Positions 1 through 64,000 of a DNA stretch of 64,000 nt are shown one piece after another. The stretch's first letter is position 1. Each line of letters starts with the position of its first letter. Source of the stretch: Pelosinus fermentans JBW45 (GTDB lineage Bacteria; Bacillota; Negativicutes; DSM-13327); assembly GCF_000271665.2 (NCBI RefSeq), contig NZ_CP010978.1, positions 3,936,501 to 4,000,500 on the forward strand, in the 5' to 3' direction. The notes beneath the pieces were generated by a model, which was not told the origin of the DNA, ran no database searches, and was given only the letters and a program-made list of their open reading frames with translations. Made by a program: the position numbers and the translations under genes.

Positions 1-284
1 ATCATTCCTAAAGTAACCCCAAAAAGCATGGTACATAAAGCTGCTGCCACGGCAAAACGGATGGAAACTCTTGCACCATATAGGATACGGCTGAATACGT
101 CTCGCCCTAATGCATCGGTTCCCAGTAAATGAGCCCCAGAGCAAGATTGCAATGTTTCATCCGGCAATACTTGGTTGGGATCATAAGGAGCGATAACGGG
201 AGCAAAAATAGCACCGCTTAGCATCAGCAGCAAAATGAAAGCGGCAATTTTATAGATGATAGAAAGTTGTTTTATGTTAACCAC
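1..284 (-). CDS. ABC transporter permease, OppC/NikC type (partial, 3' end outside window)
   Basis: This is the amino-terminal 94 codons of a second inner-membrane permease of a peptide/nickel-type ABC importer; the rest lies beyond base 1. Translation from the GTG at 284 gives a short cytoplasmic start, a first membrane segment at about residues 12-30, then the family hallmark reading LGTDALGRDVFSRILYGAR near residues 62-78, which is diagnostic of OppC/DppC/NikC proteins. The GTG follows the stop codon of the upstream permease directly and a GGGAGG ribosome site overlaps that gene's last codons, so the two are translationally coupled. The substrate is inferred only from the operon (B12 riboswitch, TonB receptor, NikA-like binding protein). 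Confidence 0.88.
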   Translation of the reverse strand, partial: MVNIKQLSIIYKIAAFILLLMLSGAIFAPVIAPYDPNQVLPDETLQSCSGAHLLGTDALGRDVFSRILYGARVSIRFAVAAALCTMLFGVTLGM

Positions 285-1232
285 TTACTTCCCTCCCAAG
301 CGTATTTTAGGGTTTAATAAAAAATAGCTTATATCCACCAGAAAATTAAACAGAACAAAGACTAAACCTGTGAAGATGACGTATCCCTGGATCGCCGGAT
401 AATCCCGTCCTCTTATCGCTTCTAATACATAACTGCCCAAACCCGGTAAAGAAAAGATAGACTCAATCACAGCGGAACCACTAATGATAGCGCCAAAGTA
501 ATTCCCTAATAAGGTGATTACCGGAATAAGGGAGTTCAACAGACCGTGCTTCCAGATAATCATTGGAAATGGCAGCCCTTTTGCTTTTGCGGTGAGTATG
601 AAATGCTGCTCCAGCACTTCCAATAGTGCAGCACGCTGAAGACGCATCAAGGTGCCGATCGTTCCCGCCGCCAAGGCAAAAGAAGGCATAATGAGATGAA
701 CAACTGTACCATATCCGCTGGTTGGCAATAGATGCAGCTCTTCAGAAAAAATCCACATGAATAGGATTGCCAGCCAAAACGCCGGTATGGATGTAATGAT
801 CAACGCTGCTGTTCTGAGCACAAAATCACTTTTTGAATTGTTTTTATAAGCCATAAAAACGCCCATTGGGATAGCTGTAAATATGACCAGCAGCAATGTG
901 AAGGATGCCAGACTGATGGTTACCGGCAGACGCAGCATCAGTTCGTCCCAAATGGGACGCTGGGTTATGTAAGATACGCCTAGATCACCATGGAGGATCT
1001 GCAGAAGCCATGACAGATACTGGACGATAAAAGGACGGTCTAATCCCAGCTCATGGCGCTTATTGGCGATTTCCTGGGCACTGGGAGTAGAAACTCCGTC
1101 CATGTTCAATAATACCGCAGCAGGATCACTTGGTGATATAACACCGAGTATAAACGCTGCTATGGTGATGCCTAATAAGACAGGAATAATCAGCAATAAT
1201 TTCTTGACAAGATAGAATAAAATATCGTTCAT
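285..1232 (-). CDS. ABC transporter permease, OppB/NikB type
   Basis: This is an inner-membrane permease subunit of a nickel/peptide-type ABC importer, 315 residues from the preferred start. It has an amino-terminal membrane segment, a periplasmic loop ending in the family motif LGLDRPFIVQYLSWL, then five more hydrophobic segments. The cytoplasmic EAA-type loop that contacts the ATPase reads LTAKAKGLP near residue 215. An in-frame ATG lies at 1244, but the ATG at 1232 overlaps the TGA of the binding-protein gene (ATGA), a typical coupled junction, so I prefer it. It sits third in the operon TonB receptor, binding protein, permease, permease. Metal or metallophore uptake is inferred from context; the protein sequence alone does not exclude peptides. 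Confidence 0.93.
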   Translation of the reverse strand: MNDILFYLVKKLLLIIPVLLGITIAAFILGVISPSDPAAVLLNMDGVSTPSAQEIANKRHELGLDRPFIVQYLSWLLQILHGDLGVSYITQRPIWDELMLRLPVTISLASFTLLLVIFTAIPMGVFMAYKNNSKSDFVLRTAALIITSIPAFWLAILFMWIFSEELHLLPTSGYGTVVHLIMPSFALAAGTIGTLMRLQRAALLEVLEQHFILTAKAKGLPFPMIIWKHGLLNSLIPVITLLGNYFGAIISGSAVIESIFSLPGLGSYVLEAIRGRDYPAIQGYVIFTGLVFVLFNFLVDISYFLLNPKIRLGGK

Positions 1233-2800
1233 CACTTTACCCACTCTATTTTATCTAATGTTATACCATAAAGCAGCGGTTCATAATTTTGTATTTTTTT
1301 GCTGTGAACAGCCAGATTCATATCAGCAAATAAGGGTATACAAGGCGGAGACTCGACAGATATATCCTGCAGCCAGTCATATATTTTAGCTCTGTCAGCT
1401 ATTTCTAACGTGGCATCTAACTGATCGAGCAATTGCTCGGCTTCGTCGTTGTTATAGCCTAACCGATACTGCATATTCGCACTGCCGGTACGTTTCATAT
1501 AATTTTTGAATAATATCGCCGGCTCAAGATTAGGCAGCCCCTGGGTGCCGATGATGATGTCGTAATTACCAGTTGCTCTAGCATCCTGGATAGCGGCCCA
1601 GTCCATAATGACGATACTGGCATTCAGGCCGAGTTCTTTCAGCTCTGCTTGAATGAACTCCGTTATTTCTTTATAGGGGTATCTGTCAATTCCGTATTGA
1701 GGAAGCAAAAAAGTGATATTGGCCTTTTGGCCCTTTAAAACGGCATTAGCCAGTTCTTTTGCTTCCTCCACATTCCGCCGGGGTTTAATTTCTTTGCTAA
1801 AAGGGGATGCTCCATTGAGGAAATTACCCGTTGGTATGGCATAACCATGAAAAAAGTTCTTCACAAGTACATCCCTGTTAATCATGAGGCTTACGGCTCT
1901 TATCATGCGAGGATCGTTAAAAGGCGCTTTTTCGCCATTGCAGAACAGATAATGGGTAATGGTAGATTTGCCTATTGCTACAGCAAAACGATTGTCTTTG
2001 ATCAATTCACTGGTTAATGCAGGAGTTAATGAACCTATATCTAAAACTCCCATTATTTCCTCTGCTTTTAACGCTGAATACCGTGTTTCGGCATTAGGAA
2101 TATTCTTGATCCGGATCGTTTTGGCTTTTGCTTTGCCGCCGTAATAATCATCGTTACGTTCCAGTACGGTATACTGCTTCGCAACATGATTAGCAATCTT
2201 AAATGGACCGGTACCGGATGCGGCGGTGCTAAAATTACCGGTACTGCTGTCAAAACAGTACGGACTGAACATCGCACTGCCAAAATTGGTCATGCTGTAA
2301 ATAAGTGTTGAAAATGGTTGGCTGAATGTCAATTTGACTTTGTTGCCCTCCATTGCTTCGACTTCTTTTAGGTTAGGATATACTTTATTGATATCAAAAA
2401 GATAAAAGGTTGATACCCTGGGCGTTATATTCCGATACCGTTCAAAATTTTTTACTACTGCAGCAGCGTTAAATGGCGTTCCATCATGAAATTTTATGCC
2501 TTCTGCCAACTCAAAGATCCATTCTGTATAGTCAGAGGAGTGTTCCCATCTTTTTGCCAATTTAGGCGCGGGCCTGCCGTCTTCGCCTATTCCTACCAAT
2601 GGCTCCCATACCTGCAGGATAGAGCTGGTATAGTAAGGATCTTTATCGCCGGGGGTGAGATCCCTTGCAGCAGCAAGGACGATTTCCCTATCAGGATCAT
2701 TTAGTTGTTCCGTATTGCCAGAGCATCCAGCTAGGCTGACCATGATGCTAAGGGTTATAAATAACCTTAATGCGGTCTTATAAAGATAATAATTTCTCAC
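1232..2800 (-). CDS. ABC transporter substrate-binding lipoprotein, NikA/DppA family (SBP_bac_5)
   Basis: This is the extracytoplasmic solute-binding protein of the nickel/peptide-type importer, 522 residues. A lipoprotein signal peptide ends in the lipobox LAGC with the lipidated cysteine at residue 26. The mature part shows family 5 features: EPLVGIGEDGRPAPKLAKRW, then FHDGTPFNAAAVVKNFERY, later GTGPFKI and RNDDYYGG. The pattern resembles E. coli NikA more than oligopeptide-binding proteins, but that is a judgement by eye. The gene lies 36 bases downstream of the TonB-dependent receptor and overlaps the next permease, so the same B12-sensing leader probably controls it. Cobalt or nickel, free or chelated, is the most likely substrate. 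Confidence 0.9.
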   Translation of the reverse strand: MRNYYLYKTALRLFITLSIMVSLAGCSGNTEQLNDPDREIVLAAARDLTPGDKDPYYTSSILQVWEPLVGIGEDGRPAPKLAKRWEHSSDYTEWIFELAEGIKFHDGTPFNAAAVVKNFERYRNITPRVSTFYLFDINKVYPNLKEVEAMEGNKVKLTFSQPFSTLIYSMTNFGSAMFSPYCFDSSTGNFSTAASGTGPFKIANHVAKQYTVLERNDDYYGGKAKAKTIRIKNIPNAETRYSALKAEEIMGVLDIGSLTPALTSELIKDNRFAVAIGKSTITHYLFCNGEKAPFNDPRMIRAVSLMINRDVLVKNFFHGYAIPTGNFLNGASPFSKEIKPRRNVEEAKELANAVLKGQKANITFLLPQYGIDRYPYKEITEFIQAELKELGLNASIVIMDWAAIQDARATGNYDIIIGTQGLPNLEPAILFKNYMKRTGSANMQYRLGYNNDEAEQLLDQLDATLEIADRAKIYDWLQDISVESPPCIPLFADMNLAVHSKKIQNYEPLLYGITLDKIEWVK

Positions 2801-2836
2801 AATAATGGGTTCTCCTGACTTTTATATATGATTATT

Positions 2837-5065
2837 CTATATGTCAAATTGCGCGGATAACATGATGGTGCGTGGCATTGATACATAGATTTGATCTCCG
2901 CGGGAAGCCATCCAATAATCCTTATTGGTCAGATTATAGCACATGAGGTTAAAGGTAGCTGGTGTACTCTTTATTTTAGTTCTATATTTCACACCAAGGT
3001 CGAATGTCGTATAACCTGGAACTGTGATTGTTTCATTATTGATAGTAGAACTGCCAGTATATCTGGCGCGTCCGGTAACGCTGAATTTCTCATCAGCCTG
3101 ATATTCCAAGCCGACCACGCTGTTCCATTTTGCCCTGCCGCTTACATCATAACCATCATATTGACCATTCTTGGTTTTTTCCCGGGTGGCATCAAGAATC
3201 ATAAAACCGCCCATTACATTCCATTTGTCAGCCAGACGGCCGTTAGCAGATACTTCTACGCCTTTATGTCTATCCCGTCCGTCTTGTATCTGATCATACT
3301 GTGTTGTACTGCCAGCAGCGAGAACGTCTATATTATTAGCCTGGGTGATATCAAAGAAACTCAGTGTAGTAAGAATACCGGCATTTTCATATTTCATACC
3401 GATTTCATTTTGCTTGGTTTTGGCAGGGTCTAAAATATCTCCGGCATTATTATAGGCACTGCTTACTACGGTACCTTTGTTAAAGCTTTCCGAGTGGCTG
3501 GCATATAAAGAAAGCTTGTCCTCGGGTTTATAAGTTATAGCATACGTTGGACAAAAGGCATCGCTGTCAACACTGCCCGATTTTTTGCCGGTAGCGGGAG
3601 TATAGGAATCTACGCTGGCGAAATGCTTATGAACACCTACTAATAATTGCCATTTCTCATATTCAATCGTATCTACTACTGACCAGCCCCAGAGTTTTTG
3701 TTTTTCAGCTAACCCGGTGGTGTAATTCGTGTTTGGCATGCTGTTCTGCACAATCCCATGATAAATATTACCTTGACCAATGCTATTCTTCTCATTGCTT
3801 GTTGCCGATTTTCGATTGCGCCAGGATTGATCCACGGCAAAGGTTAAATTGTGGGTCACTTCACCATCGGTTATTTTGCCCTGTGTACCCACTTGCGCAT
3901 AATAGGTATTCATTGGCGTACCGCCGTTGGTTACGAGCAAGTCGTAATCGCCAGCGTCATTGTCGATCGTGAAGGAGCTGCTATAGGGACTCACATTTTT
4001 GGTCAGGTTATTGCGGTTTAAACCGCCGTTAAAGAATATACTCCAATTATCACTTACTTTTTGCTCGTGGTTGACAGCCAATATCCAGCCTCTCGACGCT
4101 TTTACCATGCCATCGAAACTATAATCGGAGCTTGATTTTGGCGCACTGGGCAATTGGGTAACACCAGAGCCTAATTTAAACCATCTCATCCCGCCTTCGA
4201 TTTCAAGCTGGCGATAGCCGGTCAGGACATTGGTCGTGCTTTTATCATCCCGATGATCGACGTTGACAAAAATACCTTTGGCTTTCATGTTTTCACCATG
4301 TATCGAAGTTTCACCATTCAAAAGTTCCGTATTAATGCGAACACCCCAGGCCTTGTCTTTACCAAAGCGCCTGGCAATATCCATATATCCGCCAAAGGAG
4401 CCTATGCCAGAGAAGGTTTGCGTATAGCGGGTCATCGGTTCTTCTGGTGCCTTTTTGGATACAAAATTAATCAACCCTCCGGCGGAATCAGATTCATATT
4501 GGGCACCGGTGCCGCTGATACCACTGTTCGGACCTGAAATAATGTCAACATGGTCGATGAAAAATGTTGGTGCATTAAATTGTGTAAACATGCCGGGTAT
4601 ACCATTTACATAAGTGCTTGTACCGTTTGCACGAAACCCTCGCAAAGTAAAATCGTTATGTAGTACGCTGCCCGATGCCTGTATAGAAGGACTGTTTGAC
4701 AAAATACTGTCGAGGGGCTGGCTGGAACCGCCAAAGAGTTCTATCGTTTTATTCGTTAAAGTAGTTTGCGTAAAAGGCGTATCCATGACACTTTTTTCGC
4801 CTAAAAATCCTACGCTGCCGCTTTTGAATACAAAACCCCCGGGCAAAGTATCCGAGCTATCCTTCTTGTCCTTTTCTCCCTCGACGACGACTGTTTCCAT
4901 TTCGTATTCGGGAGCGCTTTTTTCGCCGGCAGGTGCGGCGGTTTCTGCTGCGGCCTGCTCTTCCTCCGCATAAACAATATATGCGGGCGTAATGCTTGCG
5001 ACAGTGCATAAGACTGCCGCTGCCAGCAAATGCTTTTTGCCTTTCATGATCGATTTTCTCTTCAT
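2837..5065 (-). CDS. TonB-dependent outer-membrane receptor
   Basis: This is an outer-membrane gated channel of 742 residues that takes up large or scarce metal complexes using TonB energy. A signal peptide (about residues 1-33, ending VYA) is followed by a TonB-box-like METVVVEG at 56-63, a plug domain (PLDSILSNSPSIQASG, then RGFRANGTSTYVNGIPG) and a long beta barrel ending in SAQFDI. It is shaped like a siderophore-type receptor. Start chosen: ATG at 5065 after AGGTGAG. It is the first gene of the operon and lies directly behind a cobalamin riboswitch, so the ligand is probably a corrinoid or a cobalt/nickel chelate. A receptor of this class in an otherwise Firmicutes-like genome points to the Negativicutes. 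Confidence 0.94.
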   Translation of the reverse strand: MKRKSIMKGKKHLLAAAVLCTVASITPAYIVYAEEEQAAAETAAPAGEKSAPEYEMETVVVEGEKDKKDSSDTLPGGFVFKSGSVGFLGEKSVMDTPFTQTTLTNKTIELFGGSSQPLDSILSNSPSIQASGSVLHNDFTLRGFRANGTSTYVNGIPGMFTQFNAPTFFIDHVDIISGPNSGISGTGAQYESDSAGGLINFVSKKAPEEPMTRYTQTFSGIGSFGGYMDIARRFGKDKAWGVRINTELLNGETSIHGENMKAKGIFVNVDHRDDKSTTNVLTGYRQLEIEGGMRWFKLGSGVTQLPSAPKSSSDYSFDGMVKASRGWILAVNHEQKVSDNWSIFFNGGLNRNNLTKNVSPYSSSFTIDNDAGDYDLLVTNGGTPMNTYYAQVGTQGKITDGEVTHNLTFAVDQSWRNRKSATSNEKNSIGQGNIYHGIVQNSMPNTNYTTGLAEKQKLWGWSVVDTIEYEKWQLLVGVHKHFASVDSYTPATGKKSGSVDSDAFCPTYAITYKPEDKLSLYASHSESFNKGTVVSSAYNNAGDILDPAKTKQNEIGMKYENAGILTTLSFFDITQANNIDVLAAGSTTQYDQIQDGRDRHKGVEVSANGRLADKWNVMGGFMILDATREKTKNGQYDGYDVSGRAKWNSVVGLEYQADEKFSVTGRARYTGSSTINNETITVPGYTTFDLGVKYRTKIKSTPATFNLMCYNLTNKDYWMASRGDQIYVSMPRTIMLSAQFDI

Positions 5066-5130
5066 AGATGCTCACCTCAAAAGATATAATTATTCCATTT
5101 TCTTGCAGGCTGTCCATTGTTTGCCGACAG

Positions 5131-5166
5131 AAAAAAATCTGCCTCGCGAGAACGAAGCAGATTCAA
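5131..5166 (-). terminator. Second intrinsic terminator in the leader of the TonB operon
   Basis: On the minus strand AATCTGC pairs with GCAGATT around an inner stem, and a run of seven T follows (5131-5137). It lies about 20 bases after the first leader terminator and before the receptor start. Confidence 0.6.
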
Positions 5167-5187
5167 AAAAAGCATAATATTTACGCA

Positions 5188-5223
5188 TAAAAAAACCAGC
5201 TTGGTAAAAATAATACAAGCTGG
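5188..5223 (-). terminator. Riboswitch expression-platform terminator
   Basis: On the minus strand CCAGCTTG (5216-5223) pairs with CAAGCTGG (5196-5203), followed by eight consecutive T. It sits between the cobalamin aptamer and the receptor gene, as expected for a transcription-terminating OFF switch. Confidence 0.75.
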
Positions 5224-5309
5224 AAGCACGCATAATATGACTATATGCCATAACGAAATCGCCCTCCCCATCACTCGTGGGTTGTTGCGCACTCGCACAA
5301 CGTGGTGAT

Positions 5310-5480
5310 TGTAAAACAGGCAGTTCTCCTGGCTCCGGGTCATTACTCATCTGTTCCTTCTCAGGCTTACGCCTAATGGCACTACATACAGATTCACTCG
5401 CCGATACAGTTGCGGGACAGCTTTGGCATCGCACCAAATTCTCTCTTAGGCCTTGCGGCACCTGTTTCATCAATATTGGA
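5310..5480 (-). promoter_or_regulatory. Cobalamin (B12) riboswitch
   Basis: The minus strand carries the canonical B12 aptamer signatures in order: ACAGGTGCCGC, then GGTGCGATGCC, the core CTGTCCCGCAACTGTA, GTAAGCCTGAGA and the B12 box AGCCAGGAGAACTGCC. The outer P1 stem pairs AAACAGG (near 5466) with CCTGTTT (near 5314). A promoter lies just upstream and two terminators lie downstream. By established knowledge such elements repress B12 or cobalt uptake genes when adenosylcobalamin is plentiful; here the controlled gene is the TonB receptor and, by read-through, the Nik-like ABC genes. Confidence 0.95.
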
Positions 5481-5524
5481 TTTTTATTTTCAATATACAA
5501 TTTATCTGTTGATAACTAGTCTAA

Positions 5525-5553
5525 AGTATAGCACTTTGCACTTCCCACTGCAA
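5525..5553 (-). promoter_or_regulatory. Sigma-A-type promoter of the B12-riboswitch operon
   Basis: On the minus strand a -35 box TTGCAG (5548-5553) and a -10 box TATACT (5525-5530) are 17 bases apart. The start point would fall about 45 bases before the aptamer. Confidence 0.65.
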
Positions 5554-5616
5554 GCAGTGAATTCTTGTCATGAAAAAAGAAGAACGAGAGCAGATGTTTT
5601 CTACGAAGGAAGTCTT

Positions 5617-6693
5617 TTACCTATTTTCTACACTCTCAGACAGCAAGATCTTAGCCTGCCGCGTGGCCCACTTGATTTCATTAGCCGTTACTGCGACTTC
5701 AAGCAACCCATGCAGATAATAACTGCCTGTAAGCCTTGGCTGCCATTGCTCAATTGCCTTAGTAAGGCTTTCCCAGTACTCTTCACTGATTTCTTCTGGA
5801 CTGGTTATGCCTCCATCAACAATGACAGACCGAACCTTTCCATTCACTCGAACAACTATTGTACAGCCACTTTCTAATATATCTAAAATAGCTTTGAATT
5901 CATCGCTAACAGGCGGAGCCTCTGACTTCATCCTTCGTTCCAATCGGATAGGCAAAAGATCAAAAATGCGATTCCCCTTTTTTATAATAGACTCATTGTA
6001 ATCGATTAGTTTCTCTGCCAAAGAAATCCACTCTCTTGGTTCTGATGATTCCATGACCACTTTTCGCTCACTTCTTAGCAAGTCCAACAGCTGTCTTGCT
6101 TCCTTATTCAGTTTGTAAACTCTCTTTTTTTGTTCCGTATGGACATGAAGCTCTCTGCTGTCATCGAGACCGACATAATCCTGCACTGCACGGCAGAAAT
6201 AGAGAACTGCAGCTTCATTGCTCTGGCTAAGCTTCTCTTTCAGTAGTTTGGTGTACCTCGGCGGCCATAACAATACGTTTACAAGCATGGCCGAGCCCAA
6301 ACCAACGAATATAACTCCTGATCTAGCAAGAGCATGTATCATAAACTCTTCCGTACTGGAACTTAAGACAAAGAGTGCAGCAACAATCCCCATGGTTATG
6401 CCGCTATGCAATTTTAATTTTATGTATATTGGTATCAGCAAAATAACGATAAAACCTGCTGAAAACGGATTAACACCAAGAAAATAGCCAAAGAAAAAGC
6501 CCGCTACAACACCAATAATATGGACAAAGATTTGATCCCGCGCTGCCCTTAATGTTAGGAAAATGGATGGCTGTATATTTATCACGGCAGAAACAGCGCC
6601 AAAGAAGGCGGGTTCCAAACCAAGCAACTTACAGATATACATTGTTATGGCAACGGCTATACCCGTTTTAATTACGCGTGCTCCAATTCTCAT
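5617..6693 (-). CDS. FUSC/aromatic acid exporter-type membrane protein (ArAE_1, DUF939)
   Basis: This is a predicted inner-membrane protein of 358 residues. Its first half holds about six hydrophobic segments (IGARVIKTGIAVAITMYI, then FFGAVSAVINIQPS, which is typical of the ArAE_1/FUSC domain). The second half, from about residue 165, is soluble and charged, matching the ArAE_1 carboxy-terminal domain seen in B. subtilis YqjA-like proteins. ATG at 6693 follows GGGAG at good spacing. It stands alone, transcribed the same way as its neighbours but separated by about 60 bases from the PTS gene. Export of organic acids is a family-level guess; the substrate is unknown. Confidence 0.85.
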   Translation of the reverse strand: MRIGARVIKTGIAVAITMYICKLLGLEPAFFGAVSAVINIQPSIFLTLRAARDQIFVHIIGVVAGFFFGYFLGVNPFSAGFIVILLIPIYIKLKLHSGITMGIVAALFVLSSSTEEFMIHALARSGVIFVGLGSAMLVNVLLWPPRYTKLLKEKLSQSNEAAVLYFCRAVQDYVGLDDSRELHVHTEQKKRVYKLNKEARQLLDLLRSERKVVMESSEPREWISLAEKLIDYNESIIKKGNRIFDLLPIRLERRMKSEAPPVSDEFKAILDILESGCTIVVRVNGKVRSVIVDGGITSPEEISEEYWESLTKAIEQWQPRLTGSYYLHGLLEVAVTANEIKWATRQAKILLSESVENR

Positions 6694-6756
6694 CTTTTCA
6701 TCTCCCAGCCATAAAATCCTAATCTTGTTTTATTATTAATAATGCATTTTTACCGA

Positions 6757-8595
6757 TCAATCCACACATTGCATAATAATATCTTCCCCTGCAGTTACTT
6801 CCTCTGCAGGAGTTATGTGGATCTCTTTTCCTCCAGTAATGTTAATCCTTACAATACTCTCTGCATGATCGTTAGGATAACCTAGGGATAGAATCTTCTG
6901 TCCAACAGTAATCTCTTGTCCCTCACTGACCAGAAGCTGCAATGCAGCGTTTAAAGCCGGGGTTTCTAATTCCACCTGAATCATCAATTGATAATGTGGC
7001 TCAATCATCATCAGTAGTGATGCTGGATTTGAACATACTTGTGTCACTCTGCCGGCAGCAGGGGCAAGACAAATATCATCCCTTGTAGCAATTGCTACAG
7101 TATAACGATTCTGGGATTTCGCTTCCTCTTGGATCAGTCTGCCGCTTACTGGCGCATTAATTCGTACATCCTGCTTAAAAGTCGGAACATATGGCTCTGC
7201 CAGTTGCTCATCAACTGATTTTTCCCCAATCATCGTGGAAATTTCTTCTTTTAAACCGTCGGACTGAGTCCCAAAGATAAATTGAAAATTAGTACCCATT
7301 TCCATAATTCCGACTGCACCCAAAGCTGGAAAATCCTGTTTTCTCACCGACTCTCGTTGTATTACAGAAACTCGCAGCCTAGAAATACATGCATCCAAGG
7401 CCTTAATATTATCTGCTCCACCCAATGCTTTCACTATGTTATATGCCCTATGGGAAGTATTCAACTCATGATCAGCAAGAGGTACATCTTCCCGTCCCGG
7501 TGTTTTTAATTGAAAACGATTTATGGCCAGATGAAATACAATAAAATAAAGCGCGCCAATACTGATTCCAACCGGCCATATCCATAGCTGATTGTGCCCA
7601 TATTTATAAGATAATAAATAATCAATAAAAGATGCTGAAAAGGTAAATCCCAAATGAATATCCAGCCAACTGGTCATAAGCCCGGAAACACCAGCCATTA
7701 GCACATGAAACACAAATAAAGATGGCGCGACAAAAATAAATGCAAATTCTATGGGTTCTGTAATCCCTGTCAAAAAAGAAGTTAAAGCGCCACTAATCAT
7801 CAATCCAGCAATAGCTTTTCGTCGTTCTGGTTTAGCATTATAGTATATCGCAAAAGCTGCTGCTGGCAGACCAAACATCATAATCGGAAACTCACTGGCC
7901 ATAAATATACCTGCCGATGGGTCACCTGCAAAATAACGATTAAAATCTCCGCGAATCAAAGTACCATCAGGGGTAATAAAGTGCCCAAATTCATACAAAA
8001 AAGCAGGATAGTATACATGATGCAGGCCGATCGGTATTAACAAACGTTTTCCCGCAGCAAACAATGCTGGACCTATACTAGAGTTTACTGCAAAATGACC
8101 AATTCCATCAATTCCCAATTGGATTACAGGCCAGACAACCTGTATTATTAAAGCCATCACCACTCCTGCTACAGCAGTAATAATCGGCACAAAACGCTTT
8201 CCCGCAAAAAATCCTAACACATGGGGCAACCTCATCTGATGAAACTGCCTATATAAGACAGCTGCAATCAGCCCCATAGCAATACCAGAAAAAACGCCCA
8301 TATCAATACTCGGATTTACAGACTTTAATACTGCCAGAAAAATCAAATGACCAATCACAGCCGCCAAAGCGGCAACCGCTTGCCCTTGGGAGAAACCAAT
8401 CGCCACTCCTACTGCAAATAATAATGGTAAATTAGCGAATACTGCCATACCAGCATCCCGTACTGCAGGCATATTAAGTAAATCCTTTTCTCCAAACCGG
8501 AATAAAAGTCCGGCTGCCGGCAAAACAGATACAGGCAGCATTAAAGATTGTCCGATTTGCTGAAGGTATCGGAATATATCTTTCACCTGATCCAC
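6757..8595 (-). CDS. PTS permease, GlcNAc/glucose family IICB with a degenerate IIA-like tail
   Basis: This is a sugar phosphotransferase permease of 612 residues. Residues 1-370 are the IIC channel (RFGEKDLLNMPAV, FAGKRFVPI, SEFPIMMFGLPAAA, LTGITEPIEF), ending in the linker LKTPGRED. The IIB domain has its phosphorylatable cysteine at residue 403 (LDACISRLRVSV). From about residue 470 there is a domain that aligns with IIA-Glc, but where IIA has KHAVGI this protein has PASLLM, and where IIA has VHFGIDT it has IQVELET, so both active-site histidines are missing. It must take phosphate from another IIA, perhaps NagE's next door. Starts: GTG at 8595, or GTG at 8586 with slightly better ribosome-site spacing. 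Confidence 0.9.
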   Translation of the reverse strand: MDQVKDIFRYLQQIGQSLMLPVSVLPAAGLLFRFGEKDLLNMPAVRDAGMAVFANLPLLFAVGVAIGFSQGQAVAALAAVIGHLIFLAVLKSVNPSIDMGVFSGIAMGLIAAVLYRQFHQMRLPHVLGFFAGKRFVPIITAVAGVVMALIIQVVWPVIQLGIDGIGHFAVNSSIGPALFAAGKRLLIPIGLHHVYYPAFLYEFGHFITPDGTLIRGDFNRYFAGDPSAGIFMASEFPIMMFGLPAAAFAIYYNAKPERRKAIAGLMISGALTSFLTGITEPIEFAFIFVAPSLFVFHVLMAGVSGLMTSWLDIHLGFTFSASFIDYLLSYKYGHNQLWIWPVGISIGALYFIVFHLAINRFQLKTPGREDVPLADHELNTSHRAYNIVKALGGADNIKALDACISRLRVSVIQRESVRKQDFPALGAVGIMEMGTNFQFIFGTQSDGLKEEISTMIGEKSVDEQLAEPYVPTFKQDVRINAPVSGRLIQEEAKSQNRYTVAIATRDDICLAPAAGRVTQVCSNPASLLMMIEPHYQLMIQVELETPALNAALQLLVSEGQEITVGQKILSLGYPNDHAESIVRINITGGKEIHITPAEEVTAGEDIIMQCVD

Positions 8596-8664
8596 CCCTT
8601 TTTACAACAGTACCATAGCATGAAAAAAGCTAGCACTGCTTTACAAAATTCATTCATGACTATC

Positions 8665-8700
8665 TAACATAAAGGCACCAGAAACTTCTGGTGCCTTTTC
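8665..8700 (-). terminator. Hairpin terminator between the two PTS genes
   Basis: AAAGGCACCAGAA pairs with TTCTGGTGCCTTT around a very short loop; only three T follow on the minus strand, so termination after nagE may be partial. Confidence 0.6.
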
Positions 8701-8723
8701 GTTAAACAAATACCTACGTTACT

Positions 8724-10757
8724 TTATTGTACCTTAATATTCATACGTTCTCCACGTTTTACTGTTTTCCCTTCCTCTACCACAATCAACTTACCTGCTA
8801 AATTAGTAAAAACAATAGGGGTAATCATAGAAGGTACCTTATCTTTTATTGCTTTCAGATCTGCTTTAAAGAGGCTTTGGCCTGCTTTGATACGATCTCC
8901 TTGGTTGACAAAGAAAGTAAATCCTTCTCCTTTTAGATGTACCGTATCAATGCCAAAATGTACAATCATTTCTAAGCCGCTGTCTGCGGTAATCCCAACA
9001 GCATGTTTACTTTCCAGCACACTCGTTACGACCCCGTCAACAGGTGATACAATCTCACCATTACTAGGCTCAATAGCAAAGCCGTCACCTACTATTTTCT
9101 GTGAAAACACTTGATCTGGCACTTGTGTAATAGCAATAATCTTTCCATCTAAAGGAGCAAGAAAAGCATTGATGGAATCGCTTATTGTAGTAGTTGCTGC
9201 CTGTTGTTTTATTTCCTCAGGAATAATCGTAGCATTAATTACTCCTTTTCCTGCTATAATATCCTGCATTTGTGTTTTTAGTATATCCGATTTAGGTCCA
9301 AAAATAATTTGCAAATTATCACCGATTACCATAACACCTGACGCACCAAGTGTTTTGAGTCTATCTTTATTGACCTCACTACTATTTTTCACACTGACAC
9401 GTAAGCGAGTAATGCAAGCATCGAGATGAGTAAGATTATTTTTACCACCTAACGCCTGTAAAACATCTGCTGCTAAACTAGAAGCTGGAGCATTGTATAC
9501 TTCTTCTGTTCCTGTATCGTCTTCCCGCCCTGGAGTTTTTAAATTCCAAGTGCGAATAGCAAAGCGGAATCCAAAATAATAGATGACTGAAAATGCCAAA
9601 CCTACAGGAATTACTAACCACCAATCCGTACGATTGGGAATAACGCCAAACAATAAATAATCAATTACACCGCCAGAAAAGGTCATACCAATTTTCACAT
9701 TCAGAATCTGCATCAGCATAAAGGACAAACCAGCAAAAATCGTATGAATACCAAATAGTACTGGCGCAACGAACAAGAAGGAAAATTCAATGGGTTCAGT
9801 GATACCTGTTAAAAAGGATGTGAGGGCCGCCGAAAGCATAATACCGCCAATTGCCGCTTTCTTTTCTGGTTTTGCCTCATGATAAATAGCAAGGGCTGCA
9901 GCTGGCAGGCCAAACATCATAAATGGGAACTTCCCAGTCATAAATGTACCAGCGGTAAAAGCGACACCGTCTTTGAGCTGAGCAAAGAATATACTTTGAT
10001 CACCGTTAACAATTTGTCCGCTTTTACTTACATACTCACCAAACTGATACCAAAAAGGATTATAGAAAATATGATGAAGACCAAAAGGAATCAAGGCACG
10101 TTCAATAATACCGAAAACAAAGGCAGCGAGTACTTTATTAGAATCAATCATATTACGTGAAAACAGGGTCAATCCCAACTGAATCGGCGGCCAGACAAAA
10201 GTCATAATAACACCTAAAACAAGGGCCGCAACCGCTGTTACAATCGGTACAAAACGTTTACCTGCAAAGAAACCAAGATAAGACGGCAATTCCATATTAT
10301 AAAACCGTTTGTAGACTTGTGCTGCTAATATACCCACAATGATACCGCCAAATACACCGGTTTGCAACGTAGGAATTCCGAGTACACTGCTATAGGCAGG
10401 ATTGCCAGCAATCATGTCCGGAGTAATCCCTGTTACTACCCCCATAGTAACATTCATGATTAAAAAACCAACAATTGCCGCAAGCCCGGCAACTCCTTCA
10501 CCACCAGATAATCCAACTGCCACACCTACTGCAAACAGCAATGAAAGATTACTGAAAATAATACCACCGGCCTGTTCCATAATTTGCGCCATAGCATGAA
10601 TGACGTGATTATCAAGAAAAGGCATAATACTAATCGCCGCTGGATTTTGAAAAGCATTACCAAAAGCTAATAAGAGGCCTGCTGCTGGTAATAAGGCTAC
10701 TGGCAGCATTAAGGCTTTCCCTACCTGTTGTAATATACCAAAGGATTTTTTTAACAT
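8724..10757 (-). CDS. nagE: PTS N-acetylglucosamine-type permease IICBA
   Basis: This is a complete three-domain sugar permease of 677 residues: IIC (about 1-400, with FAGKRFVPI, GKFPFMMFGLPAAA and LTGITEPIEF), IIB with cysteine 448 in LDACITRLRVSV, and a carboxy-terminal IIA-Glc domain with both histidines, 585 in KHAVGI and 600 in VHFGIDT. By family knowledge it phosphorylates GlcNAc (or glucose) during uptake, taking phosphate from HPr. A BglG-type antiterminator gene lies upstream, and an RNA target plus terminator stand in the gap, so expression should depend on substrate. GlcNAc specificity is inferred from the resemblance to E. coli NagE; glucose is possible. Confidence 0.92.
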   Translation of the reverse strand: MLKKSFGILQQVGKALMLPVALLPAAGLLLAFGNAFQNPAAISIMPFLDNHVIHAMAQIMEQAGGIIFSNLSLLFAVGVAVGLSGGEGVAGLAAIVGFLIMNVTMGVVTGITPDMIAGNPAYSSVLGIPTLQTGVFGGIIVGILAAQVYKRFYNMELPSYLGFFAGKRFVPIVTAVAALVLGVIMTFVWPPIQLGLTLFSRNMIDSNKVLAAFVFGIIERALIPFGLHHIFYNPFWYQFGEYVSKSGQIVNGDQSIFFAQLKDGVAFTAGTFMTGKFPFMMFGLPAAALAIYHEAKPEKKAAIGGIMLSAALTSFLTGITEPIEFSFLFVAPVLFGIHTIFAGLSFMLMQILNVKIGMTFSGGVIDYLLFGVIPNRTDWWLVIPVGLAFSVIYYFGFRFAIRTWNLKTPGREDDTGTEEVYNAPASSLAADVLQALGGKNNLTHLDACITRLRVSVKNSSEVNKDRLKTLGASGVMVIGDNLQIIFGPKSDILKTQMQDIIAGKGVINATIIPEEIKQQAATTTISDSINAFLAPLDGKIIAITQVPDQVFSQKIVGDGFAIEPSNGEIVSPVDGVVTSVLESKHAVGITADSGLEMIVHFGIDTVHLKGEGFTFFVNQGDRIKAGQSLFKADLKAIKDKVPSMITPIVFTNLAGKLIVVEEGKTVKRGERMNIKVQ

Positions 10758-10845
10758 TATAATTCCCCTCTCATTTTATCAATCTATTATAAAATCTAGT
10801 CTGCCCCGATTTCCTTTCGGATCACCTCCTCAAATGGATAATAAA

Positions 10846-10893
10846 AAAGCATGAGTCATTATGAGGATAGATCTCCTCATTAACAACTCATGC
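10846..10893 (-). terminator. Antitermination-controlled terminator in front of nagE
   Basis: On the minus strand GCATGAGT pairs with ACTCATGC and inside it ATGAGGA pairs with TCCTCAT, followed by TTTTTT. Its first arm overlaps the end of the RAT-like sequence, so the two structures exclude each other. Confidence 0.85.
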
Positions 10894-10917
10894 CTGCTTT
10901 ACCAGTAACACGTATAT
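10887..10917 (-). promoter_or_regulatory. RAT-type ribonucleic antiterminator site
   Basis: The minus strand reads GTTACTGGTAAAGCAGGC, almost the same as the SacY/LicT-class target in B. subtilis sacB (GTTACTGATAAAGCAGGC as I remember it). It starts about 15 bases after the antiterminator stop codon and overlaps the terminator that precedes nagE. By family knowledge, a dimeric BglG-type protein binds here and prevents termination. Confidence 0.85.
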
Positions 10918-10931
10918 ACTTATTTATATTA

Positions 10932-11780
10932 TCAATGATGCTTACCGCGAATACGCTCCAGATGAATTGTTAAATATCCGATTTCAGCATCTGGAACTTT
11001 TACTTGCAATTCCATTTCTATAATATCACCTACTTGCCTAGCAAGCTCATAGGATCTGGTAAAATCTTTTTTTAAGTGCTCCATAAATGGGTTCTCAATG
11101 GCAGTATTAGTTATCACGCGGTGAATACTACTCTGTAAATGTGTAAGTAACCTTGTATAATTAAGACCGCTGTTTTCCTGCAAAGGCCCTATTTGAATTT
11201 CAATATGCTGAATGACCTTACTAATAACTTGGGAGTGCTTTAAACTCTCACCAACTGACCTATTGTGCCTAGCCGCATGCAGATGCAAGGCAATAAAACC
11301 AATTTCCTCCCGGGGAATCGTTATACTTAATTTTTCAGCAATCAACTTAGCGCCTTGTGTCGCCACATAAAACTCGTCTGGATACATTACTTCAATTTCA
11401 GAGATAAAGGGATTTTTGATCTCCATGCCTTGCGACAGGCGAATTAATGTAAAATTAATATGATCTGTCAGTGCCACATAGACGCGAGGATGCAGTGCCT
11501 GGCCAAGCTGTGTCTTGGCTAACTCAATAATATCTTCTGCAACTTGTATCACTGCTGGTTCGACCTGCTCAATCAAACTTAAGGCCTGATGCTCTGCCAC
11601 ACCTTCGGGAACGACATAAATTTTTTCATATTTCGGACTTTTTAACAGATCGCCTGCTTTACGTCCAAACCCCATTCCCTTACCGAGTAAAATAACATCT
11701 TGCCCAATTACGGTATTTGCTATCACTGCATTATTGCTTAAAATTCGTTGAACAGTAAATGGGCCCTCTATCGTTGCCAA
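10932..11780 (-). CDS. BglG/LicT/GlcT-family transcriptional antiterminator
   Basis: This RNA-binding regulator has 282 residues from the preferred start. The amino-terminal CAT RNA-binding domain shows VQRILSNNAVIA and LGKGMGFGRKAGD. Two PRD domains follow, with LTDHINFTLIRL and ALHLHAARHN in PRD1 and YLTIHLERI at the end of PRD2; these histidine sites take phosphate from PTS proteins. The frame is open up to an ATG at 11849, but that ATG lies in the loop of a leader hairpin and has no good ribosome site. A TTG at 11780 follows AGGGGGAG by 6 bases and gives the usual amino terminus, so I chose it. The RNA target in front of nagE identifies the likely regulon. Confidence 0.9.
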   Translation of the reverse strand: MATIEGPFTVQRILSNNAVIANTVIGQDVILLGKGMGFGRKAGDLLKSPKYEKIYVVPEGVAEHQALSLIEQVEPAVIQVAEDIIELAKTQLGQALHPRVYVALTDHINFTLIRLSQGMEIKNPFISEIEVMYPDEFYVATQGAKLIAEKLSITIPREEIGFIALHLHAARHNRSVGESLKHSQVISKVIQHIEIQIGPLQENSGLNYTRLLTHLQSSIHRVITNTAIENPFMEHLKKDFTRSYELARQVGDIIEMELQVKVPDAEIGYLTIHLERIRGKHH

Positions 11781-11813
11781 TTGCAACTCCCCCTGTCTTT
11801 TTAAAAGGGAATA

Positions 11814-11882
11814 GCCAGCAAGAAAATGATATTGGCATCCCAATTTCATTATTCTTACTGGCTAATGCCGTTACCGTAACAC
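11814..11882 (-). promoter_or_regulatory. Structured leader of the antiterminator gene with RAT-like sequence
   Basis: The minus strand reads GTTACGGTAACGGCATTAGCC (11860-11880), a weak RAT look-alike, running into a hairpin whose 11-base arms GCCAGTAAGAA and TTCTTGCTGGC lie at 11852-11862 and 11814-11824. The layout copies the nagE leader, which suggests autoregulation. Confidence 0.5.
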
Positions 11883-11898
11883 GCCACTCTTTATAGAA

Positions 11899-11928
11899 AT
11901 TATATCACACCATATCTGGTCATGACAA
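11899..11928 (-). promoter_or_regulatory. Promoter of the antiterminator gene
   Basis: On the minus strand TTGTCA (11923-11928) and TATAAT (11899-11904) are 18 bases apart. Confidence 0.75.
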
Positions 11929-12093
11929 GTAGAAATAATCAAAGGAACTGCTTAATTGAGTTTATTTGACTCAAAAGAACTGTTTCTTAGCTTTTTTCAG
12001 ATAAAGAATGAGAGAAAAATTTTACATTGGCAGTTGAATTCTAAACCTACGTAAGAATGTATAAGTATATCATCATTAAAGGAGGAATTTAAA

Positions 12094-13302
12094 ATGGATA
12101 CTGTAATGCAAAGGAATGAAATGGTAATGAAATCAAACGTCAACTCTTACCCTATAGTGCTAGTACATGGATTTATGGGTTGGGGTAGAAACGAGGTACT
12201 GGGACTAAAATATTGGGGAGGGATAACTGACTATGAACAAGAGCTTTCCACATATGGTTACACGGCTTATACTGCAACGGTAGGTCCTGTATCCAGCAAT
12301 TGGGACAGAGCTTGTGAGTTGTATGCCTATATCAAGGGAGGAACGGTAGACTACGGTCACGCACATTCTACACAAAAGGGGCATAGCAGGTATGGAAGGA
12401 CATATCCCGGTCTTTATCCTGAATGGGGCAATCTCACGACGGAAGGTAAAGTAAATAAAATTCATCTTGTGGCTCACAGCATGGGTGGTCAGACAGTACG
12501 TACCCTTGTTCAACTACTAAAGGAAGGCAGTGACGAGGAAAGAAATGCAACGTCATCCCAATTAAGTTCTCTCTTCGCAGGCGGTAAATCGTGGGTTCAC
12601 AGTGTTACTACGATTGCTTCTACTCATGATGGTACCGTACTTGCAGACGGAATCAATATTTTTGGAGATTTTGCTAAGAATTTAGTAGCTTCTCTAGCAT
12701 CTTTTACCGGTGCAGGTGAAAAGCTTATCTATGATTTCAAACTCGATCAGTGGGGTTTGAATAAAAAGTCAGGGGAAAGCCTTATAGACTATACAAACAG
12801 GGTGTTTAACAGCACTATCTGGAATAGTACGGATGACCTTGCAAATTGGGATTTAAGTACTGATGGGGCTCGCGTGCTTAATCAATGGGTTAAGGCACAA
12901 TCTGATGTATACTATTTTTCTTATTCTACCTGCGCGACTGTCCCTAGTATTCTAACGAACAATGAACTTCCCCATGTAATTTATATGACCCCGCTACTAT
13001 ATCCATTTGGAAGATTCATAGGAAGTTATAGGCGTAATGATCAAGAGCGGGTTATTATTGATGATAGCTGGAAGCCCAATGATGGCGTAGTCAATACCAT
13101 TTCGCAAAATGGTCCAAAAATCTGGTCTTCTGATAGAATCGTCAACTATAACGGAGTGCCACAAATAGGCAAGTGGAATTCCATGCCCTTATTAGATACG
13201 ATTGATCATATGGATGCGTGTGGTATTGGAACAAATGCATTAACTTTATCCTGGTATAAGGGTCTTGCTGAAAAACTAGGTCAGCTAAGAATAAGTAATT
13301 AA
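12094..13302 (+). CDS. Triacylglycerol lipase (alpha/beta hydrolase, family I.5-like)
   Basis: This is a lipase-like hydrolase of 402 residues. PIVLVHGFMGWG near residue 15 is the oxyanion-hole segment; the nucleophile is serine 129 in AHSMGGQ, whose first residue is alanine as in the thermostable Geobacillus lipases. Aspartate 330 (PNDGVVNT) and histidine 372 (DTIDHMDACG) complete the triad. The segment DYGHAHSTQKGHSRYGRTYPG matches the region around the zinc site of that family. I see no signal peptide: the first 20 residues are polar, so secretion by the Sec route is doubtful, and a missing upstream exon-like start was not found. ATG at 12094 follows AAAGGAGG. The gene stands alone, with a strong terminator after it. 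Confidence 0.9.
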   Translation: MDTVMQRNEMVMKSNVNSYPIVLVHGFMGWGRNEVLGLKYWGGITDYEQELSTYGYTAYTATVGPVSSNWDRACELYAYIKGGTVDYGHAHSTQKGHSRYGRTYPGLYPEWGNLTTEGKVNKIHLVAHSMGGQTVRTLVQLLKEGSDEERNATSSQLSSLFAGGKSWVHSVTTIASTHDGTVLADGINIFGDFAKNLVASLASFTGAGEKLIYDFKLDQWGLNKKSGESLIDYTNRVFNSTIWNSTDDLANWDLSTDGARVLNQWVKAQSDVYYFSYSTCATVPSILTNNELPHVIYMTPLLYPFGRFIGSYRRNDQERVIIDDSWKPNDGVVNTISQNGPKIWSSDRIVNYNGVPQIGKWNSMPLLDTIDHMDACGIGTNALTLSWYKGLAEKLGQLRISN

Positions 13303-13340
13303 TGTAAAGCTTGAGGTAAGTAAGCATATAAGACCAGTAA

Positions 13341-13382
13341 ATCAAAACCCTGCTAGTTGATTCATCTTGCAGGGTTTTGATT
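13341..13382 (+). terminator. Intrinsic terminator after the lipase gene
   Basis: ATCAAAACCCTGC pairs with GCAGGGTTTTGAT around a short loop, followed by TTTATATTTTTT. Confidence 0.8.
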
Positions 13383-13581
13383 TATATTTTTTCTTGCATT
13401 TCCCCGGATCATCACATGATAGATTTTACTTTCACTTAATTGCCTACCTTGTCGTGGCATGCAAATCTAAATGAATCAATGAACCCGTCCCGACTCTTAA
13501 AATTACCTATTTTTACCTGAATAACGTAGTATCTTTTGCTCAATACTAAATATTGTAATATCATAGAAGGGAGTGTTATCT

Positions 13582-13767
13582 TTGACACAATTAAATCAAA
13601 TGGAACTACAACATTTACGTCACATGATTGGTGGTCATGAAACTGTGGCCAACAAACTTGAAGCGTATGGTCAGCAGTGCAATGATGCACAGCTAAAGCA
13701 AATGTTTATACAAGATGCATCGGCTGCTAGAAGCTCCAAACAGAAACTCATAACATTTTTACAATAG
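13582..13767 (+). CDS. Small CotF-associated spore coat-like protein
   Basis: This is a 61-residue, helix-forming protein (MELQHLRHMIGGHETVANKL near the start). The frame opens at GTG 13573, but that codon overlaps the GGGAG ribosome site; TTG at 13582 has 9-base spacing and is the better start. It lies 12 bases ahead of a CotF-domain protein, and small proteins of this shape commonly precede coat F proteins in clostridial genomes. A structural role in the spore coat is inferred from that pairing. No catalytic motif is visible. Confidence 0.7.
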   Translation: MTQLNQMELQHLRHMIGGHETVANKLEAYGQQCNDAQLKQMFIQDASAARSSKQKLITFLQ

Positions 13768-13779
13768 GGGGAAGCGAAT

Positions 13780-14034
13780 ATGAATGATAAAGATATGTTA
13801 AATGATTATCTAGCAATGATAAAAGGCAGTTTAGCTACATACGCCAATGTCATCGCTGAAACAAGTGACTCTCAATTACGCTCAACTTTTCAGCAAATGA
13901 GAAACCAAGATGAGCAGAGGCAATATCAAATTGCGCAGACTGCTACGCAAAAAGGATATTACAAACCAGCTGCCCCTGCTCCGCAAAACGAAATACAGCA
14001 AGTAAAAGCTGAATTGACGAATCCAACAATGTAA
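13780..14034 (+). CDS. Coat F domain spore coat protein
   Basis: This 84-residue protein matches the Coat F family: LNDYLAMIKGSLATYANVI, then ETSDSQLRSTFQQMRNQDE, and the end GYYKPAAPAPQNE. These short helical proteins join the spore coat or exosporium during sporulation, so the organism probably forms spores. ATG at 13780 follows GGGGGA. It forms a two-gene unit with the small protein upstream and ends at a strong hairpin terminator. I did not find a clear sigma-E or sigma-K promoter by eye. Confidence 0.85.
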   Translation: MNDKDMLNDYLAMIKGSLATYANVIAETSDSQLRSTFQQMRNQDEQRQYQIAQTATQKGYYKPAAPAPQNEIQQVKAELTNPTM

Positions 14035-14077
14035 GGAAAATAAATCACAACGATGGGTTGTGATTTCAGACCGTAGA

Positions 14078-14119
14078 CAAAAAAGGTACTTTACTCTTGT
14101 CGTAAAGTACCTTTTTGAT
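14078..14119. terminator. Bidirectional terminator between coat genes and aspA
   Basis: AAAAAGGTACTTTA pairs with TAAAGTACCTTTTT around a 9-base loop; T-rich on both strands. Confidence 0.8.
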
Positions 14120-14226
14120 TGCGGTCTGAACAACAAACAGTTTGTTTGCTTCCAGCACTGTGCTTTTATGCTGATATTAGATTTGGTGGGCAGCTAAGTA
14201 ACCTTTGTCGAAATTATCTTTAGTAA

Positions 14227-15633
14227 CTACATATTTACCAGCTTTTTGCCAGCAATACCAGGCTGCGTCATTTCCTCCGGAGATAAAATTATATCCATAG
14301 CATATTTGCTTAGCAATTTTTTCGCTAAAATAAGTTCCCTTACTGGCCGTCCTGTTTTATAGGCTTCTTTAGCCAGCATGGATGAATTTTCATAACCAAT
14401 GTGTGGCAATAGAGCGGTAATAATACCCACACTGCCCTCCAACCATTTCTCACATTGTTCTTTCTTAACATTAACACCTTGTACACACAGCCTATTGAAG
14501 GTATTAACTGCATTGGTTAAATAAGTAATAGAATTAAAAATGTTAAAGGCCATAACTGGTTCCATGACATTTAATTCAAACTGACCGTTCTCAACACCCA
14601 TGGTTACAGCTAGGTCATTACCAATAACTTGATAGCAAGCTTGGTTAAGCACCTCAGGAATTACGGGATTTACTTTCCCAGGCATAATGGACGACCCTGG
14701 CTGACGCGCAGGTAAATCAAGCTCGTTAAGGCCGCAGCGTGGTCCTGAAGCCATCAGGCGGAAATCATTGGCAATTTTAATCAAGGCAAGGGCGGTAGTT
14801 CTTAAAGCTCCTGAAACGTCAGAGAACACATCCGTATTATTCGTAGCATCAACTAAATTTTCAGCGGTAATAAAAGACTCATGCGTAATTTCAGCCAACT
14901 GTCTGGCTACTTCACTAATATATTCAGGCTCAGCATTAAGCCCTGTACCGACCGCTGTAGCACCCATATTCACCGTTAACAAACGGCGTAAAACCTCTTC
15001 CACACGCTGTGAGCCCCTGCGAACCGATGCGGCATAAGCGGAAAATTCTTGTCCTACAGTAATAGGCACTGCATCCTGCAAATGAGTTCGACCCATTTTT
15101 AGAACATCCTTAAATTCTATCCCCTTTTTTTCCAGAGCAGCAGCTAAATTATTAAGAGCCTCTACAAGAGTACGCCCTTTACGAATAGTACAAACCTTAA
15201 TAGCTGTTGGAAATGCATCATTTGTGGATTGTGCCATATTGGCATGATTGTTTGGTGAAATACGATCATAATTCCCTTTTTTATCACCAATTATCTCCAA
15301 TGCCCGATTAGAAAGCACTTCATTCATATTCATATTTACTGAAGTACCAGCGCCGCCCTGAATAGGATCAACACAGAATTGGTCATGTAACTTACCGCTG
15401 ATAATTTCATCAGCCGCCGTTACTATAGCGTCTCCAATAATTTTATCTAAACGACCTGTAGCCATATTGGCTTTTGCCGCCGCTTTCTTTACCATGGCCA
15501 TTGAATCTATAAAATCTGAATCCAGTTTCTGACCTGTAATTTGAAAATTTTCCATCGCCCTCAGAGTTTGCACTCCATAATAGACATTATCCGGAACTTC
15601 TATTTCTCCTAAAAAGTCATGTTCTAAACGCAT
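14227..15633 (-). CDS. aspA: Aspartate ammonia-lyase (aspartase)
   Basis: This cytoplasmic enzyme of 468 residues converts L-aspartate to fumarate and ammonia. The fumarase/aspartase signature GSSIMPGKVNP is present near residue 318, together with GGAGTSVNMNMNEV and the substrate-contacting NNHANMAQSTNDAFP. The length matches typical aspartases. ATG at 15633 follows AGGGGGAG. The dicarboxylate carrier gene lies 52 bases upstream on the same strand, so the pair probably imports a C4-dicarboxylate or aspartate and feeds fumarate to anaerobic respiration or exchange with succinate. Fumarase is a less likely alternative, because the sequence follows the AspA subgroup. Confidence 0.93.
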   Translation of the reverse strand: MRLEHDFLGEIEVPDNVYYGVQTLRAMENFQITGQKLDSDFIDSMAMVKKAAAKANMATGRLDKIIGDAIVTAADEIISGKLHDQFCVDPIQGGAGTSVNMNMNEVLSNRALEIIGDKKGNYDRISPNNHANMAQSTNDAFPTAIKVCTIRKGRTLVEALNNLAAALEKKGIEFKDVLKMGRTHLQDAVPITVGQEFSAYAASVRRGSQRVEEVLRRLLTVNMGATAVGTGLNAEPEYISEVARQLAEITHESFITAENLVDATNNTDVFSDVSGALRTTALALIKIANDFRLMASGPRCGLNELDLPARQPGSSIMPGKVNPVIPEVLNQACYQVIGNDLAVTMGVENGQFELNVMEPVMAFNIFNSITYLTNAVNTFNRLCVQGVNVKKEQCEKWLEGSVGIITALLPHIGYENSSMLAKEAYKTGRPVRELILAKKLLSKYAMDIILSPEEMTQPGIAGKKLVNM

Positions 15634-15685
15634 AATTTTCTCCCCCTGAAATGTATTTAAATTTTTATTACTGCCTACTTAATAA

Positions 15686-17086
15686 TTACCAGATGCCAAT
15701 AACCTTCATCCACGGGATACCTATTCCCAGCCATATCACTAAGTGCACTATGGAAAGAACAAAGCCATGCCGCCACCATTCACTTTGCGTAATGTACCCT
15801 GACCCAAAGAAAATCGGCGACACTCCACAAGCGTAATGGGTGAGGGTTGAACAAGTATTAGCAAATACGCCTAATAAAATTGCTGTTAACAGTACTGGCG
15901 CACCAGCCGCCACAGCAACAATGGCAAAGGCACTAAATAGAGCCATAACATGTGCCGTATTACTGGCAAATCCGTAGTGGACAAAAGTATAAACAATGCA
16001 TACTAGCACAAGTACCATAACCCAGGAAATTCCGACTAATTGCGCCGCTACAAGTTTGGCAAACCAAGTGATCAATCCAAGTTTTGCTAAGTATGCTGCC
16101 ATATTCACTAAAACACCCATCCAGATGAGTACATCCCAAGCCCCTTTTTCCCCTAACACATCATCCCAAGTAAGAACTCCTGTAACTAGCATGAAAGACA
16201 ACCCTAACAGGGCAACAAAGGCCGAATCAACACCGGTGATACTACTGGTAGCCCAAAGAATCAGAGCCCCGGTAAAAATCAGTAATAATATTTTTTCATT
16301 ACGGCTCATAGAGCCCATAGAGATTAATTCCTTGTACGCCATTTCCTTGGCTTCCGGTGTATTTTTAAGTTCCGGCGGGTATATCTTATATAAGATATAG
16401 GGTATCAAAATAGAACAAACGATCCCCGGCACGATACAAGCCATAAACCACTGGGTCCAAGTTATGGTTTGCCCAAAAAGTTCTTGGGTTAACTTCATAA
16501 CGACTACATTATTTGATGCTCCGGTTAAAAATACAGAGGCCGAAATAATAACGCTATTGTAAGAACTAAAAATTAAAAACTTCCCAACTTTTCCAGCTGT
16601 AGGACCTGGCTCTGACCCAAAAGCCGTACATAAACTACGGACAATAGGATAAATAATTCCGCCCCCGCGTGCAGTATTAGACGGAGTAAAGGGGGCCACG
16701 ATGAAGTCGGTGGCAGACATAGTATAAGCCAGCTTAAGAGTACTATCACCAAACTTGCTCATAAGGATATAAGCAATCCGACGCCCAAGACCAGTTTTAA
16801 TAAATCCTTTGGCAAACATAAATGCTGCTACGATAAGCCAGATTACGGTGTTGCTAAATCCTTCTAATGCTTGCCCCGGTTTAAGGACACCAGTAATTAC
16901 CACAGTAGTCAATCCAATTATGGAGGCTGTACCAATAGCTACCGGCTGCAAAATGAACGCTGCAATAGTAGCTGTAAATACTGCCAACAAATGCCACGCA
17001 TCCGGCTTTACTCCTTCCGGAATTGGCGCAAACCAAATTACTAAACCAATTAGAATACAAATTATTCCTCTAACGATTTTATTCAC
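15686..17086 (-). CDS. DASS-family anion carrier (dicarboxylate/2-oxoglutarate/citrate type)
   Basis: This is an inner-membrane carrier of 466 residues with about 12 hydrophobic segments. It belongs to the divalent anion/sodium symporter family: the two inverted SNT motifs appear as PSNTARGGG and ASNTAHVM, where family knowledge places carboxylate and sodium binding. It resembles the CitT/SodiT1 subgroup. GTG at 17086 follows GAGAGGTG. It forms a transcription unit with aspA, so exchange of succinate, fumarate, malate or aspartate is likely. A palindromic operator overlaps its probable promoter about 260 bases upstream. Confidence 0.9.
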   Translation of the reverse strand: MNKIVRGIICILIGLVIWFAPIPEGVKPDAWHLLAVFTATIAAFILQPVAIGTASIIGLTTVVITGVLKPGQALEGFSNTVIWLIVAAFMFAKGFIKTGLGRRIAYILMSKFGDSTLKLAYTMSATDFIVAPFTPSNTARGGGIIYPIVRSLCTAFGSEPGPTAGKVGKFLIFSSYNSVIISASVFLTGASNNVVVMKLTQELFGQTITWTQWFMACIVPGIVCSILIPYILYKIYPPELKNTPEAKEMAYKELISMGSMSRNEKILLLIFTGALILWATSSITGVDSAFVALLGLSFMLVTGVLTWDDVLGEKGAWDVLIWMGVLVNMAAYLAKLGLITWFAKLVAAQLVGISWVMVLVLVCIVYTFVHYGFASNTAHVMALFSAFAIVAVAAGAPVLLTAILLGVFANTCSTLTHYACGVSPIFFGSGYITQSEWWRHGFVLSIVHLVIWLGIGIPWMKVIGIW

Positions 17087-17346
17087 CCATATACACCTCT
17101 CTTTATCAGATTTTCATAAAACAAAACATATAGTTGCTAAACAACTTCATTCTAACGACCTTAATCGCAATGTGAAAATAAGTAACCATATATAACAGAA
17201 TATTTAGTTAATATCCTGTGTACATGTAAAGCCCTTTATCGCTCCTACTATCTCTCTTCTCCTTTCCAGCAAAAGCCTTTCGCCGCATTATATTGGGCTT
17301 CCGTTTTAACCTTCATTATTTTTTATCAATGATATATTTCGTGTAC
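17087..17346. other. Long leader between the dicarboxylate promoter and its gene
   Basis: About 260 bases of AT-rich sequence with no convincing open frame, aptamer motif or terminator that I can recognise, apart from the ribosome site next to 17086. Confidence 0.4.
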
Positions 17347-17375
17347 ATTGTATCATGTATACATTATACAATCAA
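17347..17375 (-). promoter_or_regulatory. Promoter with overlapping palindromic operator for the DASS-aspA unit
   Basis: On the minus strand TTGATT (17370-17375) and TACAAT (17347-17352) are 17 bases apart. Over them lies a near-perfect palindrome, 17347-17372: ATTGTAT, then the self-complementary ATGTATACAT, then ATACAAT. The shape suits a GntR/FadR-type repressor, but no regulator gene is adjacent. Confidence 0.6.
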
Positions 17376-17510
17376 TATGCAAATGCAAAATCATTAGAAT
17401 TTTTTGTTTTTTTTAGGATTATCAGATAAATGAGTGTACCGTAAAAAAACATCTTATTTATGATGTTTCATCTTCTCAAGCATTCAGCAACTCAATAGAT
17501 ACTTAAAAAC

Positions 17511-17532
17511 AAAAAAACCACGAAATTCGTGG
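17511..17532 (-). terminator. Terminator after the gene remnant
   Basis: On the minus strand CCACGAA and TTCGTGG form a stem followed by seven T. Confidence 0.75.
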
Positions 17533-17534
17533 CT

Positions 17535-17875
17535 TCAGAAATATTCCGATTTATTTACAATTGTCTTCATATTCGCTGAAGAATACTTGCTATTAGAGTT
17601 TCCCCACTCACCATTATGAGCGTATGTACATTCTGCAAAGGTAGTGATATATTCCCCTTTATTCATTAACTCAATATCTGCTTTAGAGAAAGCATAAACC
17701 TCAATTGCCAATCCCTTAACTGGCTTTGAGTATTTCTTTTCCGTATCTTTTGCCGCTTGGATTAGATTGCCTTCAACCGCTAAGCCCATTGTCAAAGAGA
17801 TTTGAATAGTCTTTCGGACAGCATAGCCCGTTGAAACAGAAAGTTGGCCTTCTGTAAAAAAGGACTTCTTTGTTC
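17535..17875 (-). pseudogene. 5'-truncated remnant of an unrecognised gene
   Basis: A minus-strand frame of about 110 codons is open from a stop at 17873 to 17535. Its last 86 codons could start at an ATG at 17795, but no ribosome site precedes it, and the protein-like pattern continues upstream of that ATG (EGQLSVSTGYAVRKTIQIS) without any start. The conserved-looking end reads AKDTEKKYSKPVKGLAIEVYA. I do not recognise the family. A good terminator follows, so this looks like the 3' part of a once-functional gene cut off at about 17875, where the degraded PLP-enzyme gene begins on the other strand. Confidence 0.5.
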
Positions 17876-17886
17876 ATTAAAGAACT

Positions 17887-19211
17887 ATGGATATATACGA
17901 TAAAATTTGGAGGAGAATTCCTGTGGAGAGCAAAATACCAGAAGCTTCAATCAAATGCGAAGCAAGACGTGCGTTTCTCGCGCTCTGTTCGCCTAAAACA
18001 CGACTTTTACATGATCCTATTTCCGATCCCTATGTGGTTTGTGGACATCCAAATCCATCTGACCTTGGAGATGCAGACTGCTTTTCGCAAACAGGTTCTT
18101 GGGGCAAAGTTCAGTTTTATTTCCTAAGCTTGAGACCTATCGTACTGCAGACAAATGCGGCAGAGCACCTTATGGCGGGGCGGAATATGGCATTCCGCAG
18201 ACACCTGAAGCCGACGCTGTATGTAGAAAAATTGCGGCATTGCATAAAGGGTATGGTGCCGTCATCTGTCCATCGGGATTATCCGCGATTGCAACAACTT
18301 TAGACGCGTTTTCACCGAAAGCGGTTCTTATCCCTGATAATGTATATGGACCAATGCTTCGGTTTCTGAACCGGCGACACATAAAACAAATCCGTTATCC
18401 AGCAGGTGCTTCAGCAGATGAATTTCGCTCGGTCCTATTAAAAGCGCGTAGCGAATATTCTCAACGTGAAGACTTGATTGTCTATATCGAGGCTCCGGGC
18501 AGCGGTACTTTCGAAATACCCGATATCAATGGCATAATAGCTATAGCACAAAATGCCAAGTTACGTACTGTTATGGACAACACATGGGCAAGCCACGTCC
18601 GTTTTCAACCTCTTGAACACGGTATTGATATTGCTGTGCAAGCGACGACAAAATACGAAGGTGGATATGGTGATACGCCATCTGGGATTGTTATCGCCAA
18701 GCATCCACAAGATCTGCAGATCATCACCGATGAATTGCGCGCAACCGGTAACGGCGCAGTCGCACCAACGACTTGCTCGCGACTTTATCACAGAATTGAT
18801 TCGACTGAAGAACGTCTCAATCAACACGCCGACACCGCTCAACGGCTGATCGAATGGTTTTTGAAACAGCCTTTCGTCACTAACGTCCTTTCGCCGACTT
18901 TGGAAACCTCACCTTATCATGAACGTTTCCAGCACTATTTCGGCAAAGGAAATGGTCTTTTTAGCGTCGTTTTCCATCCGGACCTGCCGGCAGAGCATGT
19001 CGAGGCTTTTGTTGATGCACTAAACCTGTTCTGGGTTGCTGAAAGCTGGGGAGGGCATTTGTCGCTTGTATTGCCGGTTCATGCCAAGCGCGAAGTTACA
19101 CCCATGCCAGATGGTTATATTTTACGCTTCCATGCCGGGCTCGAAGACTACCAGGATCTTTTGCGTGATCTCAACCAAGCGGCAGGATATTTTCTCGATA
19201 ATAGCAACTAA
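17887..19211 (+). pseudogene. Cys/Met metabolism PLP-dependent enzyme (cystathionine beta-lyase-like), frameshifted at its 5' end
   Basis: From about 18102 a 370-codon frame encodes most of a trans-sulfuration enzyme: YGGAEYGIPQTPEADAV, CPSGLSAIATTL, VMDNTWAS and the PLP-lysine region QATTKYEGGYGDTPSG, ending near a usual carboxy terminus. The amino-terminal part is missing from that frame. A second frame with a start at 17887 after GGAGGAGA runs through 18120 and carries KTRLLHDPISDP, which resembles the family's usual opening, and a third frame is open between them. One or two frameshifts near 18060-18110 would join them. Codon use is more GC-rich than in the neighbours, which suggests transfer. 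A true shorter enzyme starting at 18099 is possible but would lack the amino-terminal arm. Confidence 0.7.
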
Positions 19212-19270
19212 TATAACATTCAATTTAATCGTGTTAGTTAGTGAGGTGTAAAAAACAAAACTCAAAGGCA

Positions 19271-19346
19271 AAACTCAAAGGGACGGTTCTATCGAGTTAC
19301 GCTTTAGGAAAACTCAAAGGGACGGTTCTATCGAGTTACGCTTTAG
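19271..19346 (+). repeat. Two direct copies of a 37-base REP-like unit
   Basis: Units at 19271-19307 and 19310-19346 are identical, start with AAACTCAAAGGGACGGTTC and end GTTACGCTTTAG. The second unit supplies the last codons and the stop of the transposase on the other strand. Confidence 0.9.
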
Positions 19347-20097
19347 AAATTACAGTTTGACAGATACCTGTCACTCTTGCTATCTGTCGCGTTGATATAC
19401 CCTCTACTCCCTTTATTCTCCTTATTATCTCATCTCGTTTTATTCTCTCCATACTTTGCAACTCGGTAGCCATCTTAACATTTGCATACTTTTGTATCAT
19501 TTTCTTGGTATCTTCATCTGTTATTCTTTTTGCGTCCTTAATTTCAATACAATTATCATCAGATTGTTCATTCATATATTTTTTAAAACTGGCGATAGAT
19601 CTTTCGTGTTCTTCAGCAAAAATAGCTAATATGAAACCAGTCTCGACGATTTTATTCTGACCTATGTATTCAACATAACTGCTCCACTTATAATTAACTA
19701 CACTTTTCTCTTTTCCAGCTTTTATTGGATTTTGATGAATATATCGTAATACTGTCAGTAAATATGCATCCGTTTCCACAACTTCACTTTTAAATCGATC
19801 TTGAAATAAGTGACCAACTCGATCATATTTACGATTGTACCACGCCACATAGCTTACTCCAATTCTCTTCATAGAGTGTCCGATTGGCTCTTTACCTTCC
19901 TTAATCAGCAAGTGGATATGATTATCCATTAAACAATATCCATATAGAATATACCTAGCAATTTCTTTATAATATTGTAAATATCCTATAAACTTTTCTC
20001 GATCTTCATCATCCTCAAATATGACTTGCTTATTGATTCCCCGTATAATTATGTGATAGATTCCACTTTCGCTCCTTTGACGCGCTTGTCTGGACAT
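19336..20097 (-). mobile_element. REP-associated tyrosine transposase (RAYT, Y1_Tnp family)
   Basis: This is a single-strand transposase of 253 residues related to IS200/IS605 TnpA. The HUH-type motif is NHIHLLI near residue 60, and the catalytic tyrosine lies in LRYIHQNPIKAG near residue 120. A carboxy-terminal helix-turn-helix-like segment (ISTRQIARVTGICQTVISKA) extends past the catalytic domain, as in many RAYTs. ATG at 20097 is preceded by a weak GAGGTGATAAG ribosome site. REP-like sequences flank the gene in inverted orientation: ACTCAAAGGGACGGTTC downstream and its complement at 20141-20164. By family knowledge such enzymes spread short palindromes rather than whole IS copies. The frame looks intact. 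Confidence 0.88.
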
Positions 20098-20140
20098 TTC
20101 TTATCACCTCATTGATATTCTATCACTTATTTCTTTTAAA

Positions 20141-20164
20141 CTCAATGGAACCGTCCCTTTGAGT
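20141..20164 (-). repeat. REP-like terminal repeat upstream of the RAYT
   Basis: The reverse complement reads ACTCAAAGGGACGGTTCC, matching the start of the direct repeats at the other end of the transposase gene. Confidence 0.8.
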
Positions 20165-20184
20165 ACCGAAGTTTGTCGCAAAAT

Positions 20185-20224
20185 AAAAAATCCCATGACT
20201 TTTTACCTAGTCATGGGATTTCTA
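20185..20224 (-). terminator. Terminator after the amidohydrolase gene
   Basis: AATCCCATGACT pairs with AGTCATGGGATT; on the minus strand TTTTTTATTTT follows. Confidence 0.8.
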
Positions 20225-20307
20225 TTGGATTTTAGATTTATGACAAATCTTGAACAAATTTAGCCAGAATCAAAAAAATACTTTCAAGCTCAGGCATTTC
20301 ATTTTCA

Positions 20308-21663
20308 TTATATTTGATAATCATATACAGGCTTATTGCATCTTACCGCTTTTCCTGCTTTTGTATCCATCAGTTCCCCTTTAGCCAGGGCTAATTTGCC
20401 ATTGAGAAAGACGTAATCAATTCCTTCAGGATGGGCATTTGGCTGTCCAAAGACCGCTTTATCGGTAATGTTCTTGATATCAAATACTACGATGTCTGCG
20501 TCCATGCCTTTTCTTAAACGGCCTTTTGACGTAAAGCCGAGGGTTTCTGCTGGCAGCAGGGTAGCTTTACGAACTGCTTCCATAATGTTTAATTCATACC
20601 GCTCTGTAACCATCTTTTTAAAATAGCGAGGAAAGCTGCCAGCAATTTGGGGATGCCCTTCTCCTGGCAGATAGGTACCCGTATCGGTAGAAGGCATTGC
20701 ATAAGGATGGTTTAGCGCCATATAGATTTCTTCTTCAATTCCGGTAAAAACAACGACTGCCGTATGGGGATGCTGAGTCCGAAGCTCATGATATATATCC
20801 ATAGTTAAACGCTGACCATTATATTTACCTGTTATGACTAGAATATCATCGAGCTTCCATCCATTGGTTTCCATATATTCTTCATTAAAGAGAACTGCGC
20901 CAATATGGGTTGCCCACTGAGTATACATGCCGCTGTCAAATCGTATATCCAATCCTTCGAATCTCGCTCTGTTAATTACGGAAAGGGCCTCTTCCATAAC
21001 TCCCGTTCCATATTGGTATACAAAATGAGATACTTGGATACGAGCACCCGTTTGGCGGGCAATGGCGATGACTTCCACTAAGGAATACATATCAATGCCG
21101 GTAATCATCCGCGTATCTACGGCTACAATTCTGCCGTATCTGGCAGCAATCTTGCTCAGATTCATAATCTCATCATTCGAGCTGCCGGGTGCATAAGCCA
21201 GTCCCAAAGATAGACCACATGCCCCTTCTTCCAAAGCCTTCTCTACCAAATATTCCATTTGCCTTAATTGTTCAGGTGTAGCAGGTTTTAACGGATCTGT
21301 GGCCCCAACTTCTTCCCGCAGGCTAATTGAATGACCAATTAATTCTGCTTGATTGACGATAAAACCTTGCTTTTCTTGAGCGGCAAAAAAAGCGTTTATG
21401 TCTAATGGGCTTAAACCGCAATTCCCGCCGACAGTGGTGGTGATTCCCTGTCTTAAGGAAAGCTCTCCGCAATAATCATCCCAATCTACATGTCCATGTA
21501 TGTCAATGAAACCAGGGCATACCATTTTGCCCTCCACATCAAACTCTTGAAGTCCTTGGATGTTATCTTTTGTAATCATCTCTATTTTTCCATTTACGAT
21601 TCCGATATTCCCCCGAGACCGAGTAAGGGTTTCGGGGTCAATTAAAATCCCATTTCTAATCAC
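20308..21663 (-). CDS. Amidohydrolase, N-acyl-D-amino-acid deacylase-like
   Basis: This is a metal-dependent hydrolase of 451 residues in the D-aminoacylase/dihydroorotase-like group. Metal-site motifs are GFIDIHGHVDWD near residue 56, GGNCGLSPL near 100, QVSHF near 225 and the late aspartate in STDTGTYLPGEGHP. The carboxy-terminal beta-sandwich reads GRLRKGMDADIVVFD. The frame's canonical start is GTG at 21663 with no good ribosome site; the family's usual opening (MFDIVIRNG) would instead start at an ATT at 21675, and an in-frame stop lies only three codons further up. Removal of acyl groups from D-amino acids is a family-level inference. It is a single-gene unit with its own terminator. 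Confidence 0.82.
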   Translation of the reverse strand: MIRNGILIDPETLTRSRGNIGIVNGKIEMITKDNIQGLQEFDVEGKMVCPGFIDIHGHVDWDDYCGELSLRQGITTTVGGNCGLSPLDINAFFAAQEKQGFIVNQAELIGHSISLREEVGATDPLKPATPEQLRQMEYLVEKALEEGACGLSLGLAYAPGSSNDEIMNLSKIAARYGRIVAVDTRMITGIDMYSLVEVIAIARQTGARIQVSHFVYQYGTGVMEEALSVINRARFEGLDIRFDSGMYTQWATHIGAVLFNEEYMETNGWKLDDILVITGKYNGQRLTMDIYHELRTQHPHTAVVVFTGIEEEIYMALNHPYAMPSTDTGTYLPGEGHPQIAGSFPRYFKKMVTERYELNIMEAVRKATLLPAETLGFTSKGRLRKGMDADIVVFDIKNITDKAVFGQPNAHPEGIDYVFLNGKLALAKGELMDTKAGKAVRCNKPVYDYQI

Positions 21664-21762
21664 TATGTCAAAAATAGTTCTTCAACCGCCTCTCATGTGG
21701 ATCTGTTTCAACGTATAACGAGTATGCTTTAATCTTAGAATATCTTGATTATATAGAAATAG

Positions 21763-21802
21763 CAATAAGGTTACAAATTAAAATTTGCAACCTTATTGCA
21801 CC
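21763..21802 (-). terminator. Terminator after copA
   Basis: GCAATAAGGTT and AACCTTATTGC, extended by CAAATT/AATTTG, form a long stem just downstream of the copA stop. Confidence 0.75.
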
Positions 21803-21842
21803 GTGATGAAAGAAGAATTCAATATTCGCTATTGTTTTTTCC

Positions 21843-24272
21843 TTAATGATATGGTTTAAACCGTTTTAGCCTGAGTGCATTCATGACTACGGATACAGAG
21901 CTAAATGCCATAGCTGCGCCAGCTACTACAGGTGATAAATAGCCTGCAACCGCCACTGGAATGCCTAATGAGTTATAGATGAGTGCCCAGAAGAGATTTT
22001 GTTTAATATTGGTCATTGTTGCCTTACTCAGCTTAATAGCAGCAACAATTCCACTCAAATCTCCCCGCATCAGTGTAATGTCCGCTGCCTCGATTGCTAC
22101 GTCAGTACCTGTTCCAATGGCAAATCCAACATCAGCAATCACTAAAGCCGGAGCATCATTAATGCCGTCACCTACCATGGCTACTACCTTGCCTTCTTTT
22201 CTTAAGGATTCTACTTTTTGCGCTTTATGTTCCGGCAGAACTTCAAACATCACATGTTCAATGCCGACTTGCGCAGCAATGGTGCGAGCCGTACGTTCAT
22301 TATCACCAGTGATCATCCACACTTCCAGCCCTAATGCCTTAAGCTCAGACACTGCTTTTGCAGAATGTTCCTTTACAGTATCCGCTACAGCTAGCAGTCC
22401 TAGCATTTCTTTGTCTGAAGACATCAGCATAACTGTTTTTCCCTGCTCTTCCAGTCCCTCAATCTGGGGGATAAGAGCATCGATAGCAATACCATTTTCC
22501 CGCATTAATTTTCGCGTACCCACTAAGATTCTGTTTCCCTCAATCACTGCTTCTACCCCATATCCAGGAATGGCAGTGAAAGAATCCGGATCAGTAGCAG
22601 CGCTTCCCTGAGCCTGACCAAATTTAACAATGGCTTGGGCCAAGGGATGTTCTGATTTTTTTTCTGCTCGCACCGCCAAGGCTAATAGTTCTTTTTTTCC
22701 TAGATCTGTCAAGGGAATAATATCCGTTACATCGGGCTCTCCCTTTGTAATCGTACCGGTTTTATCTAACACAATGGACGTCAGCTTATGGGCATTTTCC
22801 AAGTGCTCAGCGCCTTTAATCAGAATGCCATTCTCAGCGCCTTTACCCGTTCCTACCATGATCGAGGTAGGCGTAGCCAATCCCAATGCACATGGGCAAG
22901 CAATGACCAATACAGCAGTACAATTAATCAAAGCACGAGAAAAATTACCAGGGTCCATGACAAAATACCATCCTAAGAAGGTCAGTATGGCAATACCGAT
23001 GATCGTAGGTACAAAAAACCCTGAAACCACATCGGCAAAACGTTGAATCGGCGCTTTCGATCCTTGTGCCTCTTCCACAATACGTACAATTTGGGCAAGG
23101 GCTGTATCTTTCCCCACCTTAGTGGCCTTAAAGGTAAAGGTGCCAAATTTATTAATGGTTGCACCAACGACTGTATCATCGACTTTTTTATCAACAGGAA
23201 GGCTTTCACCAGTCAGCATGGATTCATCAACTGCGGAATTCCCCTCCATAATAGTGCCATCTACAGGAATTTTTTCTCCAGGTCGCACGACGATAAGGTC
23301 TCCGACTACTACGGCTTCGATCATAACATCCATTTCTTCGCCATTTCGGATGACACGAGCCGTTTTTGCTTGCAGGCCCATAAGTGCTTTTATGGCTTCC
23401 GAGGTGTGTCCCTTAGCTCTTGCTTCCAGCAGCTTTCCTAAGATGATGAGGGTAATCAAGATAGCAGAGGTTTCAAAATACAATTCGGGTATACCGCGCA
23501 CTATATTAGCGATACTATAAAAATATGCAGCGGACGTTCCTAGAGCCACCAATACATCCATATTCGAACTGCCATTGCGCAAAGCAGAATAAGCACCGCG
23601 ATAGAACTGAAGCCCAGCCACAAACTGTACGGGTGTAGCTAAAGCCAATTGCAAATATGGATTGTGCAAGAAATCGGTAAGCCCCCCCATAATGCCTAGA
23701 ACATGCAGCGTCATGCCTAGTAATAAAGGAAACGAAAGCACTGCGGATAGTATCAGTCGTTTTTTTTGATGATTAAATTCGGTCTCTTTTGCTGTATCCT
23801 CCTGATTTGGATTATGATCCGTTACATCATGAGCTTTAAAACCTAATGCATCTACTTTGGCTTTCATTTGTTCGATGGTTATTTCCCTGGGATCATACTC
23901 TACCGTCGCTTTTTCAGCAGCCAGGTTAACAACAGCACCGTAGATGCCTGGCAATTTATTCAGCCCTTTTTCAATACGATTGGCGCAAGTAGCACAACTC
24001 ATCCCGGTAATTTTAAAATTCGCTTTATCTTTAATCACTTGGTAACCAAGTTTTTCGATCTTTTCTCCAATCTCTTTCACACTCACCTGTGCCGGATCAT
24101 AAGACACAGTAGCTTTCTCAGCAGCGAAATTCACCACCGCTTTATTTACACCAGCTAGCTTTGTTAACCCTTTCTCGATCCGGCTTGCGCAGACAGCACA
24201 AGTCATACCGCCAATCTTAAAGGTACCTGATTGTAAATCAGCACTTGCCTGATTTTCTCTCAAAACCGTCAT
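21843..24272 (-). CDS. copA: Copper-exporting P1B-type ATPase
   Basis: This membrane pump of 809 residues exports Cu(I) using ATP. Two amino-terminal metal-binding domains carry GMTCAVCAS (cysteines 25 and 28) and GMSCATCAN (cysteines 93 and 96). The membrane CPC motif reads IACPCALG, the phosphorylated aspartate lies in DKTGTIT, and [10 protein letters not shown] and HPLAQAI mark the P and N domains. The carboxy-terminal membrane pair has the [11 protein letters not shown]-like pattern ([12 protein letters not shown]) and [15 protein letters not shown] typical of CopA. A promoter and a CsoR-type palindrome lie directly upstream, and csoR plus a two-component system are close by on the same strand. 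Confidence 0.96.
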
Positions 24273-24333
24273 GATTTTTCCACATCCTTCTAAAGCAACT
24301 CGCTTTTATCTCATATATCCACCTATCGTATAC

Positions 24334-24352
24334 TATACCCCTCTAGGGTATA
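24334..24352 (-). promoter_or_regulatory. CsoR-type operator of copA
   Basis: A perfect inverted repeat TATACCC-N5-GGGTATA lies just after the copA -10 box, across the expected transcription start. CsoR sites of this AT-flanked, CCC/GGG form are known upstream of copper exporters. Confidence 0.85.
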
Positions 24353-24357
24353 TGTAC

Positions 24358-24386
24358 ATTATAAAACTATATTTTGTTCTGGTCAA
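24358..24386 (-). promoter_or_regulatory. copA promoter
   Basis: On the minus strand TTGACC (24381-24386) and TATAAT (24358-24363) are 17 bases apart, with the CsoR-type palindrome immediately downstream. Confidence 0.8.
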
Positions 24387-24473
24387 TATTATTAGCCAAT
24401 TTCATTTTTTTCATGTGTTATGCTTTCGATATAGCAAAGAACAGACATCCTAGGTAGATGCCTGTTTTAGGAT

Positions 24474-25628
24474 TTATACCTGCTTACTCGCCTCTTCTAG
24501 CTCTACCGGCAGTAGTATTTCAAATACACTTCCTTCTCCTAATTCACTGCTTACTGTTACCTTGCCACCATGAATCTCTACCAGCTGCTTAACAACGGCC
24601 AACCCTAGACCTGATCCACCACTTTTTCGATCCCGGGATTTGTCCCCCCGATAAAAATGGTCAAACAGGTATGGTATATCTTCCTGATCAATCCCCGGAC
24701 CTTTGTCTGCTACAGATATTTTAATCCATGATCGCCCCGCTTCTTCACTCTTCTCGGTAATGATTTTTACAGAGCCTTTAATGGGAGAATAGCGAATGGC
24801 ATTCACAAAAATATTATAAAAAACTTGACTAATCCGATCTGCATCTGCTTCGATTTCGGGAAGGTCTTGTGCAAGTGAACAGGAAACAGAGATATCCTTT
24901 TCGTCAGATAAAGGTTTTAGCATATACACTGAGCGACTAATAATTTGATTAATATCAATTCTGCTTTTTTCCATCGCTAATTGACGAACTTCTGCCAGGG
25001 ACAAATCCCGCAGATCTGTAATCAGGCGATTTAAGCGAATCGCTTCTTCATGCAAAGAAGCAAGCTGTTCTTTGCTGGGATCGATCACGCCATCCACCAT
25101 TCCCTCCAAATGCCCCTGAATAATGGCCAGTGGAGTGCGAAGTTCATGAGCAATATTAGCCAAAAACTGCCTCCGGAGATTCGTATTGATTGTCAGAGTC
25201 TCAGCCATCCGGTTAAAAATAGCAGCCAAATGTCCGACTTCGTCTTTAGTTTCAATCGGTACTTTCTGGTCAAAATTTCCTTGTTCAATTTGCTCAGCAG
25301 CAGTGCTCAAATTGCGCAAGGGTATAGTAATACTGCGAGCCAAAGCATAGCTTGCCGCCAGTCCCGCCACTAAAACGGCCATCCCAACCCAAATCAGAGA
25401 CTGGTGAACAGAGGCCAAAAACGTCTCTTCCAAGGATCCCATGACCATCACCATTGGATTTGTAGTATGCCTCATCATACCATGCTGACCGGCTTCCATC
25501 TGTTGAACAATTAGATATTCTGTAAATTGCTCAGTCATTTGCAAATTCATCAGATAGATCAGCAAAAATACGGTTAGCGCCACTGCCAGAAACATGAGTC
25601 CTGTAATGCGATAGGTAATGCTATTCAT
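24474..25628 (-). CDS. Sensor histidine kinase (EnvZ/BaeS type)
   Basis: This membrane sensor has 384 residues from ATG at 25628, which overlaps the response-regulator stop by 8 bases; the longer open frame upstream is inside the regulator gene and not credible. There are two membrane segments (about 10-32 and 82-105), a HAMP domain, the HisKA phosphoacceptor in NIAHELRTPL, then the N, G1 (DKGPGID), F and G2 (GGSGLGLAVVKQLV) boxes. The short periplasmic loop between the membrane segments is methionine- and histidine-rich (HGMMRHTTNPMVMVMG), which fits direct sensing of copper or silver. Together with the neighbouring csoR and copA genes this suggests a copper-responsive system. Confidence 0.92.
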   Translation of the reverse strand: MNSITYRITGLMFLAVALTVFLLIYLMNLQMTEQFTEYLIVQQMEAGQHGMMRHTTNPMVMVMGSLEETFLASVHQSLIWVGMAVLVAGLAASYALARSITIPLRNLSTAAEQIEQGNFDQKVPIETKDEVGHLAAIFNRMAETLTINTNLRRQFLANIAHELRTPLAIIQGHLEGMVDGVIDPSKEQLASLHEEAIRLNRLITDLRDLSLAEVRQLAMEKSRIDINQIISRSVYMLKPLSDEKDISVSCSLAQDLPEIEADADRISQVFYNIFVNAIRYSPIKGSVKIITEKSEEAGRSWIKISVADKGPGIDQEDIPYLFDHFYRGDKSRDRKSGGSGLGLAVVKQLVEIHGGKVTVSSELGEGSVFEILLPVELEEASKQV

Positions 25629-26316
25629 TGGTTTCACTGGCAAATTTATAGCCAATCCCGTATATTGTCTGTATATACTGAGGTTCCTTCGGATTGATTT
25701 CAACTTTCCTCCGCAAATTCTTAATATGGGCATCAATCGTACGCTCATATCCCTCAAAAGTATGCCCCTGGGTTTGTTCAACAATTTGCAATCGACTATA
25801 AACTCTGCCAGCATTAGCAGCTAGTAATTCTAAAATTTTAAACTCTGTTGGCGTCAGTTCCAAGACTAAACCAGCCTTCGTAACCTGATGGCGCTCCAAA
25901 TCAATCATCAGTTTTCCCGCTATAATGAGCCCGCTGCGCACAACTTCTTTATTGGTACGGCGTAAAATGGCTTTTGCTCGCGCTACCACCTCTTTGGGAC
26001 TAAATGGCTTCGTCACATAATCATCAGCACCAATTTCAAGTCCCACTAAGCGATCCCGTTCTTCATCACGAGCAGTAAGCATGAGAATCGGAATATCATT
26101 ATCCTTACGAATTCTCCGACAAACGTCCAAACCATCAAGACCGGGCAACATCAAATCTAATATCATAATGTCCGGCTTTTGCTCTCGTACTACCTGCAAA
26201 GCATCCAACCCGTTCGTTGTAGAGTAAACAAGACAGCCCTCTTTTTCAAAATAGGTTTGCAGTAGCTTTACTAGCTTTACGTCATCATCTACAATTAATA
26301 CTGCATATTGGATCAC
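25621..26316 (-). CDS. OmpR/PhoB-family response regulator
   Basis: This DNA-binding regulator has 231 residues from GTG at 26316, which follows GGAGAGATATT at good spacing; upstream in-frame codons are not supported. The receiver domain shows LIVDDD, the phosphorylated aspartate in PDIMILDLMLPGLDG, and the conserved lysine in DDYVTKPFSPKEVVAR. The winged-helix output domain contains LTPTEFKILELL and VDAHIKNLRRK-like DAHIKNLRRKVE. It is translationally coupled to the kinase. Probable targets are the copper genes around it, but no direct-repeat binding site was identified by eye. Confidence 0.93.
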   Translation of the reverse strand: MIQYAVLIVDDDVKLVKLLQTYFEKEGCLVYSTTNGLDALQVVREQKPDIMILDLMLPGLDGLDVCRRIRKDNDIPILMLTARDEERDRLVGLEIGADDYVTKPFSPKEVVARAKAILRRTNKEVVRSGLIIAGKLMIDLERHQVTKAGLVLELTPTEFKILELLAANAGRVYSRLQIVEQTQGHTFEGYERTIDAHIKNLRRKVEINPKEPQYIQTIYGIGYKFASETNE

Positions 26317-26374
26317 AATATCTCTCCTTTCATACACTCTTGGTATCTTGCCTCTGTACGAAATGGTTTTTGCG

Positions 26375-26420
26375 AATAATGGACACAGACCTCCCATTGC
26401 AGAAGACTGTGTCCATTATT
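26375..26420. repeat. Perfect 14-base inverted repeat ahead of the response regulator
   Basis: AATAATGGACACAG (26375-26388) and CTGTGTCCATTATT (26407-26420) flank an 18-base loop. There is no T run, so it is not an ordinary terminator; it may be an operator or an mRNA hairpin between the small protein gene and the regulator. Confidence 0.75.
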
Positions 26421-26428
26421 CATTCCTA

Positions 26429-26569
26429 TCAAAATTCCATCATATGAGCAATAGCCATAAAGGAGGTTGCCCATGCTCCCCACCTTAGAAAGGTTAATAT
26501 ACTTTTTTGCCAAGGCGTATATTCAGATGATTCATTTTCTATATCTTCTGGAGATCGTTTCTCTTGCAT
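26429..26569 (-). CDS. Small membrane-anchored protein in the copper cluster (46 residues)
   Basis: An unlisted short frame starts at ATG 26569 after GGAGGGAAAATAT, a convincing ribosome site. The product has a charged first half (MQEKRSPEDIENESSEY) and a hydrophobic second half (WGAWATSFMAIAHMMEF), that is, one possible membrane segment with a histidine and several methionines near its end. I do not recognise a family. It lies between csoR and the response regulator on the same strand, so a role in copper sensing or handling is plausible but only inferred from position and from its methionine/histidine tail. Confidence 0.6.
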   Translation of the reverse strand: MQEKRSPEDIENESSEYTPWQKSILTFLRWGAWATSFMAIAHMMEF

Positions 26570-26692
26570 ATATTTTCCCTCCAACCCGTTCATAAATTCC
26601 GTAATTTATATTAATTTTATCATATCTTTGTGAATAACTTATGAAGATCCCTTGAAAACATTTCTTTTTTCGATATTCTTATTCCATTCTCG

Positions 26693-26962
26693 TTATTTAG
26701 TAAATTGTTTCAACAGCTGCATTAATTCTTCAATACTTTGTTCTGCACGATCTTCTTTGATTGCTGTAACCATACAGCTTTTTGCATGACTTTCCATAAT
26801 AATAAGTGATACCTTATTTAAAGCAGCTCGAGCCGCCAATATTTGCTGAACCACATCTACACAGTACCGTCCATCATCCAACATTTTATCGATACCATTG
26901 ATCTGCCCTGCAATTTTTTTTAACCGTAATTTTAATTCACTTTTTTCTTTATCCGTTAACAC
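26693..26962 (-). CDS. csoR: CsoR-family copper-sensing repressor
   Basis: This is an all-helical metal-responsive repressor of the DUF156 family, 89 residues from the preferred GTG at 26962 (spacing 8 from GAGGGAG; the GTG at 26971 overlaps that site). The copper-binding triad is complete: cysteine 34 (RYCVDVV), histidine 59 and cysteine 63 (ESHAKSC). This C-H-C set is that of CsoR rather than RcnR or FrmR. It should release DNA when Cu(I) binds, derepressing copA, whose operator matches. A GGTAGGGGGGTATA stretch next to its own promoter suggests autoregulation. Confidence 0.92.
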   Translation of the reverse strand: MLTDKEKSELKLRLKKIAGQINGIDKMLDDGRYCVDVVQQILAARAALNKVSLIIMESHAKSCMVTAIKEDRAEQSIEELMQLLKQFTK

Positions 26963-26983
26963 AAAATTCACTCCCTCTACTAC

Positions 26984-27034
26984 TATACCCCCCTACCGCA
27001 CTTAATTATAGAACGGTATGCTTAGCCTCGTCAA
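26984..27034 (-). promoter_or_regulatory. csoR promoter with CsoR-like site
   Basis: On the minus strand TTGACG (27029-27034) and TATAAT (27005-27010) are 18 bases apart; GGTAGGGGGGTATA follows at 26985-26998, resembling half of the copA operator. Confidence 0.65.
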
Positions 27035-27101
27035 TATATGGACTCATTACAGTAACAACTATTTTACTAGTGTGCCTTTAAATAAAAAAAATAAAACCTT
27101 T

Positions 27102-27130
27102 TGAACCGCGAAGAAGCGAAAACCCAAAAG
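27102..27130 (+). repeat. Dispersed GAACCGCGAAG-type repeat, copy 1
   Basis: Reads GAACCGCGAAGAAGCGAAAA and belongs to the same loose family as the copies near 32052, 38063, 54471, 62053 and 62623. Confidence 0.55.
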
Positions 27131-27144
27131 AAAAATAAATTTCA

Positions 27145-27175
27145 GATGATAATGATATTGAATATCATTATCATC
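27145..27175 (+). promoter_or_regulatory. Fur-type operator upstream of the S4 paralogue
   Basis: A perfect palindrome with 15-base arms (GATGATAATGATATT and its complement) around one central G. The core matches the Fur consensus GATAATGATAATCATTATC closely. It overlaps the -35 box of the promoter for the S4 paralogue. Confidence 0.88.
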
Positions 27176-27186
27176 GATGTTATACT
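27158..27186 (+). promoter_or_regulatory. Promoter of the S4 paralogue
   Basis: TTGAAT (27158-27163) and TATACT (27181-27186) are 17 bases apart; the Fur-type palindrome covers the -35 box. Confidence 0.75.
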
Positions 27187-27253
27187 ATAAAGGTCAAGTT
27201 TTAAGAACGTATTGGAAAAGAGACTAAATTTCGATAGAATAGGAGCATGGTAA

Positions 27254-27847
27254 ATGGCAACAAGAAGAGAACCAAGGTTTAAATTATGCAGAAGATTAGG
27301 TGTTAATATTTTTGGTCACCCTAAAGCAATGAATAAAGCAACAAGAGACAATAGCCGATCCGGCAGAAAATTATCAAATTACGGGATTCAACTTTTGGAA
27401 AAACAAAAAATTAAAGCCTATTATGGGCTTTTTGAAAAACAGTTTGTACGTTATGTTGATAAAGCGATGAAAAGCAAGGAAATCACAGGTACTGCCTTAT
27501 TAAAAGCATTGGAATGCAGATTAGATAATCTCGTATATCGAATTGGTTTTGCCAGTTCCATTCGTCAGGCCCGGCAGCTAGTCAGTCATGGCCATATCCT
27601 CGTTAATGGACAGAGGGTGAATATCCCATCCTATGGAGTACCAGTTGACAGTGTTATCTCTTTAAGCGAAAAACAGCGGACAAATGAAATGATCGTTTCT
27701 AACTTCTTGGAACTTCAAAGTTTTGCATCACCTTATATTGAGAAGAACCTGGAAGATTTCAGCGGAAAATTGATACGGCTGCCTAATAGAGAAGAAATTC
27801 CTATCGAAGTAAATGAAATTTACGCAATTGAATTCTATTCCAAATAA
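27254..27847 (+). CDS. rpsD: Ribosomal protein S4 paralogue lacking the zinc-finger cysteines
   Basis: This is a 197-residue small-subunit protein that binds 16S rRNA early in assembly. The S4 RNA-binding domain reads [32 protein letters not shown], family-typical. At the amino terminus, zinc-binding S4 forms have four cysteines; this one has [18 protein letters not shown] with a single cysteine, so it is the C-minus form. A perfect Fur-type palindrome lies on its promoter and it stands apart from any ribosomal operon, so it is probably an alternative S4 made under metal limitation, or otherwise Fur/Zur-controlled. ATG at 27254 follows GGAG. Whether a second rpsD exists cannot be seen here. 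Confidence 0.9.
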
Positions 27848-27912
27848 GAAAAGATCAACACTAAATTGTGTGCTTGACAGTGATTATTTCTTATTATAAG
27901 GGGTCAAAATAA

Positions 27913-28563
27913 ATGTGCAAATACAATAATCATAATTATTGGGAAGGTGCTTTATTAAAGAAGAAAGATCTTTGGACGAACTACTTTACTGATTTGGATT
28001 GTGCACAAGATGCTATTTTTATCAATACAGCGGTGATTGATTATGCTAGAGATACTGTAGATAATAATTGGGCATGTTACCCCGATGCAAAGTCATTATT
28101 AGGATTTATCCAATATATCTATCTTCCAGTAGCTTTTTTTTATACGATCCATAAGGATAATCAAGATTTATTCATCCCCATATGTTCTAGCCACGCATTG
28201 ATTGAGTCCATTACAGAATCGGATTCCCCTTATGTGGATATCATGAAAAATGCCATTGAAGAACTAAATACGTACTGGGATTTAGAAAATTCATTATGTA
28301 TGAAAAAGATCAAAGAATTTTGTGCTAAATTTAATGCTTTCTGGAATAAAGACAGCTATATTTTACATATCGGAGTCTTTGAAAGCACATTTGAAATTGC
28401 AGAGTACTTAGTAAGTACAAGAGAATTTACCGAAGTGTTAGAGGAAGATATCGGCTTGACGATTCAGCAGCTTTATAATATGTGTGCGATTTTTTATACA
28501 GATATGTTTATTCAAAAAACCTTTGTAAAAATCTTGAACAATAAAATAGGATGTATCGTATGA
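27913..28563 (+). CDS. Hypothetical protein downstream of the S4 paralogue
   Basis: I do not recognise this 216-residue protein. It is soluble, rich in aromatic and acidic residues, with seven cysteines but no paired CxxC motif and no signal peptide. Long amphipathic stretches (IGLTIQQLYNMCAIFYTDMF near the end) suggest an alpha-helical fold. ATG at 27913 follows AAGGGG. It starts 65 bases after the S4 paralogue and ends at a strong terminator, so it is probably co-transcribed and under the same Fur-type operator; a weak TTGACA with an off-spaced TATAAG also lies in the gap. A link to metal stress is inferred from position only. Confidence 0.75.
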   Translation: MCKYNNHNYWEGALLKKKDLWTNYFTDLDCAQDAIFINTAVIDYARDTVDNNWACYPDAKSLLGFIQYIYLPVAFFYTIHKDNQDLFIPICSSHALIESITESDSPYVDIMKNAIEELNTYWDLENSLCMKKIKEFCAKFNAFWNKDSYILHIGVFESTFEIAEYLVSTREFTEVLEEDIGLTIQQLYNMCAIFYTDMFIQKTFVKILNNKIGCIV

Positions 28564-28618
28564 AAAGGACTGTTTAGCGCTTGCAAGAAGCCAAATGCTA
28601 AACAGTCCTTTTATCTTA
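28561..28618. terminator. Bidirectional terminator between the hypothetical gene and the SNF2 helicase
   Basis: AAAAGGACTGTTTAGC pairs with GCTAAACAGTCCTTTT; usable on both strands by the two convergent genes. Confidence 0.85.
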
Positions 28619-28625
28619 AGGGTCT

Positions 28626-31600
28626 TTACGCCTCAAATAATTTACGAATCTCCTCTTCACTCATTTTAGCCAAGAAGTTCTCTCCTGGCTGAATTAACGC
28701 ATCAATCATCTCACGTTTCTTCTGCTGCAATGCATAAATTTTTTCTTCAATCGTATTCTTAGTGATTAATTTACATACCTGTACTGAATTTTTCTGCCCA
28801 ATGCGATACGCTCGGTCAGTAGCTTGCTCTTCCACTGCAGGGTTCCACCAGGGATCATAATGGATGACCATATCCGCACCAGTCAGATTCAATCCTGTAC
28901 CGCCAGCTTTTAGTGATATGAGAAAGACATCCTTCTCACCCCCATTGAAAGAGTTGACAAGTTTGATACGTTCCTCCGCTTTCGTAGACCCATCCAGATA
29001 ATAATATCCGATATTTCTGGATTCCAGCTCATTTTTTATAATAGCTAACATTCCCGTAAATTGGGAGAACAACAAAATCCGATGTCCACCACTTACTGCA
29101 TCCTCCAGTAACTCTGTCAGCATCTCCAATTTACCACTGCCGCCATGATAGTCCTCGATAAATAGAGACGGGTGACAGCATAATTGCCGCAGCCTGGTCA
29201 ATAAGGACAGTATCTTGATCTGGCTTTTGGCAAAACCATGATTCTGCACCTCATTTTCAAATTCTGTTTTCACTTGCAAGATCCAGGCAGCATATAATTT
29301 GGCCTGCTCCTCAGTCATTTCATTGACCATTCTACTTTCAATCTTTTCGGGAAGTTCTTTTAAAACTGCTTTTTTCATTCTTCTAAGAATAAAAGGTTTA
29401 ATGTAGCGTCCGAGCTCCGTGAGAGCCTCTTCTTCTCGATTCTTGCTAATGGGTATTTCAAATTGATTCGAAAAGGATTTATGGGTTTTTAGATAGCCAG
29501 GCATTATAAAATCAAAAATTGACCATAATTCTGTTAATGTATTTTCAATTGGTGTTCCAGTCAGAGCAAAATATCCTTTTGCTCTAATTTTTTTTACCGA
29601 CTTTGCATTTAGTGTATTTGGATTTTTAATATGCTGGGCTTCATCAATAAAGCAATACTTGAAAGTTCGGCTCTCATAGAACTCAATATCACGCTTCATC
29701 AGCGCATAGGAGGTCACAGCCAAGTCGACTTCGTCAATATGATTCAATTGTACCTGTCGTTCCTCTTGATTCCCGGAAATGATCATCACCTTTAAGGCAG
29801 GCGCGAACCGCTCTACTTCCTGCTGCCAATTATAAACAAGGGAAGTAGGAGCAATGACTAAAGAAGGAATATCTTCACTTTCTTTCTCAGACATAAGAAA
29901 GGTAATGACTTGCAGGGTTTTCCCCAGGCCCATATCGTCAGCCAATATACCCCCAAAGCCATAACTGGCAAGGGACTTCAGCCATTTGAAACCAACTTTT
30001 TGATACTCTCTGAGTTTTCCTTGAATCCCCTCTGGAATCGCGTATTCTACATCCTGGGGCTCCAAAATGTCCTGCACCATTTTCCGAAAAGAGTAATCCC
30101 GCCCCATGTGAAAATCACTAGATTCTCTAGCCAGGCTGTCAATGTACATGGCGCGATATTTAGGCAATTCAATAACTTTATTTTCTATATCAGCAGGGTT
30201 TAGTTCAAGCTGTTCCATCAACCTATTCACGATCTGTAAGTCAGTCGAATCAAGAGGAATAAATGCGCCATTTTCCAATCGATGATAGCGTTTCTTCAAT
30301 TTATAGGAAGCCAATAAGGCAAATAATTCACTGGGCTGCATATCTTCATAATCCAGTGAAAACTCCAGCATATCCGTTTTAGTATTCAGCTTCACTCCCG
30401 CGGAAACTCTACCTGTATAGGTAATTCTACTATTTTTAAAATCATCAGAATAAAAAACCTCTGCAACATTTTGCAGCTGATGCAGTCCCTCTTGTAAGAA
30501 ATCGTAGGTTTTCTCTTCATCTGCCTGCACAAGTTGTCCTTCCATTATCGCAAAGCCATAGCGTTGAAAAAGGGTAAGTATTCGGTTTTCTTCTTTCTTC
30601 GAACGCAACAGCATTTTCCCAGATATGGTATGCAACATTCCTTCAGATGGAGCTAAGGGATCAATGGTTAGATCACCATACTTAAAGCCAACTCTTGCAC
30701 GAATGCCATCTATAAATCGATCAAAATATATTTCTATTTCTAGTGGCTCCTTATGAAATTTCTTAAGAAGCGTGGTGCTAATATGAACGGTTCCAATATT
30801 CTCTAAAGCAGGTACTACAGAGGAAAAGAAATTGGCTGCTTCCGCCTCTGGAATGTATACTTCCGATTTCTTATTTTCATAAAAACACTTCATCAACGGC
30901 TTGATACAACTGGCAAATAAGGAATCAACTTTATAGATTGTCTTCTGATGATAAATATATTGAAAATCTGTATCCAATCCATAGAATACATCATTCCCGG
31001 TCTCCATCCTAAGCTTCAGGCCCCCTACAACCGCCTTCACCGATAAATTGACAGCTGGCCGTTCCTTAACAACCCGGACACCAGAAACTTTCTCATGATT
31101 GATCTCCACGGAAAATGGAACCTCTTCCATTATCGTAAAAAACTTCAGCATATTCGAATTAGTCAGTTTCAAGCGCCGCGCATCGCCAAAAGCGGATACA
31201 GAAGAAGCATAGGGATTCCAGTCTGCAAGTTGTTTGTCATCAGCATAAGCAGACTGTAATAAATGGAGTAACGACTTGGCTTGCTCATCAAACATGACTT
31301 CCCGTGGTTTTAATATAAAGTTTTTACCATAAACAATCTCCTCCTGGGTATCTAGAGCATCCAGAAGTTGAGGAATATTCTTCATAACATACAGTTTCTC
31401 GTTTCCAAGGGAAAACTCCAGCCAACTCCGTTTCCCTCTTGATTCTAAAGAAAAACCATAGGTAGGTATCATTCTAATGGGTATTGACTGATACGAGCTA
31501 GGTTCTAGCATGTCATGATTAAAAAAATCTAATAGTTCCTGGGTTGCATGAGTCAGAATGGTTGTTTTTCCTTCACCAAAATAGATTTCCCAATGAGCTT

Positions 31601-31877
31601 GCATTACCTTTAAGACAGCGACAATATGTTTACACATTCCATGATAATAACTAGAAAATGCCGGGCAATCACATTCATATCCGTCCACTTCGTGATAATT
31701 ATTGAAATTAACCCTTACTGTATATACTTCGCTTCCTACTACCTGGGCTCTATACGCCTGTTCATGCTGCGAATATTTTATATCCTTCACATTCCCGTTT
31801 CGATAATATTGACAGCCTTTTACATAGGAACTGCTAGTTGCAGCTTTTTCTTGAATTTTTGCATCTGTTAGCACCAA
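28626..31877 (-). CDS. SWIM zinc-finger SNF2-family DNA helicase/translocase
   Basis: This is an ATP-driven DNA translocase of 1083 residues. An amino-terminal SWIM finger has cysteines 69, 71 and 82 and histidine 84 (YECDCPAF, then MCKHI). A long SNF2-associated middle domain (bacterial SNF_Rad54-associated type) follows. The carboxy-terminal third is the motor: DDMGLGKTLQVITFL (motif I), DEAQHIKN (motif II), LTGTPIENTLTELWSIFDF (III), and KAGGTGLNLTGAD with DRAYRIGQKNSVQV (V and VI). Such proteins probably act in chromosome or transcription-coupled maintenance; the exact job of the bacterial SWIM-SNF2 type is not settled. Single gene, ATG at 31877 after GGAGGGG. Confidence 0.93.
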   Translation of the reverse strand: MVLTDAKIQEKAATSSSYVKGCQYYRNGNVKDIKYSQHEQAYRAQVVGSEVYTVRVNFNNYHEVDGYECDCPAFSSYYHGMCKHIVAVLKVMQAHWEIYFGEGKTTILTHATQELLDFFNHDMLEPSSYQSIPIRMIPTYGFSLESRGKRSWLEFSLGNEKLYVMKNIPQLLDALDTQEEIVYGKNFILKPREVMFDEQAKSLLHLLQSAYADDKQLADWNPYASSVSAFGDARRLKLTNSNMLKFFTIMEEVPFSVEINHEKVSGVRVVKERPAVNLSVKAVVGGLKLRMETGNDVFYGLDTDFQYIYHQKTIYKVDSLFASCIKPLMKCFYENKKSEVYIPEAEAANFFSSVVPALENIGTVHISTTLLKKFHKEPLEIEIYFDRFIDGIRARVGFKYGDLTIDPLAPSEGMLHTISGKMLLRSKKEENRILTLFQRYGFAIMEGQLVQADEEKTYDFLQEGLHQLQNVAEVFYSDDFKNSRITYTGRVSAGVKLNTKTDMLEFSLDYEDMQPSELFALLASYKLKKRYHRLENGAFIPLDSTDLQIVNRLMEQLELNPADIENKVIELPKYRAMYIDSLARESSDFHMGRDYSFRKMVQDILEPQDVEYAIPEGIQGKLREYQKVGFKWLKSLASYGFGGILADDMGLGKTLQVITFLMSEKESEDIPSLVIAPTSLVYNWQQEVERFAPALKVMIISGNQEERQVQLNHIDEVDLAVTSYALMKRDIEFYESRTFKYCFIDEAQHIKNPNTLNAKSVKKIRAKGYFALTGTPIENTLTELWSIFDFIMPGYLKTHKSFSNQFEIPISKNREEEALTELGRYIKPFILRRMKKAVLKELPEKIESRMVNEMTEEQAKLYAAWILQVKTEFENEVQNHGFAKSQIKILSLLTRLRQLCCHPSLFIEDYHGGSGKLEMLTELLEDAVSGGHRILLFSQFTGMLAIIKNELESRNIGYYYLDGSTKAEERIKLVNSFNGGEKDVFLISLKAGGTGLNLTGADMVIHYDPWWNPAVEEQATDRAYRIGQKNSVQVCKLITKNTIEEKIYALQQKKREMIDALIQPGENFLAKMSEEEIRKLFEA

Positions 31878-32110
31878 ACTGCCCCTCCTTTCTTTATGGG
31901 GCCTATACTATAAATCATTTCTTCAACAACCCAACGTAAAACATTCATTAATTTTTATTCTTTCATTCCTATAAATTTACCTTTTTCTTATTTAATTTTT
32001 TATATACAAAATTTAGAAAAACATTTCGCGCTCGTTCTTTTAAAAATATTTCTTCGCGTCTTCGCGTTTCAACGTTTTTTACATAACGTTATGCATTTCT
32101 CTAGCTAGAA
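31878..32110. other. AT-rich spacer with one dispersed-repeat copy
   Basis: No open frame is supported here. CTTCGCGTCTTCGCGTTTCA at 32052-32071 is an inverted copy of the dispersed GAACCGCGAAG-type repeat. Confidence 0.5.
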
Positions 32111-32160
32111 ATAAAGATCAAGCGGCTTTTTTCTTTCGAAAATCAGCCGCTTGATCTTTA
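32111..32160 (-). terminator. Terminator of the cysteine transporter operon
   Basis: AAAGATCAAGCGGCT pairs with AGCCGCTTGATCTTT around a loop containing six T. Confidence 0.75.
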
Positions 32161-32181
32161 TATTGTAAGGATGAGCAAGTC

Positions 32182-33057
32182 TTACTTCACTTTTCCGCCT
32201 TCTACTACAACGGTTTCTGGATCAATGGATTCACCATAAGCAGGTTTTAGACTTGCATCATATGCTTTGTGAATGAAGTTCTCTTTACCCAACGTTTCTA
32301 ATTCTGTATTCACCCAGTTAAGAAGTTCTGTATCACCTTTTTTAACTGCAGGAGCAATGGTATCAAGACTGCCCAATGAAGCAACACCAACGGTATAACC
32401 TGTGTTTTCTCTTGCCCAGGCAAATAACAATGTATTATCATGAGCCAAAGCAACACCGCGTTTATCTTTTAATGCTTCAAAAGCTTCTGTATTTTGATCA
32501 TATTTTAACAATTCGATATCTGGATAGTTTTTGGTGAAAAAGGTTTCAGCTGTTGTGCCTTTGTTGACAATCAATTTTTTACCTTTCAATTGGTCCACAG
32601 AAGTAATCGGTGCGCCACTTGGAGACACTACGCCAAGAGCAACCTTCATGTATGGATTCGCAAAATCAACTTTTTGCTTGCGTTCATCGGTAACAGTAAA
32701 GTTAGCCAAAATCAGGTCCACTTTATTTGCTTGCAGGAATTCAACTCTGCTTGCTGCTTCCACTAAGACAAACTCTACTTTTGATTCATCACCCAACAGA
32801 TCCTTAGCAAATCGTTTGGCTATGAACACATCAAAACCTTGATTTTTGCCATTGGCATCTACAAAGCCAAATGGAGGTTTGTCACTAAATACACCAATTT
32901 TGATTTTTCCACGCTGTTTGATTTCCTCGATGCTGCTTTTTGCTGCTGCTTGATCTTTTTTAATTTCTGTTGTTGCTTTTGAGCCGCAGCCTGCTAAGAT
33001 TCCTACTAATATAACGGCACTAAAGAAAACGGCTAGGATTTTTTTGATATTCTTCAT
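32182..33057 (-). CDS. Amino-acid ABC transporter binding lipoprotein, CjaA-like (cysteine)
   Basis: This family 3 solute-binding protein has 291 residues and a lipobox LAGC with cysteine 24. From GKIKIGVFSDKPPFGFVDANGK through VEAASRVEFLQANKVDLILANFT and the late NTELLNWVNTELETLG region it closely follows Campylobacter CjaA, a cysteine-binding protein, as I remember that sequence. The conserved KGTTAETFF and DNTLLFAW segments line the ligand pocket in the family. It is the last gene of a four-gene operon of two permeases, an ATPase and this protein. Cysteine is the best guess; cystine or another small polar amino acid is possible. Confidence 0.9.
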   Translation of the reverse strand: MKNIKKILAVFFSAVILVGILAGCGSKATTEIKKDQAAAKSSIEEIKQRGKIKIGVFSDKPPFGFVDANGKNQGFDVFIAKRFAKDLLGDESKVEFVLVEAASRVEFLQANKVDLILANFTVTDERKQKVDFANPYMKVALGVVSPSGAPITSVDQLKGKKLIVNKGTTAETFFTKNYPDIELLKYDQNTEAFEALKDKRGVALAHDNTLLFAWARENTGYTVGVASLGSLDTIAPAVKKGDTELLNWVNTELETLGKENFIHKAYDASLKPAYGESIDPETVVVEGGKVK

Positions 33058-33082
33058 GATACAACTTCCCTTCTTTTTTGTT

Positions 33083-33832
33083 TTAAAATTGAAATATATT
33101 TAAAAATTGCTGAGCACGCTCTGTTTTGGGGTTCGTAAAGAATTCTTTAGGTTCGGACATTTCACATACTTTTCCTTCATCAATAAACAGAATTCGGTCG
33201 GCTACGGCCTGAGCAAATCCCATTTCATGAGTTACAATCATCATGGTCATGCCCTGCTTTGCCAGCCCCAGTATAACATCTAACACTTCTCTTACCATTT
33301 CAGGATCAAGTGCTGCTGTAACCTCATCAAAAAGCATAATTTCCGGATTCATACACAAGGCTCTTACGATGGCAATTCTTTGTTTTTGTCCCCCTGACAA
33401 CTGACGGGGATAGGAATCTTTGCGATCAGATAATCCTACTCTTTCCAGCAGCTGGGTTGCCTGCTCCATCACCTCTTTCTTCTCTCTCTTTTGTACCTTG
33501 ATTGGACCTAAAAGAATATTTTCAATGACTGTCATATGCGGAAAAAGATCATAATTTTGAAAAACCATACCAATTTTTTGACGAGTTTTTTGCCAATTCA
33601 CATTGGAACCGACAAGACTTTCACCATTAAACTGGATATCGCCGCCTTGAATGCTTTCCAGCCCATTCAAGCATCGCAATAATGTACTTTTCCCACAGCC
33701 TGACGGACCTAGTACCACGATCACTTCACCCTTATGTACACGCAGATGAATGCCGTCTAATACGGTCCTTGTGTCATATTCTTTATGCAAATCTTTAATT
33801 TCAAGCAAGACTTGATGATTTTCTTTATTCAT
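33083..33832 (-). CDS. Polar amino-acid ABC transporter ATP-binding protein (GlnQ type)
   Basis: This cytoplasmic ATPase of 249 residues powers the neighbouring permeases. Walker A is GPSGCGKST, the Q-loop lies in GMVFQNYDLFPHMTV, the signature is LSGGQKQRIAI, Walker B is EIMLFDEVTAALD and the switch histidine is in IVTHEMGFA. The pattern GLESIQGGDI and the ending AQQFLNIFQF are typical of the GlnQ/TcyN subgroup. It sits between the inner permease and the binding-protein gene, 13 and 25 bases from them. Confidence 0.95.
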   Translation of the reverse strand: MNKENHQVLLEIKDLHKEYDTRTVLDGIHLRVHKGEVIVVLGPSGCGKSTLLRCLNGLESIQGGDIQFNGESLVGSNVNWQKTRQKIGMVFQNYDLFPHMTVIENILLGPIKVQKREKKEVMEQATQLLERVGLSDRKDSYPRQLSGGQKQRIAIVRALCMNPEIMLFDEVTAALDPEMVREVLDVILGLAKQGMTMMIVTHEMGFAQAVADRILFIDEGKVCEMSEPKEFFTNPKTERAQQFLNIFQF

Positions 33833-33845
33833 TGCAACTCCTTCT

Positions 33846-34523
33846 TTAATTTTCCCATTTTGCTTCTAGTTTCTTTGATAGCGTGGATAAAGGATAACAG
33901 ATAATGAAGTACAGGATAAAAATCAGTCCATAAACCCAAAAAGATGCAGTCGGCACTTTTATGACGGATCTTTCTATAATCTGCTGGCCTACCTTTACCA
34001 CATCAATAACACCAATCATAACAACCAGAGATGTTGTTTTCACCATTCTTGTTGATAGATTAATCGCTCCAGGCAGCATACGTCTTACAGCCTGGGGTAT
34101 CAGTACGTATCTGTAGAGTCCCCAAAAGCTAAGCCCAATAGCCTTTCCAGATTCAATTTGATGTTTGGGCAAAGATTCTAATGCCCCTCTGACAATGTCC
34201 CCCATTTCCGCCGCGCCCCACAGGCTAAATACAATCACGGCAACAATTTCACCATCTAGATGAATATCCAACGCATTTGTCACACCGAAATAAACAATAA
34301 ACAACCACACAAGAATCGGTATGATTCTAAAGACTTCAAGATAAAAACGACAGATAAACTGTACTACTTTTGACTTGGATGTTCTCAGCAGTCCCATTCC
34401 TACACCTAAGAAAGATCCGATGATAATGGAGAGAAACGCAATTCCCGCTGTCATCATCAATCCTTCGAATAAACGCTGCAGTGTCGTTCCTTCAAATAGA
34501 ACATTAATTCCCAAATTCTGCAT
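33846..34523 (-). CDS. Amino-acid ABC transporter permease, second subunit
   Basis: This inner-membrane subunit of 225 residues has about five hydrophobic segments. The HisM-type loop reads ESGKAIGLSFWGLYRYVLIPQAVRR, which contacts the ATPase. The amino-terminal FEGLMMTAGIAFLSIIIG is the usual first segment of this family. Its start overlaps the end of the other permease by 20 bases, so they are translationally coupled and probably form a heterodimeric channel for cysteine or a similar amino acid. Confidence 0.93.
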   Translation of the reverse strand: MQNLGINVLFEGTTLQRLFEGLMMTAGIAFLSIIIGSFLGVGMGLLRTSKSKVVQFICRFYLEVFRIIPILVWLFIVYFGVTNALDIHLDGEIVAVIVFSLWGAAEMGDIVRGALESLPKHQIESGKAIGLSFWGLYRYVLIPQAVRRMLPGAINLSTRMVKTTSLVVMIGVIDVVKVGQQIIERSVIKVPTASFWVYGLIFILYFIICYPLSTLSKKLEAKWEN

Positions 34524-35169
34524 AACGCACCTTCCTTTCTAACCAGGATAGCAGGAATGATAAGGGCAGAATAATAATCAGATAGGCAACCACCAGCATG
34601 AACAGTGATTCAAATGTTTGATAATACATACCAATGACATCTTGTGTTACGTGCATAAGTTCTGCAATGGCAATGGCTCCTACTATCGAAGTCTCCTTAA
34701 ATAAAAAGATGCAATTGGCTGCTAAAGATGGCATGGTTACCGCAAATGCCTGAGGAAGAATTACGTAGCGAATCAACTGCGTTTGAGAAAGACCAATACT
34801 CAGACCGGATTCAATTTGTGTCTTACTCACGGCTTCAATTCCGCTGCGAAAGGCCTCTGACATGTAACTTCCGCCCAAAAACGCCAAACCGGTAATGGCA
34901 CAAGTGGTCTCACTCATGGTTATGCCTAGTTTTGTCAGCCCAAAATATAAGAAGAATAGCTGTATTAATAAAGGAGTATTACGAGAAAGTTCAACATATA
35001 TTTCAACAAGCTCTTTTAAAACCTTTATCCTAAAATATAATATAATACTGCACACCAAACCAATGATTACGGACAGCAACGTACCCCAGAAACCAAGCTT
35101 TATCGTAATCCACGCTGCCTTTTGATATAAAGGCAGCGTGCTTATTATAAACTGCCAATTAATATCCAT
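34504..35169 (-). CDS. Amino-acid ABC transporter permease, first subunit
   Basis: This HisQ/GlnP-type inner-membrane protein has 221 residues from ATG 35169, which follows GGTGGTG. The frame is open further up, but that part runs through a terminator hairpin and has no ribosome site, so the longer version is rejected. Family segments: ELSRNTPLLIQLFFLYFGL and the EAA loop ESGLSIGLSQTQLIRYVILPQAF. It is the first gene of the operon and is separated from a strong promoter by a 180-base leader with a terminator. Confidence 0.92.
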   Translation of the reverse strand: MDINWQFIISTLPLYQKAAWITIKLGFWGTLLSVIIGLVCSIILYFRIKVLKELVEIYVELSRNTPLLIQLFFLYFGLTKLGITMSETTCAITGLAFLGGSYMSEAFRSGIEAVSKTQIESGLSIGLSQTQLIRYVILPQAFAVTMPSLAANCIFLFKETSIVGAIAIAELMHVTQDVIGMYYQTFESLFMLVVAYLIIILPLSFLLSWLERKVRYAEFGN

Positions 35170-35210
35170 ACATTCACCACCATCTAAATTCTTTTCGGGA
35201 AAAATAAGAA

Positions 35211-35257
35211 AAATAAAAAAACCAAAAGAAAGTAGTTTATAAACCACATTCTTTTGG
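35211..35257 (-). terminator. Leader attenuator of the cysteine transporter operon
   Basis: On the minus strand CCAAAAGAA pairs with TTCTTTTGG around a long, partly paired loop, followed by TTTTTTTATTT. It lies between the promoter and the first gene, so read-through must be regulated or partial. Confidence 0.75.
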
Positions 35258-35350
35258 CCTTTAGTTTTCTAATCAGCCGATATTCATATTTTCACAAGAG
35301 ACAATCCTATGTAGTATGTTAAAAAAATAATACAATTCTCTGTAAGAAAA

Positions 35351-35379
35351 ATTATAGTATTCTCCTTTCCATTTGTCAA
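35351..35379 (-). promoter_or_regulatory. Consensus promoter of the cysteine transporter operon
   Basis: On the minus strand a perfect TTGACA (35374-35379) and a perfect TATAAT (35351-35356) are exactly 17 bases apart. Confidence 0.9.
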
Positions 35380-35503
35380 TACATGAATGAGAATAATAAG
35401 CAAAAAACGATTCTAAAAAATACTAACATAATATGAACAAGCTTCTCATATTTATAATTGAACTTGTTTATTCTTCATCTTGCTAATTTAGGGAGGAGTC
35501 TTT

Positions 35504-36463
35504 GTGGAAGATGCATTAGCAACGATCGCTGCTGCTGTATGGACTGATAATTGGAATCATGTGATTAATTTTAAAGTTATCTTACTCAGTATTGTTATTG
35601 AATCCTTTCCTTTTTTACTGATGAGTGTTATTGTATCAGCATTACTCAATAATTTTGTTTCGGAAAATACCATACGCAATATGATACCCCAAAGTAATAT
35701 CCGCAGCATCTTCATGGCCTGCTTTCTGGGTATTCTATTTCCCGTATGCGACTGCGGTATGGTACCGATTGTGCGACGTTTGATTTTGAAAGGAGTCCCC
35801 TTGCCTGCGGCTATTGCTTTCATGCTGGCTGCTCCAATTGTAAATCCTGTTGTAAGCGCAGCAACAGCATTTGCCTTTCAAAACAATATACATGTAGTTT
35901 TATTGCGTCTCGGAACAGCATTTGGGGTAGCCCTATGTACTGGATTATTACTCAATGGATTTACTAAGGGCAGGCAGCTAAAATCACCAAGTCAAATCCA
36001 CGGTCATTCCCATGGATGCTGTCAACATACACTAAATAGCCACCATCCTGGGTATTCTCCCCTTCATAGATGGATCAATACTCTTCGAGATGCCTGCCAT
36101 GAGTTTTTTGAAATGGGGAAATATTTAGTAATAGGCGCTATGCTGGGATCATTATCACAGATCGCGATTCCTCGGGAAATGCTGTTAACTCTGGGGCAAG
36201 ATTCATCCTTATCCATTGGAGTTATGATGGTATTCGCCTTTTTCATTTCGGTATGCTCAGCTGCTGATGCATTTATCGCTGCCTCCTTTTCTAGTAGTTT
36301 TACATTAGGCTCCCTTGTAGCCTTTATGGTTTTTGGTCCTATGATTGATCTTAAAAATATTCTCATGCTGTTACATACGTTCCGCACCAAATTTGTATGT
36401 TGCCTCACATTGATCATTATCATGCTGTGCTCCAGTGCAGCCTATCTGATCAATCACTTGTAA
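35504..36463 (+). CDS. YraQ/UPF0718-family permease
   Basis: This is an inner-membrane protein of 319 residues with about eight hydrophobic segments in two halves. The family marks are CDCGMVPIVRRLILKGVPLPAAIAFMLAAPIVNPVV in the first half and SVCSAADAFIAASF with FMVFGPMIDLKN in the second; the CDCG cysteines suggest metal or thiol handling. A histidine-rich linker (HGHSHGCCQHTLNSHH) connects the halves. GTG at 35504 follows GGGAGGAG. It pairs with the TIGR03943-type gene just downstream, an arrangement known from B. subtilis YcgR/YcgQ. The transported substrate is not established. Confidence 0.88.
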   Translation: MEDALATIAAAVWTDNWNHVINFKVILLSIVIESFPFLLMSVIVSALLNNFVSENTIRNMIPQSNIRSIFMACFLGILFPVCDCGMVPIVRRLILKGVPLPAAIAFMLAAPIVNPVVSAATAFAFQNNIHVVLLRLGTAFGVALCTGLLLNGFTKGRQLKSPSQIHGHSHGCCQHTLNSHHPGYSPLHRWINTLRDACHEFFEMGKYLVIGAMLGSLSQIAIPREMLLTLGQDSSLSIGVMMVFAFFISVCSAADAFIAASFSSSFTLGSLVAFMVFGPMIDLKNILMLLHTFRTKFVCCLTLIIIMLCSSAAYLINHL

Positions 36464-36479
36464 AAGGAGGTAGGGTTTA

Positions 36480-37268
36480 TTGCAACCTAGAAAAAGAAAT
36501 CTGCGGTCTTTCAACAACGGAGCTTGTATACAATCCATCATTCTTCTTGGTTTTATCATTTTACTCCTATGGCTTGATATTACTAAACAATTACCCCTAT
36601 ATATCAATCCAAAATTTATAGTACTCACTCAGATATCCTATCTTTTATTAGTACCTATGCTTGTCATACAAATCATAGATACGTTGCTGCCCACTTCTAG
36701 TGTTTATGAGCAGCATTGCCATAAACATTCCAGCATCGGAAAATATACCCCCTTCTTTATGATCCTCCTCTTAGCCTTTGCAGTGCCCGAAAATACACTA
36801 AATGCAAATCTTGTCAGCAGTAAGGGACTCAATAGCCAATCCAGCGCTATTACTCATTCTATAAAAGATTTGCCACGTCCTTTAGCACCAGTATTCGGCC
36901 AAATGGATACCATTAAGGTTACAAATCTCAATTATACGGAAGCGATGTGCGAAATAAATAATTTTCCTAATGAATATGCAGGAAAAAAGATTACCATGAC
37001 GGGATTTGTATTCCAAATTCCAGGGCTGACCAATAACCAAATTTCCCTGGTACGCTATGTCGTTATGTGCTGTACTGCCGATTCTTTACCTTATGGAGTC
37101 ATGTGTGAAGGGATCGAAATCCAAAAGTATCCTGATGGAACCTGGCTGTCTATTGAAGGTATCATTCAAATGGTTACATACGACGGCAAAGATGCTGCAT
37201 CAATTAAAATTACCTCTCTGCAAAAAATTGAAGCACCAAAAGACCCTTACGTATATCCTTATAATTAA
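36480..37268 (+). CDS. TIGR03943/DUF1980-family membrane protein (YcgQ-like)
   Basis: This 262-residue protein has three amino-terminal hydrophobic segments and an outward-facing carboxy-terminal domain with the family pattern FPNEYAGKKITMTGFVFQ, then VRYVVMCCTADSLPYGVMCEG, including a vicinal cysteine pair. TTG at 36480 follows AAGGAGG by 9 bases. It starts 16 bases after the YraQ-like permease and is always a partner of that family by my knowledge. A joint function in export or metal binding is inferred, with no direct evidence here. A long hairpin terminator follows. Confidence 0.88.
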   Translation: MQPRKRNLRSFNNGACIQSIILLGFIILLLWLDITKQLPLYINPKFIVLTQISYLLLVPMLVIQIIDTLLPTSSVYEQHCHKHSSIGKYTPFFMILLLAFAVPENTLNANLVSSKGLNSQSSAITHSIKDLPRPLAPVFGQMDTIKVTNLNYTEAMCEINNFPNEYAGKKITMTGFVFQIPGLTNNQISLVRYVVMCCTADSLPYGVMCEGIEIQKYPDGTWLSIEGIIQMVTYDGKDAASIKITSLQKIEAPKDPYVYPYN

Positions 37269-37291
37269 CTTGTCAATTCCCTTTCCTTTTA

Positions 37292-37336
37292 TTAGGCATA
37301 TTAGTACCTCATCACAGGAGGTACTAATATGCCTAT
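37292..37336. terminator. Bidirectional terminator with 17-base perfect arms
   Basis: AGGCATATTAGTACCTC and GAGGTACTAATATGCCT flank a 7-base loop, T-rich on both sides; it serves the convergent YcgQ-like and Aag genes. Confidence 0.85.
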
Positions 37337-37926
37337 TTTCCTTTTGACACAAAGGGATTGTCTTTTATAATAAATCTCCAAGGGTACTCTCTTGCCTCTC
37401 TAGCATAATCAATATTAATACGAGGAGTAGTTGCTATATCCTCGGGCATAATCGTTTCACCATGTAATAAAAACATGCTTTCCCCACATAAATCCATCTC
37501 ATTTTGCAGTTTTGTAATTCCCATTGCCTGACACAACTTTCCTGGGCCGCTGCATAAATTAAAAATGGATTCGGTTCTCCGGCGCTTTTCCATGATCTCC
37601 AATCCTTCAATAGGTTCTAATGCTCTAATTAATACAGCTTCTGGATACGTTTCTTGATTGGTTACGATATTCATACAGTAGTGCATACCATAAATTAAGT
37701 ACACATACGCATATCCACCTTTGCCAAACATAACTTTGGTTCGATTCGTGTATTTATTATTATAAGCATGACATGCAGCGTCAATGGAACCCACATACGC
37801 CTCAACCTCTACAATCTTGCCAACTGTCCTGCCATCATTGGTCTCGTGAACCATGTATTTTCCTAATAAATCTCTTGCAACTTCTAAAGTGGCCCGCTCA
37901 TAGAAACTTCTCTCTAACTTCTTCAA
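37333..37926 (-). CDS. DNA-3-methyladenine glycosylase (Aag/MPG family)
   Basis: This base-excision repair enzyme has 197 residues from TTG at 37926, which follows AAGAAGGTGATATT. It shows the family order: ATLEVARDLLGKYMVH, then KIVEVEAYVGSIDAACHAYN with the catalytic glutamate in EVEAY, GYAYVYLIYGMHYCMNIV, EAVLIRALEP and CSGPGKLCQAMGI. It removes alkylated adenines and hypoxanthine from DNA. The frame stays open far upstream across the neighbouring intergenic repeat and into the opposite-strand permease gene; that extension is not protein-like and is rejected. Confidence 0.93.
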   Translation of the reverse strand: MKKLERSFYERATLEVARDLLGKYMVHETNDGRTVGKIVEVEAYVGSIDAACHAYNNKYTNRTKVMFGKGGYAYVYLIYGMHYCMNIVTNQETYPEAVLIRALEPIEGLEIMEKRRRTESIFNLCSGPGKLCQAMGITKLQNEMDLCGESMFLLHGETIMPEDIATTPRINIDYAREAREYPWRFIIKDNPFVSKGK

Positions 37927-38062
37927 AATATCACCTTCTTGTAAGGAATAGATTTTAAGTATCATCCTTCTGGTTATTTGGAAAAATACCTTCATTGTAT
38001 TTGAAGCGAATACTCTTACTCTTTTGATATGACACTGGCAACGTGTCTTTTTTACTATTAAG

Positions 38063-38155
38063 GAACCACAAAGGCACAATGCCGCTAACACGACACACAA
38101 AGTGGACCGCAGAAATAAATTATACCCCTTTGTGCCCTTTGCGCCTTTGTGGTTC
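38063..38155. repeat. Inverted pair of the dispersed GAACC-type repeat
   Basis: GAACCACAAAGGCACAA (38063-38079) faces CTTTGCGCCTTTGTGGTTC (38137-38155); transcribed, they would form a long imperfect hairpin. The rest of the 320-base gap between the divergent genes holds no supported frame. Confidence 0.65.
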
Positions 38156-38248
38156 GATTGTTTTATTTTTTTACTAATTTTAAGTATAACAAGACTAACA
38201 ATCAGTAAAAATACAAGGTAACGATTTATATCCCAGGAGGTTGATCCT

Positions 38249-39592
38249 TTGACAGCATTTAATAAAAAAGACTTTATCGTTATGGCTTTAGGCAATATTA
38301 TCGGGTCAGGCATCTTTTTGGCCAGCAGCCTTGTAATCAGCGTTGCTGGTATCTGGGCACCTTTTGCATACCTCTTTGGCGGACTCGTTATGATGATGGA
38401 AGTATCTTTTATTATTGAGATGACAATCGCGAACCCTGTTTCAGGTTCTTTTAAGGCACATGCCCAAGAAGTTTTTGGCGAGTGGTGGGGTTTTATGATT
38501 GGCTGGATGTTTTGGGTCAGCGGAGTATTAGGAATGGCTGGTGAGGTTACTGCTTGCGCTATCTTTCTTCGCTTATGGCTGCCTACGGTTCCGTTATGGG
38601 TCTGCAGCCTACTGTTTGCCTTAGGAATTACGCTGTTAAATTTCAATGACGTGAAAGGCTTAAGTAAAATTGAATTAGGGCTTGCTATTACAAAAGTAGC
38701 TACCCTCGTGATATTTGTTATTATGGGCTTTACAGTTATAGCAGGTGTTTCCATAGGAGATGCCACAACAGGATTTATACCATTCCAATCTCTCCTTCAA
38801 GCTCCCTTAGAAGGATTCTCAGGTATGCTGGGCGCCATGCTCCTTATTTTATTTGCTTATACAGGAACAGGTATTATTGGAATCGCTGCGGTAGAAACGG
38901 AAAAGCCGGAAAAAACAGTGCCTCCAGCGGCTAAATTTATCACGATTTCAGTAACAATGCTATACGCTCTATCAGCTTTTCTTATTATTACTTTGCTGCC
39001 CTTAGATTTACTGGATGAAACCATCAGTCCCTTTGTACAGCTATTTACGATTTTTAAAATTCCCTATGCCAGGGATCTTGTAAACTTCATTCTTTTAACC
39101 GCTGGGGTTTCTGCTCTTAATTCTCAAGTATATTCCTCATCCCGCATGCTATTCTCTTTAGCCAAAAATAACCAAGCACCCCAAATTGCCAAGTATCAAA
39201 ATAGTAAGGGTGTTCCCATAGCAGCGGTTACGATTAGTGGCGTTGTACTGTTATGCGGAGCCATACTTTCTTATTATTTGCCTGATAAAATATTTATTTA
39301 TACCGTCAGTGCCAGCGGATTCTTGGCACTTATCAATTGGATGAGCGTATCCGCTACCCATTTTTATTATCGTAAAAAAATCCTTACTAAAAGTCCAGAG
39401 AAATTAAAATATAAAGCTCCTTTCTATCCCTATCTCTCTTGGATTTGTTTTTTTATTATCTTCGTTTCGATCCTTTCCACTCCTTTGTATCCAGATCAGC
39501 TGCCAGGTCTATACTCAGGTTTACTGCTCATGTTACTCATTAGTATTGCCTATTTGATCCGCAATCTATGGATCAATAAAAAAGATAGTTAA
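38249..39592 (+). CDS. APC-family amino-acid permease
   Basis: This inner-membrane carrier of 447 residues has about 12 hydrophobic segments and begins with the APC signature ALGNIIGSGIFLASSLV; GSGIF is the substrate-contacting unwound helix. A second family block reads AYTGTGIIGIAAVETEKPEKTVP. It resembles the AnsP/ProY/RocE-like subgroup rather than the cationic transporters, but specificity cannot be read off. TTG at 38249 follows AGGAGG by 8 bases. It stands alone between a repeat-containing spacer and a palindrome-containing spacer. Confidence 0.9.
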   Translation: MTAFNKKDFIVMALGNIIGSGIFLASSLVISVAGIWAPFAYLFGGLVMMMEVSFIIEMTIANPVSGSFKAHAQEVFGEWWGFMIGWMFWVSGVLGMAGEVTACAIFLRLWLPTVPLWVCSLLFALGITLLNFNDVKGLSKIELGLAITKVATLVIFVIMGFTVIAGVSIGDATTGFIPFQSLLQAPLEGFSGMLGAMLLILFAYTGTGIIGIAAVETEKPEKTVPPAAKFITISVTMLYALSAFLIITLLPLDLLDETISPFVQLFTIFKIPYARDLVNFILLTAGVSALNSQVYSSSRMLFSLAKNNQAPQIAKYQNSKGVPIAAVTISGVVLLCGAILSYYLPDKIFIYTVSASGFLALINWMSVSATHFYYRKKILTKSPEKLKYKAPFYPYLSWICFFIIFVSILSTPLYPDQLPGLYSGLLLMLLISIAYLIRNLWINKKDS

Positions 39593-39723
39593 TTATTGCA
39601 TATTCTCTATAATAAAAAGAGTACCTTGGTGTCTACAAAGATCGACAACAACTAATATTATCGAAGTAGTCGAAGAACTTGAAAAGACAAATCTCTTCAC
39701 TACGCTCGCAATAAGGATGATGC

Positions 39724-39788
39724 CAAAATAAAGGGACAGTTTCGCTAGGATTCTTTTGGAACCCTAGCGAAACTGTCCCTTTATTTTG
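39724..39788. repeat. Palindrome with about 26-base perfect arms (REP-like)
   Basis: CAAAATAAAGGGACAGTTTC with CGCTAGG continues in one arm and its complement in the other, around a loop of 13 bases. The core AAAGGGACAGTT resembles the RAYT-flanking AAAGGGACGGTT at 19.3 and 20.1 kb. The surrounding gap (39593-39952) holds nothing else that I can support. Confidence 0.8.
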
Positions 39789-39952
39789 CTTTACACGATT
39801 ACACATAACTAAAAAGGATTTTCCCATTTATTGGCGAAGTAAAATTACTATTAAAGAAAATTTGTACATTTCTAGAAAAACGTGGAAATAATTGTAGAAA
39901 ATTGTAGAATTATATTCATATACTTAAAATGTGCATTAGAGGTGCCAAAACA

Positions 39953-41431
39953 GTGAAAAAAATAAACCTAACAACAAAGCTTAATTTAAAGATAATTGGT
40001 GTTGTTTTGTTGCTCATGATCACTGTTACTGTTCATAATCTTTGGCTGTCTTTGCAAGAAGAAAATGAGAAAAATGCCCTATGGCTTGTGTCTATTACTG
40101 ATTTTCTTATTAAAAAAAAACCTGAAGGTTCTTTTAGTGATATTGCCGCTAACCATGGACCCTTTCAATCAACTCAGCAAGAAATTATGACCATTAATCA
40201 TGAACTTCAACCTGTCTTACAAGCTGTACTCGTACCATCCAACATCATAAAATTTGGTTTTTATTCTCTGGAACACGAAAGTATTGTAGCCATTGGTCCC
40301 CATTCTGATGCTTCCATATTATTAGGAATCGATACGAAACCGTTTAAAAAGTTTTTTTACTCTGATACCGAAAAGTTCATAGAACGAAAAAATTCACTAG
40401 TATGGTATGGTGCCAATGCGATCATTCATATTAGGCCAGTCACAGATCGTAATGGTGTCATTATCGGTCATGCTTTTGCTGCAATCAATCAAGATGCTGT
40501 AAATGCAGCCATGTGGAAACGAACGATAAACACCCTGATGGCAGCCATTTTTATGTTATTAGTATGCATTGTAATCTTTCGTGAACTCTTCAATAAGTTA
40601 AAAAAAGATATGCAACTATTCGCTGAAAGAATTCTGAATGGTTGCACTGGTAATTTTAATAGTGAAGTAGCTGAATTTACTCCTATTTTGCAATATATCA
40701 GTGAACAAACGGAAAAAATGACTCGTCTCGATCGCTTGAATATTATTGGCGAAATGGCGGCAGGCATTGCTCATGAAGTACGAAATCCTATGACGACAGT
40801 AAGAGGTTTACTACAGTTTATGGGAAACAAGCAAGAGTTCGCTAACCAAAAGGAAAAGTTTAGTCTAATGATTGATGAAATTGACCGCGCAAATAAGATT
40901 ATTACAGAATTTCTATCCCTTGCAAAAAATAGGGCCATGAATTTCTCCGAAAATAACTTAAACGATATCATTCGCAATATTTATCCTTTAATACAGGCTG
41001 ATGCTTTACGCAACAATAGTAATATTAAAATTTCTCTAGGCGAAATTCCGCCTCTATTTTTAGATCAAGATAGCATTCACCAGTTGATTCTTAACATGGT
41101 TCGAAATGGATTAGATGCCATGCCTACGGGTGGTTTAATCCACATCATTACAGCTCAGAATGAGCAAAAAGTAGTATTATCCATAAAAGATCATGGTCTT
41201 GGTATACCAAAAGAAGATCTAGACAAACTGGGAACGCCCTTTTTTACTACAAAAGATAATGGTACTGGCTTAGGACTAGCCGTTTGCTATCGAATTGTAC
41301 ACCGCCATGCAGCAACCCTTTCCATTAACAGCGAACTAGGAGAAGGTACTGTTTTCACAATAGAATTTGAACCGATTTCATCGGATACTTTATCTTCTGT
41401 TAAAGATACCAGTCTAAGCATTCCAAAATAG
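39953..41431 (+). CDS. Membrane sensor histidine kinase upstream of the tripartite transporter genes
   Basis: This orphan-looking kinase has 492 residues from GTG at 39953 (AGAGGTG nine bases upstream); an ATG at 39929 would add eight residues. Two membrane segments (about 12-32 and 182-202) bracket an extracytoplasmic sensor domain of about 150 residues. The phosphoacceptor block reads GEMAAGIAHEVRNPMTTVRG, and the ATPase boxes include NMVRNGLDAM, DHGLGIP and GTGLGLAVCYRI. This is the AtoS/KinB-like class. No response regulator follows; three bases after the stop TctB's ribosome region begins, so it belongs to the tricarboxylate transporter operon and probably controls it through a remote regulator. 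Confidence 0.9.
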   Translation: MKKINLTTKLNLKIIGVVLLLMITVTVHNLWLSLQEENEKNALWLVSITDFLIKKKPEGSFSDIAANHGPFQSTQQEIMTINHELQPVLQAVLVPSNIIKFGFYSLEHESIVAIGPHSDASILLGIDTKPFKKFFYSDTEKFIERKNSLVWYGANAIIHIRPVTDRNGVIIGHAFAAINQDAVNAAMWKRTINTLMAAIFMLLVCIVIFRELFNKLKKDMQLFAERILNGCTGNFNSEVAEFTPILQYISEQTEKMTRLDRLNIIGEMAAGIAHEVRNPMTTVRGLLQFMGNKQEFANQKEKFSLMIDEIDRANKIITEFLSLAKNRAMNFSENNLNDIIRNIYPLIQADALRNNSNIKISLGEIPPLFLDQDSIHQLILNMVRNGLDAMPTGGLIHIITAQNEQKVVLSIKDHGLGIPKEDLDKLGTPFFTTKDNGTGLGLAVCYRIVHRHAATLSINSELGEGTVFTIEFEPISSDTLSSVKDTSLSIPK

Positions 41432-41442
41432 AGGTGGTAAAA

Positions 41443-41862
41443 ATGATTGAGAAAATAATTTCTCTGCTATTTTTGATTGGCAGTTTAACGTATTTGTATT
41501 GGGCACAAGAATTCACTTTCGGGACTCTTGGCTCGCCTAAATCTGGATTCTTGCCAAATCTAGCGGGAGTCACTGCTTTGTTATTATCTTTGCTTCTCAT
41601 TTTTCGCCAATTTCGATTAAAAAAGACTAAAAATAAAGATGCCGTCGACTGGACAAAATTTTTATTTATTCTTATTGGCTTTGCATTTTATCTGATGATT
41701 TTAACTATTGTTGGCTATTTCGCTGCAACTTTTATATTCCTATTTTACTTATTTAAGGTAGCTGACACATCAGGCTGGAGAGTTCCCTTAGCGATTTCCT
41801 TTTGTGGTTCTGCTGCATTTCATCTATTATTCACCTATTATTTAAAAGTCGCATTACCATAG
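41443..41862 (+). CDS. tctB: Tripartite tricarboxylate transporter small membrane subunit TctB
   Basis: This 139-residue inner-membrane protein has four hydrophobic segments. FGTLGSPKSGFLPNLAG after the first segment is typical of TctB. ATG at 41443 follows GAGGTGG; a GTG at 41434 lies inside that site and is less likely. The gene is followed 16 bases later by tctA. TctB joins TctA in a sodium- or proton-driven carboxylate importer fed by a TctC binding protein. Confidence 0.88.
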   Translation: MIEKIISLLFLIGSLTYLYWAQEFTFGTLGSPKSGFLPNLAGVTALLLSLLLIFRQFRLKKTKNKDAVDWTKFLFILIGFAFYLMILTIVGYFAATFIFLFYLFKVADTSGWRVPLAISFCGSAAFHLLFTYYLKVALP

Positions 41863-41878
41863 AATTGGAGGTAAGGAT

Positions 41879-43396
41879 TTGGATATTTTGAACCTGCTGC
41901 TCCAAGGAGTTTCCGTAAGTATTCTTCCAGCAAATTTATTATCTTGTATTATTGGAGTCTTAATTGGCACATTGGTAGGTGTATTGCCAGGAATTGATAC
42001 CGTTAGTGCCATTGCCTTACTACTCCCTTTTAGCTATGGCATGGACAGTACTGCCGCACTCATTATGTTCGCAGGGATTTATTATGGGTCTAAGTACGGA
42101 GGTTCTACTACCTCTATCTTACTCAACGTTCCTGGAGAAGCAGCCTCTGTGGTTACCTGTTTAGATGGATATCCCATGGGACAAAAGGGACGAGCCGGGG
42201 CAGCGTTAGCCATTTCTGCCATTGGGTCTTTTATTGCTGGCACCATTGGCCTGATCGGGCTGACCTTGCTAGCCCCGCCGTTAGCTCAGGCTGCACTGGC
42301 TTTTGGGCCGCCTGAATATTTTTCTCTTTCCCTAGTCGGTTTAATCCTATTATCCAAACTAACTGGCACTTCCACACTTAAGTCTGCCCTCATGGCTGTC
42401 ATCGGTATCATGCTAAGTACCATCGGACTAGACAGCTTGTCTGGCATCAGCCGTTTTACCTTTGGCATTGATGAATTAGACAGAGGTTTCGACTTATCCA
42501 TTATAGCCATGGGGCTCTTCGGCATTGGCGAAATTCTAACGGCTATGACTCACGCTGATGCGAAACCAGATATACCCTCCGTAAAATTTCGTGATTTATA
42601 CCCTACGAAAGAAGAATGGCAGCGCTCTATAACTCCTATGTTTCGCGGAGGGATTGTCGGTTTTTTGGTAGGTTTATTACCGGGCCCTGCAGCAACCATA
42701 TCGAGTTTTATATCCTATGGGCTGGAAAAGCGCTATAGTAAACATCCTGAGGAGTTTGGTCATGGTGCAATTGAAGGAGTCGCAGGTCCAGAAGCGGCCA
42801 ATAATTCAGCCATTTCAGCTACAATGATACCTTTGCTATCTTTGGGGCTGCCCTTTTGCGGAGCAACAGCAATTTTACTCAGTGGCTTTATGATTCATGG
42901 TATTACTCCCGGTCCATCATTAATAACCGAACGGCCTGAGCTTTTTTGGGGTCTTATTGCCAGTATGTATATAGGCAACGTCCTTTTATTGATCATCAAT
43001 TTACCTCTTATCGGAGTTTTCGTTCAACTGCTTAAAACCCCGCTCAATTTCCTCATGCCTTTAGTGGCAGTAGTCACCCTCACCGGTGCCTACTCCATTA
43101 ATAACAGCATGTTTGATTTGATATGGGTCATTTTTTTCGGCATTTTAGGATTCTTACTGCAACGGGCAGGCTTTGAACCAAGTCCTTTGATCATTGGCTT
43201 AGTCTTAGGACCAGAATTAGAACGAGGATTGACACAAGGATTAATCATTTGCAACGGCAATATATGGACATTTATTACCCGCCCACTTGCAGCCACCATC
43301 CTATCCCTAGGGTTTATTGTTATTTTGTATAACTTCGTCACATGGTTTACCAAATTCAATAACAAAAGAAAGGAGTTAGATGCTAACCGTTCTTAA
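41879..43396 (+). CDS. tctA: Tripartite tricarboxylate transporter large membrane subunit TctA
   Basis: This membrane channel of 505 residues has about 12 hydrophobic segments. Family blocks are GTLVGVLPGIDTVSAIALLLPF, GGSTTSILLNVPGEAASVVTCLDGYPMGQKGRAG and GAIEGVAGPEAANNSA with LPGPAATISSFISYGLEKR in between. TTG at 41879 follows GGAGGT by eight bases. Citrate or other tri- or dicarboxylates are the known substrates of the family; the actual one here is unknown. Three TctC genes follow. Confidence 0.94.
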   Translation: MDILNLLLQGVSVSILPANLLSCIIGVLIGTLVGVLPGIDTVSAIALLLPFSYGMDSTAALIMFAGIYYGSKYGGSTTSILLNVPGEAASVVTCLDGYPMGQKGRAGAALAISAIGSFIAGTIGLIGLTLLAPPLAQAALAFGPPEYFSLSLVGLILLSKLTGTSTLKSALMAVIGIMLSTIGLDSLSGISRFTFGIDELDRGFDLSIIAMGLFGIGEILTAMTHADAKPDIPSVKFRDLYPTKEEWQRSITPMFRGGIVGFLVGLLPGPAATISSFISYGLEKRYSKHPEEFGHGAIEGVAGPEAANNSAISATMIPLLSLGLPFCGATAILLSGFMIHGITPGPSLITERPELFWGLIASMYIGNVLLLIINLPLIGVFVQLLKTPLNFLMPLVAVVTLTGAYSINNSMFDLIWVIFFGILGFLLQRAGFEPSPLIIGLVLGPELERGLTQGLIICNGNIWTFITRPLAATILSLGFIVILYNFVTWFTKFNNKRKELDANRS

Positions 43397-43420
43397 TTTA
43401 TAAAAAAAGGAGAGGATGTC

Positions 43421-44437
43421 GTGAAAAGGAAAATATTGATTTCTTTGGTTCTGTGTCTATTGGTTTTATCAATTATAGTAGGAGGTTGTACGAGCATGGA
43501 AAATAAAGCGATTCCTGCAACCAGTAAGTATCCAGATAAGCCGATTACTCTTATTGTTCCCTATGGTGTAGGAGGCGGCACAGATCTGGTAGCTCGTTTA
43601 CTAGAAAAAAGGGCTCTTGAGTATTTGGGACAACCCTTAGTGATTGTTAATAAACCAGGAGGAGCTGGAACTATTGGGTGGAATGAAGTAGCTGGCAGTT
43701 CAGATGGTTATACCTTAGGTATGACCGGAGTGGAAATCATATTGCAACCTCTATATGGTCAAACCAAATACCATTATCTTACTGCTTTAGATCCTCTTGC
43801 CCAAATTGCTGAATTATCAATAGTAATGGTAGTGCAAGATACTCAACCATGGAAAGACCTTGATGAGCTAATTCGTTACGCTAAAAAGCATCCAGGAGAA
43901 ATTAAGTTTGGGCACGGAGGTATGGGCACTACAGGTCATGTTGCAGGAGAAATGCTTGCTAAATCAGCAGATATACGTCTCGAACAAGTTCCATTCCAAG
44001 GATCAGCAGAAGCAACAGCAAGTTTGTTAGGAGGACATATCCAAGTTCTCTTTACAAACCCAGCTTCTGTTAAAGAGCATGTCAAAAATGGGACAGTAAG
44101 AATACTAGCAGTAGCAAGTGAACATCGACTCAAAGATCCTGTATTTGCAAATGCACCTACATTTAGAGAGCAAGGATTAGATGTTGTTTGCAGTAATTGG
44201 CATGTTATTGCTGCTCCCAAAGACTTACCAGTGGAAGTAAAAAATAAATTGGTTAAAGGATTTGAGGCAATCATTAATGATCCTGAATTCCAAAAAAATA
44301 TAGAAAAGTTAGGATTTGAATTTTCCTATTTAGGTCCAAAAGAATCACAAGAAAAGTGGCTGACAGAAAACCAAAAATTATCTAAAACGGTACAAGAAAC
44401 TGGGATTCTGGATAAAATCAAAGCACAAAAAAAATAA
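43421..44437 (+). CDS. tctC: TctC/Bug-family binding lipoprotein, copy 1
   Basis: This is an extracytoplasmic carboxylate-binding protein of 338 residues with lipobox VGGC and cysteine 23. The Bug-family start YPDKPITLIVPYGVGGGTDLVAR is followed by NKPGGAGTIGW and a C-terminal domain ending VQETGILDKIKAQKK. GTG at 43421 follows GGAGAGG. It is the first of three adjacent paralogues of identical length. Differences from the other two include AGSSDGYTLGMTGVEI and a phenylalanine-rich SNWHVIAAP region, so ligand ranges may differ. Confidence 0.92.
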   Translation: MKRKILISLVLCLLVLSIIVGGCTSMENKAIPATSKYPDKPITLIVPYGVGGGTDLVARLLEKRALEYLGQPLVIVNKPGGAGTIGWNEVAGSSDGYTLGMTGVEIILQPLYGQTKYHYLTALDPLAQIAELSIVMVVQDTQPWKDLDELIRYAKKHPGEIKFGHGGMGTTGHVAGEMLAKSADIRLEQVPFQGSAEATASLLGGHIQVLFTNPASVKEHVKNGTVRILAVASEHRLKDPVFANAPTFREQGLDVVCSNWHVIAAPKDLPVEVKNKLVKGFEAIINDPEFQKNIEKLGFEFSYLGPKESQEKWLTENQKLSKTVQETGILDKIKAQKK

Positions 44438-44523
44438 TCCAGTTCCACACAAGGATTAACGGTTTTCCATTAAAAATTCCTACCTTCAGACTTTGTATAC
44501 CATAACAACAAGGAGGTCATGAA

Positions 44524-45540
44524 GTGCCAAAAAGATCTTTCATATTATTTGTATCTTGCCTATTAAGTATTTTACTATTGGGAGGTTGTACGAGTATGGA
44601 AAATAAAACGGTTACTGAGACAAAAAAATATCCCGATAAGCCTATTACTCTGATTGTTCCTTTCGGTGTTGGCGGTGGTATGGATTTAGTGGCTCGTTTA
44701 CTAGAAAAAACAGCGCCCGCACAATTAGGACAACCCTTGGTAATTCTAAATAAACCTGGAGGAACTGGAGCGATTGGCTGGAATGAAGTAGTTGGAGCCA
44801 CCCCAGATGGCTATACTCTTGGTATAACAGGAATTGAAGTATTATTGCAACCTTTGTACGGTCCAACTAAATTTCATTATCCAACTGCCTTGGAGCCCCT
44901 TGTGCAGATTTCTGAATCACCCATGGTAATGGCCATTCTAGCTGAACAGCCGTGGGAAAATCTTGATGATTTTATTGCTTATGCAAAACAGCATCAAGGA
45001 AAAATTAAATTTGGTCATTCAGGCATAGGTGGTATAGGTCATGTTGCTGGAGAATCTTTCTCTAAAGCTGCAAAACTCAATCTTGAACAAGTGCCTTTCC
45101 AAAGTGCAGCAGAAGCAATGACAAACTTGTTAGGTGGTCATGTTCAGGTTGCATTCCTGACTCCGGCATTAGCCAACGAATTTGTAAAAAGTGGAATGGT
45201 AAGGATATTAGGCGTAGCAGGAGAACATCGGCTATCGAATCCAGATTTTGCAAATACGCCCACTTTCAAAGAACAAGGTTTAGATGTTGTTGGTAGCAGT
45301 TGGTTTGGAATTGCTGCGCCTAAAGGTCTACCTATTGAAGTAAAGAATAAATTAGCCGATGGATTTAAAGCTATGATTAATGACCCCGAATTTCAAAAAA
45401 ATATAGAACAGCTAGGACTTCAAGTTACCTATCTAGACCCTAAAGAATCAGCAGAGAAATGGTTGAAAGATAGTCAAAGATTGACTAAAACGGTACAGGA
45501 AACTGGCATTGTAGAAAAAATTAAAGAACAAAAGAAATAA
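44524..45540 (+). CDS. tctC: TctC/Bug-family binding lipoprotein, copy 2
   Basis: A second 338-residue paralogue, with lipobox LLGGC and cysteine 22. It reads YPDKPITLIVPFGVGGGMDLVAR, then NKPGGTGAIGW and ends VQETGIVEKIKEQKK. GTG at 44524 follows AGGAGGTCATGAA. The ribosome site, signal peptide and lipobox region are nearly identical in DNA to those of copy 3, whereas the binding domain is more diverged, which points to recent duplication or local gene conversion. A gap of 86 bases separates it from copy 1. Confidence 0.92.
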   Translation: MPKRSFILFVSCLLSILLLGGCTSMENKTVTETKKYPDKPITLIVPFGVGGGMDLVARLLEKTAPAQLGQPLVILNKPGGTGAIGWNEVVGATPDGYTLGITGIEVLLQPLYGPTKFHYPTALEPLVQISESPMVMAILAEQPWENLDDFIAYAKQHQGKIKFGHSGIGGIGHVAGESFSKAAKLNLEQVPFQSAAEAMTNLLGGHVQVAFLTPALANEFVKSGMVRILGVAGEHRLSNPDFANTPTFKEQGLDVVGSSWFGIAAPKGLPIEVKNKLADGFKAMINDPEFQKNIEQLGLQVTYLDPKESAEKWLKDSQRLTKTVQETGIVEKIKEQKK

Positions 45541-45682
45541 CAACGACCACATAATATAGCTTTACTTAGATATTTTTCTAAATATGATGAAACAGTCTCT
45601 TGCAACTATGTATTCTCATAATAGCTGTAAAAATAAAAGTTTAAGGTTTGTATAATACATAGCAACAATAGGAGGTCATAAA

Positions 45683-46699
45683 GTGCCCATAAGATCTTTC
45701 ATATTATTTGTATCTTGTCTATTAAGTATTTTACTATTGGGAGGTTGTACGAGTATGGAAAACAAAGTGGTTCCTGCAACTACCAAATACCCAGATAAGC
45801 CGATTACTCTCATTGTTCCCTTTGGAGTCGGCGGTGGAATAGATCTCGTCGCTCGTACGGTGGAAAAATCAGCCTCTACACATTTAGGACAGCCATTGGT
45901 AGTAGTTAACAAGCCAGGAGGAACTGGCACAATTGGATGGAATGAGGTAGCTGGTGCTCCTCCAGATGGTTATACTCTTGCAATGACAGGAATTGAAATC
46001 ATATTGCAGCCATTGTATGGTCCAACCAAGTATCATTATCCAAGTGCGTTGGATCCAATTGCACAGATTACTGAATTATCCTTAATAATGGCAGTCCAAT
46101 CCGATCAACCTTGGAATAGTCTTGAAGATTTGATTAATTATGCAAAAAAACACCCAGGAGAAGTAAAATTTGGTCACCCAGGTATAGGTGGTATAAACCA
46201 TGTACTGGGAGAAACATTTGCCAAAGCGGCCAATATTCAATTAGAGCAAGTTCCTTTCCAAAGTGGCGCAGAGGCAATGTCAAACTTATTAGGCGGTCAC
46301 ATCCAAGTTGTTTTCCTTAATCCAGCAGCAGTGAAAGAACAGTTAAAAAGCGGAAAGGTAAAAGCACTAGCATTAGGAGGCGAAAAGCGACTAACCGACC
46401 CAGTCTTTGCAAATATACCTACCTTTAGAGAACAAGGCTTAGATGTAGTTTGTAATAGCTGGAATGGAATAGCTGCACCTAAGGGACTACCTGATGACGT
46501 AAAAAAGAAATTGAGTCAAGGAATTAAAAAAGTAATTGACGATCCAGAATTTCAAAAGAATATGGAAAATTTAGGATTACAAATTACTTATCTAGGACCA
46601 GAGGAATCTGAAGAAAAATGGCTGACAGATAGTCAAAAATTAACTAAAACGGTGCAAGAAACTGGCATTGCCGAAAAGATCAAAGAACAAAAGAAATAG
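45683..46699 (+). CDS. tctC: TctC/Bug-family binding lipoprotein, copy 3
   Basis: The third 338-residue paralogue has cysteine 22 in LLGGC, then YPDKPITLIVPFGVGGGIDLVAR and NKPGGTGTIGW, and ends VQETGIAEKIKEQKK. GTG at 45683 follows AGGAGGTCATAAA. The 142-base gap before it is the longest between the three copies and could hold a promoter, though I see none with both boxes. A hairpin terminator follows the gene. All three may compete for the single TctAB channel. Confidence 0.92.
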   Translation: MPIRSFILFVSCLLSILLLGGCTSMENKVVPATTKYPDKPITLIVPFGVGGGIDLVARTVEKSASTHLGQPLVVVNKPGGTGTIGWNEVAGAPPDGYTLAMTGIEIILQPLYGPTKYHYPSALDPIAQITELSLIMAVQSDQPWNSLEDLINYAKKHPGEVKFGHPGIGGINHVLGETFAKAANIQLEQVPFQSGAEAMSNLLGGHIQVVFLNPAAVKEQLKSGKVKALALGGEKRLTDPVFANIPTFREQGLDVVCNSWNGIAAPKGLPDDVKKKLSQGIKKVIDDPEFQKNMENLGLQITYLGPEESEEKWLTDSQKLTKTVQETGIAEKIKEQKK

Positions 46700-46732
46700 T
46701 ATCAATTTATTAACAACTCACGATTTACTTTA

Positions 46733-46768
46733 AAAAGGTGATGGTTCTTTTGCCATCACCTTCCTTTA
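46733..46768. terminator. Terminator after the tct operon
   Basis: AAGGTGATGG pairs with CCATCACCTT around an 8-base loop; the converging flavoredoxin gene can use it too. Confidence 0.75.
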
Positions 46769-46781
46769 TAACTCTATTCGC

Positions 46782-47366
46782 TTATTTTTCTGGAATTTTC
46801 CTCAGTTTCAAACCAACCGAATGTGATTTTTCTAAAGGATGACCAATGCGATAGTACATTCTTTCCGGCGCGCTAAAGACAACAGGATTTACTTTCTCTA
46901 ACGTTGGCATTCCCTTTTCATCAAGCACATGTTCTTCTGCCTTTGCATCTACAATTTCTCCGATAAACTGTGTGTGCATGCCAAGTTCGATTGCTTGTAA
47001 TAACTTACATTCTAATATTAAAGGAAATTCCTGCACATAAGGGGCATCTACAAGATCACTTTTAACAGCTGTTAACTTGGCAATTGAAAACTTTTCTGAA
47101 TTTTTTCCGCTGGCTATCCCTACATAATCCGTTTCAACTAAATGAATGCTGGAGGGTATACTAATGGTAAATGCTTGGTGATTTAGGATATTTTGATATG
47201 TAGCCCGAGGTTTCTGCAAGGATACTGCCACACACGGCGGAGCGGAGCAACAAATACCGCCCCAGGCAGCTGTCATGATATTAGGCTCACCACCTTCGCC
47301 ATAAGAACCCACTACCCACACGGGAGATGGCATAGCAAACGTATTTGCACCTAATGATTTTTTCAT
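46782..47366 (-). CDS. Flavin reductase-like/flavoredoxin-type FMN protein
   Basis: This FMN-binding protein of 194 residues belongs to the flavin reductase-like domain family. PVWVVGSYGEGGEPNIMTAAWGGICCSAPPCVAVSL is the usual FMN-binding opening, and RATYQNILNHQAFTISIPS follows. Related flavoredoxins carry electrons in anaerobes; an enzyme function is also possible. ATG at 47366 follows GGAGG. It is divergent from an HxlR-type regulator that probably controls it, with a conserved-looking site in the shared promoter region. Confidence 0.9.
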   Translation of the reverse strand: MKKSLGANTFAMPSPVWVVGSYGEGGEPNIMTAAWGGICCSAPPCVAVSLQKPRATYQNILNHQAFTISIPSSIHLVETDYVGIASGKNSEKFSIAKLTAVKSDLVDAPYVQEFPLILECKLLQAIELGMHTQFIGEIVDAKAEEHVLDEKGMPTLEKVNPVVFSAPERMYYRIGHPLEKSHSVGLKLRKIPEK

Positions 47367-47467
47367 ATTGTTACCTCCTTCTTTTTAGACCCAAAATAGC
47401 AATATTATTTTTCCTATACCGAAAATATTTTTCATGATATAATATTAGACAATAAAAGTGGCTAAAA

Positions 47468-47495
47468 CAAGTACGCACTTATTCGTAAGGTAGTA
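47468..47495. promoter_or_regulatory. Candidate HxlR-regulator site
   Basis: CAAGTACGCACTT lies between the two divergent genes and is matched in inverted form (AAGTGCGTTCTTG) upstream of the FMN reductase at 58 kb. Confidence 0.5.
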
Positions 47496-47534
47496 TCCTT
47501 TTTTATACTGTTATGTCATTAGGAGTGAAATAAT

Positions 47535-47918
47535 ATGATTCAATACAAAAATATTCAATACCAATGTTCTATGGAATTAACCTTAGATCTCATTGGTGGA
47601 AAATGGAAATCCTTGATTCTTTGGCATTTAGGTGAAAATACACTGCGTTTTAGTGAACTGAAAAGAACTTTACCGCAAATCACCCAAAAAATGTTGACCC
47701 AGCAATTAAGAGACTTAGAAGCGGATGGACTTGTACATCGTTACATTTATACACAGATCCCCCCTAAAGTAGAATACTCCCTTACAGAAGCCGGAAAAAG
47801 TCTTTTACCCATATTAGCTACCTTATGCCAATGGGGACTTAACTATGCAAACGATGTTGAAACATCTACAAAAGACTTGCTCTGCCACCAGTCTGAATCT
47901 TCTTCCCTATCACAATAG
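47535..47918 (+). CDS. HxlR-family winged-helix regulator
   Basis: This DNA-binding protein of 127 residues shows the HxlR pattern: [16 protein letters not shown], then [32 protein letters not shown], with the wing [19 protein letters not shown]. One cysteine lies before the helix-turn-helix ([10 protein letters not shown]), where redox-sensing HxlR proteins such as HypR and YodB carry theirs, so redox or electrophile sensing is plausible. It is divergent from the flavoredoxin gene, the usual arrangement for this family. ATG at 47535 follows AGGAG. Confidence 0.92.
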
Positions 47919-47960
47919 TAGTCTCTCGAAAAATCTCATTCTTTGCCTGTTTACGGCTAT

Positions 47961-48018
47961 GGAATAATAGTAAAGGTCTGGATTTCCTTAGGGAAGTCCA
48001 GACCTTTACTATTATTCT
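47961..48018. terminator. Bidirectional hairpin between hxlR-like gene and uvsE
   Basis: GAATAATAGTAAAGGTCTGG pairs with its complement across a short centre, giving arms of more than 20 bases. Confidence 0.7.
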
Positions 48019-48093
48019 ATAGTTCTTAATCACGATATCATCTTCTTCGACAAAATACCAAGGGATCTTCAAATATAATTTAATTTAATGATG

Positions 48094-49047
48094 TTAATAC
48101 TCTATCTCAGCTTCATTGATAACCTTTACTCCGGAAGTTTCCTTTAACTTTTCCATTAAGGAAAACAGTGCCAAGTCCTTTTCTTTTGCTTCTATCATGA
48201 CATCAAAATCACGATTACATTTCTTCGCGATATTTAAAAATCTCAAAAATTCATCCACATCAATATGATCCGCATGTGCTCTTCTATTTGAGCTTTCTCT
48301 TGCACTCGAAAAATGGATTTTAGGTATCCTGCTTCCCCAAGTTGCAAATATTTCTGGCAGAATATCATCAAGATGTATTCCCTCATTGCAGCAATCATCA
48401 TGATGTACATCTAATACCATAGGTGCTTTTATCTCCTGGCAAAGGGTGAGTACATCCTTGGCAGTGTAGGATTTATCATCATTTTCAATAATGATCCGTT
48501 CTCGAAGGTTAGCAGGAAGCTGCTGAAATATCAGCTTAAAACGTTCGATTGACTGCGCTTTGTCTTTATATAATCCCCCCACATGCAGCACTAATTTAGC
48601 TTCGGCTCCCAATTCCATAGCCTCAAAAAGATTCACATGATACCGCAAATCTGCAAGGGCCGCTTCTACTACATGTTCAAGTGGACTATTCAAAATCGTA
48701 AAATGATCGGGATGAGCACTAACCCGTAATCCATGTTTTTTTACAATATCACCAATGGCAAGCAATTCTGAGCGAAAATCCTCACAATAATCCCACCCAA
48801 AAGCAATGGGATGGGTCGCTAGAGGAATTAGTTGGGAAGTAATCCGAAACACTTGAATATGATGGGCTACATTATAACGCATCACACGCAGCTGCGTAGC
48901 TAAATTTTCTTCTGCCAAACGCCTGAGCTTACTAATCTGATCTTCTTTATCCTTAATTTTGTTTAAGTTAAGTACAGTGGTTGTTTTATTGGGAGACCCC
49001 TGAGAAATACCTAAAGCTATGGCTACATACCCCAAGCGGATGCGCAT
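48094..49047 (-). CDS. uvsE: UV-damage endonuclease UvsE/UVDE
   Basis: This TIM-barrel repair nuclease of 317 residues nicks DNA 5' of UV photoproducts. The family opening is IRLGYVAIALG; metal ligands lie in SAHPDHFTILNSP, LVLHVGG, IIIENDDKSYT, MVLDVHHDDC and IHFSSAR, followed by DHIDVDEF and MIEAKEKDLAL at the end. This order matches the UVDE fold with its three-metal centre. ATG at 49047. It is a single gene, and its presence suits spore formers exposed to UV. Confidence 0.93.
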   Translation of the reverse strand: MRIRLGYVAIALGISQGSPNKTTTVLNLNKIKDKEDQISKLRRLAEENLATQLRVMRYNVAHHIQVFRITSQLIPLATHPIAFGWDYCEDFRSELLAIGDIVKKHGLRVSAHPDHFTILNSPLEHVVEAALADLRYHVNLFEAMELGAEAKLVLHVGGLYKDKAQSIERFKLIFQQLPANLRERIIIENDDKSYTAKDVLTLCQEIKAPMVLDVHHDDCCNEGIHLDDILPEIFATWGSRIPKIHFSSARESSNRRAHADHIDVDEFLRFLNIAKKCNRDFDVMIEAKEKDLALFSLMEKLKETSGVKVINEAEIEY

Positions 49048-49213
49048 AAACTAACCCCTTTCACACCAAAAATCATCGAATTTAGTCTGTCCAAAAGTAC
49101 CTAACTTTACAGTTCCTATTCCTAATATTATGCCTCAATCCTAAAATTTTAAGATATTTCTGCAACAATATTATATTTTTAGCATAATTTAACAAGATTT
49201 ACTACGAATAAGA

Positions 49214-49243
49214 TTGACTATTTCCTATTTATGTTATTATAAT
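49214..49243 (+). promoter_or_regulatory. Promoter of the MCP leader
   Basis: TTGACT (49214-49219) and TATAAT (49238-49243) are 18 bases apart, about 165 bases upstream of the chemoreceptor gene. Confidence 0.75.
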
Positions 49244-49249
49244 AGTTAT

Positions 49250-49338
49250 AATACAATTTAATACAAAGCATTTTGTCGCAATGCTGCGACAGCAAAGTAC
49301 ACGCTTATTAAAGCTGGCTCAACTGCCAGCTTTTTTTT
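49250..49338 (+). ncRNA. Structured, terminated leader RNA upstream of the MCP
   Basis: Between promoter and gene lies TGTCGCA-ATGC-TGCGACA (49274-49291), which competes with the pairing GCATT/AATGC (49268-49284), followed by a terminator (AAGCTGGC/GCCAGCTT, then eight T, 49311-49338). I cannot match it to a known riboswitch; a short c-di-GMP-type element was considered but the core motifs are absent. It may be an unassigned switch or a small RNA. Confidence 0.55.
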
Positions 49339-49406
49339 ATATATAAATATCTTTTTCTAAACTGAATATGTAACTTTTTATCTTTTTAAAAGGAGGCGCT
49401 CTCATT

Positions 49407-51089
49407 ATGACAATCAGAAGAAAAATTTTAAGTGGATTTATGGTGGTCATCGCTTTAGTCTTTATTATGAGTGCATTTACTTATTTTCAAGTGGGTGAAT
49501 TAAATTCAGCTTCAAAAGAAATTATGAGAGATAGTCTCTATCAGCTTGAGCTGGTTGAGGAACTTGCCATAGATGTATCAAATGAGGCTGTGGCTATGCG
49601 TCGTTTTAATTTCACAGGTGATTTGGCTGACGCAGCCACCTTTGATAACTATCGCAAATATGGCGACGATAAAATCAACAAACTCCAAGATGCATTATCC
49701 TTTCAAAACTCACAGGCTGTCTTAGAAACATTAAAGAAAGAAAAGTTGGCCTTTGATACCATTGCAGCAAAATCCATTGAAGCAAAACGTGCCAACAATA
49801 TTGAACAGGTTGGTATTTACATGCAGCAGGCAGGCAAACCTTCTGAGAATTCCATATCGGCAACCAAAGAGCTTATATTATTAGTAAAAGGATATGTAAG
49901 AGAGCAAGAAGAACATAGTACGCAAAAAGCTAGTGAAGTACAACTGCTGCTAGTTCTCGTTAGCCTTTTCGTTGCAGCGATTGCCATTGGTATTAGCATC
50001 TATATCAGCCGGGGAATCTCCATGCCTGCAAAACTGGTTGCACAGGCTGCCTCAGAAATTACTCTCGGCAACCTCGCAGTAGATGATATTAGAATACAAT
50101 CTTCCGACGAACTGGGTCAGTTAGCGGATTCCTTTAATCAAATGAAAAGTAATCTGCGTCTTGTAATTGAAAGGGTTGCCCATGCAGCCGATCAAGTCAT
50201 GACCTCTTCCCAGCAGCTCACAGCAAGTGCCTCTCATTCCACGCAAGCTGCTGGTCAAATAGCGGCTTCCATATCCGATATGGCCCAGGGTGCCCAGATG
50301 CAGCTAACGACTTTTACTGAAACAACGGTTGCGGTACAACAAATGTCTGTTGGCATTCAACAAATCGCCAACAACGCTACGATTGTAGCCGGAAAATCCT
50401 CTCAAGCCTCCGAAACGGCGATCAAAGGTGGCGAATCGATAGAAAAGGCCATTAACCAAATGGCACAAATCGAAAAAACCGTAAATACCTCAGCCCAAGT
50501 CATCACAAAATTGGGAGAACAATCTAAAGAAATTGGACAAATCGTTAGTACTATATCTGGTATTGCAGGACAGACAAACCTACTGGCATTAAATGCTGCC
50601 ATAGAGGCGGCCAGAGCCGGTGAACAAGGCAGAGGTTTTGCTGTAGTTGCAGAAGAAGTAAGAAAACTAGCTGAACAGTCTCAAGAAGCCGCTAAAAAAA
50701 TAGCGCAGCTAATTGGAGAAATTCAAGGTGATACTACTGAAGCTGTGATTGCTATGACTAAGGGTACTAACGAGGTAAAAATAGGAGCCGAAGTTGTAGA
50801 TGTGGCAGGAAATTCATTCCAGGAAATTGCCCAGCTCATACTCGAAGTATCAACGCAAATCAAAGATATTTCATCATCCATACAGCAGATTGCCGATGGC
50901 AGCCAAGTGATCGTATTATCGGTAAAAGAAATTGATGCTTTAAGTAAAAAGACTTCCGAAGAAACACAAACGGTATCAGCAGCCACCCAGGAGCAATCGG
51001 CATCAATGGAAGAAATCGCTTCCTCCAGCCAGATTTTAGGCGAAATGGCGCAGAATCTGCAGGAAGTCGTAAATAAATTCCGTTTTTAA
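49407..51089 (+). CDS. Methyl-accepting chemotaxis protein (4HB_MCP type)
   Basis: This chemoreceptor of 560 residues has a membrane segment at about 10-30, a four-helix-bundle sensor domain (to about 185), a second membrane segment at about 190-210, a HAMP domain, and a long coiled-coil signalling domain. The hairpin tip that binds CheA/CheW reads [46 protein letters not shown] at 49407 follows AGGAGG. It stands alone and is preceded by a structured leader with a terminator, which is unusual for an MCP. The ligand is unknown. Confidence 0.95.
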
Positions 51090-51102
51090 CAGGATTTTTT
51101 CA

Positions 51103-51132
51103 TTGACAGATGCCTGTACTATCTGTTACAAT
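51103..51132 (+). promoter_or_regulatory. Promoter of the T-box operon
   Basis: TTGACA (51103-51108) and TACAAT (51127-51132) are 18 bases apart, just before the T-box leader. Confidence 0.8.
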
Positions 51133-51139
51133 ACGTTAA

Positions 51140-51446
51140 AATACATATTTATTATCGATGAACAGGAAGAGTACACAATACACTAAGGGTTACAGCGAGC
51201 CAATGGCAGTGGAAGTTTGGCACTACTCGGTATGTGGAATGGGCCTGGGAGATACAGTCTGATCCGTAATGTACGGGGTAGGTGCTGTCGGGATTCTTCC
51301 GCCGTTATCAGGAAGCAGATATCGGACTGTATTTTATCCTGTATCTTGTAAAGCTGAGCTTTTTTCAAAAGCTAATCAGGGTGGCACCGCGAGTTAACTC
51401 CTCGTCCCTATATATGCACATGCATGTATAGAGACGAGGTTTTTTA
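51140..51446 (+). promoter_or_regulatory. T-box leader with Trp (TGG) specifier
   Basis: Stem I begins with GAAGAGTAC and contains AGCGAGCC and GGAAGTTTGG. The specifier loop reads GTGGAATGGGCCTGGGAG, giving TGG at 51240-51242, the tryptophan codon. The T-box sequence is AGGGTGGCACCGCG (51378-51391), and a terminator (CCTCGTC with GACGAGG, then TTTTTT) ends at 51446. By established T-box logic, uncharged tRNA-Trp should relieve termination and turn on the transporter downstream. Confidence 0.9.
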
Positions 51447-51473
51447 TTTTAAAAATGAAGGAGTGCGATTACG

Positions 51474-52043
51474 ATGGAATTAGAAAAAAATGAATCAGAA
51501 TTAACCATCCATGATAAAAATAAAGGCGGTCGCTATCGCTGGGTTACGATTACAACCTTACTTTTGGCTATTGGTGCTATTTTGCATTTAGTCAGTCCAA
51601 ATATTGGCGGCGTAACTCCCAACTGGACCATTGCCATGTATTGTATTGCTATTAATTTAACTAAACCTACCTTTAAACAATCTTTTGGTATCGGTCTAGT
51701 TGCTGCGGCCATTAATATACCAACTTCTAAGTCCGCTTTTCCTTATGGCAACCTATTAAGTGAGCCCATTGGTGCTATTATATGTACATTGCTTGTCTGC
51801 CACACTTTTAATATGACATTAGGTAAGCTCAACATTAAGCCTGCCGTAACAGGATTTATCAGCACCGTGGCTAGCGGTATGACATTCATAACCATACTTA
51901 AGGTCGTACTTTCCCTACCTTTATCTGTGTATCTATACGCTATGATACCTGTCGTATTTACAGTAGCTGCTGCTAATGCGGCCATCACACAAATCCTCTA
52001 TTTCCCAGCCAAAAAATTATTTGACTTGAAAGGTGATCAATAA
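51474..52043 (+). CDS. trpP: ECF transporter S component, TrpP (tryptophan) family
   Basis: This membrane substrate-binding subunit of 189 residues has five to six hydrophobic segments. LLLAIGAILHLVSPNIGGVTPNW and the following GLVAAAINIPTSKSAFPYGN align by eye with B. subtilis TrpP (YhaG; AIGAVLHSV, then TTAFPAGQIPN). The first 20 residues are a charged cytoplasmic tail not seen in YhaG. ATG at 51474 follows AAGGAG. It is the first gene behind a tryptophan-type T-box and directly ahead of the two ATPases and T component of an ECF module, so tryptophan import is strongly suggested. Confidence 0.85.
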   Translation: MELEKNESELTIHDKNKGGRYRWVTITTLLLAIGAILHLVSPNIGGVTPNWTIAMYCIAINLTKPTFKQSFGIGLVAAAINIPTSKSAFPYGNLLSEPIGAIICTLLVCHTFNMTLGKLNIKPAVTGFISTVASGMTFITILKVVLSLPLSVYLYAMIPVVFTVAAANAAITQILYFPAKKLFDLKGDQ

Positions 52044-52906
52044 TGCCAGCCATAGCCCTGCAAAACTTCAGTTACGCCTACAATCATCCCAAAAAGGTTC
52101 TTGACAACATAACGATATCCATTGAGAAAGGATCCTTTTCTGTTATATTAGGTCCAAGCGGGGCAGGAAAAACAACACTTTGTCTAGCAGTAGCAGGAGC
52201 CGTTCCCCACTACTTTGGCGGCAGCTCTGCTGGGAAGGTCTATGTAGCTGGAATTCATACACAAGAATCTTCTATGCAGCAATTGGCACTCACAGTTGGT
52301 ACTGTTTTACAAGATTATGAAACTCAATTAGTGACCATGACTGTAGAAGAAGAAGTTGCTTTCAGTCTTGAAAACATGGGGATTGTTCCCGAAGAAATTA
52401 CACAAAGAGTCGAAGAGGTACTCGCCAAAGTTGGTTTGACAGGTTATGAAAAACAAGCCGTTACGGATTTATCCGGAGGGCAGAAACAACGCTTGGTCCT
52501 TGCCAGCGTTCTGGCAACCAATCCAAAAATACTTGTTCTGGACGAACCAACTTCCGCCCTAGACCCTGAAGGAACTTACTCATTATATAAACTCCTCAGT
52601 GACTTAAATCAAGAGCATGGTATCACAATACTGGTAGTCGAGCATGATATTGCCACCGTTCTTCCCTATGCAGATCAATTTATTCTATTAGAAAACGGTC
52701 AATTGATTTTGAATGGCACTCCTGAAAGTGTGCTCAGCTTCATGGCAAAAAAACAAATTTTTGCAGAAGCGATACCGCCCCTATGGCAGTTAAAGCTCAT
52801 GATAGAAGAGCTTGCAACAAGGCAATTTGCCTCTTGGCATACAGAGGAAGAAGCCATCATACAGTTGGGCAAAGCCCTGGACGAGGAGGCCCGCAAAAAT
52901 GCTTGA
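52043..52906 (+). CDS. ECF transporter ATP-binding protein, A1 type
   Basis: This energy-coupling ATPase of 287 residues has Walker A GPSGAGKTT, a Q-loop in GTVLQDYETQLVTM, the signature LSGGQKQRLVL, Walker B ILVLDEPTSALD and the switch histidine in VVEHDIATV. The Q-helix following the Q-loop is typical of ECF ATPases. Its ATG overlaps the stop of the S-component gene (TAATG), indicating translational coupling. With the A2 ATPase and T protein it powers the TrpP-type S component. Confidence 0.94.
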   Translation: MPAIALQNFSYAYNHPKKVLDNITISIEKGSFSVILGPSGAGKTTLCLAVAGAVPHYFGGSSAGKVYVAGIHTQESSMQQLALTVGTVLQDYETQLVTMTVEEEVAFSLENMGIVPEEITQRVEEVLAKVGLTGYEKQAVTDLSGGQKQRLVLASVLATNPKILVLDEPTSALDPEGTYSLYKLLSDLNQEHGITILVVEHDIATVLPYADQFILLENGQLILNGTPESVLSFMAKKQIFAEAIPPLWQLKLMIEELATRQFASWHTEEEAIIQLGKALDEEARKNA

Positions 52907-53744
52907 ACTAAAAAATGTTTACTTCTCCTATAAAGCACAATCTCACGATATCCATGATGTTTCTTTAAGGGTAAATCCAGGAGAATTCTTGGCCATCGTT
53001 GGACGCAACGGTAGCGGTAAAACCACTCTGACTCGTCTGATGATGACATTAAAAAAACCAACGAAAGGTGAGCTCTTTTTTCAAGGAAATAGTTTAGCAA
53101 ACGCGACTCCCGCCAAAATGGCACATCACATTGGTTATGTTTTTCAAAATCCCGACCGTCAAATCTTTCATGATACAGTAGCGGAAGAAGTAGCCTACGG
53201 CCCCAAGCAAATAGGCTGTACTCCAGAACAAATCCAGACTTTCGTTACCCAAGCACTAGAAGTCACCGGACTCTCTCATTTAGCTGCTACTTATCCTCTT
53301 TCCCTATCCAAAGGACAAAAGCAACGCCTTACCATTGCCTCGGCTTTGGCTATGCAGCCTAAAATACTGATTCTGGATGAACCTACTAGCGGCCAGGATG
53401 CTAGGGAACGTGACCAATTGTTGCAATTGTTATTAAAACTGCATCAACAAGGTACTACTATATTGTTAGTCACTCATGATATGGAATTCTTGTCTTCCTG
53501 TGCCCAAAGGGCTATCGTCATGAAAAAAGGGCAAAAAGTATTCGATGGTACTGTAGCTGAATTGTTCCATGATACGAACCAACTAACAGACTGGGGCCTA
53601 ATCGAGCCAGCTGCCCTAAAGATCTCCCGCCAGCTTGCTTCTTTCCAAATATCGCAGACGACTTCCATCACACAACTAGGCAATCAAATTGCAAATCTTC
53701 TAAGGAGGAATAATGACCATGCAGAAAATAGCCCCCATCACTAA
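52899..53744 (+). CDS. ECF transporter ATP-binding protein, A2 type
   Basis: This second ATPase has 281 residues from ATG at 52899, which follows GAGGAGGC and overlaps the A1 stop by eight bases; the frame is open upstream but that part lies inside A1. Walker A is GRNGSGKTT, the Q-loop lies in IGYVFQNPDRQIFHDTV, Walker B is ILILDEPTSGQD, and the switch histidine is in VTHDMEF. The signature motif reads LSKGQKQR instead of LSGGQ, a variant that may make this site less active, as seen in asymmetric heterodimeric ABC ATPases. Confidence 0.94.
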   Translation: MLELKNVYFSYKAQSHDIHDVSLRVNPGEFLAIVGRNGSGKTTLTRLMMTLKKPTKGELFFQGNSLANATPAKMAHHIGYVFQNPDRQIFHDTVAEEVAYGPKQIGCTPEQIQTFVTQALEVTGLSHLAATYPLSLSKGQKQRLTIASALAMQPKILILDEPTSGQDARERDQLLQLLLKLHQQGTTILLVTHDMEFLSSCAQRAIVMKKGQKVFDGTVAELFHDTNQLTDWGLIEPAALKISRQLASFQISQTTSITQLGNQIANLLRRNNDHAENSPHH

Positions 53745-54393
53745 ATTAGCGTTGACAATCTTTGTTACTATATGGTCAATTGTATTACAATCCCTTCCTG
53801 CCTTAACAGCACTTATTGTTTGCCAATTAATTCTTCTGGTTATCGCGAAAGTTGGATCAAGTATTTATAAGGGGATTGCCAGCTTATTTGTCTTTGCTGC
53901 CATCTTAGCTGGCATGCAGTACGCCATAAATAATGATATAATGCTTGCCGCCATTACTGCCAGCAAGATGATTGCCATGACTCTCGTCTTCTTCATTTTA
54001 TTGGCGACCACAAGAATGCAGGACTTGTCGGCAGCTTTAGTTCTGCAATGCCACATTCCTTATGAATATGCATTTATGCTAACAGCAGCGCTGCGGTTCA
54101 TCCCGGATTTTTTAGCAGAGAGCAAAGCCATCCAAGAAGCACAAGCTTGCCGGGGTTATTCCCCCCAAGGCAATGTACTGCAGCGTTTCTTCTCCTACAT
54201 GGCGGTTATCAAACCTCTTGTTCTTAAAGCGGTTACAAAATCAGAAACAATGGCACTCAGCTTAGAATTGCGAGGTTTTGGCAGCCGAAAAACACGAAGT
54301 TTTAAGAATAATGTCACCCTCGCCTTGCAAGACTACGCAATGCTGCTTTCGATGATCCTATTCACCTCATACCTTGTGATACAAATCTACTAA
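53713..54393 (+). CDS. ECF transporter T component
   Basis: This transmembrane scaffold of 226 residues links the S component to the ATPases. It has about five hydrophobic segments and the two coupling motifs in cytoplasmic helices, AQACRGYSPQGN and LELRGFGSRKTR, which are the family's ARG-type signatures. ATG at 53713 follows AAGGAGG and overlaps the A2 gene by 32 bases. A dedicated T and A pair for a tryptophan S component is unusual, since most Firmicutes share one module among several S components. Confidence 0.92.
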   Translation: MTMQKIAPITKLALTIFVTIWSIVLQSLPALTALIVCQLILLVIAKVGSSIYKGIASLFVFAAILAGMQYAINNDIMLAAITASKMIAMTLVFFILLATTRMQDLSAALVLQCHIPYEYAFMLTAALRFIPDFLAESKAIQEAQACRGYSPQGNVLQRFFSYMAVIKPLVLKAVTKSETMALSLELRGFGSRKTRSFKNNVTLALQDYAMLLSMILFTSYLVIQIY

Positions 54394-54470
54394 AAAGCAG
54401 TGTCACTGATGTAATGTACTATGCTGCTTTTATAAAAGCCTGGGCGGCCTTAAAACATATAAAACAGATC

Positions 54471-54499
54471 GAACCACAAAAACGCAAAGGACACAAAGG
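54471..54499 (+). repeat. Dispersed GAACC-type repeat
   Basis: GAACCACAAAAACGCAAAGG followed by ACACAAAGG; same loose family as copies elsewhere in this window. Confidence 0.55.
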
Positions 54500-54523
54500 A
54501 ATGGCGGCATTTCTTTACTTATA

Positions 54524-54576
54524 AAATAGCCAGTGTGAAACCTAGTTTACAAGGTTTCACACTGGCTATTTTCTCA
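54524..54576. terminator. Bidirectional terminator between ECF operon and HD gene
   Basis: AAATAGCCAGTGTGAAACCT pairs with its complement around a 7-base loop, followed by TTTT. Confidence 0.85.
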
Positions 54577-55047
54577 ATGACCTATTTCCTCTAAGATAGT
54601 CTTTAATCGAGCTCTTTGTTCTTCTCGATCCAGGGGCATACCATATTGATAGCAGTCAAATACATCTGCGTCTTTAACGATTTCCTCAATGGGGCTTCCT
54701 ACTTCTTTTTTGCTGCTATGATTTTTTGCAGCTGTTGCTAGTAATTCAACCTCTTCCACAGTAAAGCAGCCGCTCTCTTTAAGAAATAGCTTGAGAGGTT
54801 CATACCCTGCCATAGCATGATCACGCTGCTTCCCTGTAATAATACGACCATAATCGTGTATTGAACAAGCTATGGCGCTCAATTCAGGATCAGCGCCGCG
54901 CTTCAACGCAAGAATTCGTCCCACTGCTGCGCAGCTTGCCAAATGTATTCTTTCCCAACTTAACGTTATATCTCTTTCCACATCTGCACTTTCAAATTCC
55001 GCAATTTTATCCAGAATTTTTTCTTGAATCTCAAATACTCGATTCAT
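54574..55047 (-). CDS. HD-domain phosphohydrolase
   Basis: This 157-residue cytoplasmic protein carries the HD metal-site order: histidine near residue 30 (WERIHLASCAA), the HD pair in CSIHDYGRI and the late aspartate in VKDADVFDCY. Such proteins hydrolyse phosphate esters or nucleotides; the substrate is not predictable here. ATG at 55047 follows GGAGG. It is the last gene of a three-gene minus-strand unit after the TSUP and DUF1634 genes, and its link to them is unknown. Confidence 0.85.
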   Translation of the reverse strand: MNRVFEIQEKILDKIAEFESADVERDITLSWERIHLASCAAVGRILALKRGADPELSAIACSIHDYGRIITGKQRDHAMAGYEPLKLFLKESGCFTVEEVELLATAAKNHSSKKEVGSPIEEIVKDADVFDCYQYGMPLDREEQRARLKTILEEIGH

Positions 55048-55076
55048 AAAAAGACCTCCAAATCTACTTCACTTTT

Positions 55077-55460
55077 CTATTTGCCAAAGAAAAATCCACT
55101 AACTAGGATAAAAAAAACTACCGTTGATATACCAACATACAGCCAATCTTTTTCCTTTATAAATACTAATGCGGAAATTCCCACACGCATAATGGGCGTG
55201 CAAATCAATAAAACTAAACCTGCTAAGATAATTCCGAAAGGTTTCATATCAAAAGCCCCTGCAAAAATATCTCTAAGCCGTGTCGGATAAGAGTCTCCCG
55301 GATAGCCACCTTCCCCACTGCTTAAAAAGAGGACTAAGCCTAACAAAATAACCGCACCACTTACTAGCACACCAAAACGCAAAGACTTGCTAACAAAAAT
55401 TTCAACTTCATTAATCTCTTTCGAAGATTTCTCTGTATCTTTATTCATCATTTCACTCAC
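55077..55460 (-). CDS. DUF1634-family membrane protein
   Basis: This 127-residue protein has three hydrophobic segments (RFGVLVSGAVILLGLVLFL, GIILAGLVLLICTPIMRVG and LYVGISTVVFFILVSGFFFG) and a polar amino terminus. IMRVGISALVFIKEKDWLYVG matches DUF1634. It overlaps the TSUP gene by four bases (ATGA). DUF1634 proteins commonly accompany TauE/SafE transporters, so it is probably an accessory subunit of that carrier. Confidence 0.88.
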   Translation of the reverse strand: MSEMMNKDTEKSSKEINEVEIFVSKSLRFGVLVSGAVILLGLVLFLSSGEGGYPGDSYPTRLRDIFAGAFDMKPFGIILAGLVLLICTPIMRVGISALVFIKEKDWLYVGISTVVFFILVSGFFFGK

Positions 55461-56305
55461 AATTTAACCCCCAATCCCTGTGCCATCATTTGTATGGCTA
55501 CATACATGAGAACCGGAATAAATAGTTTACGAATGGTTTTACTTTTCATACGCTGCATAATCTTTGCTCCAATGGTAGCTCCTATCAATACGCCAATCGC
55601 CACTGGTGCCGATATAATGGGACTTATATCGCCTCTATACAAATAGATTCCCGCACTGGCAGCACCAGTAACACCCATCATAAAATTACTCGTTGCACTG
55701 GATACTTTTAAAGGAAGCTTCATAAAAACATCCATTGCCATTACTTTAAAGCTACCGCTTCCGATACCCAGTAATCCAGATATAATGCCAGCTCCATACA
55801 TCACGCCGAAACCGCTATAAACATTATCCACTTTATAGGAAACATTTTTCTTTAGCGCTTTATCATAATACTCACCTTGCAGCTTTAATGTCTTTGCTAC
55901 ATTATGTAGAGGTACTTCTTCAGGCAATTCTTCTTTGGTTTTCTTAAGCATGGCTAGAGCAGAATACAACAATAACAGACCAAAAATGATATACAAAAGA
56001 TTTGGCGAAATTAAACCTGCAATTAAGGCTCCTGTAATAGCACCTACTGTTGTCGCTATTTCCAAAAACATGCCCACTCGAATGTTTGTTATTCCATCCT
56101 TGATGTATGCAACTGCTGCACCGCTGGAAGTGGCAATAACAGAGATCAGACTTGCTCCAATGGCATGTTGAATATCCACTCCAAATAATAAGGTCAAAGC
56201 AGGTGTCACAATAATCCCACCGCCAAGACCTAAGATAGAGCCAAGTACACCTGCCGAAATAGAAACAAGCAGTATCTTAATAGCTACAATCGTCACATTT
56301 CTCAC
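55457..56305 (-). CDS. TSUP-family (TauE/SafE) sulfur-compound or organic anion transporter
   Basis: This inner-membrane carrier of 282 residues has about eight hydrophobic segments in two repeats. The TSUP mark GVLGSILGLGGGIIVTPALTLLFG appears at the start and its second-half counterpart reads GLLGIGSGSFKVMAMDVFMKLPLKVSSATSNFMMGVTG. Known members export sulfite, sulfoacetate or similar anions; the substrate here is open. Its partner DUF1634 protein follows. Divergently, 160 bases away, lies an Lrp/AsnC regulator that may control it. Confidence 0.92.
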   Translation of the reverse strand: MRNVTIVAIKILLVSISAGVLGSILGLGGGIIVTPALTLLFGVDIQHAIGASLISVIATSSGAAVAYIKDGITNIRVGMFLEIATTVGAITGALIAGLISPNLLYIIFGLLLLYSALAMLKKTKEELPEEVPLHNVAKTLKLQGEYYDKALKKNVSYKVDNVYSGFGVMYGAGIISGLLGIGSGSFKVMAMDVFMKLPLKVSSATSNFMMGVTGAASAGIYLYRGDISPIISAPVAIGVLIGATIGAKIMQRMKSKTIRKLFIPVLMYVAIQMMAQGLGVKL

Positions 56306-56465
56306 CCCAATAATTAAAATAATACCTAGACTATAAGTAGAAATAAAATATAGTTTCTTTTAACCTTTAACACAAGTATAATATAATATATACATTCGAT
56401 CAATATTTATATGTTTTTTTTTACGTTGTAATAAAATTAGTGTTTGAAAGGAAGATACATACACT

Positions 56466-56921
56466 ATGCAATTCAAGAATTTAGATGAAGTGGATAGAAA
56501 AATCCTTAAATTTTTATCAGAAAATGGACGTCTGAGCAACGCAGAGCTCGGTCGTCTTTTGAATTTAACGCGTGCGGCTGTCAGAGAACGTATTAACCAA
56601 TTAATAGATCATGGAATTATTGATCGTTTTACCATTGTAGTCAACCCTCTTAAAGCTGGGAAAATGGTCTCCATGTATTTTAACATCAACGTAGAATGGT
56701 CTAAGATTGACTCCATTGCCGAAAAACTCTTTGCTGACCAGGAAATAACAAATGTATATCAGATGAGTGGTCACCCCCACTTACATGTACATGCCCTCTT
56801 TGATAACCAAGAACAAGGGAATCACTATATGCGCAAGCTGCAATCCATTGATGGCATTCAAAGCGTAGATTCTGAATTTTTAATCACTCGTTATAAAGAA
56901 AGAGGTGCTTTACTTCTCTAA
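56466..56921 (+). CDS. Lrp/AsnC-family transcriptional regulator
   Basis: This 151-residue regulator begins with the AsnC helix-turn-helix (DEVDRKILKFLSENGRLSNAELGRLLNLTRAAVRERINQLIDHGIIDRFT) and ends with a short RAM-type ligand-binding domain. By family knowledge it responds to an amino acid or related effector and often controls a divergent transporter gene, here the TSUP unit. ATG at 56466 follows GAAAGGAAG. It does not match a specific Lrp subgroup that I can name. Confidence 0.92.
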   Translation: MQFKNLDEVDRKILKFLSENGRLSNAELGRLLNLTRAAVRERINQLIDHGIIDRFTIVVNPLKAGKMVSMYFNINVEWSKIDSIAEKLFADQEITNVYQMSGHPHLHVHALFDNQEQGNHYMRKLQSIDGIQSVDSEFLITRYKERGALLL

Positions 56922-57044
56922 ATTTCGACATTCATCTGGTAGCAAGTATACCCTTTAGGCGATGAAAAATACAAAAAATCACAGGTGTATTACATTTTTT
57001 TTCGCAAACACTAAATCATAATAACCTCATTAAAGGAGGATGCT

Positions 57045-57671
57045 ATGATGAATCATAAAAACAAACGTCATCGCACAATTTCGCGGTTTCAGAAAAAATT
57101 CAAGAATATAGCTGCAGCCGCCGTGGCTGGCGCCGCTATATTGTCTGGAGCCATGCTGCCCGGACTTGCAGCACCTGTCGCGCATGCTTCAGCCGATCCA
57201 TCCAATGCAGATCCGCCAGCTGTTACCCAACAAGTCAAAGATACTAACACTTCCAAGTCAACGGAAAAAGCAAATCCATCAAATCAAGGTGATCAGCAAA
57301 AATCTAAAGACAATAAATCCAAGGACACTTCCTCCTCTGCCAAAGCACCCAGTAAGTATGAAGACGTCTTGGATATCACGGCCACTGCTTATGCGCCAGG
57401 AGCTCATGACAATGATCAATGGGGTGATAAAACCTATTTGGGCACACAAATACGTCCTGGTGTAGTTGCCGTTGACCCAAATGTTATTCCTTTAGGATCG
57501 CGCCTCTACATTCAGTATCCCAACGGACATGGTGAATACGCCGTAGCAGAGGATACGGGTGGAGCGATTAAGGGTAATCGTATTGATATTGCCAAAACAT
57601 CCGTAGACAAAGCCCAGGATTTTGGCATGAAAGACGTAAAAGTATTTGTCGTTGAGAAAGGTGACAAATAG
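57045..57671 (+). CDS. Secreted 3D-domain protein (MltA/YabE-like fold)
   Basis: This exported protein of 208 residues has a signal peptide (hydrophobic core at about residues 20-45, ending VAHASA), a Ser/Lys/Asn-rich linker, and a carboxy-terminal 3D domain: ITATAYAPGAHDNDQWGDKT, then VAVDPNVIPLGSRLYIQYPNGHGEYAVAEDTGGAIKGNRIDIA, with the three conserved aspartates. It probably acts on peptidoglycan, like resuscitation and germination proteins with this domain. ATG at 57045 is preceded by AAAGGAGG. Single gene with terminator. Confidence 0.92.
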   Translation: MMNHKNKRHRTISRFQKKFKNIAAAAVAGAAILSGAMLPGLAAPVAHASADPSNADPPAVTQQVKDTNTSKSTEKANPSNQGDQQKSKDNKSKDTSSSAKAPSKYEDVLDITATAYAPGAHDNDQWGDKTYLGTQIRPGVVAVDPNVIPLGSRLYIQYPNGHGEYAVAEDTGGAIKGNRIDIAKTSVDKAQDFGMKDVKVFVVEKGDK

Positions 57672-57679
57672 AATTCTAA

Positions 57680-57720
57680 CACCCCTATCTTCCGATATTT
57701 GAAGAATAGGGGTGTTTTAT
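57680..57720 (+). terminator. Terminator after the 3D-domain gene
   Basis: AACACCCCTATTCTTC-type stem: ACACCCCTATCTTC pairs with GAAGAATAGGGGTGT, followed by TTTTATAT. Confidence 0.8.
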
Positions 57721-57937
57721 ATCATTTTGTGATAAAGTTTTTTAATGATTCAATGCTATTGAAATTCCTTAATTACTTTTTTCCTATATTCGTCGACTTC
57801 TTAAGTTAAATTATAGTTATTATTTTTCACAAATACTGCATACTCTGCCTTAACTGCTTTACATCAGCTATTTTAGGAGAATTGCGATACTTAAACAATA
57901 GAAGACGATTTCAATTTATAATCATCTATTTTATGGT

Positions 57938-57985
57938 GAGCTTACTTTTTAGTAAGCACCCTACCAAAAAGTGCGTTCTTGTCAT
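57938..57985. promoter_or_regulatory. Candidate HxlR-type operators upstream of the FMN reductase
   Basis: CTTACT-TTTT-AGTAAG (57941-57956) is a small palindrome and AAGTGCGTTCTTG (57969-57981) matches, in inverted form, the site at the flavoredoxin/hxlR junction near 47.47 kb. The remaining 57721-57937 and 57986-58060 hold no frame or structure that I can support. Confidence 0.5.
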
Positions 57986-58071
57986 TTCCGTTGATTTACT
58001 ATAGACTGAACCAAATAAATGCTGTCGCCTAGCTTCAAGTAAGTCCAAAGGCGATACAAGAGGAGGAAATA

Positions 58072-58707
58072 ATGAAAGTCATCGCTATTAATGGAAGTCC
58101 AAACAGTAAGGGTAATACGTATCATTCACTAGAACAAGTAGGAGAAGCATTACTAACCGAGGGAATTGAGTTTGAAATCATCCATATTGGCAATAAAATC
58201 ATCAGAGGATGCTTAGCCTGTGGAGGCTGTGCTAACAACCTGAATGAACGCTGTGTCATTCCAAATGATGAAGTCAATGATTCTATCCAAAAAATCAAAG
58301 AAGCAGACGGTATTTTGCTGGGATCTCCTGTACATTTTTCAGGTATTGCCGGCACTATGAAATCCTTTTTAGATCGTGTTTTTTACGTAACAAGCGTAAA
58401 TGGAGGATTACTCCGCCATAAAGTCGGAGCAACCCTCGTGGCAGTCCGCCGTTCCGGCGGTGTAGCAACTTTCGATGCTCTAAATCATTATATCAACTAT
58501 GCCGAAATGATTATGCCAACCTCTAACTACTGGAATGTAATCCACGGTACAGCACCCGCAGAAGTCAAAGATGATCATGAAGGTCAGCAAATTCTTCGAG
58601 TTCTAGGCAAGAACATGGCTTGGCTTATGAAAACATTAGCTGCTGGAAAAGCGCAAGTACCACCTCTTCCTCAAGAAGAAAAGGTATTCACAAATTTCAT
58701 ACGCTAA
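58072..58707 (+). CDS. Flavodoxin-fold NADPH-dependent FMN reductase with cysteine motif
   Basis: This 211-residue flavoprotein starts with the FMN phosphate loop INGSPNSKGNTYHSLEQ, and has GCLACGGCANNLNERC, a CxxCxxC-type set as in iron-sulfur flavoproteins or reductases of this fold, then ILLGSPVHFSGIAGTMKSFLDRVF. It may reduce quinones, metals or an iron-sulfur partner. ATG at 58072 follows GAGGAGG. It shares a regulatory-like motif with the flavoredoxin gene, so both may answer to the same HxlR regulator. A perfect hairpin terminator follows. Confidence 0.9.
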   Translation: MKVIAINGSPNSKGNTYHSLEQVGEALLTEGIEFEIIHIGNKIIRGCLACGGCANNLNERCVIPNDEVNDSIQKIKEADGILLGSPVHFSGIAGTMKSFLDRVFYVTSVNGGLLRHKVGATLVAVRRSGGVATFDALNHYINYAEMIMPTSNYWNVIHGTAPAEVKDDHEGQQILRVLGKNMAWLMKTLAAGKAQVPPLPQEEKVFTNFIR

Positions 58708-58766
58708 AGCTAGTGTAACTGTAGTAAAGAACTTATATAACTCCCGCTTATATAAATAAAAGTATA

Positions 58767-58820
58767 AAGAGCAACAATCATAGACTGCTCCACAGCAGTC
58801 TATGATTGTTGCTCTTTATG
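58767..58820. terminator. Bidirectional terminator with more than 20-base perfect arms
   Basis: AAAGAGCAACAATCATAGAC and ACTGCT form one arm with an exact complement on the other side of a 4-base loop. Confidence 0.85.
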
Positions 58821-59961
58821 CTTCTTTCTCAAAATGAATCATCAAATCAATAATTTCTGGACAATTACCAATTCGTATCGGTGGTCCCCATGTACCAAAA
58901 CCGCAAGAGACAATTACCTGATAACGATCTTTTTTCAGATAACCCCAGTCAATTTCAAAAATGCGCTTGGTTATATACTGATTAGGAAAAAACTGTCCAT
59001 GATGAGTATGCCCAGATAACTGCAGATCGACACCATTAAGCTGTCCTTCAGTCAACTTGAATGGCTGATGATCGAGCAGAATAATGGGCAGCTTTGTATC
59101 AATACCTTGCATTACTGCAGACAGATCCAGCCGCTGCTGCCCCGTTGCTTTAACTGATGTAGGATCATCCCGTCCAACGATATAAAACTGATTATTCACC
59201 AACTGGTATTCATCACGTAGCACGCTAATACCAGACTGTCTTAATTGCTCTATTGCACTTTGGCTATCACTTCCGAGATATTCATGATTTCCAAGCACTG
59301 CAAATACACCATATTGGGAATTTAATTTTTTTAAGCCTTCCGACATTTTTTTCTTGATGAAACGCTGCACATCTTCATCAATGGTATCTCCTACCAGAAA
59401 TACAATATCAGGATTCAGTTCGTTGATTTTATTGACCATTTCTTCAAGACGGGTATTATCAACAATGGTACCAAGATGTACATCCGATACCATAACTGCA
59501 TGGATACTTGATAAATTACTCACGCCTTTAGGAATCACCACATCATACTGTCGAACACGAGGATTACAAGCATTCCATCTCCCATAAGCCAAAAGAAATC
59601 CGACTAAAGTAATGACAGTCAAGCCCAAAGCTAGTCCTTGGATGATCTGTCTATGAAACAATACATCGCTTAGAAAACTCCCAACATCGATAATGATCCA
59701 GAATAGGAAAAAATAATACGCTGCCGCAAGCCAGTAATCCCCAATAATAATAACGATATCATTCGCAAATCCCGGAAATTTTATTCTCCCGATTCGCCCC
59801 ACCAATTTAGAAATTGCTAAAAAGGTATATCCACTCCAATATAACACCGTATAAGGTTCTACTATGCTGCGGAAAGATTGAAAAAAGCGTAAACCAATAT
59901 AATAATTACCTGCAGCGTAAATCAAAAGCAAAACACTCAATATCAGAATATAAGAATTCAT
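58816..59961 (-). CDS. Membrane-anchored metallophosphoesterase (YkuE/YaeI-like)
   Basis: This 381-residue protein has four hydrophobic segments in the first 130 residues and a calcineurin-like phosphoesterase domain after them: MVSDVHLGTIV, FLVGDTIDED, VLGNHEYLG, ILLDHQPFKL and LSGHTHHGQFFP carry the bimetal-site residues. The family includes enzymes acting on lipid-linked substrates such as UDP-diacylglucosamine; the target is not determined here. ATG at 59961, single gene, terminator shared with the FMN reductase. Confidence 0.92.
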   Translation of the reverse strand: MNSYILILSVLLLIYAAGNYYIGLRFFQSFRSIVEPYTVLYWSGYTFLAISKLVGRIGRIKFPGFANDIVIIIGDYWLAAAYYFFLFWIIIDVGSFLSDVLFHRQIIQGLALGLTVITLVGFLLAYGRWNACNPRVRQYDVVIPKGVSNLSSIHAVMVSDVHLGTIVDNTRLEEMVNKINELNPDIVFLVGDTIDEDVQRFIKKKMSEGLKKLNSQYGVFAVLGNHEYLGSDSQSAIEQLRQSGISVLRDEYQLVNNQFYIVGRDDPTSVKATGQQRLDLSAVMQGIDTKLPIILLDHQPFKLTEGQLNGVDLQLSGHTHHGQFFPNQYITKRIFEIDWGYLKKDRYQVIVSCGFGTWGPPIRIGNCPEIIDLMIHFEKEA

Positions 59962-60084
59962 CTACGACTCCTATTCCTTTCTATCCATGGAAAATAAGTT
60001 TACAAATGGAAACTCGCAAGTGACCAACTTCAAAATCAGTATGACTAGGATTAGAATTCTTAGAATAACAACCTTTTGGATTTT

Positions 60085-60558
60085 TTATTCAAATTTAGCA
60101 AATCGAGATTTCTTTACTTCATTCAATCCCATTAACTTATCCACACTATATTTGCCTGGTCCAACAAAGAATGCTGCAAAGAAACTTCCTCCATTTTCGA
60201 AGGATTGGGAAGCCTTCATTAACCCTTTGTCACTTAACATCTGAGTAGAAAAAGCAACAAGCATATTGATAGCTAACAATAAAGACATGGGACGATATAA
60301 GAATCCGATGGCAAAAAATAATCCTCCAAAAAATTCTGCAAAAGCGGACATAAAGCCCCAAAAAGCTGGAGCAAATGCAATACCAAATACCTCCATCGAT
60401 TTCCCCAGAGCAGCCCATTTTTCAACTCCGCCAGCAATCTTAGGATATCCATGCCACATAAACATACCACCTAGCACCAAACGAAATACTAACAATCCAA
60501 GATCAATATAAGAAACGCTCCATTGATTAAGCCAAATCAAAAGTTTTTTCATATCCAC
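60085..60558 (-). CDS. DoxX-family membrane protein
   Basis: This 157-residue inner-membrane protein has four hydrophobic segments and the DoxX pattern LVFRLVLGGMFMWHGYPKIAGG, then FWGFMSAFAEFFGGLFFAIGFLYRPMSLLLAINMLVA. DoxX relatives are linked to thiol and oxidative stress handling or sulfur oxidation; the role in this organism is unknown. ATG at 60558. It lies 120 bases from the phosphoesterase gene on the same strand. Confidence 0.9.
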   Translation of the reverse strand: MDMKKLLIWLNQWSVSYIDLGLLVFRLVLGGMFMWHGYPKIAGGVEKWAALGKSMEVFGIAFAPAFWGFMSAFAEFFGGLFFAIGFLYRPMSLLLAINMLVAFSTQMLSDKGLMKASQSFENGGSFFAAFFVGPGKYSVDKLMGLNEVKKSRFAKFE

Positions 60559-60752
60559 TATCCCCTTTTTCTATATATTCTCATCTAAGTCATTAAATAT
60601 AAAGACTCTACTTATTTGTATTTTACATTATAATGCAAATCCTGCTGGAGGTCTATCCCTAATGATTGTTTTTCTCACTGTAAGGACACGCTACTTTTAT
60701 AGACATTATTTTACTAGGTCTATGGAAAATCCAAACAAATCGCAATTATGTC

Positions 60753-60782
60753 TTGACTATTGTTTAGATAAAGAATTATAAT
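60753..60782 (+). promoter_or_regulatory. Promoter of the DUF2087 regulator gene
   Basis: TTGACT (60753-60758) and TATAAT (60777-60782) are 18 bases apart. TGTCTATAAA occurs at 60782 and again at the start codon, a possible repeated binding site. Confidence 0.65.
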
Positions 60783-60823
60783 GTCTATAAATTCACTAGA
60801 TAATATTAAGAGGTGTCTATAAA

Positions 60824-61588
60824 ATGAACAACATTCCAGAATTATTTTGGCATGCAACGCAAAATGAAATCAAACAAGGGTATTTTTACAATGAAGATAC
60901 CGATGAATTTACATGCCTCATCTGCGGCGAAAGTATTCGAAATGGCATCATCTATCCTGAAAATAATATCTTATATGAAGCAAAAAAATATATTGAAATT
61001 CATATTGCAAAATGCCATCATTCATCTTTTCATTTTTTGCTTAATTTAGATAAAAAATTAACCGGACTGACTGATCATCAAAAACTAATTCTTGAGCTTT
61101 TCTATGAAGGCAATAGTGATAATGATGTCGCAAAAGTACTGGGTACAGGCAGCACATCAACCATCCGCAATCATCGCTTTTCCTTACGAGAAAAGCAAAA
61201 ACAAGCCAAAGTATTTTTAGCCATAATGGAGCTACTAGGAGAACAAATACCAAAGAAACAAAGTTTTATTGATATTCCACGTAATGCAAAGCAAGTAGAT
61301 GAACGCTTTGCGATTACAAAGCAGGAGAACGAAAGTATTTTAAACAGTTATTTTAAACAAGGGCTTAACGGTCCGTTAGATTCGTTTCCTCTCAAAGAGA
61401 AGAAACGAGTAGCTATCTTACAGCATATTCTTAAGAAATTTACTGCCAATCAACGCTATACTGAAAAAGAAGTAAACGCCATACTAAAACCTTTGTATGA
61501 AGATTATGTACTTTTGCGCCGTCTTCTTATCGATTATGGATTTATGACACGAACTCAGGATGGCAGTTCCTACTGGCTTACATTGTAA
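60824..61588 (+). CDS. DUF2087-type regulator with amino-terminal zinc-finger-like segment
   Basis: This 254-residue protein has three visible parts: a cysteine pair FTCLICGESIRNG with a later IHIAKCHHS (a possible C2HC zinc site), a LuxR/sigma-like helix-turn-helix (LTDHQKLILELFYEGNSDNDVAKVLGTGSTSTIRNHRFSLREK), and a carboxy-terminal DUF2087 domain (DSFPLKEKKRVAILQHI, then YTEKEVNAILKPLYEDYVLLRRLLIDYGFM). By this order it is a transcription regulator. ATG at 60824 follows AGAGGTG. The next gene, a GIY-YIG protein, is probably in the same unit. Confidence 0.85.
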   Translation: MNNIPELFWHATQNEIKQGYFYNEDTDEFTCLICGESIRNGIIYPENNILYEAKKYIEIHIAKCHHSSFHFLLNLDKKLTGLTDHQKLILELFYEGNSDNDVAKVLGTGSTSTIRNHRFSLREKQKQAKVFLAIMELLGEQIPKKQSFIDIPRNAKQVDERFAITKQENESILNSYFKQGLNGPLDSFPLKEKKRVAILQHILKKFTANQRYTEKEVNAILKPLYEDYVLLRRLLIDYGFMTRTQDGSSYWLTL

Positions 61589-61628
61589 TTAAAGCATTAT
61601 TTTGAAATAAAAAAAGGAGTTGATTCTC

Positions 61629-61994
61629 TTGGACAGAAAAAAAGAACTTAAACTGACATACAAGCAAACGTCCCTTCCTATGGGAGTGTACCAAATCAAA
61701 AATACTATTAATGGTAAAATCTTTGTCGGCAGCAGTATGAATTTACCTGGAATCTTCAATAGACACCGTTTTCAATTAAATGCAGCTTCCCATCCTATTA
61801 AGGACATGCAAGAGGACTGGCACCAATATGGTTCTGCTGCTTTTACTTGTGAGGTCCTTGAGGTCCTAAAACCAGAAGAAGTTATAAAAGAAGATTATCA
61901 AAAGACGATTTTAACCCTAGAAGACAAATGGCTAACCAATCTACAACCCTATGGTGAAAAAGGATACAATAAACTAAAAATAAAAAAGACTTGA
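61629..61994 (+). CDS. GIY-YIG nuclease-domain protein
   Basis: This small protein has 121 residues from TTG at 61629, nine bases after AAGGAG (a TTG at 61620 overlaps that site's optimal zone and is less likely). The GIY-YIG elements are GVYQIKNTINGKIFVGSS, with FVG replacing YIG, the arginine in FNRHRFQLN and the glutamate in LEDKWLTNL; N...GYNKLK closes the domain. The changed YIG may lower activity, though many functional members vary there. It follows the DUF2087 regulator by 40 bases, a pairing that also occurs in other Firmicutes as I recall it. Target unknown. Confidence 0.82.
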   Translation: MDRKKELKLTYKQTSLPMGVYQIKNTINGKIFVGSSMNLPGIFNRHRFQLNAASHPIKDMQEDWHQYGSAAFTCEVLEVLKPEEVIKEDYQKTILTLEDKWLTNLQPYGEKGYNKLKIKKT

Positions 61995-62051
61995 TTGGAG
62001 CTAGAGTATTTCCCCACCTGATTATTGTTAGGATATCCAATTTAAAATTCT

Positions 62052-62080
62052 TGAACCGCGAAGCTGGGAAGATCACGAAG
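62052..62080 (+). repeat. Dispersed GAACCGCGAAG-type repeat
   Basis: TTGAACCGCGAAGCTGGGAA then GATCACGAAG; same loose family as at 27.1 kb. Confidence 0.55.
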
Positions 62081-62189
62081 AACAAAACACAATACTTTCT
62101 TTCTACTCTCGTAATTTATATTTCTGCTAAAATGGTAAATACTATATAATAAAAGACACGCACTAGATCAATCAATAAGGAGTGATACT

Positions 62190-62606
62190 ATGGCTTATTG
62201 GCTTGCAAAAACAGAACCTGAAAGTTTCAGTTATAGTGATCTTGAGAAGTTGGGGCAGGACCGCTGGAATGGTGTAAAAAACTTTGCAGCATTAAAACAT
62301 ATGAAGCAAATGGAATTAGGTGACCTTGTCTTTATTTATCATACTGGAAAAGAAAAGGCGATTATCGGAGTGGCTGAAGTCATTTCAACTTTTTATCCTG
62401 ACCCAAATGAGACTGATGAGCGTTTCATCGTAGTCGATGTTAAGCCACGTTATCCCTTAGACAGACCTGTAACATTAAAAGAAATCAAAAGTAATGCTCT
62501 CTTTCAAGAATGGGAACTCGTACGTCAATCACGTCTTTCCGTTATGCCTGTAAGCGAAGAACACTGGAAATACATACATACTAGCGCCAAGCAAGCTGCA
62601 CCATAG
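62190..62606 (+). CDS. EVE-domain protein
   Basis: This 138-residue protein is a complete EVE domain (PUA-like, related to YTH): YWLAKTEPESFSYSDLEKLGQDRWNGVKNFAALKHMKQMELGDLVFIYHTGKEKAIIGVAEV spans the whole opening, and PVTLKEIKSNALFQEWELVRQSRLSVMPV the end. By family knowledge the aromatic pocket reads modified bases in RNA or DNA. No nuclease or other partner domain is fused. ATG at 62190 follows AAGGAG. Confidence 0.93.
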   Translation: MAYWLAKTEPESFSYSDLEKLGQDRWNGVKNFAALKHMKQMELGDLVFIYHTGKEKAIIGVAEVISTFYPDPNETDERFIVVDVKPRYPLDRPVTLKEIKSNALFQEWELVRQSRLSVMPVSEEHWKYIHTSAKQAAP

Positions 62607-62622
62607 CAACATTAAAAAGTAC

Positions 62623-62704
62623 ACCGCAGAGGCGTAGAGACGCTGAGCAAAAATAGATAGTGTAAAAAAATCCTCCTCTGCGCACTCTGTGCCTTTGCGG
62701 TTCG
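62623..62704. repeat. Inverted pair of the dispersed repeat
   Basis: ACCGCAGAGGCGTAGAGACG (62623-62642) faces GTGCCTTTGCGGTTCG (62689-62704) and CCTCTGCGCACTCTG, forming a long imperfect hairpin. Confidence 0.6.
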
Positions 62705-62734
62705 TAAAGCTTATATTCCCAACTTAAAAAACAT

Positions 62735-62777
62735 AAAAAAAGCAAAAGCTAACGGAATAAATCCGCTAGCCTTAAAA
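62735..62777 (-). terminator. Minus-strand terminator at the edge of the degenerate repeat
   Basis: On the minus strand GCTAGCGGATT pairs with AATTCCGTTAGC-like AT/TCCGTTAGC, followed by TTTTGCTTTTTTT. No gene on that strand ends here, so an RNA would be the thing terminated. Confidence 0.6.
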
Positions 62778-62778
62778 A

Positions 62779-63150
62779 GAGCCCGCAATGATCTACGCTA
62801 CAGCCAATACCGATCATTACATACCTATACGCAATCTTTCGACTACCCACAAGCATTACACAACCGATACTGACCTTTGCTCGACTGCCACAGATCCCTA
62901 CCGAACCGGTCGCAATCTCCCGACAACGGCCGACCCCTATCACTTCAGAACCCATGGCAGTCTTAGCTCGACCGTTACACATCCCTTTTGACCATACGAC
63001 AACAGTTGGGCTGCCGTACAGCCTTACAAGACATATAACGATCTGCCCGCCGACTACTGCCGAACCTCTCGACCCGACAATACTCTTTGGCCGACCAATG
63101 CCGAACCGATTAAGATCCGACACCAGTCTTGGCTCAACCATTACGAACCC
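62779..63150. repeat. Degenerate tandem-repeat region, non-coding
   Basis: About 370 bases, more GC-rich than the surroundings and full of CCGA/TCGG. A loose unit occurs at 62869, 62956, 63078 and 63121, for example CAGTCTTAGCTCGACC and CAGTCTTGGCTCAACC. Spacing is about 45, 85 and 165 bases. Both strands are open for 60-130 codons, but the translations look random, so I do not call a gene. Confidence 0.6.
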
Positions 63151-63243
63151 TTTACACTACATATTATGTCTATAAAAAAAGAACTAATACCTGGAAGTTT
63201 TTGGTTTCTGCAATGACAAATTTGCCCTTTAAAGGAGCATACT

Positions 63244-63362
63244 ATGAAATCACAATTACATGGACCTAATCGAAATCTTCCTCCTATAGAAGGTCATAAT
63301 CAATGCCGAAAATCTCTCCGTTCTATGTAACAATGATTTAGAAAAACTAAAAGAATTATTAT
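63244..63362 (+). pseudogene. Frameshifted micro-gene of unknown function
   Basis: After AAAGGAGCATACT an ATG opens MKSQLHGPNRNLPPIE; that frame closes after 28 codons. From the base after the GAA/GG junction (near 63295) the next frame continues VIINAENLSVLCNNDLEKLK and ends at TAA 63362. Removing one G would give a single protein of about 39 residues. No family recognised. Confidence 0.45.
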
Positions 63363-63367
63363 AAGAA

Positions 63368-63410
63368 TTTTAAGAGTCTACAACTGGAACTTAGTTGTAG
63401 ACTCTTTGTA
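63368..63410. terminator. Terminator after the micro-gene
   Basis: AAGAGTCTACAACT pairs with AGTTGTAGACTCTT around a 7-base loop. Confidence 0.75.
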
Positions 63411-63498
63411 GTTAAAAACCCACAATGATAATTATGCAGTATTACAAAGTATCGATTTGGGGAAACTATAGCATCATTATCTTTGAAGAGGTGTAAAC

Positions 63499-64000
63499 AT
63501 GAACCAACAAAGCTTCCCACCACAACATCAGAACCAGCAGCCGGGAGTTGAATCACAAATGAATCCCCGCCCCATTTCCATCAGTGATAACTATCGCTCC
63601 AGTAGTAAGCTGGAAAATAAGGTAGCTTTAATCAGCGGCGGGGACAGCGGCATAGGTCGCGCTGTAGCATTAGCCTTTGCCAGAGAGGGCGCCAATGTGG
63701 CTATCGCCTATCTTAATGAGCATGCTGACGCAGGTGAGACAAAAAAATTGGTGGAGGAAACAGGAAAACGCTGTTTAATAATTGCCGGCGACATTGGCAA
63801 TGAAACCTTCTGCCAACAAGTCGTCGCAGAAACAATAAAAGAATTCGGTCAATTAGACATACTCGTCAATAATGCAGCTGAACAGCATGTACAGACAAGC
63901 CTTCAAAATATTTCTGCCTTACAGTTGGAAAGGACCTTTCGCACCAATATTTTTTCTTATTTCTACCTTAGCAAAGCAGCACTGCCACATTTAAAATATG
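63499..64000 (+). CDS. SDR-family oxidoreductase (partial, 3' end outside window)
   Basis: This short-chain dehydrogenase is cut by the window end after 167 codons. A Gln/Pro-rich tail of about 40 residues precedes the Rossmann start LENKVALISGGDSGIGRAVALAFAREGANVAIAYL; the glycine motif reads GGDSGIG. Later marks are AGDIGNETFCQQVV and LDILVNNAAEQHVQ. The layout, with the long polar leader, matches the YghA/YhdF-like stress-associated SDRs. ATG at 63499 follows AGAGGTG. The catalytic YxxxK is beyond the window, so activity cannot be judged. Confidence 0.9.
   Translation, partial: MNQQSFPPQHQNQQPGVESQMNPRPISISDNYRSSSKLENKVALISGGDSGIGRAVALAFAREGANVAIAYLNEHADAGETKKLVEETGKRCLIIAGDIGNETFCQQVVAETIKEFGQLDILVNNAAEQHVQTSLQNISALQLERTFRTNIFSYFYLSKAALPHLKY

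Follow-up and report, generated by a model that had tools for sequence, protein, structure and literature searches.

One of the closest described systems is TrpP (YhaG) of Bacillus subtilis and its relatives, which belongs to the same Pfam family (PF17099) as the S component analysed here. According to PMC13170310, B. subtilis has no known tryptophan importer besides TrpP, and trpP is under TRAP control, whereas the present operon lies behind a T-box, and a passage of PMC12733254 annotates TrpP among the ECF-class transporters of that bacterium. Since that passage already puts the ECF link in print, the unusual part of the locus is its dedicated motor. Classic TrpP genes stand alone at all 17 loci examined and fall across a tree branch with a support of 100, whereas the S gene described here has a module beside it; as defined in PMC7755397, a module dedicated to one S component characterizes the group I ECF transporters. 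The locus resembles both ECF groups, I and II, in the predicted fold of S, the two ABC ATPases and the T component. It differs from them in that the signal is an amino acid, that relatives of the operon weld S to A1, and that LSGGQ is missing from A2 but present in both ATPases encoded by the shared-type A-A-T cluster of the same genome.

The ABC and NSS systems for tryptophan work with a soluble binding protein or by sodium symport. Rodionov et al. (2009) and Vitreschak et al. (2008) are reportedly among the earlier treatments of ECF S components and T-boxes. The present operon shares control by a Trp T-box with the ABC transporter TrpXYZ and the NSS transporters, for which it is described in PMC2494555 and PMC9382623; in a table of the former, ABC and NSS systems appear as entries for Trp, and the words cobalt and yhaG are absent from that paper. 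Neither a dedicated module for a TrpP-type S nor an S-A fusion was described in the portions of the literature searched. From the observed sequence features, the predicted fold of S, the co-occurrence of the parts and the motif asymmetry, we infer that the locus probably encodes an ECF importer of L-tryptophan with a dedicated module (group I), controlled by a Trp T-box and driven by an unequal motor. The machine is of a known kind, and unusual are its unequal motor and, in relatives, the carrier welded to the motor.

Organization of the locus

The window, that is, the whole stretch of 64,000 nucleotides of Pelosinus fermentans JBW45 that was analysed, contains a promoter, a T-box leader and a terminator followed by four overlapping genes, S, A1, A2 and T, which span 51474-54393 and bear out the single operon proposed in the initial annotation:

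51103..51132, plus strand: sigma-70-type promoter, TTGACA-18-TACAAT, with TG before the second hexamer (consensus scan, 11/12)
51149..51412, plus strand: T-box leader, RF00230 (103 bits, gathering threshold 93)
51240..51242, plus strand: Trp specifier TGG, then one purine and the stem CCTG (sequence; spacing in the genome's other T-boxes)
51378..51391, plus strand: T-box sequence AGGGTGGCACCGCG (sequence)
51382-51385, plus strand: bulge TGGC within the T-box sequence, complementary to tRNA-Trp GCCA (both tRNA-Trp genes end in GCCA)
51400..51445, plus strand: intrinsic terminator, stem 51400-51439 then T6, competing with the antiterminator (-25.9 kcal/mol, z -8.4)
51474..52043, plus strand: S component, TrpP family PF17099, 189 aa (Pfam 49 bits; AlphaFold model)
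52043..52906, plus strand: A1, 287 aa, ECF-type ATPase carrying LSGGQ (profile matches, motif alignment)
52899..53744, plus strand: A2, ECF-type ATPase, 281 aa, ATG at 52899 (profile matches, motif alignment)
53304-53318, plus strand: LSKGQ signature of A2 (translation)
53713..54393, plus strand: T component, CbiQ-like (PF02361), 226 aa, carrying ACRGY and ELRGF (Pfam 70 bits)
54525..54570, plus strand: strong hairpin then TTTTC (fold -31.3 kcal/mol, z -10.6)

The last hairpin is the probable end of the operon and, being symmetric, could serve both strands. A consensus scan listed neither this hairpin nor the leader terminator; both calls rest on fold energies. Promoter-like sites were fewer in the region (3) than in shuffled sequences (7.8).

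A T-box leader predicted to read tryptophan

The T-box sequence and terminator announced upstream of the S gene are indeed present, with the RF00230 match reaching an E value of 1.3e-21; when isolated, the Stem I and antiterminator pieces fold no better than shuffles (z +1.8 and 0.06, respectively). The specifier can be read in two frames, as the TGGG that follows GAA makes GGG legible in the next one, in which case the leader would answer to glycine and S would carry something else. This reading is extremely improbable. In nine other-gene leaders of the same genome with recognisable genes, named by reading the starts of ORFs on the plus strand only (eight minus-strand leaders, L002, L004, L006, L011, L013, L014, L016 and L020, were left out), one base separates specifier and stem, as it does here for TGG, and the arrangement of TGG, one nucleotide and CCTG is identical to the loop of L010, the leader before the genome's trp genes. 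Moreover, the TGGC bulge fits tRNA-Trp, with G73 and a GCCA end, but not tRNA-Gly, with U73: TCCA is the end of both tRNA-Gly genes observed, so that a matching bulge would be TGGA, which is what the glyQ-like leader L015 of the same genome carries and what none of 65 TGG leaders shows. Spacing and bulge together dismiss the glycine specifier and uphold the original assignment of TGG to tryptophan, and the leader would respond to uncharged tRNA-Trp.

A divergent member of the TrpP family

The S protein passes the Pfam TrpP model at 49 bits (cut-off 27.2), and TrpP was the sole S family reported by Pfam even at E<=10; an S closer to another ECF family, named at the outset as a refutation, was therefore not seen. 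Integrase_1 and DUF1240 also appeared at E<=10 and were rejected as below their cut-offs. No NCBIfam model matched S, and no sequence relative was found in the PDB at E<=10. Five AlphaFold models had pLDDT values from 76.5, the mean of the best model, down to 40.3. The best VIA match of that model was a chain of ECF-PanT (Z 15.8 over 173 residues), rows 1-13 (Z 15.8-11.2) were all ECF transporter entries and row 14 was MreD; from row 23 down the matches, which included complex I subunits and pMMO, were discounted as helical arrangements of a common type. A Foldseek search with the model gave no match at E<=0.001. S is predicted to have the ECF S-component fold.

In the tree, a very long branch with a support of 100 separates the S of the window from classic stand-alone TrpP, which makes it a divergent member of PF17099 and not a classic TrpP; the description of S as TrpP-like thus holds at the level of the family, but not of the classic clade. 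Given this branch and the 49 bits, the substrate is not transferable by homology alone. The stand-alone S proteins of family code f23 form a sister clade of their own (SH-aLRT 98), and a class locus of f19 (L148) groups among rows from outside the Negativicutes; one locus cut at a contig end (L142) carries the provisional label unfused in the tree. At 18 positions conserved in the class, the residue recurs in at least 70% of the 17 classic members, with A32, G34, P42, G46, P90, N93, T131, S134, G135 and N168 as examples of shared positions. The formula of the docking motif in S helix 1 is AxxxA. In the window this helix reads A32-I-G34-A35, the literal AxxxA being absent, and the class rows keep A32 in 97% and G34 in 98%. 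A docking motif in helix 1 of S is mentioned in PMC11109136.

A pair of unequal ATPases

The best matches of A1 and A2 are ECF ATPase models, with scores under the equivalog cut-offs of those models, and T passes the CbiQ model against a cut-off of 25 bits. Across alignment columns, LSGGQ is present in 106/106 A1 proteins and in 0/106 A2 proteins, so that the LSKGQ of A2, taken at the outset as a hint at one weaker ATP site, proves a sound one; in the pair from the window the signature is the sole altered motif among those compared. Judged from these alignments, the ATPases are systematically unequal, and hydrolysis at the two ATP sites would be unequal as well. In the T proteins, the middle arginine of the coupling motifs ACRGY and ELRGF is kept in 107/108 and 89/108 of the aligned sequences, respectively.

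Distribution and S-A1 fusions

TrpP matches occur in 169/300 genomes of the class Negativicutes. Among 97 class loci, hand-picked from the matches listed to cover family codes rather than at random and with near-identical genomes included, an A, A, T module lies beside S at 86, compared with 0/17 classic loci, themselves drawn from the high-scoring end. This supports the reading as a dedicated module, which is usual across the class rather than a one-off of this genome. A TGG T-box, counted by pattern in all comparisons across loci, precedes S or the first gene of the operon at 72/97 class loci, in 26/28 family codes, and is found at 4/17 classic loci. The 72 are a union: 65 were counted by looking upstream of S alone, and adding the operon's first gene brought seven more, with a stricter pattern losing L123 and L150; at L085 and L086, two S loci each were counted to one leader. 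The 25 loci where it is absent belong to f11 (4/4), f19 (1/1), f15 (14/19) and f25 (6/8), and an Rfam scan of 17 class loci left 16 without a T-box at gathering level, including L125, a pattern match. The same pattern gave 0/23 at module-type loci from outside the Negativicutes, and an Rfam scan of 16 of these for a regulator that might name their substrate yielded one element, TwoAYGGAY, about 3 kb before S at L205. Outside those 16, L215, L217 and L219 show T-box-like cores without a TGG specifier.

In-frame fusions of S to A1 occur at 31/97 class loci, in eight family codes, and Pfam finds both domains in the four tested. Both fusion and adjacency bear on whether S could instead be a group II component using a shared module, the neighbouring one being accessory or serving another S too. 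The genome does have an A-A-T cluster (L145) beside genes read as rpoA and rpsD, there are f23 S genes with no adjacent module, and at one locus (f4 g78) two S-A1 fusions flank a single A2 and T; but the overlap of the genes, the module adjoining S at 86/97 loci and the covalent fusions make this reading very unlikely. As a more tentative extension of the dedicated importer, it is possible, if somewhat doubtful, that the lineage gave up the release and exchange of S, with a dedicated S, welded to A1 in eight family codes, one canonical and one degenerate ATP site, and a tethered toppling cycle.

Tryptophan or a precursor

A question apart is whether the importer would carry not tryptophan but one of its precursors or a product of salvage (indoleacetate, for example, or some other aryl acid), with the T-box serving tryptophan synthesis by salvage. 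A gene resembling phenylacetate-CoA ligase directly follows or overlaps the TGG-controlled S at 5/9 stand-alone f23 loci and 3/3 f26 loci (at L119 and L120 the ligase ORF is listed from a start codon further upstream in the same frame), and the two such proteins tested had PaaK as best models (511-559 bits, under the equivalog cut-offs). Furthermore, the alpha subunit of indolepyruvate oxidoreductase (IOR) is over the cut-off in G110, G146, G059 and the window's genome, where a second copy scores 578 bits, and reaches 571-574 bits in G054 and G086. However, the ligase is missing at the other 4/9 stand-alone f23 loci and from the operon of the window, IOR alpha matches do not exceed 77 bits in the f23 genome G049, which has the ligase, and the S proteins of the stand-alone f23 loci are a separate clade.

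Genomes without trpA bear on the same question. TrpA is absent in 26/300 class genomes, six of them inferred by absence (G192, G207, G208, G233, G248 and G253), and 11 that carry S, each at least 95% complete and with G192 and G207 among them, were tested. TrpB and IOR alpha over cut-off were each found in 0/11, several of these genomes having weak or partial TrpB-like and IOR-like matches, and in all seven whose loci were fetched the S-A1 fusion, A2, T and the TGG T-box are present. That these genomes keep S while neither TrpB nor IOR alpha passes its cut-off favours tryptophan itself as the substrate, presuming that genomes complete to 95-99% hide no other tryptophan route, and leaves salvage an unlikely explanation.

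Proposed mechanism and outlook

In the most likely pathway for a dedicated tryptophan importer, the CCA anticodon of uncharged tRNA-Trp would pair with the TGG specifier and the GCCA end with the bulge TGGC; the antiterminator would then form and the S-A1-A2-T operon would be read. S would then bind tryptophan in the membrane and work with its own A1-A2-T motor, where the nucleotide-binding residues of A2 and the LSGGQ of A1 would build the canonical ATP site, and the other, made of A1 residues and the altered A2 signature, would be partly degenerate and probably mainly regulatory.

If this is right, a branch of the TrpP family would have gained its own energy source, and a tryptophan importer would be named for much of the Negativicutes, given the share of their genomes with TrpP matches; it would also suggest how members of the class that lack trp genes may feed. 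The conserved inequality of A1 and A2 makes each ATP site separately testable, and the S-A1 fusions would be natural constructs in which to ask whether S must leave its motor to reload.

Organization of the operon

The four overlapping genes that follow a T-box leader in the window probably encode an ECF importer for tryptophan with a motor of its own, a reading for which the initial annotation had both its facts and its interpretation right. The host genome comprises 5.38 Mb in one contig, and the nearest named relatives of the S component, at 99% and 98% identity, are found in Pelosinus propionicus and a Pelosinus fermentans MAG, Pelosinus being a member of the class Negativicutes.

Features of the operon
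51103-54393, operon unit: promoter, T-box leader, terminator and four overlapping genes
T-box leader, 103 bits
Strong terminator (fold computation), ahead of the genes
S, first of the four overlapping genes, TrpP family (Pfam)
A1 and A2, overlapping genes, best matches to ECF ATPase models
T, overlapping gene, CbiQ family (Pfam)
54525-54570, strong hairpin (fold computation), probably the end of the operon unit

Elsewhere in the window, a cobalamin riboswitch maps to 5302-5480 on the minus strand (109.6 bits). A further ECF cluster of the genome, near 4044463, comprises genes for T, a double ATPase (530 aa) and an S-like protein (202 aa), and precedes a gene read as a TonB-type receptor.

The S component and its putative tRNA signal

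TrpP is the sole S family reported by Pfam for S, even at E<=10, so that the proposed likeness to TrpP, rather than to another ECF family, holds. A model predicted from 14 aligned relatives (best of five with pLDDT 76.5, the others from 68 to 40) gave a structural match (VIA) with Z 15.8 to a chain of ECF-PanT, rows 1-13 being all from ECF transporter entries; Foldseek alone was weak, its best match being TmRibU (E 0.085). At 18 conserved class positions of S, an identical residue occurs in at least 70% of the rows of classic TrpP (17 high-scoring stand-alone proteins). The suggested phylogeny, calculated for 132 S domains by a quick method with SH-aLRT support only and subject to a warning about long branches meeting, places the window S apart from classic TrpP: a long branch with support 100 parts the 17 classic proteins from 115 module-type and f23 family rows.

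The genome contains 22 T-box matches, 20 of which, the window's among them, were aligned to the T-box model. In the nine leaders whose gene was recognisable from our reading of the ORF, a single base separates the specifier from the closing stem (leuA-like CTC, leuS CTC, valS GTA, ilvB ATC, ilvA ATC, ileS ATC, glyQ GGC, serA TCC and trpD TGG), and the window specifier is therefore read as TGG. The resulting TGG-G-CCTG is identical to that of the leader of the trp genes, which has trpB downstream on the same strand at 2111033. Independently of this spacing rule, the T-box bulge, TGGC, is complementary to the GCCA with which both tRNA-Trp genes terminate; the 3' end is TCCA in the two tRNA-Gly genes seen. 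Among 65 class TGG leaders, the bulge is TGGC in 49, TGGT in 16 and TGGA in none. The assignment of the specifier to tryptophan is thus supported.

Distribution and substrate

The TrpP profile matches 169 of the 300 class genomes, representing 63 of 97 genera, and 111 of 398 genomes across the phylum, where the scores are bimodal. The 97 class loci analyzed are the window's own and 96 others selected by hand among the matches listed, so as to cover family codes; these 96 come from 91 of the 169 genomes with a match. In 86 of the 97, S has two ATPases and a T nearby, as against none of the 17 classic loci, which supports a dedicated energy module; the remaining 11 are nine stand-alone S of family f23 and two contig-end cut-offs (L093, L142). 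As judged by sequence pattern (union of two counts), 72/97 class loci, in 26/28 family codes, show a TGG T-box upstream of S or of the first gene in the operon, as do 4/17 classic loci. An Rfam scan at gathering level of 17 class loci, selected mainly for the lack of a pattern match near S, revealed T-boxes in L081 only, and did not confirm a pattern match in L125. Outside Negativicutes, all 23 module-type loci carry the module and none has a TGG T-box; they should not be called tryptophan transporters on present evidence.

A PaaK-like (phenylacetate-CoA-ligase-like) gene directly follows or overlaps a TGG T-box-controlled S in 5 of the 9 f23 stand-alone loci (L152, L154, L156, L162, L163) and in all 3 of f26 (L118-L120), which hints at aryl-acid salvage to tryptophan in these branches. 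On the other hand, 26 of 300 class genomes lack TrpA, six of these by inference; S is carried by 13 of the 20 others and by 3 of the six. Neither TrpB nor indolepyruvate oxidoreductase alpha exceeded the cut-off in any of the 11 of these 16 that were tested, being those at least 95% complete, a pattern that favours tryptophan itself as the putative substrate. The oxidoreductase gave partial or weak matches in 10 of the 11, and TrpB weak ones in four, besides a decayed fragment with eight stops (G119:C16:23101-23385), whose genome has retained the importer. Loci were fetched for seven of the 11; each has a TGG T-box and S fused to A1, along with A2 and T.

Unequal ATPases and S-A1 fusions

An alignment of 106 A1/A2 pairs, some of them near-copies, shows LSGGQ in every A1 but in no A2, in agreement with the weaker ATP site first suspected from the altered A2 signature. 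A2 keeps the Q-loop Gln, Walker B Glu and H-loop His in all 106, while A1 varies as follows.

A1 residues kept
Q-loop Gln: 18/53 unfused class, 0/31 fused, 13/22 others
Walker B Glu: 53/53 unfused class, 29/31 fused, 22/22 others
His: 50/53 unfused class, 28/31 fused, 1/22 others (replaced in 21/22 aligned loci of the set outside the class)

The window pair stands at the mild end, the A2 signature being its sole altered motif among those compared; both ATPases of the shared-type A-A-T cluster elsewhere in the genome, beside genes read as rpoA and rpsD, have LSGGQ. ABC dimers adopt a head-to-tail geometry, which, given this inequality of motifs, would leave the A1/A2 dimer with one canonical and one partly degenerate ATP site.

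TrpP has already been annotated in print as an ECF-class transporter (PMC12733254). No report of the dedicated module, the unequal ATPases or the S-A1 fusion was found in the literature searched, which covers comparative genomics in part.

S and A1 form a single open frame in 31 of the 97 class loci, either as proteins of 424-427 aa almost devoid of linker (f2, f5, f11) or of 486-552 aa (f4, f8, f25, f28, f35). Pfam recognised both domains in the four fusions tested, and the S tree requires at least two changes of fusion state. In one f4 genus (g78; L085, L086), a single TGG T-box precedes an S-A1 fusion, A2, T and a second S-A1 fusion, so that two welded carriers apparently share one A2 and T. 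A welded S is unable to leave its motor, which would make the fusion proteins informative.
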